Positions 1-44,200 of a DNA stretch of 44,200 nucleotides are shown one piece after another. The stretch's first letter is position 1, and each line of letters opens with the position of its first letter. Source of the DNA: Rhodothermales bacterium (lineage in GTDB: Bacteria > Bacteroidota > Rhodothermia > Rhodothermales > JAHQVL01); the NCBI GenBank assembly GCA_034439735.1, contig JAWXAX010000067.1, positions 1 to 44,200 of the forward strand, in the 5' to 3' direction. Made by a program: the position numbers and the translations under genes. The notes under the pieces are model-generated. The model was not told the origin of the DNA. It made no database searches and worked only from the letters and a program-made list of their open reading frames with translations.

Positions 1-1289
1 ATTCGCGCCTCCAGGAGCTCGCCGAAGCCTCCGTCGAGGAACAGATGGTGGGGTTGCAGGCCGTAGTGGATTTTGAGTGGAGCCGCCGGCGCGCCGGCGC
101 GGGACCGTTCAGCATGTCGACCGATGACTACCTGAAGCAGAAAGACTTCGTCCCGTTCAGCAACTTCTGGCGCGCCTTTCCGGATACGCTCCAGAGTTTC
201 GTGCGGGAGTCGGAGTCCTACCGCGACCTCGTCCGCCAGGGCCTCTCCGAAACCGCCGCATTCGACTCGCTCTTCGGGAACGAGGAGTACATGGCGGCCC
301 TCAAGCAGGACAAGTCGCGCCTCGAGGCCGGCATGGTCTCGATCGACCCCCGCAACGGCTACGTCAAAGCCTGGGTGGGCGGCCGCAACCTCGCGGACGA
401 CTGGTACGACCACGTGGCCAAGGCCCGCCGGCAGCCGGGTTCGACCTTTAAACCCTTCGTCTACATCGCCGCCATCGACAACGGCTACTCGCCGCAGCAT
501 ACGTTTAAAGACACGCTGTTCTACTGGTCGGATGGCTTCGGCAACGAATGGAGCCCGACCAACTCGGACGGCGGCTACTCCAACCGATGGATGACGCTCC
601 GCGAGGGGCTCAAGTACTCGCTGAATACGATCACGGGGCAACTCGTCCTCCAGGTGGGCGCCCCGACCGTGGCCGATTACGCCCGCTGGATGGGTATCAA
701 GAGCCCGCTCAACGAAGTGCCCTCCCTGGCCCTGGGCACCAGCAACGTCACCCTCCTCGAGTTGACGACCGCCTACAGCACCCTGGCGAACGGCGGCCTC
801 TACTACGAACCCACCGTCGTCACGCGCATCGAAGACCAGCTCGGCAACGTCCTGTACGAGGCGCGCCCGCAGCCCAACGAGGCGTTGAGCGACCAGACGG
901 CCTACAAGGTGATCGATATGATGCGCGAGGTCGTCCAAACCGGCGGCACGGGCGCGCGTATCCGGTTCCAGTACCAGTTGTACGACTACGACTTCGCCGG
1001 CAAAACAGGCACCACGCAGAATAGCGCCGATGGCTGGTTCATGCTCATGCACCCCGAGCTGGTCACCGGCGCCTGGGTCGGCTGGAACGACCAGCGGGTC
1101 ACCTTTCGGACCAACTGGTGGGGCCAGGGCGCCCATAATGCGCTGTTCCTGGTGGGCAGCTACACCAAACGAGTCGCGGAAGACGGCCGCCTGAGCAAGG
1201 AAAAATTCCCGCTGCCGCTCGATTACGGCAGTGGCTCGTCAGGTGATTCCCAACCCCCCCAGCGTGATGATCGACGCGTCATCTGGTGA
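1..1289 (+). CDS. penicillin-binding protein 1A, C-terminal part (5' end cut by window)
   Basis: This is the transpeptidase half of a class A (bifunctional) penicillin-binding protein, which cross-links peptidoglycan peptides in the periplasm. The reading frame is open from the window edge (base 3), so the ATG at 45 is internal and not the true start; the membrane anchor and glycosyltransferase domain lie outside. Counting from that ATG, all three penicilloyl-serine transferase motifs are visible: the nucleophile in GSTFKPF (Ser133), SLN (Ser192) and KTGT (Lys320). The protein ends in a low-complexity Ser/Gly/Pro/Arg tail. The next gene starts 36 nt downstream on the same strand. Family is certain; PBP1A rather than another class A member is inferred from the RQPGSTFKPF context. 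Confidence 0.93.
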   Translation, partial: SRLQELAEASVEEQMVGLQAVVDFEWSRRRAGAGPFSMSTDDYLKQKDFVPFSNFWRAFPDTLQSFVRESESYRDLVRQGLSETAAFDSLFGNEEYMAALKQDKSRLEAGMVSIDPRNGYVKAWVGGRNLADDWYDHVAKARRQPGSTFKPFVYIAAIDNGYSPQHTFKDTLFYWSDGFGNEWSPTNSDGGYSNRWMTLREGLKYSLNTITGQLVLQVGAPTVADYARWMGIKSPLNEVPSLALGTSNVTLLELTTAYSTLANGGLYYEPTVVTRIEDQLGNVLYEARPQPNEALSDQTAYKVIDMMREVVQTGGTGARIRFQYQLYDYDFAGKTGTTQNSADGWFMLMHPELVTGAWVGWNDQRVTFRTNWWGQGAHNALFLVGSYTKRVAEDGRLSKEKFPLPLDYGSGSSGDSQPPQRDDRRVIW

Positions 1290-1325
1290 CCCCATCAGCC
1301 TGTCAGACAGTGAATCGCGCTTACC

Positions 1326-2570
1326 GTGAAGCTACTCCATACGGCGGATATTCACTTTGGAAGCAATAGCTTTGGGCGCATCGACCCGGAATCGGGTTTG
1401 AACACGCGGCTATTGGATTTCAAACGCTCGTTCGACTTCATGGTCCAGCGCGCCATCGAGGAGAACATCGACCTGTTTCTTTTTTGCGGAGACGCCTACC
1501 GAACGGCCGACCCAACGCCCACCCAGCAACGGACGTTCGCCGAGTGCCTCCGCCCCCTGTCCGAGCACGGCATCCCGATCGTCATGATCGTCGGCAATCA
1601 CGATCACCCGGTGTCGTTCGGGAAGGCTTCCGCGCTGGACATATACCCGTATCTTCAGGGCGACATCCAGGTGTTCCGCCGCGCCGGCTGGTCGACGATC
1701 CAGACCAAAGCCGGCCCGCTGCAACTGATCGCCCTACCCTGGCCCATTCGGAGCATGCTGCTCGCCCGCGAGGCGTTCCGCAAAAAATCCCCCACCGAGA
1801 TTCGCGCCTACATCGAGCAGGTGTATGTCGAGCTGCTCGAAGCGTGCCTCCAGGAGGTCGACCCGGCCCTCCCGACGGTGCTCGCGGCGCACCTGACGGT
1901 GCAGGGCGCGGAGATGGCCGGCTCGGAGCAAACGAGCCTGATCGCCCACGAGCCCAAATTCACGGTCAGCCAGCTCGCGCGCCCGCCGATCGACTATGTC
2001 GCCCTGGGCCATATCCATCGTTTTCAGGACCGCAACGAAGGCCATACGCCGCCCGTCGTCTACTGCGGCAGCATCGAGTGTATCTCGTTTAAAGAGTGGG
2101 ACCAGCCAAAAGGCTTCGTACTCGTCGACATCGATTCCGGCCCAAACGGAAAATCGACCCGGTATGCCTACGCCGAGACGCCCTACCGACGCTTCGTCGC
2201 CGTGAGCGTCGATGCGCGCGACGAGTTAGATCCAACACGTGTCATCCTCGACGCGATCGAGGCCCAGGCTATCGACGATGCCGTCGTGCGCATCCGGTAC
2301 CGGGTAGGCGAGGCTAACGCATCTCTGGTGGATATGGACCGGCTGCGCGGCGCCCTGAGCCCGGCCTACGCCATCGCCGCCATCGAGCGTATCGTGGATC
2401 CGATCGAGCGCGAACGGCGAACGGTCGTGACACGCGAATCCTCGATTGAGGACGCTATGAGACAGTATATTGCTCAACACACACACCTGTCGGAAATCCA
2501 GGACGACCTCCTCGAACGCGGCCTCGCGCTGGAGAACGGCCTGGCGCTTAACCGCCAGAATCACGACTGA
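1326..2570 (+). CDS. SbcD/Mre11-like DNA repair exonuclease (metallophosphoesterase)
   Basis: A 414-residue calcineurin-like metallophosphoesterase of the SbcD/Mre11 type, expected to process DNA ends or hairpins with two metal ions. Phosphoesterase motifs appear in order: D8 and H10 in TADIHFG, D56 in FCGDAYR, N91/H92 in GNHDHP, H189 in AAHLTV and the GHIH pair H229/H231. A C-terminal cap of about 130 residues follows, the usual SbcD length. The start is GTG at 1326, which places the first motif at residue 8 as usual. The partner ATPase SbcC/Rad50 is not next to it: the next gene is an unrelated 172-residue protein. It could therefore be a stand-alone nuclease of the YhaO type, so no symbol is given. 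Confidence 0.88.
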   Translation: MKLLHTADIHFGSNSFGRIDPESGLNTRLLDFKRSFDFMVQRAIEENIDLFLFCGDAYRTADPTPTQQRTFAECLRPLSEHGIPIVMIVGNHDHPVSFGKASALDIYPYLQGDIQVFRRAGWSTIQTKAGPLQLIALPWPIRSMLLAREAFRKKSPTEIRAYIEQVYVELLEACLQEVDPALPTVLAAHLTVQGAEMAGSEQTSLIAHEPKFTVSQLARPPIDYVALGHIHRFQDRNEGHTPPVVYCGSIECISFKEWDQPKGFVLVDIDSGPNGKSTRYAYAETPYRRFVAVSVDARDELDPTRVILDAIEAQAIDDAVVRIRYRVGEANASLVDMDRLRGALSPAYAIAAIERIVDPIERERRTVVTRESSIEDAMRQYIAQHTHLSEIQDDLLERGLALENGLALNRQNHD

Positions 2571-2641
2571 CCACGCGACGCTGCCGGCGCCCCGTCGCGT
2601 CGCACCCAACCAAGCCGGAAGCATCAACCCTCATTTCGACC

Positions 2642-3160
2642 ATGAATCCCGAGGAGATTTTTGTCACTCCCCCCCGAAAAGAAGGTATCGCGGTTGAGGC
2701 CGAGACCTTCCCCGTCTGGCCGTTCGTCGAAGCCGCGCTCAGTCTCATTGAAGCTGACGAAGTCACGCGCGATGCCGCGCGGGCCGCGCTCGTCTGCAGC
2801 GACGGCTGCGTGGTGCTCGCCAACTACCTGAACAGCGAGGCGAAGCGCGTCCCTAAAATGGACTACCGATTCAAGGTCCCCCTCCTCGTCTATGCCGCAG
2901 ACATGGGGCGAAAAGACGGGCGGGCCGACTCGTTCTACGACCCGGACGAGGGCGCCCTCTACTTCGAGACCGACGAAAGCCAGTTCTCCTTCCACGTCTT
3001 TAAAGACTGGACGGTGGCCTGGGACGAGGTGGCGGACGAGGTGGTGAAGGGGTATGGATGGAGCGGGGTGGAGAACCAGACCTGGGCGCTGGACATCCTG
3101 CTGACGTACCTGCAGCTGGACCTTGGCTCCTACAACCCGCCCGCCGACGAGGTGGAATAG
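2642..3160 (+). CDS. hypothetical protein, 172 aa
   Basis: I do not recognise this protein. It is acidic (172 residues, many Asp/Glu), has no signal peptide or membrane segment, and carries single scattered cysteines without a metal-binding spacing. It starts with MNPEEIFVTPP and ends in a predicted helical segment with several Trp and Tyr. It lies 71 nt after the SbcD-like gene on the same strand and ends tail-to-tail with ispE, only 7 nt apart. Codon usage resembles its neighbours and the antisense ORFs lack any recognisable content, which supports it being real. A cytosolic location is inferred. Confidence 0.7.
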   Translation: MNPEEIFVTPPRKEGIAVEAETFPVWPFVEAALSLIEADEVTRDAARAALVCSDGCVVLANYLNSEAKRVPKMDYRFKVPLLVYAADMGRKDGRADSFYDPDEGALYFETDESQFSFHVFKDWTVAWDEVADEVVKGYGWSGVENQTWALDILLTYLQLDLGSYNPPADEVE

Positions 3161-3167
3161 CCGGCGC

Positions 3168-4052
3168 TTACCCGCCCATCGGGTGGCGACCTCCGGGGTC
3201 TTCGTTCACGCTGCCACACCAGCCGTGGAAACCGGCCTGTGTCCAACGCGTCGCCGAGATCCGCGCTGCCTCAGCCGATTCGAACACTCCGAAAACAGCC
3301 GAGCCCGATCCCGACATGGCGGCGTAGCCGGCGCCATCTTCGCGTAGCCCATCCCGCACGCTTTGCAGGACCGGGTATCGTTCGAAGACAGGCGCCTCGA
3401 AATCGTTCACCAGATCGCAACGCCACCGGTCGAGGTCGTTGCTCGCCACGAGGGTGCGGAGGTCCGGCCGAGCCGTCTCATTCGGGACGATCCAGCGGTA
3501 GGCGTCGGCCGTGCTTACGGCCACGTCGGGCTTGACGACCACAAACGTGAAAGGGGATCGATACGGCGCGCCGGCCGCATCCACAAGCGGCGCGAGGCGT
3601 TCGCCGCGGCCGGTCCCGTAGGCCGCGGTCGGCCCGAGGAAAAACGGTACGTCGGAGCCCAGCCGGGTGGCCAGTGCGTGCAGGGAAGACGCCTCGAGGC
3701 CGAGATTCCACAGGGCATCAAGCAGGACCAGCGTCGCCGCGGCGTCACTCGAGCCGCCGCCCAGGCCGGCGCCGTAGGGCACGGTCTTTTCAAGATGGAT
3801 GGCGGCGCTCGGGAGGAGGCCGGCATGGTCGGCGAGCAGGCGGGCGGCTCGGACGCACAGATTGGATTCGTCGATGGGCAGCGCGGGGTCCGAACACGAA
3901 AAGCGCAGCGAATCATCCGGCGACACCTGCAAGACATCCGCCCAGCCGATCCTCAGGAACACCGTTTCGAGGTCGTGGTAGCCGTCGCCGCGCCGGCGAA
4001 GCACGTGCAGGCCGAGGTTGATCTTGGCGGGAGCGGAACGGGAGAGCGTCAC
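3168..4052 (-). CDS. ispE: 4-diphosphocytidyl-2-C-methyl-D-erythritol kinase
   Basis: IspE phosphorylates the 2-hydroxyl of CDP-methylerythritol with ATP, the fourth step of the non-mevalonate (MEP) isoprenoid pathway, in the cytosol. The 294-residue protein has the family length. It begins with the substrate-site motif PAKINLGLHVL followed by GDGYHDL, then the GHMP-kinase ATP loop YGAGLGGGSSDAAAT near residue 95. A third glycine-rich GHMP motif near the C-terminus (MSGSGSAVFG) is also present. It stands alone on the minus strand, divergent from the polysaccharide locus (206-nt gap to 4259) and convergent with the hypothetical gene at 2642. A MEP-pathway enzyme fits a bacterium with menaquinone and undecaprenyl-linked glycans. 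Confidence 0.95.
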   Translation of the reverse strand: MTLSRSAPAKINLGLHVLRRRGDGYHDLETVFLRIGWADVLQVSPDDSLRFSCSDPALPIDESNLCVRAARLLADHAGLLPSAAIHLEKTVPYGAGLGGGSSDAAATLVLLDALWNLGLEASSLHALATRLGSDVPFFLGPTAAYGTGRGERLAPLVDAAGAPYRSPFTFVVVKPDVAVSTADAYRWIVPNETARPDLRTLVASNDLDRWRCDLVNDFEAPVFERYPVLQSVRDGLREDGAGYAAMSGSGSAVFGVFESAEAARISATRWTQAGFHGWCGSVNEDPGGRHPMGG

Positions 4053-4258
4053 GGGATCAGGATCAGGAATCTTTGCGCAGTAGAGACCGTTATCGTACCT
4101 TCCGCGTTTCAGGTTCCATTTCGCGACGAAGATCCTTCGTAGCCATCCTTACCGTCCCGCTTATACACAGAAGCTACGACTCGGCCGGCCCCACCGCCAC
4201 AACGGCATGACGCGCCCGCCCTGTATCCCCCTGGATGTAGAACCCGATTCGCATACTG

Positions 4259-6013
4259 ATGTCGAAGCAGAAGGTCTTATTGCCGTTCCTGGCGTTTTTG
4301 ATGGGAGCCCTCGTTACGATCGGCGAAGCGCGGGCCCAGGGAGTACGCGGAGGCGCCATCACTAACCGGTTGCAGGTACTGGATCGGATCGGCGCGGCGG
4401 GCCCTCCCACACGCGCCACACAGTTGCGGGAGCAACTGGGCGGCGGCGGCCTGGCTATGCTGGCGCTCGAAGGAGCCATCGACGAGGCCACGTATATACT
4501 GGGGCCCGGCGATCAACTCTCGCTCATCATCGGGGGCGCCGTGCCCATTCAGGTGGCTGTGCCGATCTCGGCGGACGGCTATCTGATTCTGGCCGAGGCC
4601 GGCGCCATCCGGGCGGCCGACCGTTCGCTGGTCGATGTACGCGACGAGGCCCTCCGCACCCTGAATACCTATTACCGGAATGTGCCGGTGATGCTCAACT
4701 TGCTGGCGCCACGCAGCTTTTACATCCACATCTCCGGCGCCATTCCAGAGCCCGGTCGTTACCTGATGTTACCGCTGGGACGGCTGGACGACGCCGTGCA
4801 ACTCGCCTATGCCGCCCGGGCCTCGGCGCAGCCGGACCCCGGTGAGAACGGGGCGCTGAAAATCGCCGGCTCGGCGGCCTCGGAGCGGCCCGCGCTCCAA
4901 TCCACCTTTCGGCCTTCGCTGCGAAATATCGAGATCGTCCATCGCGATGGCGAGATCGAGTCGATCGACCTCCTGCGTTATTATGTCGAGGGCGACATGG
5001 CCCACAACCCGCATCTGCGGGATGGCGACATGATCCGCCTGCCGGCGTACGACCGCACCCGCGAAACCATCCGCGTGACGGGCGACATCGCCTCCGACGC
5101 CTTCATCGAGTTCCGCGACGGTGACACCGTGATGGACATCCTGCGGCTGGCGGCTGGCGATCTGGAAGGCAATACGCTGGGCGAGGTGCGCCTGACGCGC
5201 CGGGCGCCGGACGGCAGCGCCGACACCCGTGTCGTGGATGTGGGCGCGCAGCTTGCCGGCACGCAGGAGGCAATTCTGGTTGAAGCCGGGGATCATGTCA
5301 ATGTCGTCCCTCGCGAGATCGAACAGGCGGCCATCTACGGCTTTGTCCAGTACCCCGGTACCTACCCGATCCAGAGCGCCAGTACGACGGTGCGCGAGCT
5401 GCTGGCGACGGCCGGCGGCCTCAAGCCCGAGGCCAGCGTCCGCGCGGCGTATATCGAGCGCCGGCAGTCGCAAACCTTCAAGGGCGACGGGCAGGCGAGC
5501 GACCTCGACTTTTTCGGACGCGCCTACTTCCAGCAGTCGCTCCGCGAAAACCGGCTGTCGATCAGCCTCGAAGACGCCCTCGCACCGGACGCACCGGAGG
5601 TGGTGCTGTACACCGGCGACGTGATCGTTTTCCCGAGGGATGAACAGACCGTCTACCTGACGGGTAACGTCGTTCAGCCCGGGTATCTGCCCTTTGTCGA
5701 GGGCCAGACGGCGGATTACTACATCGCGCGCGCCGGCGGGCAGGCGCCGCTGTCGACGGGCGTATACGTGTTCGAGGCCGGCACCGGCGAAGTGCATACC
5801 ACCGGCAGCGTGATCGTGCGCCCGGGCGACACCATTTTTGTGAACCGCGTGCCGACCAGCGACAACCCCGAGGTGCAGGCGCTCATCCTGAGCGACCAGG
5901 CGTCGCGCCGGCAGGCCGGCATCGCGCGGACGCAGACCGTGATCACCGGTATCACCGCGCTGGTGAGCGTCATTAACACCTATCTGCTGATCCGCGACCG
6001 GCTGAATAACTGA
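4259..6013 (+). CDS. SLBB-domain polysaccharide export protein (Wza-like)
   Basis: First gene of the exopolysaccharide locus. The 584-residue protein has a signal peptide ending near residue 26 (EARAQ), then a Poly_export domain around residues 79-170 opening with YILGPGDQL. Several SLBB-like repeats follow, recognisable by V/I-x-G-x-V-x-x-P-G-Y: roughly residues 158, 275, 360 (YGFVQYPGTYPI) and 465 (TGNVVQPGYLPF). A hydrophobic C-terminal segment near 560-577 (ITGITALVSVINTYLLI) may be the outer-membrane helix seen in Wza-type channels. No lipobox is present, unlike classical Wza. It probably forms the outer-membrane and periplasmic conduit for the polymer made by the downstream genes. The Wzz-like gene follows after 21 nt, so the two are probably co-transcribed. 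Confidence 0.9.
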   Translation: MSKQKVLLPFLAFLMGALVTIGEARAQGVRGGAITNRLQVLDRIGAAGPPTRATQLREQLGGGGLAMLALEGAIDEATYILGPGDQLSLIIGGAVPIQVAVPISADGYLILAEAGAIRAADRSLVDVRDEALRTLNTYYRNVPVMLNLLAPRSFYIHISGAIPEPGRYLMLPLGRLDDAVQLAYAARASAQPDPGENGALKIAGSAASERPALQSTFRPSLRNIEIVHRDGEIESIDLLRYYVEGDMAHNPHLRDGDMIRLPAYDRTRETIRVTGDIASDAFIEFRDGDTVMDILRLAAGDLEGNTLGEVRLTRRAPDGSADTRVVDVGAQLAGTQEAILVEAGDHVNVVPREIEQAAIYGFVQYPGTYPIQSASTTVRELLATAGGLKPEASVRAAYIERRQSQTFKGDGQASDLDFFGRAYFQQSLRENRLSISLEDALAPDAPEVVLYTGDVIVFPRDEQTVYLTGNVVQPGYLPFVEGQTADYYIARAGGQAPLSTGVYVFEAGTGEVHTTGSVIVRPGDTIFVNRVPTSDNPEVQALILSDQASRRQAGIARTQTVITGITALVSVINTYLLIRDRLNN

Positions 6014-6034
6014 GCGGAGCAAGACAACGCACGG

Positions 6035-7267
6035 ATGGAGACGAAACTCAAAAATACCGTTTTCGAGGACCCCTCGACTCAACCTGGCGAGGAGCGTGCG
6101 GTATCGGATGTCGTGTGGCATCTTCTGGGCACGCTGATTCGTTGGCGGCGCACGATCCTCCTGGTCACGATCGGCGTGGCGGTAGCCTCCGTGGCGATAA
6201 GCCTCACCCTGCCGAAGTGGTATCTGAGCACCACCCGGTTGTTGGCGCCCGAGTCCGCCAGCGCGAGTCCAATCTCGTCGGCCATGCTGCGCAACCTCTC
6301 GTCTGCCGCCGCCACGTTTCTGGGGGGCGGCGAAGGGGGCGATTTCGAGCGCTACATCACGATTATGAGCAGCCGGTCGGTGATGGAAAAAGTGGTCACG
6401 GAGTTCGACCTGATCGAGGTGTACGAGACACGCGAGAGTGTCGGCCCGGTTGAAGACGCCCTGGAGTTCCTCGCCGGCAACGTAGTCTTTGGGATCGATG
6501 CCGAATTCGGATTCCTATCGGTGAGCGTACTCGACCAGGACCCGCAACGGGCGGCTGACATGGCCAATTTCATCGTGGCCGAGTTGAATCAGATGAATAT
6601 GATGCTTTCGGCGCAAGATGCGTCGAACTTCCGCCGGTTTGTCGAACGCCGGTACCATGAGACCATCGCCGCGCTGGATTCCTTGAAACACGCGACCCAG
6701 GCGTTCCAGGAGCGGTACGGCGTGTACAACATCGAGACCCAGGCCTCGGCGTTTATGGAGCAGATGGCGTCGATTCGGAGCGAGGAGATGCTGTACGACA
6801 TCCAGTACCAGGCCCTCCTGAGCCAGTATGGCCCGGACAACCCCCAGGTGCAGGTTACGCGCAATTCACTGGAGGCCGCGCGGCGCAAGTGGAGGGAGGC
6901 GATGGCCGGCAGCGAGGCCATCCTTCCGATCCCTCAGAGTGAAGTGCCGGACGTCATGCGTCAGTACCTCGAGTTGGAGCAAGAAGGGTATATCCAGAAG
7001 AGCATACTCGAAGTGGTAGCGCCGATGTATGACCAGGCGCGTTTCCAGGAAGAGCGTGAGTTTGCCTCGGTGCAGGTGGTGGACCCCGCGGTGCCGGCCG
7101 TCCGCAAAGCCAAACCTAAGCGGGCGTCGATTGTGCTAGGCGCCACGTTTTCGGCGTTTCTGATTGTCGCCCTCTTTGCGCTGGTGTACGAATGGTGGCA
7201 GACCGCCGCCCCGTCGATTGCGCACAACCTGCGCCGAGCGACCGAACGCAGCTCCGAACGCTCCTAA
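6035..7267 (+). CDS. Wzz/GumC-type chain-length determinant protein
   Basis: A 410-residue inner-membrane polysaccharide co-polymerase. One membrane helix lies near residues 41-58 after a cytoplasmic N-terminus (RWRRTILLVTIGVAVASVAI), and a second lies near the C-terminus (residues 366-386, ASIVLGATFSAFLIVALFAL), with a long helical periplasmic region between them. The KPKRAS segment before the last helix is the usual Pro-rich Wzz end. There is no C-terminal tyrosine-kinase (Walker) domain, so the regulatory kinase of a Wzc system would have to be encoded elsewhere. The protein sets polymer length together with the polymerase at 7341 and contacts the SLBB channel. It lies 21 nt after the export gene. 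Confidence 0.88.
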   Translation: METKLKNTVFEDPSTQPGEERAVSDVVWHLLGTLIRWRRTILLVTIGVAVASVAISLTLPKWYLSTTRLLAPESASASPISSAMLRNLSSAAATFLGGGEGGDFERYITIMSSRSVMEKVVTEFDLIEVYETRESVGPVEDALEFLAGNVVFGIDAEFGFLSVSVLDQDPQRAADMANFIVAELNQMNMMLSAQDASNFRRFVERRYHETIAALDSLKHATQAFQERYGVYNIETQASAFMEQMASIRSEEMLYDIQYQALLSQYGPDNPQVQVTRNSLEAARRKWREAMAGSEAILPIPQSEVPDVMRQYLELEQEGYIQKSILEVVAPMYDQARFQEEREFASVQVVDPAVPAVRKAKPKRASIVLGATFSAFLIVALFALVYEWWQTAAPSIAHNLRRATERSSERS

Positions 7268-7340
7268 ACTCCTTCCGGCGTTGGCACACGTACCGGCCAT
7301 CTTCCTTGAACCGCAGGCGTTTCGAACCCGTGGCAATCGT

Positions 7341-8708
7341 ATGTTGATTGCGGGATTCGTAGGTGCGTTACTGCTGCTGCTCGCCGTCGTACGGGTCGCG
7401 CCGGAGATGGTCAAGTACACCCCGGCTCTGGTGTTTGGCGCCGTAGCCTTTCTGGCCGCCTGGGTTCAACCATCCGTTCGATTTGCCGTGCTGATAGCCG
7501 GCTTCGTCGCCCTGACCGACTATGTGCCGGGTATCCAGCTCGCCGAAGTGGCGTACGGGCTTTTCTTCCTCGCCTATCTGGCGCACTGGGGCTACGCGAA
7601 GGTGTTGATCGAGCACCGGAAGATCCTCGAGACGCCGGCGGATTTCGGAGTGCTCACCCTGCTGGTTGTGGTCATCTGCTACGTACCCATATCCCTCCTT
7701 TTTGGTGCGAATACCGCGGCGCTCGTGGGCGAGCTTTCGGCTTTTGTGTTGTTTGCGATCTATTTCCCGGCCAAAGACGCCATGGTTCGTTTGCGGTATG
7801 GGCCGGCCATCGTACTGGGGTGTGTCCTGTTCATCGGTGTGTTTGTTTCTATCCGGAATATCCTTGAGTACAAGACCTTGCTGCTGCATGCGACGCAGGC
7901 ATGGCAGGTAGCCAAAGGACGTGTCGTCACAAACGACAACATTCTGATGGTCGTCTGCCTCTACAGTCTCACACTGTTTTCCTTCGCGCGGCACGGCATC
8001 GCCCGGCTGGGATTACTCGGGTTGTTTCTGATGTTTTTTGCCGCGTTGATCCTTACGCAGAGCCGTGGATACTGGCTCGGTTTTATGCTTGGCGGCCTCA
8101 TTTTACTGGTCTGGTTGCCGCCGGCGCAGCGGCGCAGACTCATGTTGCTGGCGTTCGGGGCACTGCTTGCCGGCGGCTCGCTGGCGTTCCTGTTTTTCAG
8201 CAATGAAGTGGCTGTTGTTATCGCCGGCTTGCTCGATCGGCTCTTTTCCCTCCTGACGGCTACCTCGACCGATATCTCCCTCGTGAATCGCTTTCGGGAA
8301 ACGGCCGCCGTGTGGGAAATGATCAAAGTAAATCCCGTCCTCGGGTATGGCATGGGCGTCGCCTATCCGTTCTTCGATATCGCACACATGGCCACCGAGA
8401 CGGACTCGTTTGTCCACAACGGCTATGTAAGCATGTGGTACCGATACGGTCTGCCGGGACTGGGGCTGGTGTTGTGGATCTGGTTTTCTTCCATCCGAAG
8501 CGGCATTCGTGCGTTCCGCTTCCGCCATGCGGCGATGACCACCCGGCTGTGCGGACTCGCGAGTGCCGTGACGTTGAGCGCTTTTCTACTCACCACCAAC
8601 ACCTCGAACCCGTTCTACTTAAACGACACGCTGTTCATCTTCGGGTTCTTGCTTGCCGTCTCGCAAGGCGCGCTTTTACGGATTCGTTCTAACGCAGAGG
8701 CCCTATGA
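7341..8708 (+). CDS. O-antigen polymerase/ligase family membrane protein (Wzy/WaaL-like)
   Basis: A very hydrophobic protein of 455 residues with about ten to twelve predicted membrane helices and the O-antigen ligase (Wzy_C) signature region. A periplasmic loop with VNRFRETAAVWEMI, NPVLGYG and HNGYVSMWYRYG is the hallmark of this family. It would polymerise undecaprenyl-linked repeat units or ligate the glycan. The frame is open back to 7164, but that stretch overlaps the Wzz gene and reads as an Arg/Pro-rich non-membrane sequence. The ATG at 7341 starts directly with a membrane helix (MLIAGFVGALLLLL) and is chosen. The stop overlaps the next start (ATGA at 8705-8708). Polymerase is preferred over ligase from the locus context. 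Confidence 0.85.
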   Translation: MLIAGFVGALLLLLAVVRVAPEMVKYTPALVFGAVAFLAAWVQPSVRFAVLIAGFVALTDYVPGIQLAEVAYGLFFLAYLAHWGYAKVLIEHRKILETPADFGVLTLLVVVICYVPISLLFGANTAALVGELSAFVLFAIYFPAKDAMVRLRYGPAIVLGCVLFIGVFVSIRNILEYKTLLLHATQAWQVAKGRVVTNDNILMVVCLYSLTLFSFARHGIARLGLLGLFLMFFAALILTQSRGYWLGFMLGGLILLVWLPPAQRRRLMLLAFGALLAGGSLAFLFFSNEVAVVIAGLLDRLFSLLTATSTDISLVNRFRETAAVWEMIKVNPVLGYGMGVAYPFFDIAHMATETDSFVHNGYVSMWYRYGLPGLGLVLWIWFSSIRSGIRAFRFRHAAMTTRLCGLASAVTLSAFLLTTNTSNPFYLNDTLFIFGFLLAVSQGALLRIRSNAEAL

Positions 8709-9622
8709 GCGTGATGTGCCCCTCGTGCGGAAACGCGGCTGTCACCCTCCGCGGACCCATCAGTCCGAGTTATCTTTTCGCCGGCCAGGAGCTGCCCAAA
8801 TTACTACCTGGAGGCGGGTTGTACGACTGCGGGGTGTGTGCGTTGGCGTTCCGTTTCCCGACACCCCCAAAGGAAAGGTTGGACGCGTTATACCGCACCT
8901 GCTCGATCGCCCAGTGGCAATACGACCCCTCGGGACGGTTTGACTGGGTGCTCACGCACCGGCATCTGGAATCCCGGCTGGGAAGTGGGTCGGTTCTGGA
9001 TATTGGATGTTTCGACGGTGCGTTCCACGAATACCTGGGGTCGACATGGAAGGGCTACGGGATCGAGATCAATCTGGACGCCCGGGCTCGGGCGGTCGAA
9101 CGCGGCATCACCCTCCTGGGCGACAACGTGACCGATCTGGAGCACGTCACCGGTGAGTTCGACGCAGTTGTTGCGTTCGATGTGTTGGAGCATGTGGTTG
9201 ATCCGCGCGCCCTCCTCGGGCAGATGGCCGCCCGTACGCGCCCAGGTGGTACCGTGGCCATCGCCTCCGGCAATACGGATGCGCCTTCCTGGAAACTCAT
9301 GGGCAGCCGGTACTGGTATTGCACGATCCCCGAGCACATGGCTTTTTTGAGCGAGACCTGGTGTCGCCGCGCCGGCATTCACTTCGGACTCGAACTGGTG
9401 ACGATGGAGCGGTATTGCCACGAGCGCGTACGGGCGCCCCGGCATGTCGTGCACGAACTGGCGTCGAATCTGCTCTATCGTTTCTTCCCCGGTGTATTCG
9501 CGTTCCTGCGCTCGGCCGGCGTTGGCGATAAGGATGCCTCGGCCCATGAAGCGCTCAAACATTACCCGCCGACCTGGACGACCGCCCGCGACCACGTGGT
9601 AGCGGTCTATAAAAAACCATGA
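8705..9622 (+). CDS. class I SAM-dependent methyltransferase with N-terminal zinc-ribbon-like motif
   Basis: A 305-residue protein with a Methyltransf_23-type Rossmann core. The SAM-binding motif I is VLDIGCFDG (about residues 97-105), followed by an acidic strand end (GIEINLD) and VVAFDVLEHV. The first 45 residues hold two CxxC pairs (C5/C8 and C42/C45), a putative zinc ribbon often found in sugar-modifying methyltransferases. It probably methylates a sugar of the repeat unit or a nucleotide-linked precursor; the substrate cannot be told. Translation is coupled on both sides by ATGA overlaps, to the polymerase upstream and to the flippase downstream, which places it firmly in the glycan operon. 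Confidence 0.87.
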   Translation: MSVMCPSCGNAAVTLRGPISPSYLFAGQELPKLLPGGGLYDCGVCALAFRFPTPPKERLDALYRTCSIAQWQYDPSGRFDWVLTHRHLESRLGSGSVLDIGCFDGAFHEYLGSTWKGYGIEINLDARARAVERGITLLGDNVTDLEHVTGEFDAVVAFDVLEHVVDPRALLGQMAARTRPGGTVAIASGNTDAPSWKLMGSRYWYCTIPEHMAFLSETWCRRAGIHFGLELVTMERYCHERVRAPRHVVHELASNLLYRFFPGVFAFLRSAGVGDKDASAHEALKHYPPTWTTARDHVVAVYKKP

Positions 9623-11130
9623 TCGAAAAACGCCGGGTGAACCTCAATGCGGCCGCCTCTGCGCTGCAAGTGCTCATCGGGGGCGTCACGCTCTTTCTAC
9701 TGTATCGTTATTTGCTCCAGGAACTCGGTGAGGCCAGCGTCGGCGTGTGGTCCCTGGTGTTAGCCACGACGTCCGCCGCCAGCATTGCCAACCTGGGTCT
9801 GGCGTCGAGCACTATCAAGTTCGTCTCACAACACCTCGCGCGACAGAACCGGCCGTACGCCGTCTCGATCGTCGAAACGGCTACAGTGACGGTAGCCGGC
9901 GTGCTCGCCGTGACCCTACTGGCGGCCTACCCCCTGTTAGTGCGTGTGTTACCGCTCCTCATCGACGACCCGAGTTATCTGGCGGCCGGCATCGATCTGG
10001 TGCCGTATGCGTTAATCTCGTTCTGGGTGACGTCGGTAACCGGCGTCCTGCAATCCAGCATCGATGGGTGTCAGCGGGTCGACCTGCGCAGTTACTCGGT
10101 GGCCGCCGGCAGCGTGATCTACCTGGCCATGGCGTATGCCCTGGTGCCGGGGAGCGGACTCATCGGCCTGGCATACGCCCAGCTTATACACGCGGCCTGG
10201 CTGTGGATCTCGGCCTATGGAATCCTGAGGAGGCTGCTGCCGGAGCTGGCCTGGGTCCGGTGGACCTGGCGAAAGGAGCCTTTCCGTGAGATGCTTTCCT
10301 ATACGCTAAAATTCCAGGTGATCTCACTTTCCCAGCTGTTGCTCGAGCCCGTGACCAAATCCTTCGTATCGCGATTCGGTGGACTGGAAACGCTCGCCTA
10401 TGTGGAACTGGCCCATCGCATGGTCTTTCAGTTTCGATCACTCGTCGCCACCGCGCATCGGGCGATCGTCCCGACGATCGCCCATCTGACGGAGACCGCG
10501 CCGGCCTATCTGCGCAAACTGTACGTCGCGTCGTTCCGGCTCCTGACGTATATCATCGTCGGCGTGATGCCCCTGCTGATTTCCCTGTCGCCATGGATAT
10601 CGCGGCTCTGGATCCAGGAGGTAGAGCCCGTATTCGTCATCAGCGCCGGCGTATTGTACGTCGGGTGGTTTTTAAATCTGATGGCCAACCCGGCCTATTT
10701 CGCCAATCTGGGCAGCGGGGCCCTGTACTGGAATGTCGTTGCGCACCTTGGCATGGGGGCGTTTAATGTGCTGGCCGGGTATGTTTTGGGATCGATGTAC
10801 GGCTGGTTGGCCGTCGTAATCGTACTGGCCGTATCGATCATCGGAGGTAGCGCGGTTATTGCGATTGCGTACCAGCGTGAGCAGGGCATCCGTCCGGGCG
10901 AGTTGATCGACGGACCGACCCTCTTGCTGATTCTTGCGGCCGCGGCCGGCAGTGCCGCGGCGCTGGGTGTCGACCGCTGGGCTTCGCCCCATGTGGGTTA
11001 TCTGGGGCAAGGGATCGCGGTCGGAGGGGTGTATGTAGCCATCGTCGCACTGCCCCTGCTTCGACATCCTGTGCTGAAGGACATTCAGCGGTGGTTCCGC
11101 CGGAGCGGCCAACCGCCCGCGACGGCATGA
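9619..11130 (+). CDS. polysaccharide flippase (Wzx/MOP superfamily)
   Basis: A 503-residue integral membrane protein with about 12-14 predicted helices and the architecture of oligosaccharide flippases of the MOP superfamily (Polysacc_synt). It should move undecaprenyl-diphosphate-linked repeat units across the inner membrane to the polymerase. Supporting features are the charged N-terminus followed by a long helix (LNAAASALQVLIGGVTLFLL), the SxTIKF-like segment after the second helix, and the repeated amphipathic helix pairs. It starts at ATG 9619 inside the stop of the methyltransferase gene and its own stop overlaps the glycosyltransferase start at 11127 (ATGA). Family is clear; direct assignment as Wzx rests on the neighbouring polymerase and chain-length genes. 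Confidence 0.88.
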   Translation: MIEKRRVNLNAAASALQVLIGGVTLFLLYRYLLQELGEASVGVWSLVLATTSAASIANLGLASSTIKFVSQHLARQNRPYAVSIVETATVTVAGVLAVTLLAAYPLLVRVLPLLIDDPSYLAAGIDLVPYALISFWVTSVTGVLQSSIDGCQRVDLRSYSVAAGSVIYLAMAYALVPGSGLIGLAYAQLIHAAWLWISAYGILRRLLPELAWVRWTWRKEPFREMLSYTLKFQVISLSQLLLEPVTKSFVSRFGGLETLAYVELAHRMVFQFRSLVATAHRAIVPTIAHLTETAPAYLRKLYVASFRLLTYIIVGVMPLLISLSPWISRLWIQEVEPVFVISAGVLYVGWFLNLMANPAYFANLGSGALYWNVVAHLGMGAFNVLAGYVLGSMYGWLAVVIVLAVSIIGGSAVIAIAYQREQGIRPGELIDGPTLLLILAAAAGSAAALGVDRWASPHVGYLGQGIAVGGVYVAIVALPLLRHPVLKDIQRWFRRSGQPPATA

Positions 11131-12350
11131 CCGAGACGAGCCCAATGACGCGTCCCCACCTCATGGTATTCGACGTAGCAACCGGCGGGCATCACGGCAT
11201 GTTCGTCCAGCACCTGGTGGAAGCCTGGCTGGCGCGAGAACAGGAGCGCCAGCTGGTACTCGTCGTCGCACCCCACTTTCTGGACGTCCACCGCGAGCTG
11301 GCCGGAGTGATCGCTCGTGCGCCGGCGCATCTTGTCCGTGTAGAAGCCATCGATGGCCCCATCCCTTCCCCTGGCGTCTCGCCGGCTGATCTGATCAGAT
11401 ACGACCTGTCCCAGGGCGCGATTTTCCGTCGCTTCGTGGACCGCGTACAGCCGAAGTGGTGCCTGTTGATGCAGTTCGATTTCCTGCAGCTACATCTCAT
11501 CCTGGGCAAGTCCCCGCTTCACCGTCCACGCATAGCCGGCATCTATTTCCGCCCCTCTTTTCACTACGCCGCGCTGACGGGTATGCGGCCTTCGTGGCGG
11601 GAGCGGCTGAACGATGCGCGGAAACGCCTGACCCTGAAACGGGCGCTCCACAATCCGTTGTTCGACACGCTCTTCTCCCTGGACCCGTTTGTCGTCCCGG
11701 AAATCGATTCCTGGCAAACGGGTACGACGGTGCTGGCTCTACCCGATGGCTATACGCCTCCGGTCCAGGCTCCCGTAGCTGTTTCCCATAGCATCGATTC
11801 TGGCCGGCAGATCGTCCTGACCTACGGCTCACTTGCCGAGCGAAAGGGGATATTCTCCGTGCTTGAAGCCCTGCCCCATGTACCCGACACCCTGCAGCGC
11901 CGCCTCGCCGTCGTATTCGCCGGCCGGGTCCACGAACCGGACAGCGCGGCATTTCGTGGAGCGATCGCACGGGCCGAACGCACCTCGCACGTACAAATCG
12001 TCGTCGATGACCGCTTCTTGCCAGAACCTGAACTGGCGGCCTGGATCGATGCGGCGGCGCTGCTCCTGGTGGCGTATCGTCACCATATCGGCTCCAGTAA
12101 TGTGCTGATCCGGGCGGCGGCGGCCGGCAAACCCGTGGTTGGATCCGATTATGGCCTTGTAGGCGAGCAGATTCGCCGGCACCGGCTTGGGCTGGCCGTA
12201 AACGCCAACGACCCGGCCTCCCTCGCCGCCGCGCTGACCGACATGCTGGAGACGCCAGGTCGTCATTTCGACCCCGCCGAAGCCTCGCGCTTCTCGGAGG
12301 CCAATACCGCCACCGCGTTTGCAGAAACCATCCTGAATCGATTAACGTAG
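11127..12350 (+). CDS. GT4-family glycosyltransferase (first of five)
   Basis: A 407-residue retaining GT-B glycosyltransferase, likely adding one sugar to the lipid-linked repeat unit on the cytosolic face. The N-terminal half opens with LMVFDVATGGHHGMF, the Gly-rich acceptor-domain loop. The C-terminal Rossmann half has VLTYGSLAERKGI, the GT4 strand-turn that binds the nucleotide sugar, and a late segment SSNVLIRAAAAGKPVVGSDYG in the place of the EX7E region, where the first Glu is not obvious. The frame is open from 11091 but the ATG at 11127 forms an ATGA overlap with the flippase stop, the coupling used throughout this operon. Substrate is unknown. The next gene lies 71 nt downstream, the widest gap within the run of glycosyltransferases. 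Confidence 0.82.
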   Translation: MTETSPMTRPHLMVFDVATGGHHGMFVQHLVEAWLAREQERQLVLVVAPHFLDVHRELAGVIARAPAHLVRVEAIDGPIPSPGVSPADLIRYDLSQGAIFRRFVDRVQPKWCLLMQFDFLQLHLILGKSPLHRPRIAGIYFRPSFHYAALTGMRPSWRERLNDARKRLTLKRALHNPLFDTLFSLDPFVVPEIDSWQTGTTVLALPDGYTPPVQAPVAVSHSIDSGRQIVLTYGSLAERKGIFSVLEALPHVPDTLQRRLAVVFAGRVHEPDSAAFRGAIARAERTSHVQIVVDDRFLPEPELAAWIDAAALLLVAYRHHIGSSNVLIRAAAAGKPVVGSDYGLVGEQIRRHRLGLAVNANDPASLAAALTDMLETPGRHFDPAEASRFSEANTATAFAETILNRLT

Positions 12351-12421
12351 CCCCACGCGCAATTATACTCCTGGCCCATGACCGCTTATCCCTTTTATTC
12401 GCCGCTTACGGACACTTACTG

Positions 12422-13576
12422 ATGGCTGCTCCGCCCATCTTCTACTTCGCCCGCATGCTCCCGGCCTACCGGCATGCCGTCATGGAGCGCCTGAACGAAC
12501 GCCTCGACGGCCGGCTCGTGGTGGTCTACGGGCAGCCGCCGGCCGGCAATCCTGTCCTTAGCAAGGAGGTCGAAGGATCGTTCCGGCGCGTGGTGCGGCG
12601 TAACCTCTGGTTTCGGGACACCACTCTCCACGCGCAATACTTCAAGGATGTCTTTTCGACCTTCGGCGATCCCGCGGTGGTCATCGCCGAAGAATCCCCC
12701 CGATCCATCACCCTGCCGTGGCTGCTGCGGTATGCCCGCCACCGCGGCGCGGCGCGGGTCCTCTGGGGGATGTTTTTTTCGATGAAACGATCCCTCGAAA
12801 AACCGAATCTCTTCGACCGCTACCGCCTCACCATGGCCCGAAACGTCGAAGCCTGCATCTGCTACAGCCGGCTCACGCGAGACCACCTCGCGCAGGCCGT
12901 CCCCGAAGAGCGGCTCTTCCTGGCGCAAAACACTCTCGACACCGACACGCTCTTCGCGCTCCGACGCACGCTCGAAGCCGAAGGGCGAGACGCCGTCCGA
13001 CGCCGGCTTGGACTCGACGCAGACCGCCCCGTCTATGTCTACATGGCCCAGCTGATCGCCGACAAGGGCCCCCGCGCCCTGCTCGACATCTTTGCCCGGC
13101 TGCGCCGTGACGGGCCGGCGACGCTGTTCGTGATCGGCGGCGGCCCGCAGGAAGCGCCGATGAAACGACAGGCCGAGCGTCTGGGCCTGAAAGACATCTA
13201 TTTTCTGGGCGCGATGCCCCATTTCGAGGCATCCGCCCCCTATCTTTTTGCGGCGGACGCGTTGTTGATGCCGGGCTATGTCGGCCTCGTCATCAACCAC
13301 GCCTTCGCGATGGGGCTCCCGATCGTCGCCCCCGAGCCGCCCGAGGATCGGCTCTTCCATGCCCCCGAGATCGAGTCGCTCGTGCACGGTCAAAACGGGA
13401 TGATGCCCCCCTGGAACGACGTGGACGCCTTTGTCGGCGCGACACGGCATGTCATCGCCCATCGAGCCGATTTTTCGCGGCATGCGATCGACTATGCCGA
13501 ACGCCACCTTACCCTGGACCAGATGGTCGATGGGATGGTGGACGCGATTCGTTACGCCGAGGCGCATCGCCCATGA
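12422..13576 (+). CDS. GT4-family glycosyltransferase (second of five), atypical EX7E region
   Basis: A 384-residue GT-B protein. The nucleotide-sugar half shows VYVYMAQLIADKGP and LFVIGGGPQEAPMKR, typical of Glycos_transf_1. At the catalytic site the usual E-x7-E is replaced: the segment reads PGYVGLVINHAFAMGLP, with His where the second Glu normally sits and no Glu at the first position. A subgroup of GT4 proteins has this PG-x-x-G-L-x-x-x-H-A-F form, so this may be a normal variant and not a dead enzyme. The start follows a 71-nt gap; the stop overlaps the next gene by ATGA at 13573-13576. Its role in building the repeat unit is inferred from context. Confidence 0.82.
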   Translation: MAAPPIFYFARMLPAYRHAVMERLNERLDGRLVVVYGQPPAGNPVLSKEVEGSFRRVVRRNLWFRDTTLHAQYFKDVFSTFGDPAVVIAEESPRSITLPWLLRYARHRGAARVLWGMFFSMKRSLEKPNLFDRYRLTMARNVEACICYSRLTRDHLAQAVPEERLFLAQNTLDTDTLFALRRTLEAEGRDAVRRRLGLDADRPVYVYMAQLIADKGPRALLDIFARLRRDGPATLFVIGGGPQEAPMKRQAERLGLKDIYFLGAMPHFEASAPYLFAADALLMPGYVGLVINHAFAMGLPIVAPEPPEDRLFHAPEIESLVHGQNGMMPPWNDVDAFVGATRHVIAHRADFSRHAIDYAERHLTLDQMVDGMVDAIRYAEAHRP

Positions 13577-14835
13577 ACCGAATACAACGACCCATCCATC
13601 GCCTCTGTGTGCAGTGGACCCGGCTTGGGCCCTACCATCTCGCACGCCTGGCCGCCTCGCACGCGGCGGGTGAAGCCAGCGGGCGCCGCGTGATCGCGCT
13701 CGAAACGGCCGGCGGAGATACCACCTATGCGTGGCAACAAGAACGCGGCGAGACGCCTTACCCTCGCGAAGTGATTTTTCCCGACCGGAACTATGAAGAG
13801 CTGGATTCCGCCTCCATCCACCGGGGGGTGACCGTCGCGCTCGATCGTATCGACCCCGACGCCGTCGCCATCACGAGCTACAGCACGCCCGACGCGCGCG
13901 CCTGCCTGCTCTGGTGCCGGCGCCACGGCCGGCCGGCCATCCTCATGACCGAAACCAAGGAGGACGACGCCGACCGCATCTCCTGGCGAGAGGTCGTCAA
14001 ACAATCGCTCGTCGGGCTCTACGACGCCGCGCTCGTGGGTGGCGCGCCGCAGCGCGCGTACCTCGAGAAGCTCGGCATGCCGGCCAAGGCCATTTTCCTC
14101 GGCTTCGACGCCGTCGACAACCGCTTTTTCGCCGACGGGGCCGATGCGGCGCGCGCCTCGCCGGAGTCCTGCCGGCACCTGGCCGGCCTCGCGGACCCTT
14201 CCCCGTTTTTCCTGGCATCCAACCGCTTTATCCCGCGAAAAAATTTAGGCCGGCTCATCGAGGCCTATGGCCAGTATCGCCGGCAGGAGGCAGCGCCCTG
14301 GCGGCTCCTCCTGCTGGGCGATGGACAAGAACGGCCGGCGCTGGAAGCGCTTGTTCGTGCGCTGGGCATCGAAGGCGTCGAATTCTGTGGATTCCAGCAG
14401 ATAAACGCCTTGCCGGCGTATTACGGGCGTGCCGGCGCCTTCATCCACCCCGCGCTCGTGGAGCAATGGGGCCTTGTCGTCAACGAGGCGATGGCGGCCG
14501 GCCTGCCCGTGCTGGTTTCCGAGCGCGCCGGCTGCGCGCCGGACCTGGTCCGCCAGGGGGTCAACGGATTTACGTTCGACCCCCTGAATACCGCCGAACT
14601 GGCCCGCCTCCTGGGCGTTATCTCCAGGTCCGCGCACGATCGTGCCGGCTGGGGGGCGGCGTCCCGCGTCATTGTCGCAGAGTGGTCACCCGGGCGGTTC
14701 GCGTCCGGGCTCTGGGCGGCCGCCGATGCGGCGGCGCTTCGACGCACGGCGGGAGCGCCCCTCAGCCTTGCGCTCCTCTGGACCATTCAGCGCCTCGGCC
14801 GGCGCGTTCACTCGTTCCACTCCCTGCGCGACTGA
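13573..14835 (+). CDS. GT4-family glycosyltransferase (third of five)
   Basis: A 420-residue GT-B glycosyltransferase. The C-terminal domain begins with FFLASNRFIPRKNLGRLIEAY, a clear Glycos_transf_1 start, and has an intact EX7E motif in EQWGLVVNEAMAAGLPV followed by SERAGCAPDLV and GVNGFTFDP. The N-terminal half (VQWTRLGPYHLARL) resembles GT4 acceptor domains. Both ends are translationally coupled: ATGA with the gene before and TGATG (stop 14833-14835, next ATG at 14835) with the gene after. It should transfer one sugar of the repeat unit in the cytosol; donor and acceptor cannot be read from the sequence. Confidence 0.87.
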   Translation: MNRIQRPIHRLCVQWTRLGPYHLARLAASHAAGEASGRRVIALETAGGDTTYAWQQERGETPYPREVIFPDRNYEELDSASIHRGVTVALDRIDPDAVAITSYSTPDARACLLWCRRHGRPAILMTETKEDDADRISWREVVKQSLVGLYDAALVGGAPQRAYLEKLGMPAKAIFLGFDAVDNRFFADGADAARASPESCRHLAGLADPSPFFLASNRFIPRKNLGRLIEAYGQYRRQEAAPWRLLLLGDGQERPALEALVRALGIEGVEFCGFQQINALPAYYGRAGAFIHPALVEQWGLVVNEAMAAGLPVLVSERAGCAPDLVRQGVNGFTFDPLNTAELARLLGVISRSAHDRAGWGAASRVIVAEWSPGRFASGLWAAADAAALRRTAGAPLSLALLWTIQRLGRRVHSFHSLRD

Positions 14836-16052
14836 TGCGCCTCCTCGTCCACGACTACGGCGGCTACGCCTTCCCCTACCAGCTCAGCCTGGAGCTCGCC
14901 CGACGAGGCCACTTCGTGTGCCACGCCTACTGCGCCGACCTCGTCACCACCCCTCCGGGGGTGCCCGAAGAGGCCGACGAGCCCATCAACCTGTCCGTCG
15001 AACCGATCTCCCTCGGCGCGCCCCTCCAGAAATACGACTTCTTCACGCGCTGGCGGCAGGAGCGGGCCTATGGCCGGCTCATCGCCCGACAAGCGCTCGA
15101 ATTCGGGCCGGACGTGGTGCTCTCCGCCAATACCCCCCTCGATGCCCAGCGCCGCCTCCTGACCGTCTGCGCCCGCGAGGGCGTCCCGTTTGTGTTCTGG
15201 CTCCAGGATCTCCTGGGCGTCGCGGCGCACCGTATCCTGCGCGAACGCATCCCCGTGATCGGCGCACTCATCGGAAGCCATTACCTGCGGATGGAGCGCC
15301 GGCTGCTGCGCCAGAGCCAGGCCGTCGTCGCCATCACGCCGGCGTTCCAGACGCTCCTGGGCGACTGGGGCATCCCCCGGAAAACGACGCATGTCATCGG
15401 AAACTGGGCGCCGCTGGACCGGCTGCCGGTCGGTGAAAAAACGAACGCATGGAGCGAAGAAGCCGGCCTGGAATCGACGTTCAACTTCCTCTACGCCGGC
15501 ACGCTGGGGATGAAGCACAACCCGGAACGCCTGCTGGAACTCGCCCGCGCGTTCGCCGATCAACCGGAGGTCCGCATCCTCGTTGCCTCCCAGGCGCAGG
15601 GCGCCGGCTGGATCCAGGGTCGAGCCGCCGCCGAAGGCCTCGGCAACGTGGTGGTTCTCCCCTACCAGTCGGTTGATGCCCTCCCGGCCATGCTCGCCGC
15701 GGCGGATGTACTCGTGGCGCTGCTCGAACCAGACGCCGGCCTGTTTTCGGTGCCGTCGAAGGTCCTGGCCTATCTTTGCGCGGAACGCGCGTTGCTGCTT
15801 GCCGTACCCGGCGACAACGCCGCCGCCCGGATCGTGCGAGAGTCCGACGCCGGCCTCGTCGTGGAGCCGTCGGACGCCGCCGGCTTCGTCGATGCCGCGA
15901 AGCGCCTCTATGCCGACTCAGCCCTGCGCGTGGAGATGGGCCGGCGCGCCCGCGCCCACGCCGAGAAGGCCTTCTCGATCGATGCTATCGCCACCCGGTT
16001 TGAGGAGATCCTCGAGCAATCGAACGCCGCCCCAGCGGCCGGCGCCCCATGA
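14835..16052 (+). CDS. WbuB/WcaI-like GT4 glycosyltransferase (fourth of five)
   Basis: A 405-residue GT-B protein of the WbuB-like group. The N-terminus reads MRLLVHDYGGYAFPYQLS, with a buried VVLSANTPLDAQ and FWLQDLLG in the first domain. The second domain has NFLYAGTLGMKHNPERLLEL, IRILVAS-like strands and VPSKVLAYLCAERALL with a downstream Glu in IVRESDAGLVVEP, all usual for WbuB-type transferases. The open frame extends upstream to 13914, but that part runs antisense-like through the previous gene in another frame; the ATG at 14835 overlaps the previous stop (TGATG) and is clearly the start. The stop overlaps the next gene by ATGA. Confidence 0.88.
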   Translation: MRLLVHDYGGYAFPYQLSLELARRGHFVCHAYCADLVTTPPGVPEEADEPINLSVEPISLGAPLQKYDFFTRWRQERAYGRLIARQALEFGPDVVLSANTPLDAQRRLLTVCAREGVPFVFWLQDLLGVAAHRILRERIPVIGALIGSHYLRMERRLLRQSQAVVAITPAFQTLLGDWGIPRKTTHVIGNWAPLDRLPVGEKTNAWSEEAGLESTFNFLYAGTLGMKHNPERLLELARAFADQPEVRILVASQAQGAGWIQGRAAAEGLGNVVVLPYQSVDALPAMLAAADVLVALLEPDAGLFSVPSKVLAYLCAERALLLAVPGDNAAARIVRESDAGLVVEPSDAAGFVDAAKRLYADSALRVEMGRRARAHAEKAFSIDAIATRFEEILEQSNAAPAAGAP

Positions 16053-17185
16053 CCCGCATCGCTGTCGCCGGATACTTCCCGCCCCCGATCACGGGGCAAA
16101 CGATGGCCACCGAACGCCTCGCCGCGTTGCTCGAAGACGTGTTTCGGGTGGATCGGATCGCCCTCAACGAGGGGCACGACGAGCAGGTTGAAACGAGGCC
16201 AGGGATACGTCTGGGTAAGATCCGCGGCTACCTCCACGCCGGCCGCCAGCTGCGGGCCGCGTTTCGAGCTACTCCTCCGGATGTCCTGCTGTGGCCGGCC
16301 GTGTCGCCCAAACTGCTTGGCCATATACGCGACCTCATGGCGGTGATGCCGGCCTTGCCGCTGGCGGCACGCCGATACGGAGTGGTCCACTGGGGCAATT
16401 TCGCCACGCTCTTCGAATCCCCCCTCACCCGGTTCACGGCCCGCCGGCTTGTCCGGGCGCTCGACGGCTTCGTCTTTCTGAATCCGTCCCTCGCGGAACG
16501 CTGCGCCGCATGGATCCCCGCGCACAAACGATTCGCGATTCCGAACACGATCGACGACACACTCTGTTTCAGCGACGCGGAGATCGCCGGCAAGCAAGAA
16601 GACCGCCGGCGCCACGAACGGCCCCTGCGCCTCTTGTTTCTGAGCAACATGATTCCATCGAAGGGGTACGACGACGTGGTCGAAGCCACGGCGCTCCTTC
16701 ATGCACGCGAAATCCCAGTGGAACTGCGGCTTGCAGGGCGCTGGATCGACGGCGCGGATCGGCGCGCGTTCGAGACGCGCACCGCCGGCGAACTGGCGTC
16801 GTGTGTTACGCACCTGGGGCCACTGACCGACCGAAACGCCATACGCGCGCTCCATCAATGGGCGGATGTGTTCGTATTCCCCACCTATTATCCTACCGAG
16901 GCCCAGCCGCTGGCGTTGCTCGAAGCCATGAGTGCCGGCACCCCCATCGTCACGACGGCGCACGCCGGCATCCCCGACATGCTGGCGGCCGGCCGCGAGG
17001 CGCTTTTTGTCCCGCCCCGCGACCCCGAGGCCATCGCCGGCGCGGTCATGGACGTTCAAGATGCCGAACCATGGCAGCGCCACTCGGAGGCTGTTCGCCG
17101 GCGGTTCCTGGCGGATTTCAGCCCGGAGGCCGTCCGCCGACAGTGGACGGCGCTGGTGGCCGGCGCCGCGCCCGACTCCCATTAA
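16049..17185 (+). CDS. GT4-family glycosyltransferase (fifth of five)
   Basis: A 378-residue GT-B protein. It opens with IAVAGYFPPPITGQTMA, a common GT4 start with the acceptor-site loop. The second domain has LRLLFLSNMIPSKGYDDVVEA and a complete EX7E motif in TEAQPLALLEAMSAGTPIV, then AGIPDML and ALFVPPRDPEAIA. It is coupled to the preceding gene by an ATGA overlap and precedes the Wzi gene by 15 nt, so it is probably the last sugar-transferring step encoded in this operon. No initiating phosphoglycosyltransferase (WcaJ/WbaP) was found in the window; it must be elsewhere. Confidence 0.88.
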   Translation: MTRIAVAGYFPPPITGQTMATERLAALLEDVFRVDRIALNEGHDEQVETRPGIRLGKIRGYLHAGRQLRAAFRATPPDVLLWPAVSPKLLGHIRDLMAVMPALPLAARRYGVVHWGNFATLFESPLTRFTARRLVRALDGFVFLNPSLAERCAAWIPAHKRFAIPNTIDDTLCFSDAEIAGKQEDRRRHERPLRLLFLSNMIPSKGYDDVVEATALLHAREIPVELRLAGRWIDGADRRAFETRTAGELASCVTHLGPLTDRNAIRALHQWADVFVFPTYYPTEAQPLALLEAMSAGTPIVTTAHAGIPDMLAAGREALFVPPRDPEAIAGAVMDVQDAEPWQRHSEAVRRRFLADFSPEAVRRQWTALVAGAAPDSH

Positions 17186-17200
17186 CACCCCGCAGCCACC

Positions 17201-18664
17201 ATGGCGCAGTTGCTCCAACGCCCCCCCTCCACGCTGACCGCCGCGATCCGCCTCGGCTGGCTGGCGGGCGTGCTCTTGTGGGTCGCGCTTCCTGCCCGTG
17301 CGCAGTCGTGGACCTACGAGGCCGGCATCAGCGCCACGGCCGCCACCGAACGGACGCTTCCTTTCTGGCTCGCTACTAATCGGTATGGGACTGTGGATCC
17401 CACAAGCGCCAATGCCCTGGCGAGCGGCCGTGTGGGGTACGCCCGCCGTCTGTCCGACCGGGTCGACTACACCGTGGGCGCCCGGGTGCTGGCCCGCGCA
17501 TCGGACAACGCCGCTTTTTATCTGCATGAGCTCTTCGGGCATGTGCGCTACGCGGACCTCTTGCTGAGCGCCGGCTTGTTCGAAGACCAGTACGGCATGG
17601 TCGATACCCGGCTGTCCCTCGGCTCCATGATCTGGAGCCGCAACACCACCCCCATGCCCAAGATCGTCGTGCAGACGAAGGGGTTCATTACCGTCCCCCG
17701 AACGCGCGAATTCCTGGCCGTACGCGCGCGGTTTGGGCACGGCTGGTTTCCCCGGAGCGCCTTTGTCGACCGCGCCCTGCTGCACGAGAAGTACCTGTAT
17801 CTTCGCCTGTTTTCGGAAGAGTCGCCCGTGCGGTTGTTTGGGGGCGTAATCCACAACGTCGTCTGGGGCGGCGTGCACCCCGTCGAGGGAGACCTCGCAA
17901 CCGGGGCGATCGATTTCGTGCGCGTGGTGATGGCCCGCGCCGGCGACGACCTCCAGTTCGAGGCGGATAATTCGCTGGGCAACACGGTCGCGGCCTACGA
18001 CACCCGGGCGGAGATCGATCTCGATCGCGTCGATATCGCCGTCTATCGTCAGTTTTATATCGAAACCGGCTCCTCGCTCCTGTTCAGGAACGCGATCGAC
18101 GGCCTCTGGGGGCTCCGCCTGGATTTTAAGCAGCCCATCGGTCCGTTCGATGCGGTGCTGTGGGAACACGCCAACACAAAAAAGCAGAGCCAGCGAGCCG
18201 GCACGACCGACACCCGGGGCCGGGATACCTATTACAATAACGCCCTTTACCGGGATGGCTGGACGTACCGGGGCCGGACGATCGGCCTGCCCCTGTTGCG
18301 TACCGATGGTGTCCGCCCGGGCGTCATCAACAACATCCTGGTCGCCCACCACGTCGGGGTGTCCGGCCATCTGAGCCCCTCGTTTCCCGTTCTTCTGATG
18401 GCCACGTACAGCCGAAACTACGGCGCCGGCAACATCTGCGCGGATGCCGCGTGCCTGAATGGAACATCCGAGATCACCGACCGGCGTGACCAGCTCGCGC
18501 TGCTCGTTCAGCTGAGCGCCCGGCCGCTGCGCGAGAAAAACCTGTACGTGGATGCCGCCGTGGCGGCCGATGTCGGCCCCTTTGCACCCGAGAGTTTCGG
18601 CCTTTCGATGGGCGTGCGCTGGACGGGCGTGTTGAACCACAGCCGGCCGGCCTCGCGATTGTAA
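17201..18664 (+). CDS. capsule assembly protein Wzi family
   Basis: A 487-residue outer-membrane beta-barrel protein of the Caps_assemb_Wzi family, which in other bacteria helps attach capsule at the cell surface. It has an N-terminal signal sequence ending near residue 35 (LPARAQ) and the family's opening block TLPFWLATNRYGTVDP. Alternating hydrophobic strands, aromatic girdle residues and the segment VRLFGGVIHNVVWGG follow. The protein lies 15 nt after the last glycosyltransferase and closes the polysaccharide locus. Its presence argues for a surface-bound capsule or exopolysaccharide more than free slime. Confidence 0.88.
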   Translation: MAQLLQRPPSTLTAAIRLGWLAGVLLWVALPARAQSWTYEAGISATAATERTLPFWLATNRYGTVDPTSANALASGRVGYARRLSDRVDYTVGARVLARASDNAAFYLHELFGHVRYADLLLSAGLFEDQYGMVDTRLSLGSMIWSRNTTPMPKIVVQTKGFITVPRTREFLAVRARFGHGWFPRSAFVDRALLHEKYLYLRLFSEESPVRLFGGVIHNVVWGGVHPVEGDLATGAIDFVRVVMARAGDDLQFEADNSLGNTVAAYDTRAEIDLDRVDIAVYRQFYIETGSSLLFRNAIDGLWGLRLDFKQPIGPFDAVLWEHANTKKQSQRAGTTDTRGRDTYYNNALYRDGWTYRGRTIGLPLLRTDGVRPGVINNILVAHHVGVSGHLSPSFPVLLMATYSRNYGAGNICADAACLNGTSEITDRRDQLALLVQLSARPLREKNLYVDAAVAADVGPFAPESFGLSMGVRWTGVLNHSRPASRL

Positions 18665-18764
18665 CCTTCGTTTTTACTGGCGCGTACCTCCTGCACATAC
18701 CGGCCAACCGGAAACCGTTCATGGTGGGCGAGATCGTATCGAGCCCTTACACGCGTTCAACCCT

Positions 18765-20678
18765 ATGACGCCTTTTTACCGCATTCCCACCCTCTGCCTC
18801 CTCGCCCTCATCCTGTATGTGTCTCCCGTGCGGGCGCAGGAGGTTGATACTACCGCCACCGATTACGCCGCGGAGCGGCACCTCATCCAGTCCACCCTGG
18901 GCACCCTGGTCAAGGTCATCAAAACCGCGACCTTCCGCGATGAGGACACCGGCGTCGGCGACCGGCTCCAGAACCTTGCCCGGCAATTGAGCACCATTTC
19001 GGCCTCGATCCCCGCCGGCGAAGCAACGGCCGGCCTGGCGCCGGATGACCATCAGGCCGTCCTGTCGCCAGCCTCGACGACCGCACAACCCCTCGCGTTG
19101 GACGATCTCCAGACCCTCGAAAGCGCCCTGAACGACCTCTACGCCCAGGTCCGTGAGCTGCGCGCCACGCTGGAGGCCGACGAAGACTATGCCCTTGCCG
19201 AGCAAATGGCCGTCATCGAAGACGGGCTCGATCGGGCTGTCGTACAGACGCGCCGGATCGTGCGCCGGCAGACGCAGGCCACGCTGGCGGCCAACGAAGT
19301 GATCGACACCCCTGCGGCTGAACAGGAAGCAACCGATGAGCAGGGAGAAGAAGCCCCGCCGGCACGCGCCGGATGGCTCCGCCCGGGTATCTATGAGGAG
19401 GGTGAACGCACCGCAACGATCGACGATGAGGACGATGACGTAGACGTCCACATGGCCATCAACGACGTCCGCCGCGAGGTGGACGAGGCCCACACCACGG
19501 CGGCCCATGTCGCCCGCACCGGTAGCCGCACCACCTACCGCTACCGCAACGAACCGTTTGACCGCTACGACGAGGCCGAGGCGTTTGTCGGCGAATTCTA
19601 CAACCGTTGGCCATACCGCGAAACCGGCCTCTATCGACCCATCCCCCCCATTCGCTACAATCGCGTGGAAGGCCTCGTCCTGGGCGGACGTATGTTGCCG
19701 TTGGAATGGGGAGATTTCGAGCAAGCCAGGATTTACGGCCAGGGCGGCTACGCGTTTGAGCTGAAGGATCTGCGGTATGAAGTGGGCGCCGAATTCGCCC
19801 CCTTCTACCGGGGCAACGAGGACTTCGCGTTTAAAATCGGCGGGTCGTATCGGCAGAACACGGGCACGAACGACCTCTGGAAGATCAGCTGGGTGGAGAA
19901 TACGCTCGCGGCCATGTTGTTTGAGTACGACTACATGGATTATTACGAAGTGGAGGGCTACACCCTCTACGCCATGCAGCGCCTGACGCCGTTTGCGCAG
20001 CTCAGCGCCGGCTATCGCGCGGAGGACTACAACAGCCTGTCGAACAACACCTCGTGGTCGCTGTTTGGCTCGCGCGACTTCCGATTCAACCCATCTATCG
20101 ACGCCGGCCGCATGGAATCCTACGTCTTCGCCCTCGAAGGCGGGCTGCTGGCGCATCTGTCCACCTACCCGCGTGGCATAGCCTATCGGATGGAAGTCGA
20201 AACCGGAAAATTTGAAGGGGAGACATTCAATCGCTATATGGCCGACACGCGGTTCTACATCCCCACGGGCTACCAGAGCACCCTGGCGCTCCGCCTCCGC
20301 GGCGGCATGGCGTCCGACGACGCCCCGTTCCAGAAGCTCTTCTCGCTCGGCGGCGTGGGCTCGGTGCGCGGGTACCCGCAAAATGGTTATGTAGGCTCCC
20401 GGATGCTCCTGGCGAATGCGGAATTCACCATCGCGCGCATCGCTCCGCTGAGCGACATTTTCGACGACGTGCAGGTGTTCGGCTTCGGCGATGCAGGCTG
20501 GATGAACACCGTCGCCGGCACCAACACCGTCGATCTCGAAAACCTCTTCACCTCCGCCGGCTTCGGGATGAGTTTCGCCGACCGCACCATCCGCCTCGAA
20601 CTGGCCTGGCCGCTCACCAACCTGCCCGGCGTGGACCGCGAACCGATGCTGTGGCTCCGGCTGACGCCGTCGTTCTGA
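18765..20678 (+). CDS. Omp85-superfamily outer-membrane barrel without recognisable POTRA domains
   Basis: A 637-residue exported protein. A signal peptide ends near residue 25 (SPVRAQ). Residues about 26-220 are helical, with heptad-like leucines and a very acidic stretch (DDEDDDVDVHM), and show no POTRA-like repeats. From about residue 240 the protein is a beta barrel ending in a C-terminal Phe (RLTPSF), the outer-membrane insertion signal. The block FSLGGVGSVRGYPQNGY near 525-545 matches the Omp85 loop-6 VRGY motif (BamA/TamA/D15 type). It lies 100 nt after Wzi on the same strand. Role unknown: insertion or export of surface proteins, or a channel for the glycan. It ends before a strong palindrome at 20755. 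Confidence 0.78.
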   Translation: MTPFYRIPTLCLLALILYVSPVRAQEVDTTATDYAAERHLIQSTLGTLVKVIKTATFRDEDTGVGDRLQNLARQLSTISASIPAGEATAGLAPDDHQAVLSPASTTAQPLALDDLQTLESALNDLYAQVRELRATLEADEDYALAEQMAVIEDGLDRAVVQTRRIVRRQTQATLAANEVIDTPAAEQEATDEQGEEAPPARAGWLRPGIYEEGERTATIDDEDDDVDVHMAINDVRREVDEAHTTAAHVARTGSRTTYRYRNEPFDRYDEAEAFVGEFYNRWPYRETGLYRPIPPIRYNRVEGLVLGGRMLPLEWGDFEQARIYGQGGYAFELKDLRYEVGAEFAPFYRGNEDFAFKIGGSYRQNTGTNDLWKISWVENTLAAMLFEYDYMDYYEVEGYTLYAMQRLTPFAQLSAGYRAEDYNSLSNNTSWSLFGSRDFRFNPSIDAGRMESYVFALEGGLLAHLSTYPRGIAYRMEVETGKFEGETFNRYMADTRFYIPTGYQSTLALRLRGGMASDDAPFQKLFSLGGVGSVRGYPQNGYVGSRMLLANAEFTIARIAPLSDIFDDVQVFGFGDAGWMNTVAGTNTVDLENLFTSAGFGMSFADRTIRLELAWPLTNLPGVDREPMLWLRLTPSF

Positions 20679-20682
20679 AAAT

Positions 20683-20880
20683 GGTTTATGGTTCGAGGTC
20701 CTTTCCCTTTAACCTTAAGAAACTGTTAAGATTTGCGTATTGCATAAGGAGCAAGTCATCCCCGCGCAGGCGGGGACCCAGAAAAATGCCAGTCTGAGGG
20801 CTGGGTCCCCGCCTTCGCGGGGATGACAATGCCTTTGATTGTGGAAATCCCAACAGTCTCTAAACTACGAACCTTAAACC
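20683..20880. repeat. outer inverted repeat around the palindromic element
   Basis: An 18-base arm at 20683-20700 (GGTTTATGGTTCG...) is repeated inverted at 20863-20880 with 14 of 18 matches. The right arm runs into the last codons of dut, whose stop is at 20874-20876. The bases around both arms also fall into loose 7-base words. The structure brackets the GTCATCCCCGCG palindrome between two convergent genes. Confidence 0.5.
20755..20827. repeat. palindromic GTCATCCCCGCG-type repeat (REP-like), probable bidirectional terminator
   Basis: A 27-base arm at 20755-20781 is matched by its reverse complement at 20801-20827 with a single mismatch and a 19-base loop. Each arm also contains its own small hairpin (CCCCGC....GCGGGG). 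Elements of this general sequence are scattered in many bacterial genomes. It lies between the convergent Omp85 and dut genes, so in RNA it could end transcription from both sides. No clean U-run follows, so terminator function is inference. Confidence 0.75.
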
Positions 20881-21353
20881 CCCGTAGAGCCGAACCCGCC
20901 GGCGCCGCGCTCGGTGTTCTCGAGCGAATCGGTCGGGTCCCAGAAGACGCGTGCGTGGCGGGTGATGATCATCTGCGCGATCCGTTCGCCGCGGTTGATG
21001 ACGAAGTCGGCCGCGCCGTGGTTGATCAGGATGACCTTGCACTCGCCGCGGTAGTCGCTGTCGATCGTGCCCGGGCTATTCAACACCGTGACGCCGTGTT
21101 TCGCGGCAAGACCGCTACGGGGGCGAACCTGGGCCTCGTACCCCGGGGGAAGGGCGATCTGGAGACCGGTTGGGATCAGTGCATAGGCACCAGCTTTCAG
21201 CGTAAACGGGGCATCCGCCGGTACGGCCGCGCGGAGGTCCATGCCGGCGCTCTGAGGCGTGGCATATTCGGGCAGATCGAGGCCTTCGGCGTGGGGGAGT
21301 TGCTGGATGGCTACGCGGAGGGTGTCGGGCATGTCGGGCAGGTTGGAAGGCAA
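20874..21353 (-). CDS. dut: deoxyuridine 5'-triphosphate nucleotidohydrolase (dUTPase)
   Basis: Hydrolyses dUTP to dUMP and pyrophosphate, keeping uracil out of DNA and feeding thymidylate synthesis. The 159-residue protein is of the trimeric family with all five motifs in order: [24 protein letters not shown] with the catalytic Asp, RGERIAQM and the mobile C-terminal [10 protein letters not shown]. The start at 21353 ([10 protein letters not shown]) gives a normal length. It lies 7 nt behind the methyltransferase gene at 21361-22158 and is last in a minus-strand run that also includes the symporter. Its stop lies within the inverted repeat near 20863-20880. Confidence 0.96.
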
Positions 21354-21360
21354 GGTTGAT

Positions 21361-22158
21361 TTAGCGTGGAGCAGTAAAACGCGACCGCAGGTACTCCTCG
21401 TCGATCGTCACCCCATCCGCTTCGAGTTTGAGCCAGGGCCAGAGCCCGCGCGGCAGCGCCGGCCTGAGGGCTACCATCGCGAAGGAGTTACACTGGCGCG
21501 GGGCAACTTTCGTGGCCGCCCAGAGGAACGGCCGGGCCAGATGCAGGACGATGTACTTGAGGCGGTTCTTTTTCATCGCCGCCTGGCTAAACGGCAGGTT
21601 GAAGCCATAAAAATAGGCGAAGGTATGCCGGCCCTCGGGCGCGTAGGACGCGATCGTCTTTTCAAATTCCCGCTCCGTCCAGCGGTAGATGTAGTTCGGG
21701 ATCGCCGTGTTGTTCACCCCGCCGTAGCGAAAATCGTTGCCTACCACGGCCTCGAGTTCGTAATCCGGCGTAAGCCCCAGTTGGGCCGCAAGGCGCATGA
21801 GCAGGCTATCGCGCGACTCGACGACCACGATGCCTCGCTGGCCCACCCGGTACATTTCCAGCAACGCGCGATGGGGGGCGTCGCAGTGGTGCAGGCCGTC
21901 GGCGACAAACACGATGTCGAACGCGCCATCCGCATAGGACAGCGACTGCACGTCCTGATACTCCCAGCGATACGGGGCAAAGGCGTCCGGCGTCATGCGC
22001 TCGTCGAGGTTCGATAACGTGACATTCCGGAAACCCAGTTCGGAAAACACGTCGCGCTCCGCCTCGCCGGCGCATACGGCCAGGATCGCGTAGTCTTTCG
22101 AGAGCACACCCCGCGCCAGCAGCCGATTTACCACATCGCGCACAAAATCTCTTCGCAT
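21361..22158 (-). CDS. SAM-dependent methyltransferase (class I)
   Basis: A 265-residue protein with a class I methyltransferase core. Motif I is degenerate ([13 protein letters not shown] near residues 25-37), followed by [10 protein letters not shown] as the acidic strand end, then a Q-D-V/L segment and [13 protein letters not shown], a typical post-motif region of Methyltransf_11. The C-terminal half has basic and aromatic stretches and no membrane segment. The substrate cannot be inferred. It sits 7 nt upstream of dut and 34 nt downstream of the symporter stop, so a minus-strand operon is plausible. It resembles methyltransferases seen in glycan or lipid loci, but is outside the capsule locus here. 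Confidence 0.78.
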
Positions 22159-22192
22159 ACACTCATTGGGCTGGCCTCCGTCCGACGGTAGG

Positions 22193-23719
22193 TTACGGCT
22201 TCTGGAGGCTGGCCGAATCGTTGAAGAAGGGCGCCCAGGTTTCGGGAGACGGTTTAGGGGTCAGGAGGCTTACGCCGAAAAGCATCAGGACGGACGACGC
22301 GACGGCCGGGTAGGTCACCTCCTGGAGGAATGGGCTCCAATTGGCGTAATACGGCTGGTTGGATAAATAAAACGTCCACACCATCGTCACCGCGCTCCCG
22401 GCGACAATGCTTGCCACGGCACCCTGCCAGGTGGCCCGTTTCCAGAGGAAGGCGGCCAACAAGGAGGGCGTGATGGCGGCGCCGTAAATCAGGTAGGCCG
22501 TATACGCAGCATCAAGGATCGTTGGGAACTGCTCGACGAGCAGGAAGGCAACAAACCCGAGCAACAGCACCCAGCCTCGGCCCATAAGCACGACCGCCTT
22601 TTCGCTCATGTTCGGGCTGATGAAGCGCTGGACGACATCGCGCGTGAGGTTGGTCGCCGGCACAAGCAGAAACGAATCCGCCGTCGAGACGATCACCGCC
22701 ATCATTGTCGCTACCAGAATCATCCCCAGAAACATGGGAAAGACCTGGCGCGCCGCGGCCGGGATGATATTCTCCGTCGCCGCTCGCCCCGTGGCGTAGA
22801 GATCCGTGATGAGCCCCTGGTCCACCGCCAGGCTGCCCGTAAGCCCAAAAAATTGGATGGACGTCTCAAGAAACACGACGCCGATCACCCAGAAGAAGAC
22901 TGCCTTCTGCGCCTGCCCACCGTCCTGCGCGCTGAAGATGCGCTGATACATGTTGGCGTCGCCGAGCAGCAGCAACATGGTGGGGATCAGAAACGAGATC
23001 GCGATGATCGGGCCGGAGTTGACATTAGTGCGTTCCTCGGACCAGTTGCCAAACAGCGACCACTTGCCGGCTTCCTTCGCCGCGCCGATCACCTCGTCCA
23101 CCCCGCCGACAGCGACGATCAGAAACATCATCCCCAGGAAAATACCCACCAGCATCAGCACCCCGTTGACGACATCGGTATAAACGACCGACAACATGCC
23201 CGCGAGCACGGTGTACAGAATGGCGAACACCGCCGTGATGATGATGCCGGTTTCGACGGTCACCAGCCCGTCGGTCATAATCTGAAGCACGCGGCCGCCG
23301 CCCTTGAACTGGTAGGAGACGATGGTGATATAGGCCACGACGGTGATGAGCGTCGCCAGCACCCGCGAGACCTTGCCGTAGCGCGCCTCGAAGATGTCCG
23401 GCACCGTGACCTGGCCGAAGTTGCGTATACGTTTCGCGATGAAGTACACCAGGACGATGCCGGCCCAGGCGCCGGCGCTATGCCACAACCCCGCGAGGCC
23501 GTTGCGATATCCCAGGCCGGCGCCGCCAAACAACGAGCCATTGCCCATCCATGTCGCCAGGAGCGTGCCCACCAGGATGTACCAGGGCAACGAGCGGCCG
23601 GCGACCATGAAGTCCGCACTGGTTTTCACCACCCGGCTTTTGTAGTAGCCGACGAGGATAAGCGCCACGAGATAGACCAGCGTGGCAAGGATATAGGGAT
23701 TGCTTAATAATGCCAGCAT
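22193..23719 (-). CDS. sodium:solute symporter (SSS family)
   Basis: A membrane transporter of 508 residues with about 13 predicted helices, family SSS (SGLT/PutP type), which couples uptake of a solute to sodium entry. Visible marks are the early loop ADFMVAGRSLPWY, the segment YQFKGGGRVLQ in the middle and STADSFLLVPATNLTRDV late in the chain, where this family binds sodium and substrate. The frame is open to 23854 but the upstream residues are polar. The ATG at 23719 is preceded by GGAG at a 7-nt spacing, one of the few clear ribosome-binding sites in the window, so it is chosen. The substrate is unknown. It is divergent from aspS (206-nt gap). Confidence 0.87.
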   Translation of the reverse strand: MLALLSNPYILATLVYLVALILVGYYKSRVVKTSADFMVAGRSLPWYILVGTLLATWMGNGSLFGGAGLGYRNGLAGLWHSAGAWAGIVLVYFIAKRIRNFGQVTVPDIFEARYGKVSRVLATLITVVAYITIVSYQFKGGGRVLQIMTDGLVTVETGIIITAVFAILYTVLAGMLSVVYTDVVNGVLMLVGIFLGMMFLIVAVGGVDEVIGAAKEAGKWSLFGNWSEERTNVNSGPIIAISFLIPTMLLLLGDANMYQRIFSAQDGGQAQKAVFFWVIGVVFLETSIQFFGLTGSLAVDQGLITDLYATGRAATENIIPAAARQVFPMFLGMILVATMMAVIVSTADSFLLVPATNLTRDVVQRFISPNMSEKAVVLMGRGWVLLLGFVAFLLVEQFPTILDAAYTAYLIYGAAITPSLLAAFLWKRATWQGAVASIVAGSAVTMVWTFYLSNQPYYANWSPFLQEVTYPAVASSVLMLFGVSLLTPKPSPETWAPFFNDSASLQKP

Positions 23720-23925
23720 GTATACTCCAGCTGATGCGATGAGAAGGCCGTCGATTCCCCCCGTTCGTCCCATGACGCCACGCCGCGGTTCGTGCAACAG
23801 CCCTTCCGGGTTGGCGCGCAATCTACAATCCAAAATCGATTTTTCCGCGAACAAACCGCCCCAGACATCGTTGGGCCGTATATTTCACCCTCTTTTCCAA
23901 GCCCGAGCGGACGTACCTTCACCCC

Positions 23926-25791
23926 ATGGAAACACCCCGATCCAACCAGAAAACGACTGTTGACTTCCACGGAGAACGCACCCACACCTGTGGCGCGCTT
24001 CGCGAAGATCAGGTGGGCCAACAGGTCACGATCAAAGGGTGGGTAGATACTCGACGCGACCTCGGAGGGGTGATCTTCATCGACCTCCGGGACCGCCATG
24101 GCCTCACGCAGGCCGTCCTTTCGCCGCAGGACAACCCCGAAGCGTATGTCGTGGCCGAACGCTTGCGCACCGAAGACGTGATCTCGATCCAGGGCGTCGT
24201 ACGGCCGCGTTCGGAGGATACGGTCAATGCGCGTCTGCCGACGGGCACGGTGGAAGTGCGTGTATCCAGCCTGATTCCGCTCAACCGATCCGAGCCGATC
24301 CCCTTCCAGGTGTCCGCCCATGAGGAAAAGCGAAAGCTGGCGAACGAAGAATTGCGGCTTCGCTACCGGTATCTGGACCTCCGCCGGCCCGAGCTCCAGC
24401 GTAACCTCATCATTCGCCACCGGCTCTGCCAGGTCGTCCGCCGCGTGTTCGACAGCCACGGCTTCCTGGAGATCGAAACGCCGGTGCTGATGAAGTCGAC
24501 CCCGGAAGGAGCCCGGGACTTTCTCGTGCCGAGCCGGCTGCACCCCGGCCAGTTCTACGCCCTCCCGCAGTCGCCCCAGACCTATAAGCAGATTCTGATG
24601 GTGGCCGGCTTCGACCGCTACTTCCAGATCGTGAAGTGCTTCCGCGACGAAGACCTCCGCGCCGACCGCCAGCCGGAGTTCACCCAGGTGGACGTCGAGA
24701 TCACGTTCGCCACCGAGGCCATCGTCCAGCGCATCATCGAAGAGGTGATCACGACGGTCTGGCGCGAGATCAAAGGGGTCGAACTGGTCACGCCGTTCCA
24801 GCGCATGCCCTACGCCGAGGCCATGTCCCGGTACGGCAGCGACAAACCGGACCTCCGCTTCGGGCTCGAACTCCACGACCTCAGCTCTGCGTTTCAGGGC
24901 TCGGGCTTTCGTGTGTTTGAAAGTGTGCTGGAAACGGGCGGCAAGATCGTCGGTATCCGCGTTCCGGGCGAGGGCGACCGAGGCCGCGGCGCTATGGACC
25001 GGCTCGACAAGGAGTTCGTCCGCAAGCGGCTGGGCGCCGGCGGGCTCGTCTACTTCAAGCTCCCGTCCGACGGCTCGGAGACGTTTGCATCGGTGAAGTC
25101 CGACGTGCTCCCGACGGCTTCGGTCGAGGCCGCGCTTTCCCTGATTGGAGCGGAGAAGGGCGACCTGGTGCTCGTCCTCGCCGGCGCGGCCCCGAAGGTC
25201 TACGAACAAATGGGCGCCCTGCGCCTGCACATGGCCCGCGAACTCAACCTACTCCCCGAAGGCGACCAGGGGCCCTGGGCCTTTCTGTGGGTGACGGAGT
25301 TTCCGCTCCTGGAGTGGTCGGAGGAAGACAAGCGGTACGCCGCCATGCACCACCCGTTCACTTCGCCGCATCCCGACGACATGGACACCATGTTCGACAA
25401 CCCCGGCGCCACGCGCGCCCGGGCCTACGACCTCGTGCTCAACGGTAGCGAGGTGGGCGGCGGGTCTATCCGTATCCACAACCGCGAAATCCAGCAGCAG
25501 ATGTTCCGCCTGCTGAACATCGACGAAGTGGAAGCCGAACGGCGCTTCGGCTTTCTGCTCGGCGCCTTCACCTACGGCGCCCCGCCCCACGGCGGCATCG
25601 CCTTGGGCCTGGACCGCCTCACGATGCTCCTCTCCGGCACCGATAACATCCGCGACGTCATCGCTTTCCCCAAAACCCAGACGGGCCAGGAATTGATGGT
25701 GTCATCCCCGGACGAGGTCGACGATAAGCAGCTCAAGGAACTGCATATCCGGGTGGCGCTGCCGGAAATCAAGGAAAAAGGAAAAACATAA
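23926..25791 (+). CDS. aspS: aspartyl-tRNA synthetase
   Basis: Class II aminoacyl-tRNA synthetase charging tRNA-Asp, 621 residues, the bacterial type with a GAD insertion. Order: anticodon-binding OB fold near residues 30-130 (GWVDTRRDLGGVIFIDLRDR), motif 1 with FLEIETPVLMKSTPEGARDF, motif 2 with KCFRDEDLRADRQPEFTQ, the insert domain, and motif 3 GGIALGLDRLTMLL near the C-terminus. In the OB loop the residue after RRD is Leu and not His, which in characterised enzymes goes with a discriminating AspRS; this point is inferred. The stop codon (25789-25791) falls inside a purine-rich repeat, and the last residues KEKGKT are encoded by it. Confidence 0.96.
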   Translation: METPRSNQKTTVDFHGERTHTCGALREDQVGQQVTIKGWVDTRRDLGGVIFIDLRDRHGLTQAVLSPQDNPEAYVVAERLRTEDVISIQGVVRPRSEDTVNARLPTGTVEVRVSSLIPLNRSEPIPFQVSAHEEKRKLANEELRLRYRYLDLRRPELQRNLIIRHRLCQVVRRVFDSHGFLEIETPVLMKSTPEGARDFLVPSRLHPGQFYALPQSPQTYKQILMVAGFDRYFQIVKCFRDEDLRADRQPEFTQVDVEITFATEAIVQRIIEEVITTVWREIKGVELVTPFQRMPYAEAMSRYGSDKPDLRFGLELHDLSSAFQGSGFRVFESVLETGGKIVGIRVPGEGDRGRGAMDRLDKEFVRKRLGAGGLVYFKLPSDGSETFASVKSDVLPTASVEAALSLIGAEKGDLVLVLAGAAPKVYEQMGALRLHMARELNLLPEGDQGPWAFLWVTEFPLLEWSEEDKRYAAMHHPFTSPHPDDMDTMFDNPGATRARAYDLVLNGSEVGGGSIRIHNREIQQQMFRLLNIDEVEAERRFGFLLGAFTYGAPPHGGIALGLDRLTMLLSGTDNIRDVIAFPKTQTGQELMVSSPDEVDDKQLKELHIRVALPEIKEKGKT

Positions 25792-25928
25792 AAAGGAAAA
25801 AGGAAAAACATAAAAAGGCAAAAGGAAAAACATAAAAAGGCAAAAGAGAACAGAAAGGCCCACTCCGTTTTGCCTTTTACACTTTACCTTTTGCCTTTAT
25901 TTCGCCTTTATTTCGCCTTTATTTCGCC
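25771..25928. repeat. 7-base-periodic tandem repeats holding the stop codons of aspS and the subtilase
   Basis: From 25771 a 22-base purine-rich unit (AAAGG-A/C-AAAAGGAAAAACATAA) occurs about three and a half times to 25850. From 25869 the other strand type appears: 7-base words TTTGCCT, TTTACAC, TTTACCT, TTTGCCT, then three exact 11-base copies TTTATTTCGCC at 25896-25928. The aspS stop lies in the first array and the subtilase stop (25919-25921) in the last 11-base copy. The two arrays are roughly complementary and can pair. Confidence 0.85.
25835..25878. terminator. probable bidirectional terminator between aspS and the subtilase
   Basis: AAAAGGCAAAA at 25835-25845 is the exact inverse of TTTTGCCTTTT at 25868-25878, an 11-base stem with a 22-base loop. 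It lies 43 nt past the aspS stop and in the 3' region of the convergent subtilase gene. The stem is A/T-rich, so stability is moderate; further copies of the words allow alternative pairing. Confidence 0.5.
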
Positions 25929-27865
25929 AGCATCGCCGTCTTCGTCGCGGTAAACGTCTCGCCGATGGCTCGGATGATGTACAGGCCATTGGGCAGTTCG
26001 CCGGCGTCGAAGGTGTAGCGATAGGCCCGTTCCCCGTCCAGGACGGCGTCTTCGAGTAGGGCGATCTGTTGTCCGATCACATTATAGACCGCCAACCGGA
26101 CGTGCTGAGGGGTGGCGACGGTGAGCGTGAACTGGGTCTGTGGATTAAACGGGTTCGGGTAGGAGGGGCTCAGGTGGAAGGGCTGATCGAGCCCCAGGCG
26201 AACGACCACTTCCGGGCTGTAGGTCATGAACCCGTCGAAGTCGATCTGCTTCAGCCGAAAGCGATGCCGGCCGGGCGGCAGGGTAGTCACCCGGTGGCTG
26301 TAGGCCTTCAGCCCGGAGCGTGTGCCGCCGCCGGCGACGAAGCCGATCACCTCGAATCGATCCCCCGCCGCGTACTGCACCTCGAAGCCGGCGTTGTTCA
26401 CTTCAGAGAGCGTCTCCCACGCCAGCACCACATCCCCATCGTGCACCCGGGCATCAAAAGAAACCAGCTCGACGGGCAAGATCGTCGACTCCAGCGCCCG
26501 ATCGACCCGCACCCGGGCGGTGGTGACTTCATTGCGGTCGTCGAGCACGGGCACGCCCGTCTCGGCGAGGTTGGCGAGGATCTGGTCGATGGGCGCTTCC
26601 GGCTCGCGCCCTTTCAGGATCGCCCAGGCGCCGGCCACGTGCGGCGCCGCGAACGACGTCCCATTCCCCGAGGCAAAACCGCCGCCGGGAGTAGACGTCG
26701 TGATGTTCTCGCCGGGTGCCAGCAGGTCCAAAAAGGAGGCACTGCTCGAAAAGATCGATACCCCATCGATCAGCGACGTCGCTCCGACGCTCACGCTGCT
26801 GGACACACACGCCGGCGCTACCATCCCGTCGCTCATCCCACTATTGCCCGAGGCCGCCACCACGGCGATGCCCTTTTGCGCGAGCATGTCGATGGCTGAT
26901 TTCATGGCCGGATTCAGCAGGTCGCAACTCTCCTCCGAGGTATAATGCCCTCCGCCGAGGCTCAGGTTGACGGCCGCGATCGGGAGGGTATCCGACAGGT
27001 CGTATACGTGTTCGAGCGCCGCGATCTGATCAGACACCCACGAGCGGACGCAGGGCTCCGCGCCACAGTAATTCTCGAAGCGAGAAAAGACCTGAATGGC
27101 CAGCAGTTCGGCATCCCGCGCCACGCCCGAGAAGAGCTCGCCCCGGCCGGCGACGATGCCGGCCACCCGCGTGCCATGGTCGCAGCCGGCTATCGACGCG
27201 TCGCAGTTCGAAGCCGCGCCGGCGCCTATTTGCTCGTCCGTGCCATCCGCACAGAGCGATACCGAGGCGAAGCTGCTCGTCGCGCTGGCATAACCCGTCG
27301 AGAAACAGGCCTCGGCCACAACTTTGCCCGCGAGAAACGGGTGCGAGCTGTCTACCCCCGTATCGATGACCGCCACGACCTGGCCAACGCCGGATCCGCC
27401 CATGTCCCATGCCTTGTCCGCCCCTATCGTAGGCACGCTCTGGTCCAGCAATGGTTCATAGATGGCGTCTTCCTGGATGGACATAACGAGCGGCGAGGCG
27501 CGGAGTGCGTCGATCCCGGCGGCGTCGACCTCGAGGGCGGCGACGGGGAGCCGGCGAAAACCGCGGCGTTCGCGGATACCAGGAAGCGATGCGAGCAGCC
27601 GCTCGCGGTCCTCCCGAATGGACTCCTCGCGCTCCATGGGGGATTGTTTTCCCGACGCCGGCGTTTCGGCGTACGTGACGAGGACGGGAAGCGAACCGCG
27701 CGATACCGCGGCGGCCCGTAGGGCATCAAATGCGTTCGATTGCAGGGAAGAACGAAGCGGCGCGACGCCGGTGGGGCCGGATTGCGCGAGTGCGGGGCCG
27801 GTCTTGCCAGCAAGACCGATAACCAGCAGCGCTACGCCACCCAGTATCCTGGAGAGGGCGAGCAT
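25919..27865 (-). CDS. secreted subtilisin-like serine protease (S8) with T9SS sorting domain
   Basis: A 648-residue extracellular protease. A signal peptide ends near residue 28 (PALAQ), then an inhibitor-like propeptide (about 50-135). The S8 catalytic triad is complete: Asp168 in VVAVIDTGVD, His230 in CDHGTRVAGIVAG and Ser404 in GNGTSFAAPHVAG, with Asn341 of the oxyanion hole in AASGNSG. Several Cys occur in the insert around 185-270. Residues about 460-648 form a beta-rich module ending in a type A T9SS sorting domain (SYPNPFNPQTQF, VRLAVYNVIGQ, NGLYIIRA, final Lys). It should be exported by Sec and then T9SS to the surface or medium. The same module occurs in the gene at 28087. Confidence 0.93.
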   Translation of the reverse strand: MLALSRILGGVALLVIGLAGKTGPALAQSGPTGVAPLRSSLQSNAFDALRAAAVSRGSLPVLVTYAETPASGKQSPMEREESIREDRERLLASLPGIRERRGFRRLPVAALEVDAAGIDALRASPLVMSIQEDAIYEPLLDQSVPTIGADKAWDMGGSGVGQVVAVIDTGVDSSHPFLAGKVVAEACFSTGYASATSSFASVSLCADGTDEQIGAGAASNCDASIAGCDHGTRVAGIVAGRGELFSGVARDAELLAIQVFSRFENYCGAEPCVRSWVSDQIAALEHVYDLSDTLPIAAVNLSLGGGHYTSEESCDLLNPAMKSAIDMLAQKGIAVVAASGNSGMSDGMVAPACVSSSVSVGATSLIDGVSIFSSSASFLDLLAPGENITTSTPGGGFASGNGTSFAAPHVAGAWAILKGREPEAPIDQILANLAETGVPVLDDRNEVTTARVRVDRALESTILPVELVSFDARVHDGDVVLAWETLSEVNNAGFEVQYAAGDRFEVIGFVAGGGTRSGLKAYSHRVTTLPPGRHRFRLKQIDFDGFMTYSPEVVVRLGLDQPFHLSPSYPNPFNPQTQFTLTVATPQHVRLAVYNVIGQQIALLEDAVLDGERAYRYTFDAGELPNGLYIIRAIGETFTATKTAMLAK

Positions 27866-27896
27866 GCGATGGGGAGCTAGTACCGTGGACGAAGGT

Positions 27897-27923
27897 GGGG
27901 TGAGGGGCGGGCGCGGGTTGGGG
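27897..27923 (+). other. G-quadruplex-type G-run cluster upstream of the protease gene
   Basis: Five runs of three or four G occur on the plus strand (27897-27900, 27904-27907, 27909-27911, 27915-27917, 27920-27923) with loops of 3, 1, 3 and 2 bases, which fits the canonical G-quadruplex pattern. It lies 32-58 nt upstream of the subtilase start, on the template strand of that gene. A function is not shown by the sequence. Confidence 0.45.
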
Positions 27924-28002
27924 TGCGCCGATGGGCCCTACCGAAACAATCGTCTGCTCCGAAGCGCGCTTAACGCGGGCATCGCATAAAACGCTGGCAT
28001 CG

Positions 28003-28042
28003 TATAAAACAAAGAGCCTCCGAGGTCGATGACCCCGGAGGC
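28003..28042 (-). terminator. rho-independent terminator of the T9SS cargo gene
   Basis: The arms GCCTCCGAGGTC (28016-28027) and GACCCCGGAGGC (28031-28042) pair at 11 of 12 positions around a 3-base loop. Read on the minus strand the hairpin is followed by TCTTTGTTTTATACG, a U-rich run. It stands 45 nt past the stop of the gene at 28087-29193. Confidence 0.8.
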
Positions 28043-28086
28043 GGTAATAAATACTCCCTGTATTCTATTGAGCGGTGTCGCCCGGC

Positions 28087-29193
28087 TTACTTCGAGAGCA
28101 CGACGGCCTGGGCGCTCGAGAAGAACTCGCCCGTGGCCTGGATGAAGTAACGGCCGCTGGGCAGATTGTTGGCTTCGAAGCGGAAGAGATGTGCTTCCTG
28201 GGCTTCGAGCGAGCCTTCATGCAGGAGGGCGACCTGGCGGCCGATCATGTCGTAGACCGCGAGGCGGACGTGCTGCTGGCGACCCACGGTCAGCGAAAAC
28301 TGAGTCTGCGGGTTGAAGGGATTCGGAGCGGCCGGCGCGAAGGCGAACATGCCGTCGAGCGCGAGTTCAGCCGTCGCGACATCGCTGTAGGCGAAGGCGC
28401 CGTCGAAGTCGATCTGCTTGAGGCGGAAGCTGTGCACCCCGGCGGCGACGTTTGTCACGCGGTAGCTGTAGGACTGCGCATCGTTCGTCGTGCCGAAGCC
28501 CGAGACAAACCCGAGCGTCTGGTAGCTATCGCCCACGAGCTGCTGCACTTCGAAGCCGGCGTTATTCGTCTCGCTGGCCGTTTCCCAGGCCAGGACGACA
28601 TCCGACCCATCGACGAGCGCATCGAAGGCCGTCAGTTCGACCGGCAGCACCCCGTCCGGGATGTTCGTGTAGATGATCGTCATCAGCAACTTGCCGACGA
28701 TCGGGTCGCCCGATCCGTCGTCGGGGATGACCGTGTTACCGGCGCCGGCCATCGGCACGTTCACGATGCTTCCATTGATCACATCCTTCAAGACACCCGT
28801 GGCGTAGGGTGGCAGGTTCCAGGAGATGGTGACATCGCCGTTGTCAAACTGGTCCTTGCGGAATTCGATGGTATGGACGGCCGTAATGTTCGATCCGTCG
28901 CCAAAGCGGTAGTCGGCCAGGGTATAGGACGAATTGGTCCGCTGGAAGCGGGCTTCCATGCCCAGGGTCCACGGCGGCAGGTTGTTGACTTCACGCAGGC
29001 CGGCTTCTTCGTCATGCCCTTCGGTGGCGCGCACATCGAGGCCGAAGTTGATCGTCGTGCTATGAAGCGGAGTGGAAAGCGTGATCACCAGGTCCACCTG
29101 GGGCGGATCATTCGGGCCGGGCTGGGCAGACGCCGAGAACGTGAAACCAAAGAAAATGAGGGCGAGGAAAAGATATTTAGACATGGTGGTCAT
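28087..29193 (-). CDS. secreted protein of unknown function with T9SS sorting domain
   Basis: A 368-residue exported protein. A signal peptide ends near residue 23 (SASAQ); a second Met at position 4 (MSKYLFLAL) is an equally good start. Residues about 25-185 form a beta-rich domain of unknown function (QVDLVITLSTPLHSTTINFG). Residues about 186-368 repeat the C-terminal module of the subtilase next door: VLPVELTAFDA, DVVLAWETASETNNAGFEVQ, FRLKQIDFDG, then the sorting domain PNPFNPQTQFSLTVG with a final Lys. It should leave the cell through the type IX system. It is probably its own transcription unit, with a clear terminator 45 nt downstream. Confidence 0.85.
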   Translation of the reverse strand: MTTMSKYLFLALIFFGFTFSASAQPGPNDPPQVDLVITLSTPLHSTTINFGLDVRATEGHDEEAGLREVNNLPPWTLGMEARFQRTNSSYTLADYRFGDGSNITAVHTIEFRKDQFDNGDVTISWNLPPYATGVLKDVINGSIVNVPMAGAGNTVIPDDGSGDPIVGKLLMTIIYTNIPDGVLPVELTAFDALVDGSDVVLAWETASETNNAGFEVQQLVGDSYQTLGFVSGFGTTNDAQSYSYRVTNVAAGVHSFRLKQIDFDGAFAYSDVATAELALDGMFAFAPAAPNPFNPQTQFSLTVGRQQHVRLAVYDMIGRQVALLHEGSLEAQEAHLFRFEANNLPSGRYFIQATGEFFSSAQAVVLSK

Positions 29194-29659
29194 CTTGGAT
29201 AGACAAAGGCAGCGCGTGGGCTACCGATCGTCGGGGGGAGCAGGGTGAGGAATTTCCTAAGCCTCAAGTGGCGCTTCGAAGCCGGCGTTCGGTGGATAGA
29301 TACCGAGTGGTTTTGCCGGGCAAAAACGCCGCTAAAGACAAGGTGATGAAGTATACGGCAGCCATTCGCGCAAGCTGTAGCGAAATGGCGCATCTGGTCG
29401 GGAGCTTTTGCTCCGCCGGCATGCGGCGTTTCTATTCGCCGCTATCCCTCTTTCGTACAGGGGTATCGAGCCGAGGCGTACTCCGCGTAGCTTTTTACCA
29501 TTCGTAGCACCCAGAAACCGTGCGGATTTTGAGGCTCCGGCGGACCCCAACCGGCTCACGATACGGGCGGCGCGCTGGAGCGAACCAAACCACCATCGAT
29601 GCGTACGAAGGGCGCCGTTGCAGCGCCGCCTTCTTCAAGCGAATTTAGCCAGATGCGCG
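29194..29659. other. intergenic stretch, no gene recognised
   Basis: About 466 bases between the T9SS cargo gene and the tRNA promoter. The longest plus-strand frame (29268-29507, 79 codons) reads as a mix without domain, signal peptide or membrane segment and has codon use unlike the neighbours; I do not accept it as a gene. No repeat or hairpin of note was seen. The promoter of the minus-strand gene at 29193 should lie at the left end but is not obvious. Confidence 0.4.
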
Positions 29660-29689
29660 TTGCAGTGGCCGGCGAGGGCCTGTATTTTG
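29660..29689 (+). promoter_or_regulatory. promoter of the tRNA-Lys/tRNA-Leu unit
   Basis: TTGCAG at 29660-29665, a 17-base spacer and TATTTT at 29683-29688 followed by G form a good primary-sigma promoter; the TATTTTG also fits the TAnnTTTG element of Bacteroidota promoters. It ends 15 nt before tRNA-Lys, so transcription would start a few bases upstream of the tRNA. Confidence 0.7.
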
Positions 29690-29704
29690 GGTCCCCTGCT
29701 CATA

Positions 29705-29777
29705 GATCCCGTAGCTCAGCTGGCAGAGCATCTGACTTTTAATCAGAGGGTCGCAGGTTCGAGCCCTGCCGGGATCA
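29705..29777 (+). tRNA. tRNA-Lys(TTT)
   Basis: A complete 73-base cloverleaf. The acceptor arms GATCCCG and CGGGATC pair fully, the D arm contains AGCTCAGCTGGCAGAGC, the anticodon stem TCTGA/TCAGA encloses CTTTTAA with anticodon TTT at 29738-29740, and the T arm contains GCAGGTTCGAGCCCTGC. The discriminator is A at 29777. CCA is not encoded. Confidence 0.97.
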
Positions 29778-29785
29778 CAAAAACT

Positions 29786-29875
29786 GGTTGCAGGTTACAG
29801 GTGGCCAGGTTGCAGCTTAGGCGGTCCGATGCCTCATAACAACCTGTCTCCTGCAACCTGTCTCTTGCAACTCTT
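29786..29875. repeat. 7-base-periodic repeat words between the two tRNA genes
   Basis: The 100-base spacer holds GGTTGCA, GGTTACA, an 8-base GGTGGCCA and GGTTGCA (29786-29814), then the inverse words AACCTGT, CTCCTGC, AACCTGT, CTCTTGC, AACTCTT (29841-29875). The two halves can pair (14 of 17 bases in the best arm), giving a hairpin between the tRNAs in the precursor RNA. Confidence 0.7.
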
Positions 29876-29877
29876 CT

Positions 29878-29961
29878 GCCCGGGTGGCGAAATTGGTAGA
29901 CGCGCCATCTTGAGGGGGTGGTGACCGAAAGGTCATGCTGGTTCGATTCCAGTCCCGGGCA
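29878..29961 (+). tRNA. tRNA-Leu(GAG)
   Basis: An 84-base tRNA with a long variable arm, as expected for class II tRNA. Acceptor arms GCCCGGG and CCCGGGC pair fully; the anticodon stem CCATC/GGTGG encloses TTGAGGG with anticodon GAG at 29912-29914; the variable arm is TGACCGAAAGGTCAT; the T arm contains GCTGGTTCGATTCCAGT. The discriminator is A at 29961. CCA is not encoded. Confidence 0.96.
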
Positions 29962-29968
29962 CAGGCAG

Positions 29969-29999
29969 ACCCGAGGGGTGTAAACCTCTCGGGTTTTTT
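29969..29999 (+). terminator. rho-independent terminator of the tRNA unit
   Basis: ACCCGAGGGG (29969-29978) pairs with CCTCTCGGGT (29985-29994), with one G-U in RNA and a 6-base loop, and runs directly into TTTTTT. It stands 8 nt after tRNA-Leu. Confidence 0.9.
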
Positions 30000-30046
30000 A
30001 TTGGGCCGGACTTCGTGGGCCGCATCTCACGAGAAATCCTGGGCGG

Positions 30047-30160
30047 TCAATCCTGGTAGAGGCGACGGGTAGAGCGCGTGCCCGGCAGAAAGGCAAGCAG
30101 CGCCATAAAGACGCAGAAGAACACGAGGGCCGCGGCGGCTAATTCGATCGGTTCTATCAT
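30047..30160 (-). CDS. predicted 37-residue single-pass membrane protein
   Basis: A very short frame that reads MIEPIELAAAALVFFCVF... and continues with one strongly hydrophobic helix (about residues 7-25), followed by a Pro-Gly turn and a basic tail (TRSTRRLYQD). The pattern of acidic N-terminus, single helix and positive C-terminus is what a small inner-membrane protein would show, with the tail in the cytosol. The layout is superficially like small subunits of respiratory complexes, but no family motif is present. It lies alone between the tRNA terminator and a gene-poor stretch. No ribosome-binding site was found. It could be chance, though the hydrophobic-then-basic order is unlikely in random GC-rich DNA. 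Confidence 0.42.
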   Translation of the reverse strand: MIEPIELAAAALVFFCVFMALLAFLPGTRSTRRLYQD

Positions 30161-30578
30161 GGCGGTGGCTGGGGTTGGCGCGAGGGATCAGGTAGGGTAT
30201 CACGTGAGCCAACGGCGCATGTTTCGGCTAGAGTGTGGCCAAAAGGCGCTGCAACAAAACGAGTATGGATCTGCGACACGCCCGTGACATCTCACGGTTA
30301 TGAAGAGCCTTTTTTCTCACAGTGAGACACAAAAAAGTCGGCGGTGTGGCCCTATCAACACGTCCAACGGCATCCAGGGAATTGGCACGATACTCGTCTG
30401 CAGCCGCGCGTACTTGTCAGTACCCGTCCGATCTTCGGCACATCACATCCGCGACGCGCGCGATCAAACGCACGGGTCGCGCCGGCGGGAGAAGCAATCG
30501 TGAGCCATCGGCGCGCGCAGTCTTGTAAGACATTTATGACACTTTGCGCACATTCTCGGAATGTATCCGATTATATTT
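30161..30578. other. intergenic stretch, no gene recognised
   Basis: About 418 bases of lower-GC DNA. All frames here are short or read as low-quality Arg/His/Pro-rich sequence. A small CTCACAGTGAG palindrome near 30317 and a T-run before it are the only structures seen, and neither forms a convincing terminator. Possible remnant or RNA-coding region; nothing decisive. Confidence 0.35.
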
Positions 30579-30740
30579 ATGGCTCCCCTTCCCCACTGGC
30601 TACTCTTCCACTCCAATTTGTTGGGATTTATGCGACAGAGCAGTACAAATTCATGGGGCACCGCTGTAAGTCTGGCCGTGGCTATACTGGCTTTCCTCTT
30701 TATCTTTCTCTCCGTAGCCATTCTTGGCCTCGGGGGATGA
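30579..30740 (+). CDS. predicted small single-pass membrane protein, 53 or 36 aa
   Basis: A frame of 53 codons whose second half is a long hydrophobic helix (LAVAILAFLFIFLSVAILG, about residues 32-50) after a polar stretch QSSTNSWGT. The ATG at 30630 (MRQSSTNSW) would give 36 residues and a cleaner protein; a TATATT element at 30572-30577 would even make the first ATG untranslated. The stop is TGA at 30738-30740. No family is recognised. The codons are AT-richer than in neighbouring genes, fitting the foreign-looking composition of 30000-32000. The role is unknown; such proteins are often stress-related or partner subunits, which cannot be told here. Confidence 0.42.
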   Translation: MAPLPHWLLFHSNLLGFMRQSSTNSWGTAVSLAVAILAFLFIFLSVAILGLGG

Positions 30741-30884
30741 TGGGTAGAAGTTGACGCAAAACGCGCGTGCATGCCGTGCTCCAGATGCGACGGAGCGATA
30801 GAAATCCCTCATTTCATTCGACACTCGGTTTCATCCGGAGCACGGCTGCCATGTATATAGGGCGGGCCCTCCCCACTCGTCGTG

Positions 30885-31586
30885 TCAGTCGGACGCTCGA
30901 TCGATCCCCTGAACCTCCTCCCAGCGCTTCGGCACGTGGCCTCCCAGATCCCGAATGCGTGTCTTGATCGACTCGATCCGCTTCCGTTGATCGGCATTCT
31001 GGCCTTTATCCGAACGCATCATATCCAACGCCTCGATATACTGATCGAGCGCGCGTTCGCGGTGACCTTTCGTCGAGTCTTTTTCTGCGCTTTCGAGCAG
31101 GAAACCGCTCAGGTTTTGCTCGACCCTTTGGCGCAGCATCACGGCATTGGCTTCGCCGAGTTGAACACGGTAGGTCTCGATGGCTTCGATGACGCGGTTC
31201 AACTGCTCGACCTTCGGCGGGCGCTCGCCTGCGCCGTCGCCGGCATCCGACCCGACGGCATTTAGCAGCCCTTCGATGTGTTCCTGGGCGAACTTCCGCT
31301 CGGTCACATACATGCGCGCGACCCACTCCTGCGGCGACGGTTTTAAGGAGAGCAGCCCCTTTTCGTAGAACGGCACAAGCTCTCGAAGGTGGCGAATCGC
31401 GTCCTGGCTGCGGGCGAGGCGAACGTCCAGGTCGCGCGAGCGGCGCATTGTGGCCAGGTGTTCATTCAACGCGCGCATGGATGTGACGATGCGCGCTTTA
31501 ACCGTGCCATCGCATTTCTGGCAAAGCCCTTCCCGCGAAAGCGAGAGGAACCATCCCTTATTTCCACACCACGTACATTGGCGCAT
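30885..31586 (-). CDS. zinc-ribbon protein of unknown function, 233 aa
   Basis: The N-terminus holds a four-cysteine zinc ribbon: C4-x2-C7-x14-C22-x2-C25 (MRQCTWCGNKGW ... GLCQKC). The remaining 200 residues are helical and highly charged, with TPR-like or coiled-coil character (RVEQNLSGFLLESAEKD, ALDQYIEALDMM), and no signal peptide or membrane segment. I do not recognise a named family. It stands alone on the minus strand in a gene-poor region; 27-50 nt upstream of its start ATTAAGAG occurs twice with a 12-base period (31613-31620, 31625-31632), a possible regulator site. A cytosolic role in nucleic-acid or protein binding is a guess from the zinc ribbon. Confidence 0.72.
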   Translation of the reverse strand: MRQCTWCGNKGWFLSLSREGLCQKCDGTVKARIVTSMRALNEHLATMRRSRDLDVRLARSQDAIRHLRELVPFYEKGLLSLKPSPQEWVARMYVTERKFAQEHIEGLLNAVGSDAGDGAGERPPKVEQLNRVIEAIETYRVQLGEANAVMLRQRVEQNLSGFLLESAEKDSTKGHRERALDQYIEALDMMRSDKGQNADQRKRIESIKTRIRDLGGHVPKRWEEVQGIDRASD

Positions 31587-31998
31587 AGCCCCAGCCCATT
31601 AAAATCCGGCCAATTAAGAGACCGATTAAGAGCCTACCGAGAGATCTAGCTGCATCCGAGGATGCCGGAACGATACGTCCTGTGCCTGTCGCAACACCCC
31701 CTGACACTTCCATCACGCCGGAAACGGGCCGGCACTTACTTCTAGCCTGCACCGTCTCTGGACCAGCGCTCTGCGCGGCACATATTGGCTCTCTTACTAC
31801 TCACGTTACAGGACACAGTTGCATCATGGGCGGAGCAATCTGCCGACCGAATTCCCCGATGAACCGGCACCATTGTTGCCGATTAATTTATATCGTCCCA
31901 AACTGAAACGGGGCGATAGGCCCTACGGTGCGTTGTCCCGCGCCTGCTGCACATCTGGCTACTCCAGGGGCCGCTTTCTCACCAACAGACGATCCGCC
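31587..31998. other. intergenic stretch with a 12-base direct repeat, no gene recognised
   Basis: About 412 bases between the zinc-ribbon gene and an orphan terminator. It contains ATTAAGAG twice (31613 and 31625) near the start of the minus-strand gene. No frame here looks coding. Because a strong terminator closes it on the plus strand, an untranslated RNA could begin in this interval, but no clear promoter was found. Confidence 0.35.
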
Positions 31999-32025
31999 GG
32001 CCCCTGTTTTCAGGGTGCCTTTTTT
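31999..32025 (+). terminator. orphan rho-independent terminator just upstream of the response regulator
   Basis: GGCCCCTG (31999-32006), loop TTTT, then CAGGG-T-GCC (32011-32019, one bulged T) and TTTTTT. It is a textbook terminator on the plus strand, yet no plus-strand gene lies upstream. It is 34 nt before the regulator start, so it may end a small RNA or act as an attenuator in the regulator's leader. Confidence 0.75.
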
Positions 32026-32059
32026 GCTTCTGCCCCAGGATCAGTAACCTGAATCCGCC

Positions 32060-32791
32060 ATGTTTACCCCCTTGCGTACCCTGGCAAGGCGTACATCGGC
32101 CGATGTACCCAGCCCGGCACGTGTTCTTGTAGTCGACCCGCACCCAATCATTGGCGACGCGGTACGTGTGCTCCTGAATCCAACCGCTGACCTCGCATTT
32201 GCAGGGTTCGCTTCCACGGCGCGGGAGGCTCACCGTGCGGTGGCGCGCACCGCGCCGCACGTGGTGCTCCTTGAACTCTCGTTGGAAGACGGGTACGGGC
32301 TCGACCTCGCCGTTCAACTGCTCATCCACCATCCCGAACTTCGCATCCTCATCTACACGATGTATGCGGAACACGTTTTTGCCGAGCGAGCAATCGAGGT
32401 AGGGGCCGCCGGCTACCTTATGAAGCGCGTCGAACCACACGAATTACTTGAGGGCATCCGCCGCGTGCTTCGCCAGGAGACCTACCTCAGCCAGGCCGCC
32501 ACCGCCCGCCTCCTCAACAAAATCACCCGTCGCCCCACGCGCGACCGTAGCCATACCCTCGAACGCCTCACCCAGCGCGAACTTGCGGTGCTGCTCATGC
32601 TCGGCGAAGGCTCGACCCCTCACGATATCGCCCATCGCCTCAATCTGGATCGGAAAACGGTCGAAACCCATCGGCGCCGCGTCAAAGAAAAACTCGGCTT
32701 TGAGAGCGTTTCGTCCCTCCTCCATTACGCCACCAACTGGCGCCACGCGCAGGGCGCCCTCGAACCACCACTCGAAACGACCTTATCCTGA
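32060..32791 (+). CDS. NarL/FixJ-type response regulator with atypical receiver (Glu at phosphosite)
   Basis: A 243-residue two-domain regulator. The receiver spans about residues 21-140, the LuxR-type helix-turn-helix about 170-235 (LTQRELAVLLMLGEGSTPHDIA, then RKTVETHRRRVKEKLGF). In the receiver the usual phospho-accepting Asp is Glu72 (VVLLELSLEDG) and the second acidic metal ligand is Pro (VVDPHPI, D26-P27). The switch Thr100 and Lys122 are kept at the standard spacing (+28 and +50). Glu in this place often mimics the phosphorylated state, so it may bind DNA without a kinase. No sensor kinase is nearby. An extra N-terminal segment of 20 residues precedes the receiver. Targets are unknown. 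Confidence 0.9.
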   Translation: MFTPLRTLARRTSADVPSPARVLVVDPHPIIGDAVRVLLNPTADLAFAGFASTAREAHRAVARTAPHVVLLELSLEDGYGLDLAVQLLIHHPELRILIYTMYAEHVFAERAIEVGAAGYLMKRVEPHELLEGIRRVLRQETYLSQAATARLLNKITRRPTRDRSHTLERLTQRELAVLLMLGEGSTPHDIAHRLNLDRKTVETHRRRVKEKLGFESVSSLLHYATNWRHAQGALEPPLETTLS

Positions 32792-32803
32792 ACCCACTCT
32801 CAT

Positions 32804-32836
32804 TTGACGTAATTACGGGATAGGATCCACTATAAA
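32804..32836 (+). promoter_or_regulatory. possible promoter with palindromic operator before the heptad-repeat gene
   Basis: TTGACG (32804-32809) and TATAAA (32831-32836) stand upstream of the gene at 32873, but the 21-base spacer is longer than usual. Between them lies the perfect palindrome CGTAATTACG (32808-32817), a plausible binding site for a dimeric regulator. Confidence 0.3.
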
Positions 32837-32872
32837 AATGCGTTATGATATCGATGACCGGCGTACCGCCGG

Positions 32873-33166
32873 ATGTTCTCATCCCTATCGACCGCTCTGA
32901 AAAAACCAGATCCACTCCCCGACCCGCCGGGCCCGGCGCCCCCTGAAGCGCCCGAGCCGCCCGAGATGCCCGCGCCGCCCCTGCGTCGCTGGGCGCGTCC
33001 CGATCCGGACTGGAGCCGGACGGATCCCCGGTATCAGAACAAGGATCCCCGCTGGGCGACCACCGACCCCAAGTTCGCCAGTAAAGATCCGAAGTTTGAG
33101 AAGAGCGACGAAAGGTGGTCCCGTATCGATCCCAACTGGAAAATCGAGAAGAAGCCAGGGGATTGA
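32873..33166 (+). CDS. 97-residue protein built of seven D-P-x-aromatic heptads
   Basis: Family not recognised. Residues 12-36 are Pro/Glu-rich. From residue 44 to 92 the chain is seven consecutive 7-residue repeats of form D-P-x-[W/Y/F]-x-x-x: DPDWSRT, DPRYQNK, DPRWATT, DPKFASK, DPKFEKS, DERWSRI, DPNWKIE; a degenerate eighth with Trp40 precedes them. The repeats use different codons for the same residues (Asp gat/gac, Pro ccc/ccg, Lys aag/aaa), so the pattern is kept at protein level and is not a recent DNA duplication. There is no signal peptide, membrane helix or Cys. The protein is basic at the C-terminus. It follows the atypical response regulator by 81 nt. A binding or scaffolding role is a guess. 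Confidence 0.72.
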   Translation: MFSSLSTALKKPDPLPDPPGPAPPEAPEPPEMPAPPLRRWARPDPDWSRTDPRYQNKDPRWATTDPKFASKDPKFEKSDERWSRIDPNWKIEKKPGD

Positions 33167-33170
33167 CCAA

Positions 33171-33205
33171 AAAAACACGGCCGGCGAAGGATTGCTCGCC
33201 GGCCG
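33171..33205 (-). terminator. terminator of the Nudix gene (minus strand)
   Basis: CGGCCGGCGA (33178-33187) and TCGCCGGCCG (33196-33205) pair perfectly around an 8-base loop. On the minus strand the hairpin is followed by TGTTTTTTTGG, a U-run. It lies 35 nt beyond the stop of the Nudix gene and 11 nt beyond the stop of the convergent heptad gene, so it may serve both. Confidence 0.85.
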
Positions 33206-33240
33206 GGCCGTGGTGGAAAACGGTACTGAGGGGCCCTGCC

Positions 33241-33717
33241 CTAGCTCTGATACATCAGCTCTTCCGTTTTAACCCGGCGCTGCAATCGCGCATACAGCTC
33301 CCATAACGCGGTTTTTGAAGCGTCGGACGCCAGCATCGAAGTGGCTTCCTCATATCCGATCCAGCGGTAATCCGCTTGCGGATCGTTTGGCTGGATGGAC
33401 TCGGAATCGACTTCGACGCCGAAGCAATACTGGGGCAGCACGAACCGTCCGTTCGCGATCGTGTAATGCCCGGCGAACTGCGAGGCCGGCACGGCATTCA
33501 CGCAATCAAGCACCATGAATCGCTCCTCGCCGACATCCAACCCCGCTTCCTGCCCGCTTTTGCGCCTCGCGGCCTCGATGGGGGTCTCGAGTTCCTGGCC
33601 CTTGCCCGAAATACCTTGCCAGCTGTCTTTCTCCGGCCGCTGAAACACGGCGAATTTTACATCCTGATCCACGACACGATACGGGAAGACGAGCACTTGA
33701 AAGGGTGTACGAGTCAT
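33241..33717 (-). CDS. Nudix-fold hydrolase with degenerate Nudix box
   Basis: A 158-residue single Nudix domain. The fold is clear (FQVLVFPYRV, FAVFQRPEKDSWQGISG), with closest layout to dihydroneopterin-triphosphate pyrophosphatase-like Nudix proteins. The box itself reads G-KGQEL-E-TPIEAAR-R-K-SGQEAGL: compared with G-x5-E-x7-R-E-U-x-E-E-x-G-U, the Glu after Arg is Lys and the first of the paired Glu is Gln, leaving one Glu of the metal-binding set. It may have low or altered activity, or be a binding protein. The next gene (another Nudix) lies upstream, 134 nt away, and has an intact box. A strong terminator lies downstream. Confidence 0.82.
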   Translation of the reverse strand: MTRTPFQVLVFPYRVVDQDVKFAVFQRPEKDSWQGISGKGQELETPIEAARRKSGQEAGLDVGEERFMVLDCVNAVPASQFAGHYTIANGRFVLPQYCFGVEVDSESIQPNDPQADYRWIGYEEATSMLASDASKTALWELYARLQRRVKTEELMYQS

Positions 33718-33851
33718 AGTTCGTATCCTCGGTTGATTAGCATGACGAGAGATGAGGGGATGAAGATAATGTTAAGAAGAATTAATGCAGGACAAACATC
33801 AAGGGCAACAGCACACTGTGAAAAAGTGCACCCTATCCAACTTTTCTACGA

Positions 33852-34757
33852 TCAATCGATCCGCCAGTCGAGCATGCGCTCCTGGTCAAACAGGAAACGC
33901 CCCTGAAACGGTCGGCCGCTCAGGAGATACGGCATCCAGATCCGATCATCCTCCCACATTTCTTCGTAGGGGATCGCGTCCATATCGGTCCAGAGCGGGA
34001 CTGCCTCATCGGTTTCTGTAGGCTCGCCGATGAGTCCCCCGGCGCGGAAGACATGGACGTGGATCGAGTAGCCGTCGACAAACTGAAACCTCAGTTCGCC
34101 GCCTTTCTCCAGGGTCGTGGGGGTGACGAGCAGTTCTTCCTGGACCTCGCGGATGGCGCCCTCATGCGGGGCCTCGCCGAACTCGAGCCGGCCGCCCGGG
34201 CCGTTGATTTTCCCTGCACCGAGGCCTCTTTTTTTGCGGATCAACAAGACCTTCCCGTCCTGCACGACAAACAGCAACGTCGCCGGATCCACGGGCCGCC
34301 AGACGTTCCAGTCGATGTCCGCCAGAGTGGTGGCCGCGAGGACCAGCTCGGCCCTCAACGCGTCGAGACGGTCGTGAATGTCGTGCGGCAGGGCCGTATC
34401 AGGGTTGCGCAGCACTTCGGCGTACAGGGCGTGGGCATGTTGAAGCCAGCGTTGCGCCTCCGCGCGCCCGGCTTCCCCCCGCTCGAGCAGCACCAGCTGA
34501 CCCCGCTCGTTCAGCAAATCCGCCAGCGCCAGCGCCTTCTCCCCACTCCATCCGCCGAGCTCCCGACACCGGGCCAGCAACGCGATCCGGTGGAGCGCGT
34601 CGAGCCCGCCGGCATCGAGACCGAGCAGATCCCGTAACGCCTCGTCGATCTCCCGGCGCGCTTCGTCGTACGCATGCATGCTTTTATGAAACAGGACGCG
34701 CGCCAGGACCTGGACGAGTTGCTGGATCTGCCGCAGTATGGTGTCGCGGGAAAACAT
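33852..34757 (-). CDS. two-domain protein: helical N-terminal domain plus MTH1-like Nudix hydrolase
   Basis: A 301-residue protein. Residues 1 to about 150 are helical (MFSRDTILRQIQQLVQVLARVLF, many Leu/Arg/Glu), resembling the DUF6483-type domain; the resemblance is from memory of the motif and not a search. From about residue 155 a Nudix domain follows with an intact box: G-GRLEFG-E ... REVQEELLV, and the preceding GKINGPGG resembles MTH1-type 8-oxo-dGTP hydrolases. The frame is open to 34814, but ATG at 34757 fits best, since it lies 1 nt past the stop of the membrane-protein gene at 34759 (translational coupling). Role: probably sanitising oxidised nucleotides or another NDP-X, unproven. 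Confidence 0.83.
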   Translation of the reverse strand: MFSRDTILRQIQQLVQVLARVLFHKSMHAYDEARREIDEALRDLLGLDAGGLDALHRIALLARCRELGGWSGEKALALADLLNERGQLVLLERGEAGRAEAQRWLQHAHALYAEVLRNPDTALPHDIHDRLDALRAELVLAATTLADIDWNVWRPVDPATLLFVVQDGKVLLIRKKRGLGAGKINGPGGRLEFGEAPHEGAIREVQEELLVTPTTLEKGGELRFQFVDGYSIHVHVFRAGGLIGEPTETDEAVPLWTDMDAIPYEEMWEDDRIWMPYLLSGRPFQGRFLFDQERMLDWRID

Positions 34758-34758
34758 A

Positions 34759-35034
34759 TCAGGGAGAGGGATCGGTTGGAGGTGCCGGCCGGCGCAGCGC
34801 CCGCGCCACGCCATACAGACTTATGAGCACCCAGAAGGCCTCGACGATAAATGCGGACAGATTAAACGCATAATGGAGCGAAACCAGCACACCCGCCGCT
34901 CCCGCGGCATTGATGGCGGAGTATGCCAGGCTGTCGCTGCGGAGCCGGCCGATCTGCAGCAACGCATACGCCACCAGAATCGCCGCAACGCCGGCCAGCC
35001 CTACGATATCGTACCACGCATGTGAAATCGTCAT
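34759..35034 (-). CDS. small membrane protein, CBU_0592-like, 91 aa
   Basis: A 91-residue protein with about three predicted helices (IVGLAGVAAILVAYALLQIG, SAINAAGAAGVLVSLHYAF, FIVEAFWVLISLYGVARAL). The layout, with LLQIGRLRSDSLAYSAIN in the first loop and a Trp-containing last helix, matches the small CBU_0592-like membrane family of unknown function. It is coupled to the Nudix gene downstream, whose ATG lies 1 nt past its stop. A shared function is suggested only by this coupling. Confidence 0.72.
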   Translation of the reverse strand: MTISHAWYDIVGLAGVAAILVAYALLQIGRLRSDSLAYSAINAAGAAGVLVSLHYAFNLSAFIVEAFWVLISLYGVARALRRPAPPTDPSP

Positions 35035-35085
35035 CCCTCCTCGTAATCATGCCAGGCATCCGGTTAATGCGCCCCTCAGGGCCCC

Positions 35086-35113
35086 TTAACCCTTGAACCT
35101 TGAACCTAAAACC
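35086..35113. repeat. 7-base-periodic words, TTAACCC/TTGAACC type
   Basis: Four consecutive 7-base words TTAACCC, TTGAACC, TTGAACC, TAAAACC without gaps, in the intergenic space between divergent genes (35034 and 35191). Confidence 0.75.
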
Positions 35114-35164
35114 GTTAGAATAGGTGCCGGCCGCCCACGAAAGCAAGCCGGCCCCACGACCCGG

Positions 35165-35192
35165 CCCTCACCCCTCGCCTCTCACGTCTCAT
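35165..35192 (+). repeat. 7-base-periodic words, CCCTCAC type, running into a start codon
   Basis: Four consecutive 7-base words CCCTCAC, CCCTCGC, CTCTCAC, GTCTCAT; the last two bases belong to the ATG of the dehydrogenase gene. The word family resembles the inverse of TGACGAG/AGATGAG/GGGATGA at 33743-33763, upstream of the Nudix gene on the other strand. Confidence 0.6.
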
Positions 35193-37296
35193 GCGTTTCG
35201 TTTCGATAGTGTTCTTGCTCCTGGTAACCATCGTAGCGGCCTGTGCGCAGAAACCGTCCAGATATCCTGACCCACTTTCGCCGGAGGATGCCCTCGCTTC
35301 CTTCGAACTCGTCGAGGGGTTCACGGTGTCCGTCTTTGCCGCCGAGCCGGCCGTGGCGGACCCTGTCGAACTCGTGTTCGATGAACGCGGCCGTGCCTGG
35401 GTGGTGGAGATGCCGGACTACCCCGACAAGCCGGCGCTCGGCCAGGGCCGTAGCCGCATCGTACTCCTCACCGACACCGACGGCGACGGCCGGGCCGACC
35501 GCCGCACCGTATTTGCCGACAACCTCTCCGAAGCCACCAGTGTCCTCCCCTGGAAAAATGGCCTGATCGTCACCGCCGCGCCGGACATCCTTTACCTGGT
35601 CGACTCGGACGGCGACGACCGCGCGGACAGTCGTGACATCCTCTTCACGGGTTTCTTCGAGAACAATTCGGAAGCCCAGATCACCAATCTGAGGCTCAAC
35701 CCGGACGGCTGGATCTACGCCGCCAACTTCGGGCAGGCCGGCACCATCACCTCGCCGCTGCTCCCCGGCGTCATGGTGCATGTCCAGGGCGCTGATTTCC
35801 GCTTTCGGCTGGACCCGCCCCGCTTCGAGCCGGCCGCCGGCCCCACCCAGTTTGGCCAGGCCGTCGACGCCTGGGGAAACCGATTCGGCACCCACAACAC
35901 GCAGCACATCAACCAGTTCGTCATCCCCTGGCACTACCTGCACCGACACCCGCACCTGCGGTCCGCCGCCAGCATCGTGAACATCTCCGACCACGACCTG
36001 CGGATGTACCAGCGCACGCCGGCCCCCTACTGGCGCGCCACACGCACCGCCCGCCGGCAACAACAATACGACGAAGCCGGCTCGGGCCGCGTCGAATACG
36101 CCGCCGATCATTTCACCGGCTCCTCCGGGGGCACCGTGTACGATGGCGACCTGTTCCCCGAACGGTACCGCGGGGCGGTGTTCACCGGCGACGTCGCCGG
36201 CAACCTGGTCCACCGAGACTCGCTGGGCGAAAAGGCCGGCAGCCCGGAGTTTATCGCCAAGCGCCCGTTCGACGAACAGGAGCGGGAGTTTATGGCCTCG
36301 ACGGACCCCTGGTTCCGGCCGGCCCACTTCACCATCGGCCCCGATGGCGCGCTGTATATCGTGGACATGTACCGCCAACACATTGAAACACCGGTGTCGA
36401 TTCCGGAGGACTTGAAGGAGGATATGGACTTCTACGCCGGCGAGGACCGCGGCCGGCTCTTCCGCATTGCCCCGACCGGCGCCGCCCCGACACCATTCGT
36501 CTCGCTCCACGACGCCTCGACGGCCAACCTCGTCGCCGAGCTGGCGCACCCGAACGGCTGGCGCCGGCGTACGGCGCAGCGGCTGCTCCTCGAACGCGAC
36601 GATCCCGCGGCCATCGACCCCCTTCGCGCCACCCTGGCCGGCCACGACGCGCCGGCACGTCTCCTAGCGCTTTATTTGCTCGACGCCCTCGACGCCCTCC
36701 GCGAGACTGATATCCGCGCCACTTTCCAGGATGCCGAAGCGGGGATCCGCATCCACGCCCTCCGGTTGTCGGAGGCGTATCCGGCGCTCGCTTCCGATGC
36801 CCTGGCCCTGCTCGAGGACCCTACTCCCCGGGTGGCGATGCAGGCCGCGCTCTCGGCCGGCGATCGCACGGGCCGGACCGTCACGGATGCGCTGGCCGGC
36901 TTCGTGGAACGCCATGCCGGCGACCGCTGGATGCGCCTCGCCGTCGTCAGCGCCCCCCCCGGCGCTTCACACAGCATGCTGGCCGCCCTGGAACGCCGCG
37001 GCTTTTTCAACGTGCAGGACCCCGCACGCGCGGCGTTCCTGCAAGAAACCGCCAGCGTGCTTACGGCCCGCAGCGATGCGGATGAGCTGAATCGGTTCAT
37101 CGACTTCCTGGTGGATCACCCGGAGCCGTTCTGGCTCGCCGCCGGCTTCACGGGGATGAAGGAAGGCCACAAAGCCGGAACCACCCTCCCACTCAACGAC
37201 CGCGCCGCAGACAACTTGCAGGCATTTATCCGCTCATCCTCCGAGATCGTTCAACAACTCGCCGGCGACATCCTGGCGCTCACCCCGACGCGCTGA
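35191..37296 (+). CDS. PVC-type membrane-bound dehydrogenase lipoprotein, without cytochrome c domain
   Basis: A 701-residue exported lipoprotein: signal sequence and lipobox end at Cys18 (IVAAC). Residues about 35-425 form a beta-propeller of the type called putative membrane-bound dehydrogenase in Planctomycetes (Piru_Ver_Nterm): GFTVSVFAAEP, FDERGRAWVVEMPDYP, GPDGALYIVDMYRQHIE. Two DxDxDGxxD-type calcium loops occur (DTDGDGRADR, DSDGDDRADS). Residues about 445-700 are HEAT-like helical repeats. The only cysteine in the chain is Cys18, so the heme c domain (CxxCH) that usually closes these proteins is missing. A HiPIP gene follows after 4 nt and could be the electron acceptor. Substrate unknown, probably a sugar or alcohol in the periplasm or at the surface. 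Confidence 0.85.
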   Translation: MRFVSIVFLLLVTIVAACAQKPSRYPDPLSPEDALASFELVEGFTVSVFAAEPAVADPVELVFDERGRAWVVEMPDYPDKPALGQGRSRIVLLTDTDGDGRADRRTVFADNLSEATSVLPWKNGLIVTAAPDILYLVDSDGDDRADSRDILFTGFFENNSEAQITNLRLNPDGWIYAANFGQAGTITSPLLPGVMVHVQGADFRFRLDPPRFEPAAGPTQFGQAVDAWGNRFGTHNTQHINQFVIPWHYLHRHPHLRSAASIVNISDHDLRMYQRTPAPYWRATRTARRQQQYDEAGSGRVEYAADHFTGSSGGTVYDGDLFPERYRGAVFTGDVAGNLVHRDSLGEKAGSPEFIAKRPFDEQEREFMASTDPWFRPAHFTIGPDGALYIVDMYRQHIETPVSIPEDLKEDMDFYAGEDRGRLFRIAPTGAAPTPFVSLHDASTANLVAELAHPNGWRRRTAQRLLLERDDPAAIDPLRATLAGHDAPARLLALYLLDALDALRETDIRATFQDAEAGIRIHALRLSEAYPALASDALALLEDPTPRVAMQAALSAGDRTGRTVTDALAGFVERHAGDRWMRLAVVSAPPGASHSMLAALERRGFFNVQDPARAAFLQETASVLTARSDADELNRFIDFLVDHPEPFWLAAGFTGMKEGHKAGTTLPLNDRAADNLQAFIRSSSEIVQQLAGDILALTPTR

Positions 37297-37300
37297 ACCC

Positions 37301-37621
37301 ATGGCAGCCACCGCCCAGAATCCCTCTCGCCGCCGCTTTCTAGCCACGATTGCCGGCGGAGCCACCCTGGCCGGCTGCCGACCCGAAGCCGCGCCGGCCG
37401 ACCCTTGCATGGACGTCCGCTCCCTCTCTGACGCCGACCGCCAGACGCGAACCGCCACCAATTACGTGGCCCAAACCGCGCTCCCGGATCAGCGCTGCGA
37501 CACCTGTCAGTTCTGGTTGCCCCCAACCCCGGGTTCAACCTGCGGGGGCTGCGTGGTGGTGAAAGGCACGATCCACCCCGAAGGACATTGCACGTCGTGG
37601 GCCCCCGTGGCAGTCGGTTAG
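37301..37621 (+). CDS. high-potential iron-sulfur protein (HiPIP), Tat-exported
   Basis: A 106-residue protein. A twin-arginine signal (SRRRFLATIAGG) is followed by LAGC26, a possible lipobox. The mature part has HiPIP-like cysteines: C66 and C69 (RCDTCQFW), C84 and C97 (GCVVVKGTIHPEGHCTSW), which fit C-x2-C-x14-C-x12-C for one [4Fe-4S] cluster; C36 and C81 are additional. HiPIPs carry single electrons in the periplasm at high potential. It starts 4 nt after the dehydrogenase stop, so the pair is surely co-transcribed. The stop overlaps by 4 bases tail-to-tail with the amidohydrolase gene on the minus strand. Confidence 0.9.
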   Translation: MAATAQNPSRRRFLATIAGGATLAGCRPEAAPADPCMDVRSLSDADRQTRTATNYVAQTALPDQRCDTCQFWLPPTPGSTCGGCVVVKGTIHPEGHCTSWAPVAVG

Positions 37622-38592
37622 GGAGTTACCGGGACCAGGCGAAGCGCATTCCCCGCAAGGATCTTCGTGAGCACGTCGACCGGAAGGTTGAGGTGGGTGA
37701 GCAGATCGTACATCCGGTTGTCGAAGGCGTCGCGGCCGAAGAAGAGGCGGTCCTGATAGTCGATCATAAACTGGCGCGTAAACGCGAGGTCGCGAGAGAG
37801 GGCCGTATGGGCCGAGCCGGCGGAGAGGTCGCAGTTCAGGTTCGGGTAACGATCGAGGTATTGGAGGAGCAGGCCTTTGCGCACCACCGGTTTGCCGGCG
37901 GGGTATTGCTCCGTGGCCACGTCCGCGTCTTCCGAAATTTCACGCCAGAATCCCGGGGCGTGCCCCAGAAACTGCGTTCCGGGGCAGAGGCGCAGCGCCG
38001 GCTCCATCGTCTCCAGATCGCCCCCATACCACCATTGCCGGTCGGCGGGTACCGCGTGACGGGGGAACGTCACATCCAGATGGAAGATAACGGGCAGGCC
38101 GAGTTCGCCGGCGTAATGAAAGAGGCGCAGGGCATCCGGATCGTCGTAACGCATGCGGAGCTTGAATTCCCCAAACACCCGCACACGATGGATGTCGACC
38201 GCCGCCTTTAGTTTCGCGTGGGCATACGGATCGCGGGGATCGACGGTCGTCCCCGGAATAAACCGATCGGGGTACCGCTCGGCGAGTTCGATGACATCGG
38301 CGAAGGTGATGCCAACACCGGTAGGGTTGTTGGTGGCGTAGTAGTTCGGGGAGATCTCGCGCTCAGGCGCTTCCCAGCTAATGAGCCACGCCATATCGAT
38401 GCCGGCGGCGTCCATGTTCTCGATCGTCCGCGCTCCGTTGAATCCGAGCCAGCGCGGGTGGCAGTGTACATCGATGACGCGCGGGGACGCGCGGGGTATC
38501 GAGAGCGGCCAAACGGCGCCAAGAAGAGCGGCGCTGCCAAGGTGTAGAAACGAACGGCGATTATACGCCGGCGCGGTATCCGGGCTACTCAT
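37618..38592 (-). CDS. Tat-exported metal-dependent amidohydrolase (Amidohydro_2)
   Basis: A 324-residue TIM-barrel hydrolase. A twin-arginine signal (NRRSFLHLGSAALLGAVW) directs it to the periplasm after folding. Metal ligands appear in order: H-x-H in VIDVHCHP, His in PVIFHLDVTF, His in FLGHAPG and Asp in FFGRDAFDN. This fits the amidohydrolase 2 group, which includes hydrolases, lactonases and decarboxylases; the substrate cannot be told. The frame opens with TTG at 38598, but ATG 38592 (MSSPDTAPAYNRRSF) is preferred. It lies 12 nt after the hypothetical gene at 38605 and meets the HiPIP gene tail-to-tail. Confidence 0.87.
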   Translation of the reverse strand: MSSPDTAPAYNRRSFLHLGSAALLGAVWPLSIPRASPRVIDVHCHPRWLGFNGARTIENMDAAGIDMAWLISWEAPEREISPNYYATNNPTGVGITFADVIELAERYPDRFIPGTTVDPRDPYAHAKLKAAVDIHRVRVFGEFKLRMRYDDPDALRLFHYAGELGLPVIFHLDVTFPRHAVPADRQWWYGGDLETMEPALRLCPGTQFLGHAPGFWREISEDADVATEQYPAGKPVVRKGLLLQYLDRYPNLNCDLSAGSAHTALSRDLAFTRQFMIDYQDRLFFGRDAFDNRMYDLLTHLNLPVDVLTKILAGNALRLVPVTP

Positions 38593-38604
38593 GAGCAAGT
38601 GGAA

Positions 38605-39003
38605 TCAGCCTGGTTCCAGGGGGGGATTTACTTCCAGCCAGCGTTTCGCGGACTCGCGATCCCTCAGGATCACGACCGGTTCGGGGGCGCCGACCATCAC
38701 GTGGATCGTCTTTAGGAGGACGTAGTCGACTTGCCTCCTCAAAGACACAGCCGCGCCGGGGCAATCCCTGAGGAGTGGCTGCATCTCCCTCTTGATAAAG
38801 GCCACGATGGCCAGCAGCGACTTGTAATCCACATCGAGCATATGGATCTCCACGCCGTCCCACATGTGCCGATAGGTGAGGTGAGCCCGACTCAACTCCA
38901 CCATCCGGCCTATCGCCTCCAGTATGTCTTCTCCATCCACTTCGCCGAAGAAGGCGATCGTAATGACGTGGTGATCGTGATCTACCGCATGCCAAAAGCT
39001 CAT
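38605..39003 (-). CDS. hypothetical protein, 132 aa, SpoIIAA/STAS-like layout
   Basis: A soluble 132-residue protein with no signal peptide. The start MSFWHAVDHDHHVITIAFFGEV and the following alternation of strands and helices (GEDILEAIGRMVELSR, LDVDYKSLLAIVAFIKRE) resemble STAS/SpoIIAA-like proteins, including the alternation expected for a receiver of phosphate or lipid, but no signature residue decides it. It lies 12 nt upstream of the amidohydrolase on the same strand, so the two probably form an operon. I do not assign a function. Confidence 0.62.
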   Translation of the reverse strand: MSFWHAVDHDHHVITIAFFGEVDGEDILEAIGRMVELSRAHLTYRHMWDGVEIHMLDVDYKSLLAIVAFIKREMQPLLRDCPGAAVSLRRQVDYVLLKTIHVMVGAPEPVVILRDRESAKRWLEVNPPLEPG

Positions 39004-39230
39004 AGGGTCGCGCGCAATGATTCAGGCAAAGCAGTGCCGGGTACGAGGCCGGACAAAGCGGGAGCACGTTCCAGAGGGCGCGGTGAAGGAAGGGCCGCGT
39101 GAGCAGGGAGGCGACGGCTGTTTACACGCTTGAATATAGCGGTGCAGAACACACCATCAAGTAACGCAAGTGCGCTAAAATAAGACAATGTTGCGGTGCA
39201 AATCGGACATGCACGCGGGAGTCGTGCGGA

Positions 39231-39971
39231 TCATGGCGGGATTGCGCAGGTGATGACCGCTTCCAGAAAGGCATTCGGGTTCTCCCATGGCACGCGGTGG
39301 GCTGCCCCGGGGATGATTTCGTGGCGGGCGCCCGGGATGGCCGCGACAGCGCTTTGGGCCGAGCGCGTAAAGACGGGGTCGTCGGCACCTGTCAACCACA
39401 ACGTTGGGACGTCGATCGTGCGCCCCAGATCGGGCAGCAGATCGCGTTGGCGGCCCTTCGAGTAGGCGGTGAACATCCGCGCGATGGGCTGGCGCTCCCG
39501 AGGTACTGTGTGATCGTGGCAGAGCGCCGGCCGCCCGCCGAATACGGGCTGGGCATTCCAGTCCTCCATCACCCGGTCGATGGGTTCCTCAAGGAAACGC
39601 CGGGCCCAGACGGCGTCCGTCTCACGTCGACGAACGCGGGCCTCCTCGTCGGCAAGGCCCGTGTCCGCGCCGACGAGGATGGCGCCATTCCATAGTGTCG
39701 GATCCGCGAGGAGGGCGTGCAGCGCGAGGCGGGCTCCGAGCGAATACCCCAGCACCACGCGTGCATGGGGCTCGCCTGCCACACGAACCGAAGTGGTGAA
39801 CGCCTCCGCCCACGCCTCCATCGAGTCCGCCAGTGTGGCATATAAATCCACCAGGTGGACCTTCAGGCCAGCCGCTAAGAATCGTGGAACGAAAGCCTTC
39901 CACACGGCCGGCGTCTGCAGATTGCCGTGGATAAGCCAGAGATCGGGCGCAGGCGAGGACAAGCCGGGCAA
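39231..39971 (-). CDS. alpha/beta hydrolase, MenH-like
   Basis: A 246-residue alpha/beta-hydrolase-fold protein without signal peptide. It shows the oxyanion segment LWLIHGNLQTP, the nucleophile elbow GYSLGAR (Ser96), Asp in TLWLTGADDPVF and the catalytic His in PGAAHRVPWENP. The GYSLG-x-R form and small cap domain resemble MenH (menaquinone biosynthesis), but other esterases share it, so no symbol is given. It lies 5 nt after the cyclophilin gene and is probably co-transcribed with it. The window shows no other men genes. Confidence 0.82.
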   Translation of the reverse strand: MPGLSSPAPDLWLIHGNLQTPAVWKAFVPRFLAAGLKVHLVDLYATLADSMEAWAEAFTTSVRVAGEPHARVVLGYSLGARLALHALLADPTLWNGAILVGADTGLADEEARVRRRETDAVWARRFLEEPIDRVMEDWNAQPVFGGRPALCHDHTVPRERQPIARMFTAYSKGRQRDLLPDLGRTIDVPTLWLTGADDPVFTRSAQSAVAAIPGARHEIIPGAAHRVPWENPNAFLEAVITCAIPP

Positions 39972-39976
39972 CGGGA

Positions 39977-40465
39977 TCAGGATTTAACGGCTACGCTCAC
40001 GCGCGACATCACATCCCCCTGGCGGATGGCTTCCACGATATCCTGCCCCTTCACCACCTTGCCAAACACCGTGTGTTTGCCGTTGAGGTGCGGCTGCGGG
40101 CTGTGTGTGATAAAAAACTGGCTGCCGTTGGTATTCGGGCCCGCGTTGGCCATGCTGATCACCCCGGTTTCATGGCGGAGCGGATTGCCCTTCGTCTCGT
40201 CCTCGAACTGATACCCCGGGCCGCCGCGCCCCGTCCCGGTGGGGTCGCCCGTCTGGATCATGAAATTGGGGATGACCCGGTGAAAGGTGACGCCGTCGTA
40301 AAACCCTTCGCCGGCCAGGAATGCAAAGTTATTAACCGTTTTCGGGGCGTTTTCGGCGTAGAGTTCGAGTTCTATCGTGCCGCGATTTGTCACGATCGTA
40401 GCCGTGTAGGCGGCCTTAGGATCGATCTGGACCGCCGGCGGCGTTTTCCACTGTTGGTTGCTCAT
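39977..40465 (-). CDS. ppiB: peptidyl-prolyl cis-trans isomerase, cyclophilin type
   Basis: A 162-residue cyclophilin, which speeds up cis-trans isomerisation of Xaa-Pro bonds during protein folding. All family blocks are present: [21 protein letters not shown], the catalytic Arg in [28 protein letters not shown], then [15 protein letters not shown] and [10 protein letters not shown]. No signal peptide, so cytosolic. It precedes the alpha/beta hydrolase by 5 nt. The symbol denotes the family member type and could as well be another cyclophilin paralogue. Confidence 0.9.
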
Positions 40466-40552
40466 ACGTAAATAGAAATTGATTGGGGGAAGGGTGCAAA
40501 CGTACGGAATCGGGTACGCTGCGCCAAGTGCAGCGCGGAAAAGAGCGCGACT

Positions 40553-41890
40553 TCAGCAGCCGAGATCCAGCCTCGCGGCCGGATCGTTGGCCGGCGTGCA
40601 CTGGCCTGAGGGCAGGTTGGCCGGCGCATAACGGGCCAGGGCAGGGTCGTGCAACGCGTCCGTGAGGAACAGCGTCAGGTCCACGATCTCCTGGTCCGTC
40701 AGGTCCAGCGGCCGAAAGAACACCGGGGCACGCTCCACCGGCAGGTCGACGGCGGGGATCGCGTCATTATAATACTCAACCACCTCACGCAGCGACGTAA
40801 ACGACCCGCCGTGGCCATAAAAAGGGCTGTCTTTGAGGTTGTACAACTGGGGGACTTTGAATTTGAATTCGTCGTCCACCTGCCCCGTAAACCCACCGCG
40901 ACCCAGGGACGACACGTCATCGCCGAGCACGCCGGCGCCTTCCAAGTCGGGCATCCCCAGCGCATAAAACGCCATCTGGTTGAGAGCGGGGCCCGTGTGG
41001 CAGGTCTCGCAGCCGGCCTTGTCGAAGAAGAGGATCGCACCGCGTTTCTCGGCGTCGCTCATAGCGTCCGTCTCGCCGCGGAGCCACCGCTGAAACGGCG
41101 CCTGGTCCGCCATGAGGGTGCGCTCGTACGCGGCGATAGCCAGCCCCATGGACTCGACCGTGACGGGCTGCCCGGGAAAGGCCTGCTCCCAGAGGTCGGC
41201 ATAGGCGTCATTGGATTCTACAATCGACTGCGACAGGTCGTCCATCCGGTGTTTCGTCAGAGCCGCGATGGCCTGGGTTTCGAGGCCGTCGTACCCCAGC
41301 CTGTTGACTTCGTGGAAGGGGTCGCCCTCCCACGCTGCTTCGGTACCCCGGTTTGGGCCGCGGGCGCCGGAATCGCCGGCCCAGCCCATGACATCCTGAA
41401 ACGCACTATTGAGGACCGACGGGGAGCGGATGCCCTGCACGTCGAGATCGGGCACGCCATAGGCCATATTGCGCGTCCGTCCTTCGCCATTTTGTCCCCA
41501 CCCGGAACCGCCCTCTCCGATGGCCTGGCGCCGGCCCGCCGCGAAGCCCGCGCCGGCGTGATGGCAGGTGGCGCACGCGTAGGTGCCCGCTCCCGCCGGG
41601 TTGCGCCATGTGGTCGCCAGCGCGGTTTCGTGGAACAACAACTGGCCGAGTTCGACCTTCTGGGCCGTGATCGGGTTGGCGGGATCCTGCGGTATCGAGG
41701 CGTACTCGTCGCCCGCCGGCAGCACGAAGTTGTCGAGACGGCGCTGCCCTCCGATCGTGATGATCTCCGTGAGGGTGGCATCCAGATCGATATCCGTGGG
41801 CGGTTCGGACGACGTGGCGTCGCAGCCGGCCAGCCATGCGCTCGAAACGAGCATGCAGGCCATTCCGATCGCAGCGAGACGGTGGTTCAT
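40553..41890 (-). CDS. di-heme cytochrome c peroxidase/MauG-family lipoprotein
   Basis: A 445-residue exported lipoprotein: signal and lipobox end at Cys23 (WLAGC). Two heme c sites are visible, C106-x2-C109-H110 (CATCHH) and C294-x2-C297-H298 (CETCH), with blocks typical of the family (LGQLLFHETAL, IRSPSVLNSAFQ, AYERTLM, KVPQLYNL, GHGGSFTSLREVVEYYN). The family reduces hydrogen peroxide or oxidises proteins or other substrates in the periplasm. The last residue is also Cys. It is co-directional with the fibronectin-III lipoprotein gene, whose stop is 26 nt upstream. A further redox protein in this stretch, together with the HiPIP and the dehydrogenase-like proteins. Confidence 0.92.
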   Translation of the reverse strand: MNHRLAAIGMACMLVSSAWLAGCDATSSEPPTDIDLDATLTEIITIGGQRRLDNFVLPAGDEYASIPQDPANPITAQKVELGQLLFHETALATTWRNPAGAGTYACATCHHAGAGFAAGRRQAIGEGGSGWGQNGEGRTRNMAYGVPDLDVQGIRSPSVLNSAFQDVMGWAGDSGARGPNRGTEAAWEGDPFHEVNRLGYDGLETQAIAALTKHRMDDLSQSIVESNDAYADLWEQAFPGQPVTVESMGLAIAAYERTLMADQAPFQRWLRGETDAMSDAEKRGAILFFDKAGCETCHTGPALNQMAFYALGMPDLEGAGVLGDDVSSLGRGGFTGQVDDEFKFKVPQLYNLKDSPFYGHGGSFTSLREVVEYYNDAIPAVDLPVERAPVFFRPLDLTDQEIVDLTLFLTDALHDPALARYAPANLPSGQCTPANDPAARLDLGC

Positions 41891-41916
41891 GATAGGCCGG
41901 AAGTCGCTTGTTCCGA

Positions 41917-42633
41917 TCAGCTGGTGGGGAGATCCTGCGCGAGGTCGTGGATTTCAAGCACCCGGACTTCCGACCACGCGCTCACGCCCAGCGGGTTCAC
42001 CGAACGGACGCGCCACCAGTAAATGTAGGTCGGCACCAGTTCGCGGATGAGCACGCGCTCCCCGCGGATACCATCGAGATCGGCCGAACGTCGTAAGAAG
42101 TTTTCTTCCAGGGATACCTGGATGTGGTAGGTACTGGCGCCAGCCACATCATCCCACTCAAAATAGATGTCGCTAGGCATGTCCCCGACGCCCGAGAGTG
42201 GCGAAATGAGCTGTGGGATTGCGGGTGGAAGGGCCGCGGAGGCCGGCTTGAACTGGCGCGTCTCCGACCAGTCGCTGTATCCCGAACCGTTGGAGGAGCG
42301 GATCCGCCAATAATATATCGCCCCGACTTCGAGATCCCGTACAATGTACTGGATGCTGTTCAGGGCTTCGTCGTCGACAATTAGTGCGCTAAACGAAGGA
42401 TCGGACGCGACCTGAAGGTGATACGTCTCCGCTTCGGTAGCCGAATTCCACTGGAGTTCGAGCACGTCGGGCTCGCTCGCGGAGCCGTTCACGGGAGCGA
42501 CGAGGGTGGGTACTTCGGGGAGTTGGGCCGTATCCACGACGCCGCAGCCGGCGAGCACATGAACGAGGCTGAGGGCGACCATCACGAAGCGCGCGGCAGG
42601 GGAGCAAACGCGCTGTATGGCAGGATTCTTCAT
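41917..42633 (-). CDS. fibronectin type III domain lipoprotein
   Basis: A 238-residue exported lipoprotein. The frame is open to 42741, but ATG 42633 (MKNPAIQRVCSPAARF) starts a proper signal sequence with lipobox ending LAGC. Two fibronectin type III-like beta domains follow (about residues 45-135 and 140-235), each with the motif x-Y-H-L/I-Q-V and a late YYWRIRSSNGSGYSDWSE / YWWRVRSVNPLGVSAWSE. Such domains mediate binding outside the cell. It is directly upstream of the peroxidase gene, so it may be its partner; this is inferred only from the operon. It is divergent from the ThuA fusion gene. Confidence 0.85.
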   Translation of the reverse strand: MKNPAIQRVCSPAARFVMVALSLVHVLAGCGVVDTAQLPEVPTLVAPVNGSASEPDVLELQWNSATEAETYHLQVASDPSFSALIVDDEALNSIQYIVRDLEVGAIYYWRIRSSNGSGYSDWSETRQFKPASAALPPAIPQLISPLSGVGDMPSDIYFEWDDVAGASTYHIQVSLEENFLRRSADLDGIRGERVLIRELVPTYIYWWRVRSVNPLGVSAWSEVRVLEIHDLAQDLPTS

Positions 42634-42815
42634 GGTATGTACTGGGTAATCCGTAGTGGTATTCGACACCGTGGGTACTTCGGGTGGGAAGATACGGCAC
42701 GCGCAGACGTTTATTCCAGGTCTATTCGCGTTGCACTTCATTGATGCAACTGGTAAGATATGCCCGGCGGACCTTCCCGTTCCCGCCGTCTCTCATCCTA
42801 CGGTTCAACACTCCG

Positions 42816-44090
42816 ATGACGCTGCTTCATGCTCGCGCTGTTGCGCTTTCCAACCTCGCCCGAATCGGCTCGACATGCTGGCTGGCCACCACCCTCCTCT
42901 TCGCCGGCTGCCAGTCCGGTCGGCCGAACGATGTCGGTCCCCGGAAAATCGAAGTGCTTTTTCTGGGTCACGACAGCCGTCACCACGACAGCGAAGCCTA
43001 CGCCCCGATGCTGGCCTCGGCGCTCGCGCTGGAAGGCATCCATATCAACTACACGAGCGATCCGGCGGACCTGAACCCGCAGACGCTGGCGCTTTACGAC
43101 GCACTCATCCTGTACGCCAACCACGATTCGATCGCCCCCAGCCAGGAAAAAGCATTGCTCGACTTCGTAGCGTCGGGCAAGGGGTTCGTGCCCATCCATA
43201 GCGCCTCCTACTGTTTCCGCAATTCGGACGACTTCGTCGCGCTCGTCGGCGCCCAGTTCAAATCCCACGAAACAGGCACGTTCACCGCGGAAACGATCGC
43301 CGCCGACCACCCGATCGTCGCCGGCCTGGCGCCGTTCGAGACCTGGGACGAAACGTACGTCCACGACCTCCATAACCCCGATCGCACGGTGCTTCAGGAG
43401 CGCGTGGAGGGCGACCACCGTGAGCCCTGGACGTGGACGCGGACACACGGCGACGGACGCGTCTTCTACACGGCCTACGGACATGACGAACGGACGTGGT
43501 CTAACCCCGGCTTCCACGACCTCGTCAAGCGCGGCATCCTCTGGGCCGTCGGCGACGACCTGGCCGGCCGCTGGGAGCAGCTCTCCTTACAACCCCTTAC
43601 GTACGTCCCCCACGACAGCATCCCGAACTACGAAAAGCGGGATCCACCGCTCGACTTCCAGCACCCCCTCGCGCCCGAATCGTCCATGGCCTACATCCAG
43701 GTGCCGCCTGAATTTGAGCTGCAGCTGTTCGCCGCCGAGCCGGACATCCTCAAGCCGATCGCCATGGCCTGGGACGAACGCGGCCGGCTCTGGGTCATCG
43801 AAACGCAGGATTACCCGAATACCGTCAACCCCGACCACACCGGCACCGACCGCATCAAGATCCTGGAAGATACCGACGGCGACGGCCGCGCCGACCGCTT
43901 CACGATCTTCGCCGACAGCCTCAACATCCCCACAAGCCTCACCTTCGCCAACGACGGCGTGATCGTCTCGATGGCGCCCCACTTCCTCTTTCTGAAAGAT
44001 ACCGACCGCGACCACCGGGCGGACCTCCGCGAGGTGATCCTCCCCGGATGGGGCACCTTCGACACCCACGCGGGCCCGTCGAACCCGTAG
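42816..44090 (+). pseudogene. ThuA domain fused to PVC-type dehydrogenase, truncated by fold-back
   Basis: An exported lipoprotein of which 424 residues are read. ATG 42816 starts a signal sequence with lipobox FAGC; the frame upstream to 42684 is ignored. Residues about 45-255 are a ThuA-like (glutamine amidotransferase-fold) domain: VLFLGHDSRHHDSEAY, LILYANHDSI, FVPIHSASYCF, VFYTAYGHDERTW. From about 300 a PVC-type dehydrogenase propeller begins (FELQLFAAEPDIL, WDERGRLWVIETQDYPN, DTDGDGRADR). This architecture normally continues for several hundred residues. Here the chain stops at 44088-44090 right after DTHAGPSN, where the sequence turns into an inverted copy of itself. The truncation is therefore probably not biological. 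Confidence 0.8.
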
Positions 44091-44200
44091 CGCAGGTTCG
44101 ACGGGCCCGCGTGGGTGTCGCAGGTGCCCCATCCGGTGAGGATCACCTCGCGGAGGTCCGCCGGGTCGTCGCCGCCGGTATCTTTCAGAAAGAGGAAGGG
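43980..44200. repeat. near-perfect inverted repeat (fold-back) at the window end
   Basis: Bases 43980-44085 return as reverse complement at 44095-44200: 106-base arms, about 7 mismatches, and a 9-base loop (44086-44094). The arms are coding sequence of the same dehydrogenase region. The innermost arm is GTCGAACC/GGTTCGAC, a short inverted repeat that native sequence of this gene would itself contain. Confidence 0.9.
44095..44200 (-). CDS. fragment of a second PVC-dehydrogenase copy, inverted, partial
   Basis: On the minus strand the frame is open from the window end: FLFLKDTGGDDPADLREV, then ILTGWGTCDTHAGPSNLRYG. It matches the plus-strand gene (FLFLKDTDRDHRADLREV, ILPGWGTFDTHAGPSN) but differs at several residues and goes on with LRYG where the plus copy ends. 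It is thus a diverged allele, strain variant or paralogue of the same region, joined head-on to the plus copy. Beyond 44094 leftward the frame runs into antisense of the plus copy, so the fragment is not a gene on its own. Confidence 0.6.

Follow-up and report, generated by a model that had tools for sequence, protein, structure and literature searches.

The short open reading frame at 32873-33166 (+) of the window, the 44,200-nucleotide stretch of DNA analysed here, raises the question of whether a string of heptads resembling no recognised family is a genuine protein and, if so, what such a protein might do. The frame is intact and free of stops on translation, with 97 codons encoding 97 residues, and the ATG at 32873 is the only full-length start, because an in-frame TGA lies 18 bases 5' of it. 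A Shine-Dalgarno or other ribosome-binding site is not evident 5' of this ATG, and the promoter scan found nothing in the 81-bp gap that separates the gene from the one upstream. The encoded protein begins with a head of 43 residues (MFSSLSTALKKPDPLPDPPGPAPPEAPEPPEMPAPPLRRWARP; 32873-33001, +), in which a short N-terminal stretch is followed by a Pro-rich spacer that also contains some Glu, much as had been described. Seven heptads of the form D-[P/E]-x-[W/Y/F]-x-x-x follow (residues 44-92; 33002-33148, +), and the protein ends in the tail KKPGD. A signal peptide is not evident from the sequence, and the protein is probably cytoplasmic.

The seven units read DPDWSRT, DPRYQNK, DPRWATT, DPKFASK, DPKFEKS, DERWSRI and DPNWKIE. 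The preliminary description of seven back-to-back repeats of seven residues is confirmed by this analysis, with the qualification that one unit (DERWSRI) carries DE where the other six carry DP; the longest run of the motif in 20,000 shuffles of residues 39-97 was two, against the seven observed. The BLOSUM self-similarity of the protein peaks at lags 7, 14 and 21 only. Residue W40 of the head stands in the register of the array, which gives a series of eight aromatic residues. The array is strongly hydrophilic (hydropathy -1.97), with 11 basic and 11 acidic residues and a net charge of zero.

Whether the array is maintained as protein or as repetitive DNA is a question of some weight here, since a search of GTDB contigs for four consecutive units yielded at least 119 stretches, almost all of which are 21-bp tandem repeats with near-perfect copies, in some cases broken by stop codons. 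The 21-bp minisatellites resemble the window protein in encoding D-P-x-aromatic heptads in one reading frame, but they consist of near-identical DNA copies and often contain stops or lie in no gene, whereas the silent sites of the window array have diverged to randomness. On the average, its units share 48% DNA identity, with 0.64, 0.45 and 0.35 identity at codon positions 1, 2 and 3, and the third-position value (0.347) matches that of random synonymous codons drawn with the neighbours' usage (0.352, sd 0.044). The claim that codons for the same residues differ between units is therefore correct and can be given numbers, and Tandem Repeats Finder reported no array over the heptads. In the motif columns (D, P and aromatic), which were picked after the repeat had been seen and come from few units of one gene, pN is 0.25 vs. 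a pS of 0.83, while both values are 0.66 in the other four columns. Saturated silent sites, a retained motif and drifting linkers point to a translated frame selected for its motif, and the suggestion that the repeat has been kept by selection on protein sequence, not by DNA slippage, is supported to this extent. Because no homologue with the heptads was found, selection was judged between the units of this one gene, and the within-array test serves as a stand-in for conservation between species.

The coding signal agrees with this. Among the six frames only that of the heptads has positive coding log-odds, and the codon choice of the gene is closer to that of its neighbours than expected by chance (p ~0.0085 vs. 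base composition). This lean is weaker than in any of the eight neighbouring genes, which would not be surprising if the gene is short, foreign or weakly expressed. We conclude that the heptad gene is very probably real. More generally, comparison of an orphan gene's own repeat units can reveal selection, which helps to separate orphan proteins from minisatellites that happen to be open.

In order to place the protein, searches were performed at several levels. No match below E 0.7 was found in Pfam, NCBIfam or PHROGs and none among PDB sequences, in agreement with the earlier statement that it belongs to no recognised family; a literature search gave nothing apt on such a repeat. No homologue was detected in 40 relatives, in 113-114 genomes of the order or in 395 of the phylum (about 500 genomes of the phylum in all), nor in phages, and no near-identical DNA exists in the plasmids searched. 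GTDB and IMG/VR contigs, covered by coarser tests, likewise gave no homologue. The contig search for related loci confirmed none in genome or viral contigs; it needs exact stretches of eight residues and is for this reason insensitive to heptads, and in general a negative search says little where short disordered repeats are concerned. The preliminary description had named absence of the heptad pattern from related genomes as counting against its interpretation, and absence is what was found, in the 40 relatives as in the order and the phylum.

Several weak matches were inspected and set aside. Three plasmid tblastn matches were judged spurious: a Streptomyces minisatellite, a hypothetical protein of Borrelia that has a long Pro-rich stretch but lacks heptads, and a match on the strand opposite a CheR gene. 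Among the viral matches with DPQWDRKDPPWDQR (L152, L154), L154 is the Pro/Gly-rich end of a 785-aa phage protein read in another frame. The phylum-wide matches L217 (1399-1627) and L218 (1502-1635) are 21-bp and 7-bp minisatellites that mimic heptad proteins when translated; apart from the one similar protein described below (L203), matches by pattern or similarity elsewhere were repetitive DNA or frames open by chance. Of the weak matches (E 0.006 and above) within the genome that carries the window, the one inspected (L013) has no heptads.

The best reading of the data searched is a lineage-restricted orphan gene, currently represented by one gene from one genome. Like other lineage-specific bacterial orphan genes it is short, has no detected homologue and appears prone to disorder; it differs from a newly born gene in that its array bears the marks of having long been translated under selection.

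The structure prediction called for in the preliminary description gave no fold. AlphaFold was run on the single sequence, a mode that often fails even on folded proteins, and returned a mean pLDDT of 65 and a pTM of 0.14 for the whole protein and of 59 and 0.15 for the array alone. Neither run contained a helix of four or more residues. The whole protein shows only helical turns of three residues, on the P-x-aromatic segments of units 2, 3 and 4 (residues 52-54, 59-61 and 66-68), and those on units 2 and 3 recur when the array is predicted alone. An Asp-Pro pair classically initiates a type-I turn or a helix cap. The protein is probably a flexible and largely disordered string of sticky motifs.

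Our preferred reading, to which we assign a probability of roughly 0.45 as a whole, is that of a genuine, lineage-restricted small protein acting as a disordered, multivalent ligand built of Asp-Pro turns and aromatic residues. Each Asp-Pro would nucleate a tight turn, the Asp side chain capping it and the Pro locking the backbone, and the turn would hold in place the side chain of the aromatic residue three positions beyond the Asp. Eight aromatic rings would then be displayed at a constant spacing of seven residues between balanced charges, the Pro-rich head serving as a spacer. The array may thus act as a multivalent scaffold or clustering peptide for a small pocket or surface present in several copies, on a putative partner with repeated or oligomeric pockets.

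A precedent for such a mechanism, though not for descent, is Eps15, in which consecutive DPF motifs form type-I turns through bonding of the Asp side chain to the backbone and packing of Pro against Phe, and fragments with more DPF motifs tend towards tighter binding (PMC4731787). The domains that bind DPF arrays of this type, mu-homology or appendage domains, belong to eukaryotic endocytosis (PMC4731787). Eps15 and Eps15R carry up to six closely spaced, turn-forming Asp-Pro-aromatic motifs and are multivalent (PMC4731787), properties that the window array would share if its turns and multivalency are as we suppose. In the eukaryotic proteins, however, Phe comes straight after Pro and the linkers are of two or three residues, whereas the window array has one residue between Pro and W, Y or F and a spacing of exactly seven; all its units are D-[P/E]-x-aromatic, none a DPF tripeptide, and there is no sign of common descent. 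It is conceivable, if rather doubtful, that the array represents an undescribed kind of bacterial peptide repeat, in which spaced Asp-Pro turns would act as a ruler presenting aromatic residues, a counterpart of the endocytic DPF arrays in mechanism and not in origin. If expressed, the protein would offer a small, very regular and probably disordered bacterial array for testing Asp-Pro-aromatic binding and clustering.

Among the other explanations, the one that survives best is that the protein is a fast-evolving member of a known family, unrecognisable from one repetitive sequence, for instance a nucleic-acid-binding protein or a surface or adhesive repeat protein. Nucleic-acid-binding and adhesive proteins do contain repeats with aromatic and basic residues, and short repetitive queries make for weak homology searches. 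The net charge of zero, the lack of an evident signal peptide and the blank profile and PDB searches nevertheless speak against it, and we consider it unlikely, albeit the strongest of the competing explanations.

A possible relative is suggested by the best open-frame protein match in the order, found in one genome of 113 (E ~1e-3, 36% identity over 39 aa). This protein (L203 in genome G068) is a frame of 233 residues that contains DERFAQVDQRFAQVDQRFAQV and represents a typical heptad coiled coil of the D-x-R-F-x-x-V kind. Such coils share with the window array the period of seven, Asp at position 1, Arg or Lys at position 3 and an aromatic residue at position 4; unit 6 of the array, DERWSRI, is close to DERFAQV, and BLASTP aligns the two proteins unit to unit. 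A period of seven with Asp-x-Arg-aromatic is consequently not without precedent, contrary to the preliminary description, which had seen no match to coiled coils: the period and the Asp, basic and aromatic positions do fit one class, DERFAQVDQRFAQV, but the prolines and position 7 set the window protein apart. The coils are free of proline and complete their core with V, I or L at position 7 beside the aromatic residue at position 4. In the window array, six of the seven units have Pro as their second residue, which would break a continuous helix, and position 7 reads T, K, T, K, S, I and E, a polar or charged residue everywhere except in unit 6, and so a coiled coil is unlikely for it. The absence of longer helices from both AlphaFold runs also argues against a drifted coil or a helix-forming relative of one, as does the absence of any other match to the D-x-R-F coil pattern in the window's genome and its two family relatives. 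The BLASTP alignment fits equally well when slid by one unit, and a low-complexity alignment of period 7 is no proof of descent. A drifted coil, or a helix-forming relative of one, appears improbable.

Another possibility is that the protein is a small partner or antagonist of the regulator encoded immediately upstream (32060-32791, +) and is co-transcribed with it. The regulator is of the NarL/FixJ type by Pfam and is possibly co-transcribed with the heptad gene, which starts 81 bp downstream on the same strand; no terminator on the + strand was found between the two in the scan. It was earlier called unusual, and justly so, as the alignment places E72 where the acceptor Asp is expected, making it a pseudo-receiver. 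This is a known minority kind: receivers without the Asp amount to ~2%, and Glu is a common replacement (PMC12632262). With Glu in place of the acceptor Asp, ordinary Asp phosphorylation cannot switch the regulator and another input is needed, a role that a small partner might fill. However, the orthologous regulators of the two family relatives, both of other genera (G001, 59% identical; G002, 56%), are not followed by a heptad gene, although they too lack the acceptor Asp. These closest relatives have Ser at that position, and a more distant relative in G009 has Asp. A partnership with the regulator accordingly seems a rather remote explanation.

The weakest reading, that the heptads are a 21-bp (or 7-bp) DNA minisatellite open in frame by chance and devoid of protein function, draws on the ready origin of such repeats in bacterial DNA and on the fact that nearly all other places with D-P-aromatic motifs at period 7, among the matches listed, are near-perfect 21-bp minisatellites, but it is very improbable given randomised third positions beside Asp, Pro and aromatic codons that keep their meaning, as an old, unselected and decaying repeat would have lost its first and second codon positions too.

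The preferred reading of a lineage-restricted gene is consistent with the gene order. The regulator and the divergent gene at 30885-31586 (-) are kept together in G001 and G002, where convergent genes and no heptad gene follow the regulator. The heptad gene thus lies at a synteny break and, judging from the two family-level genomes compared, would be either a gain in the window lineage or a loss in both family relatives. The divergent gene itself, which also adjoins the regulator in both relatives, encodes a protein of 233 aa that has a CxxC...CxxC head and fits no Pfam family clearly. Beside it, a 102-aa frame (30464-30772, -) has a match of 54% identity in G001.

On its other side the heptad gene is bordered by a strong terminator-like hairpin with a T run (33178-33205, -), assigned by the terminator scan to a convergent gene for a NUDIX hydrolase (33241-33717, -; Pfam), so that the response regulator and two NUDIX genes flank it. 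A search of 20 relatives at E 1e-10 gave no match to the convergent NUDIX gene. The second NUDIX gene lies close by on the same strand (33852-34814, -). The region had been described as having few ordinary genes, a view that does not hold: ordinary chromosomal genes occur on both sides, and the wider region encodes a class II tRNA synthetase with a GAD domain, a subtilase, an amidohydrolase and a cytochrome c peroxidase. The only Rfam matches in the window are two tRNAs. Two short tandem repeats were observed within 25771-25928: a 22-bp repeat, AAGGAAAAAGGAAAAACATAAA (3.5 copies), overlaps the end of the gene for the class II tRNA synthetase (23926-25791), and an 11-bp repeat, TTTCGCCTTTA (3.6 copies), lies just past it.
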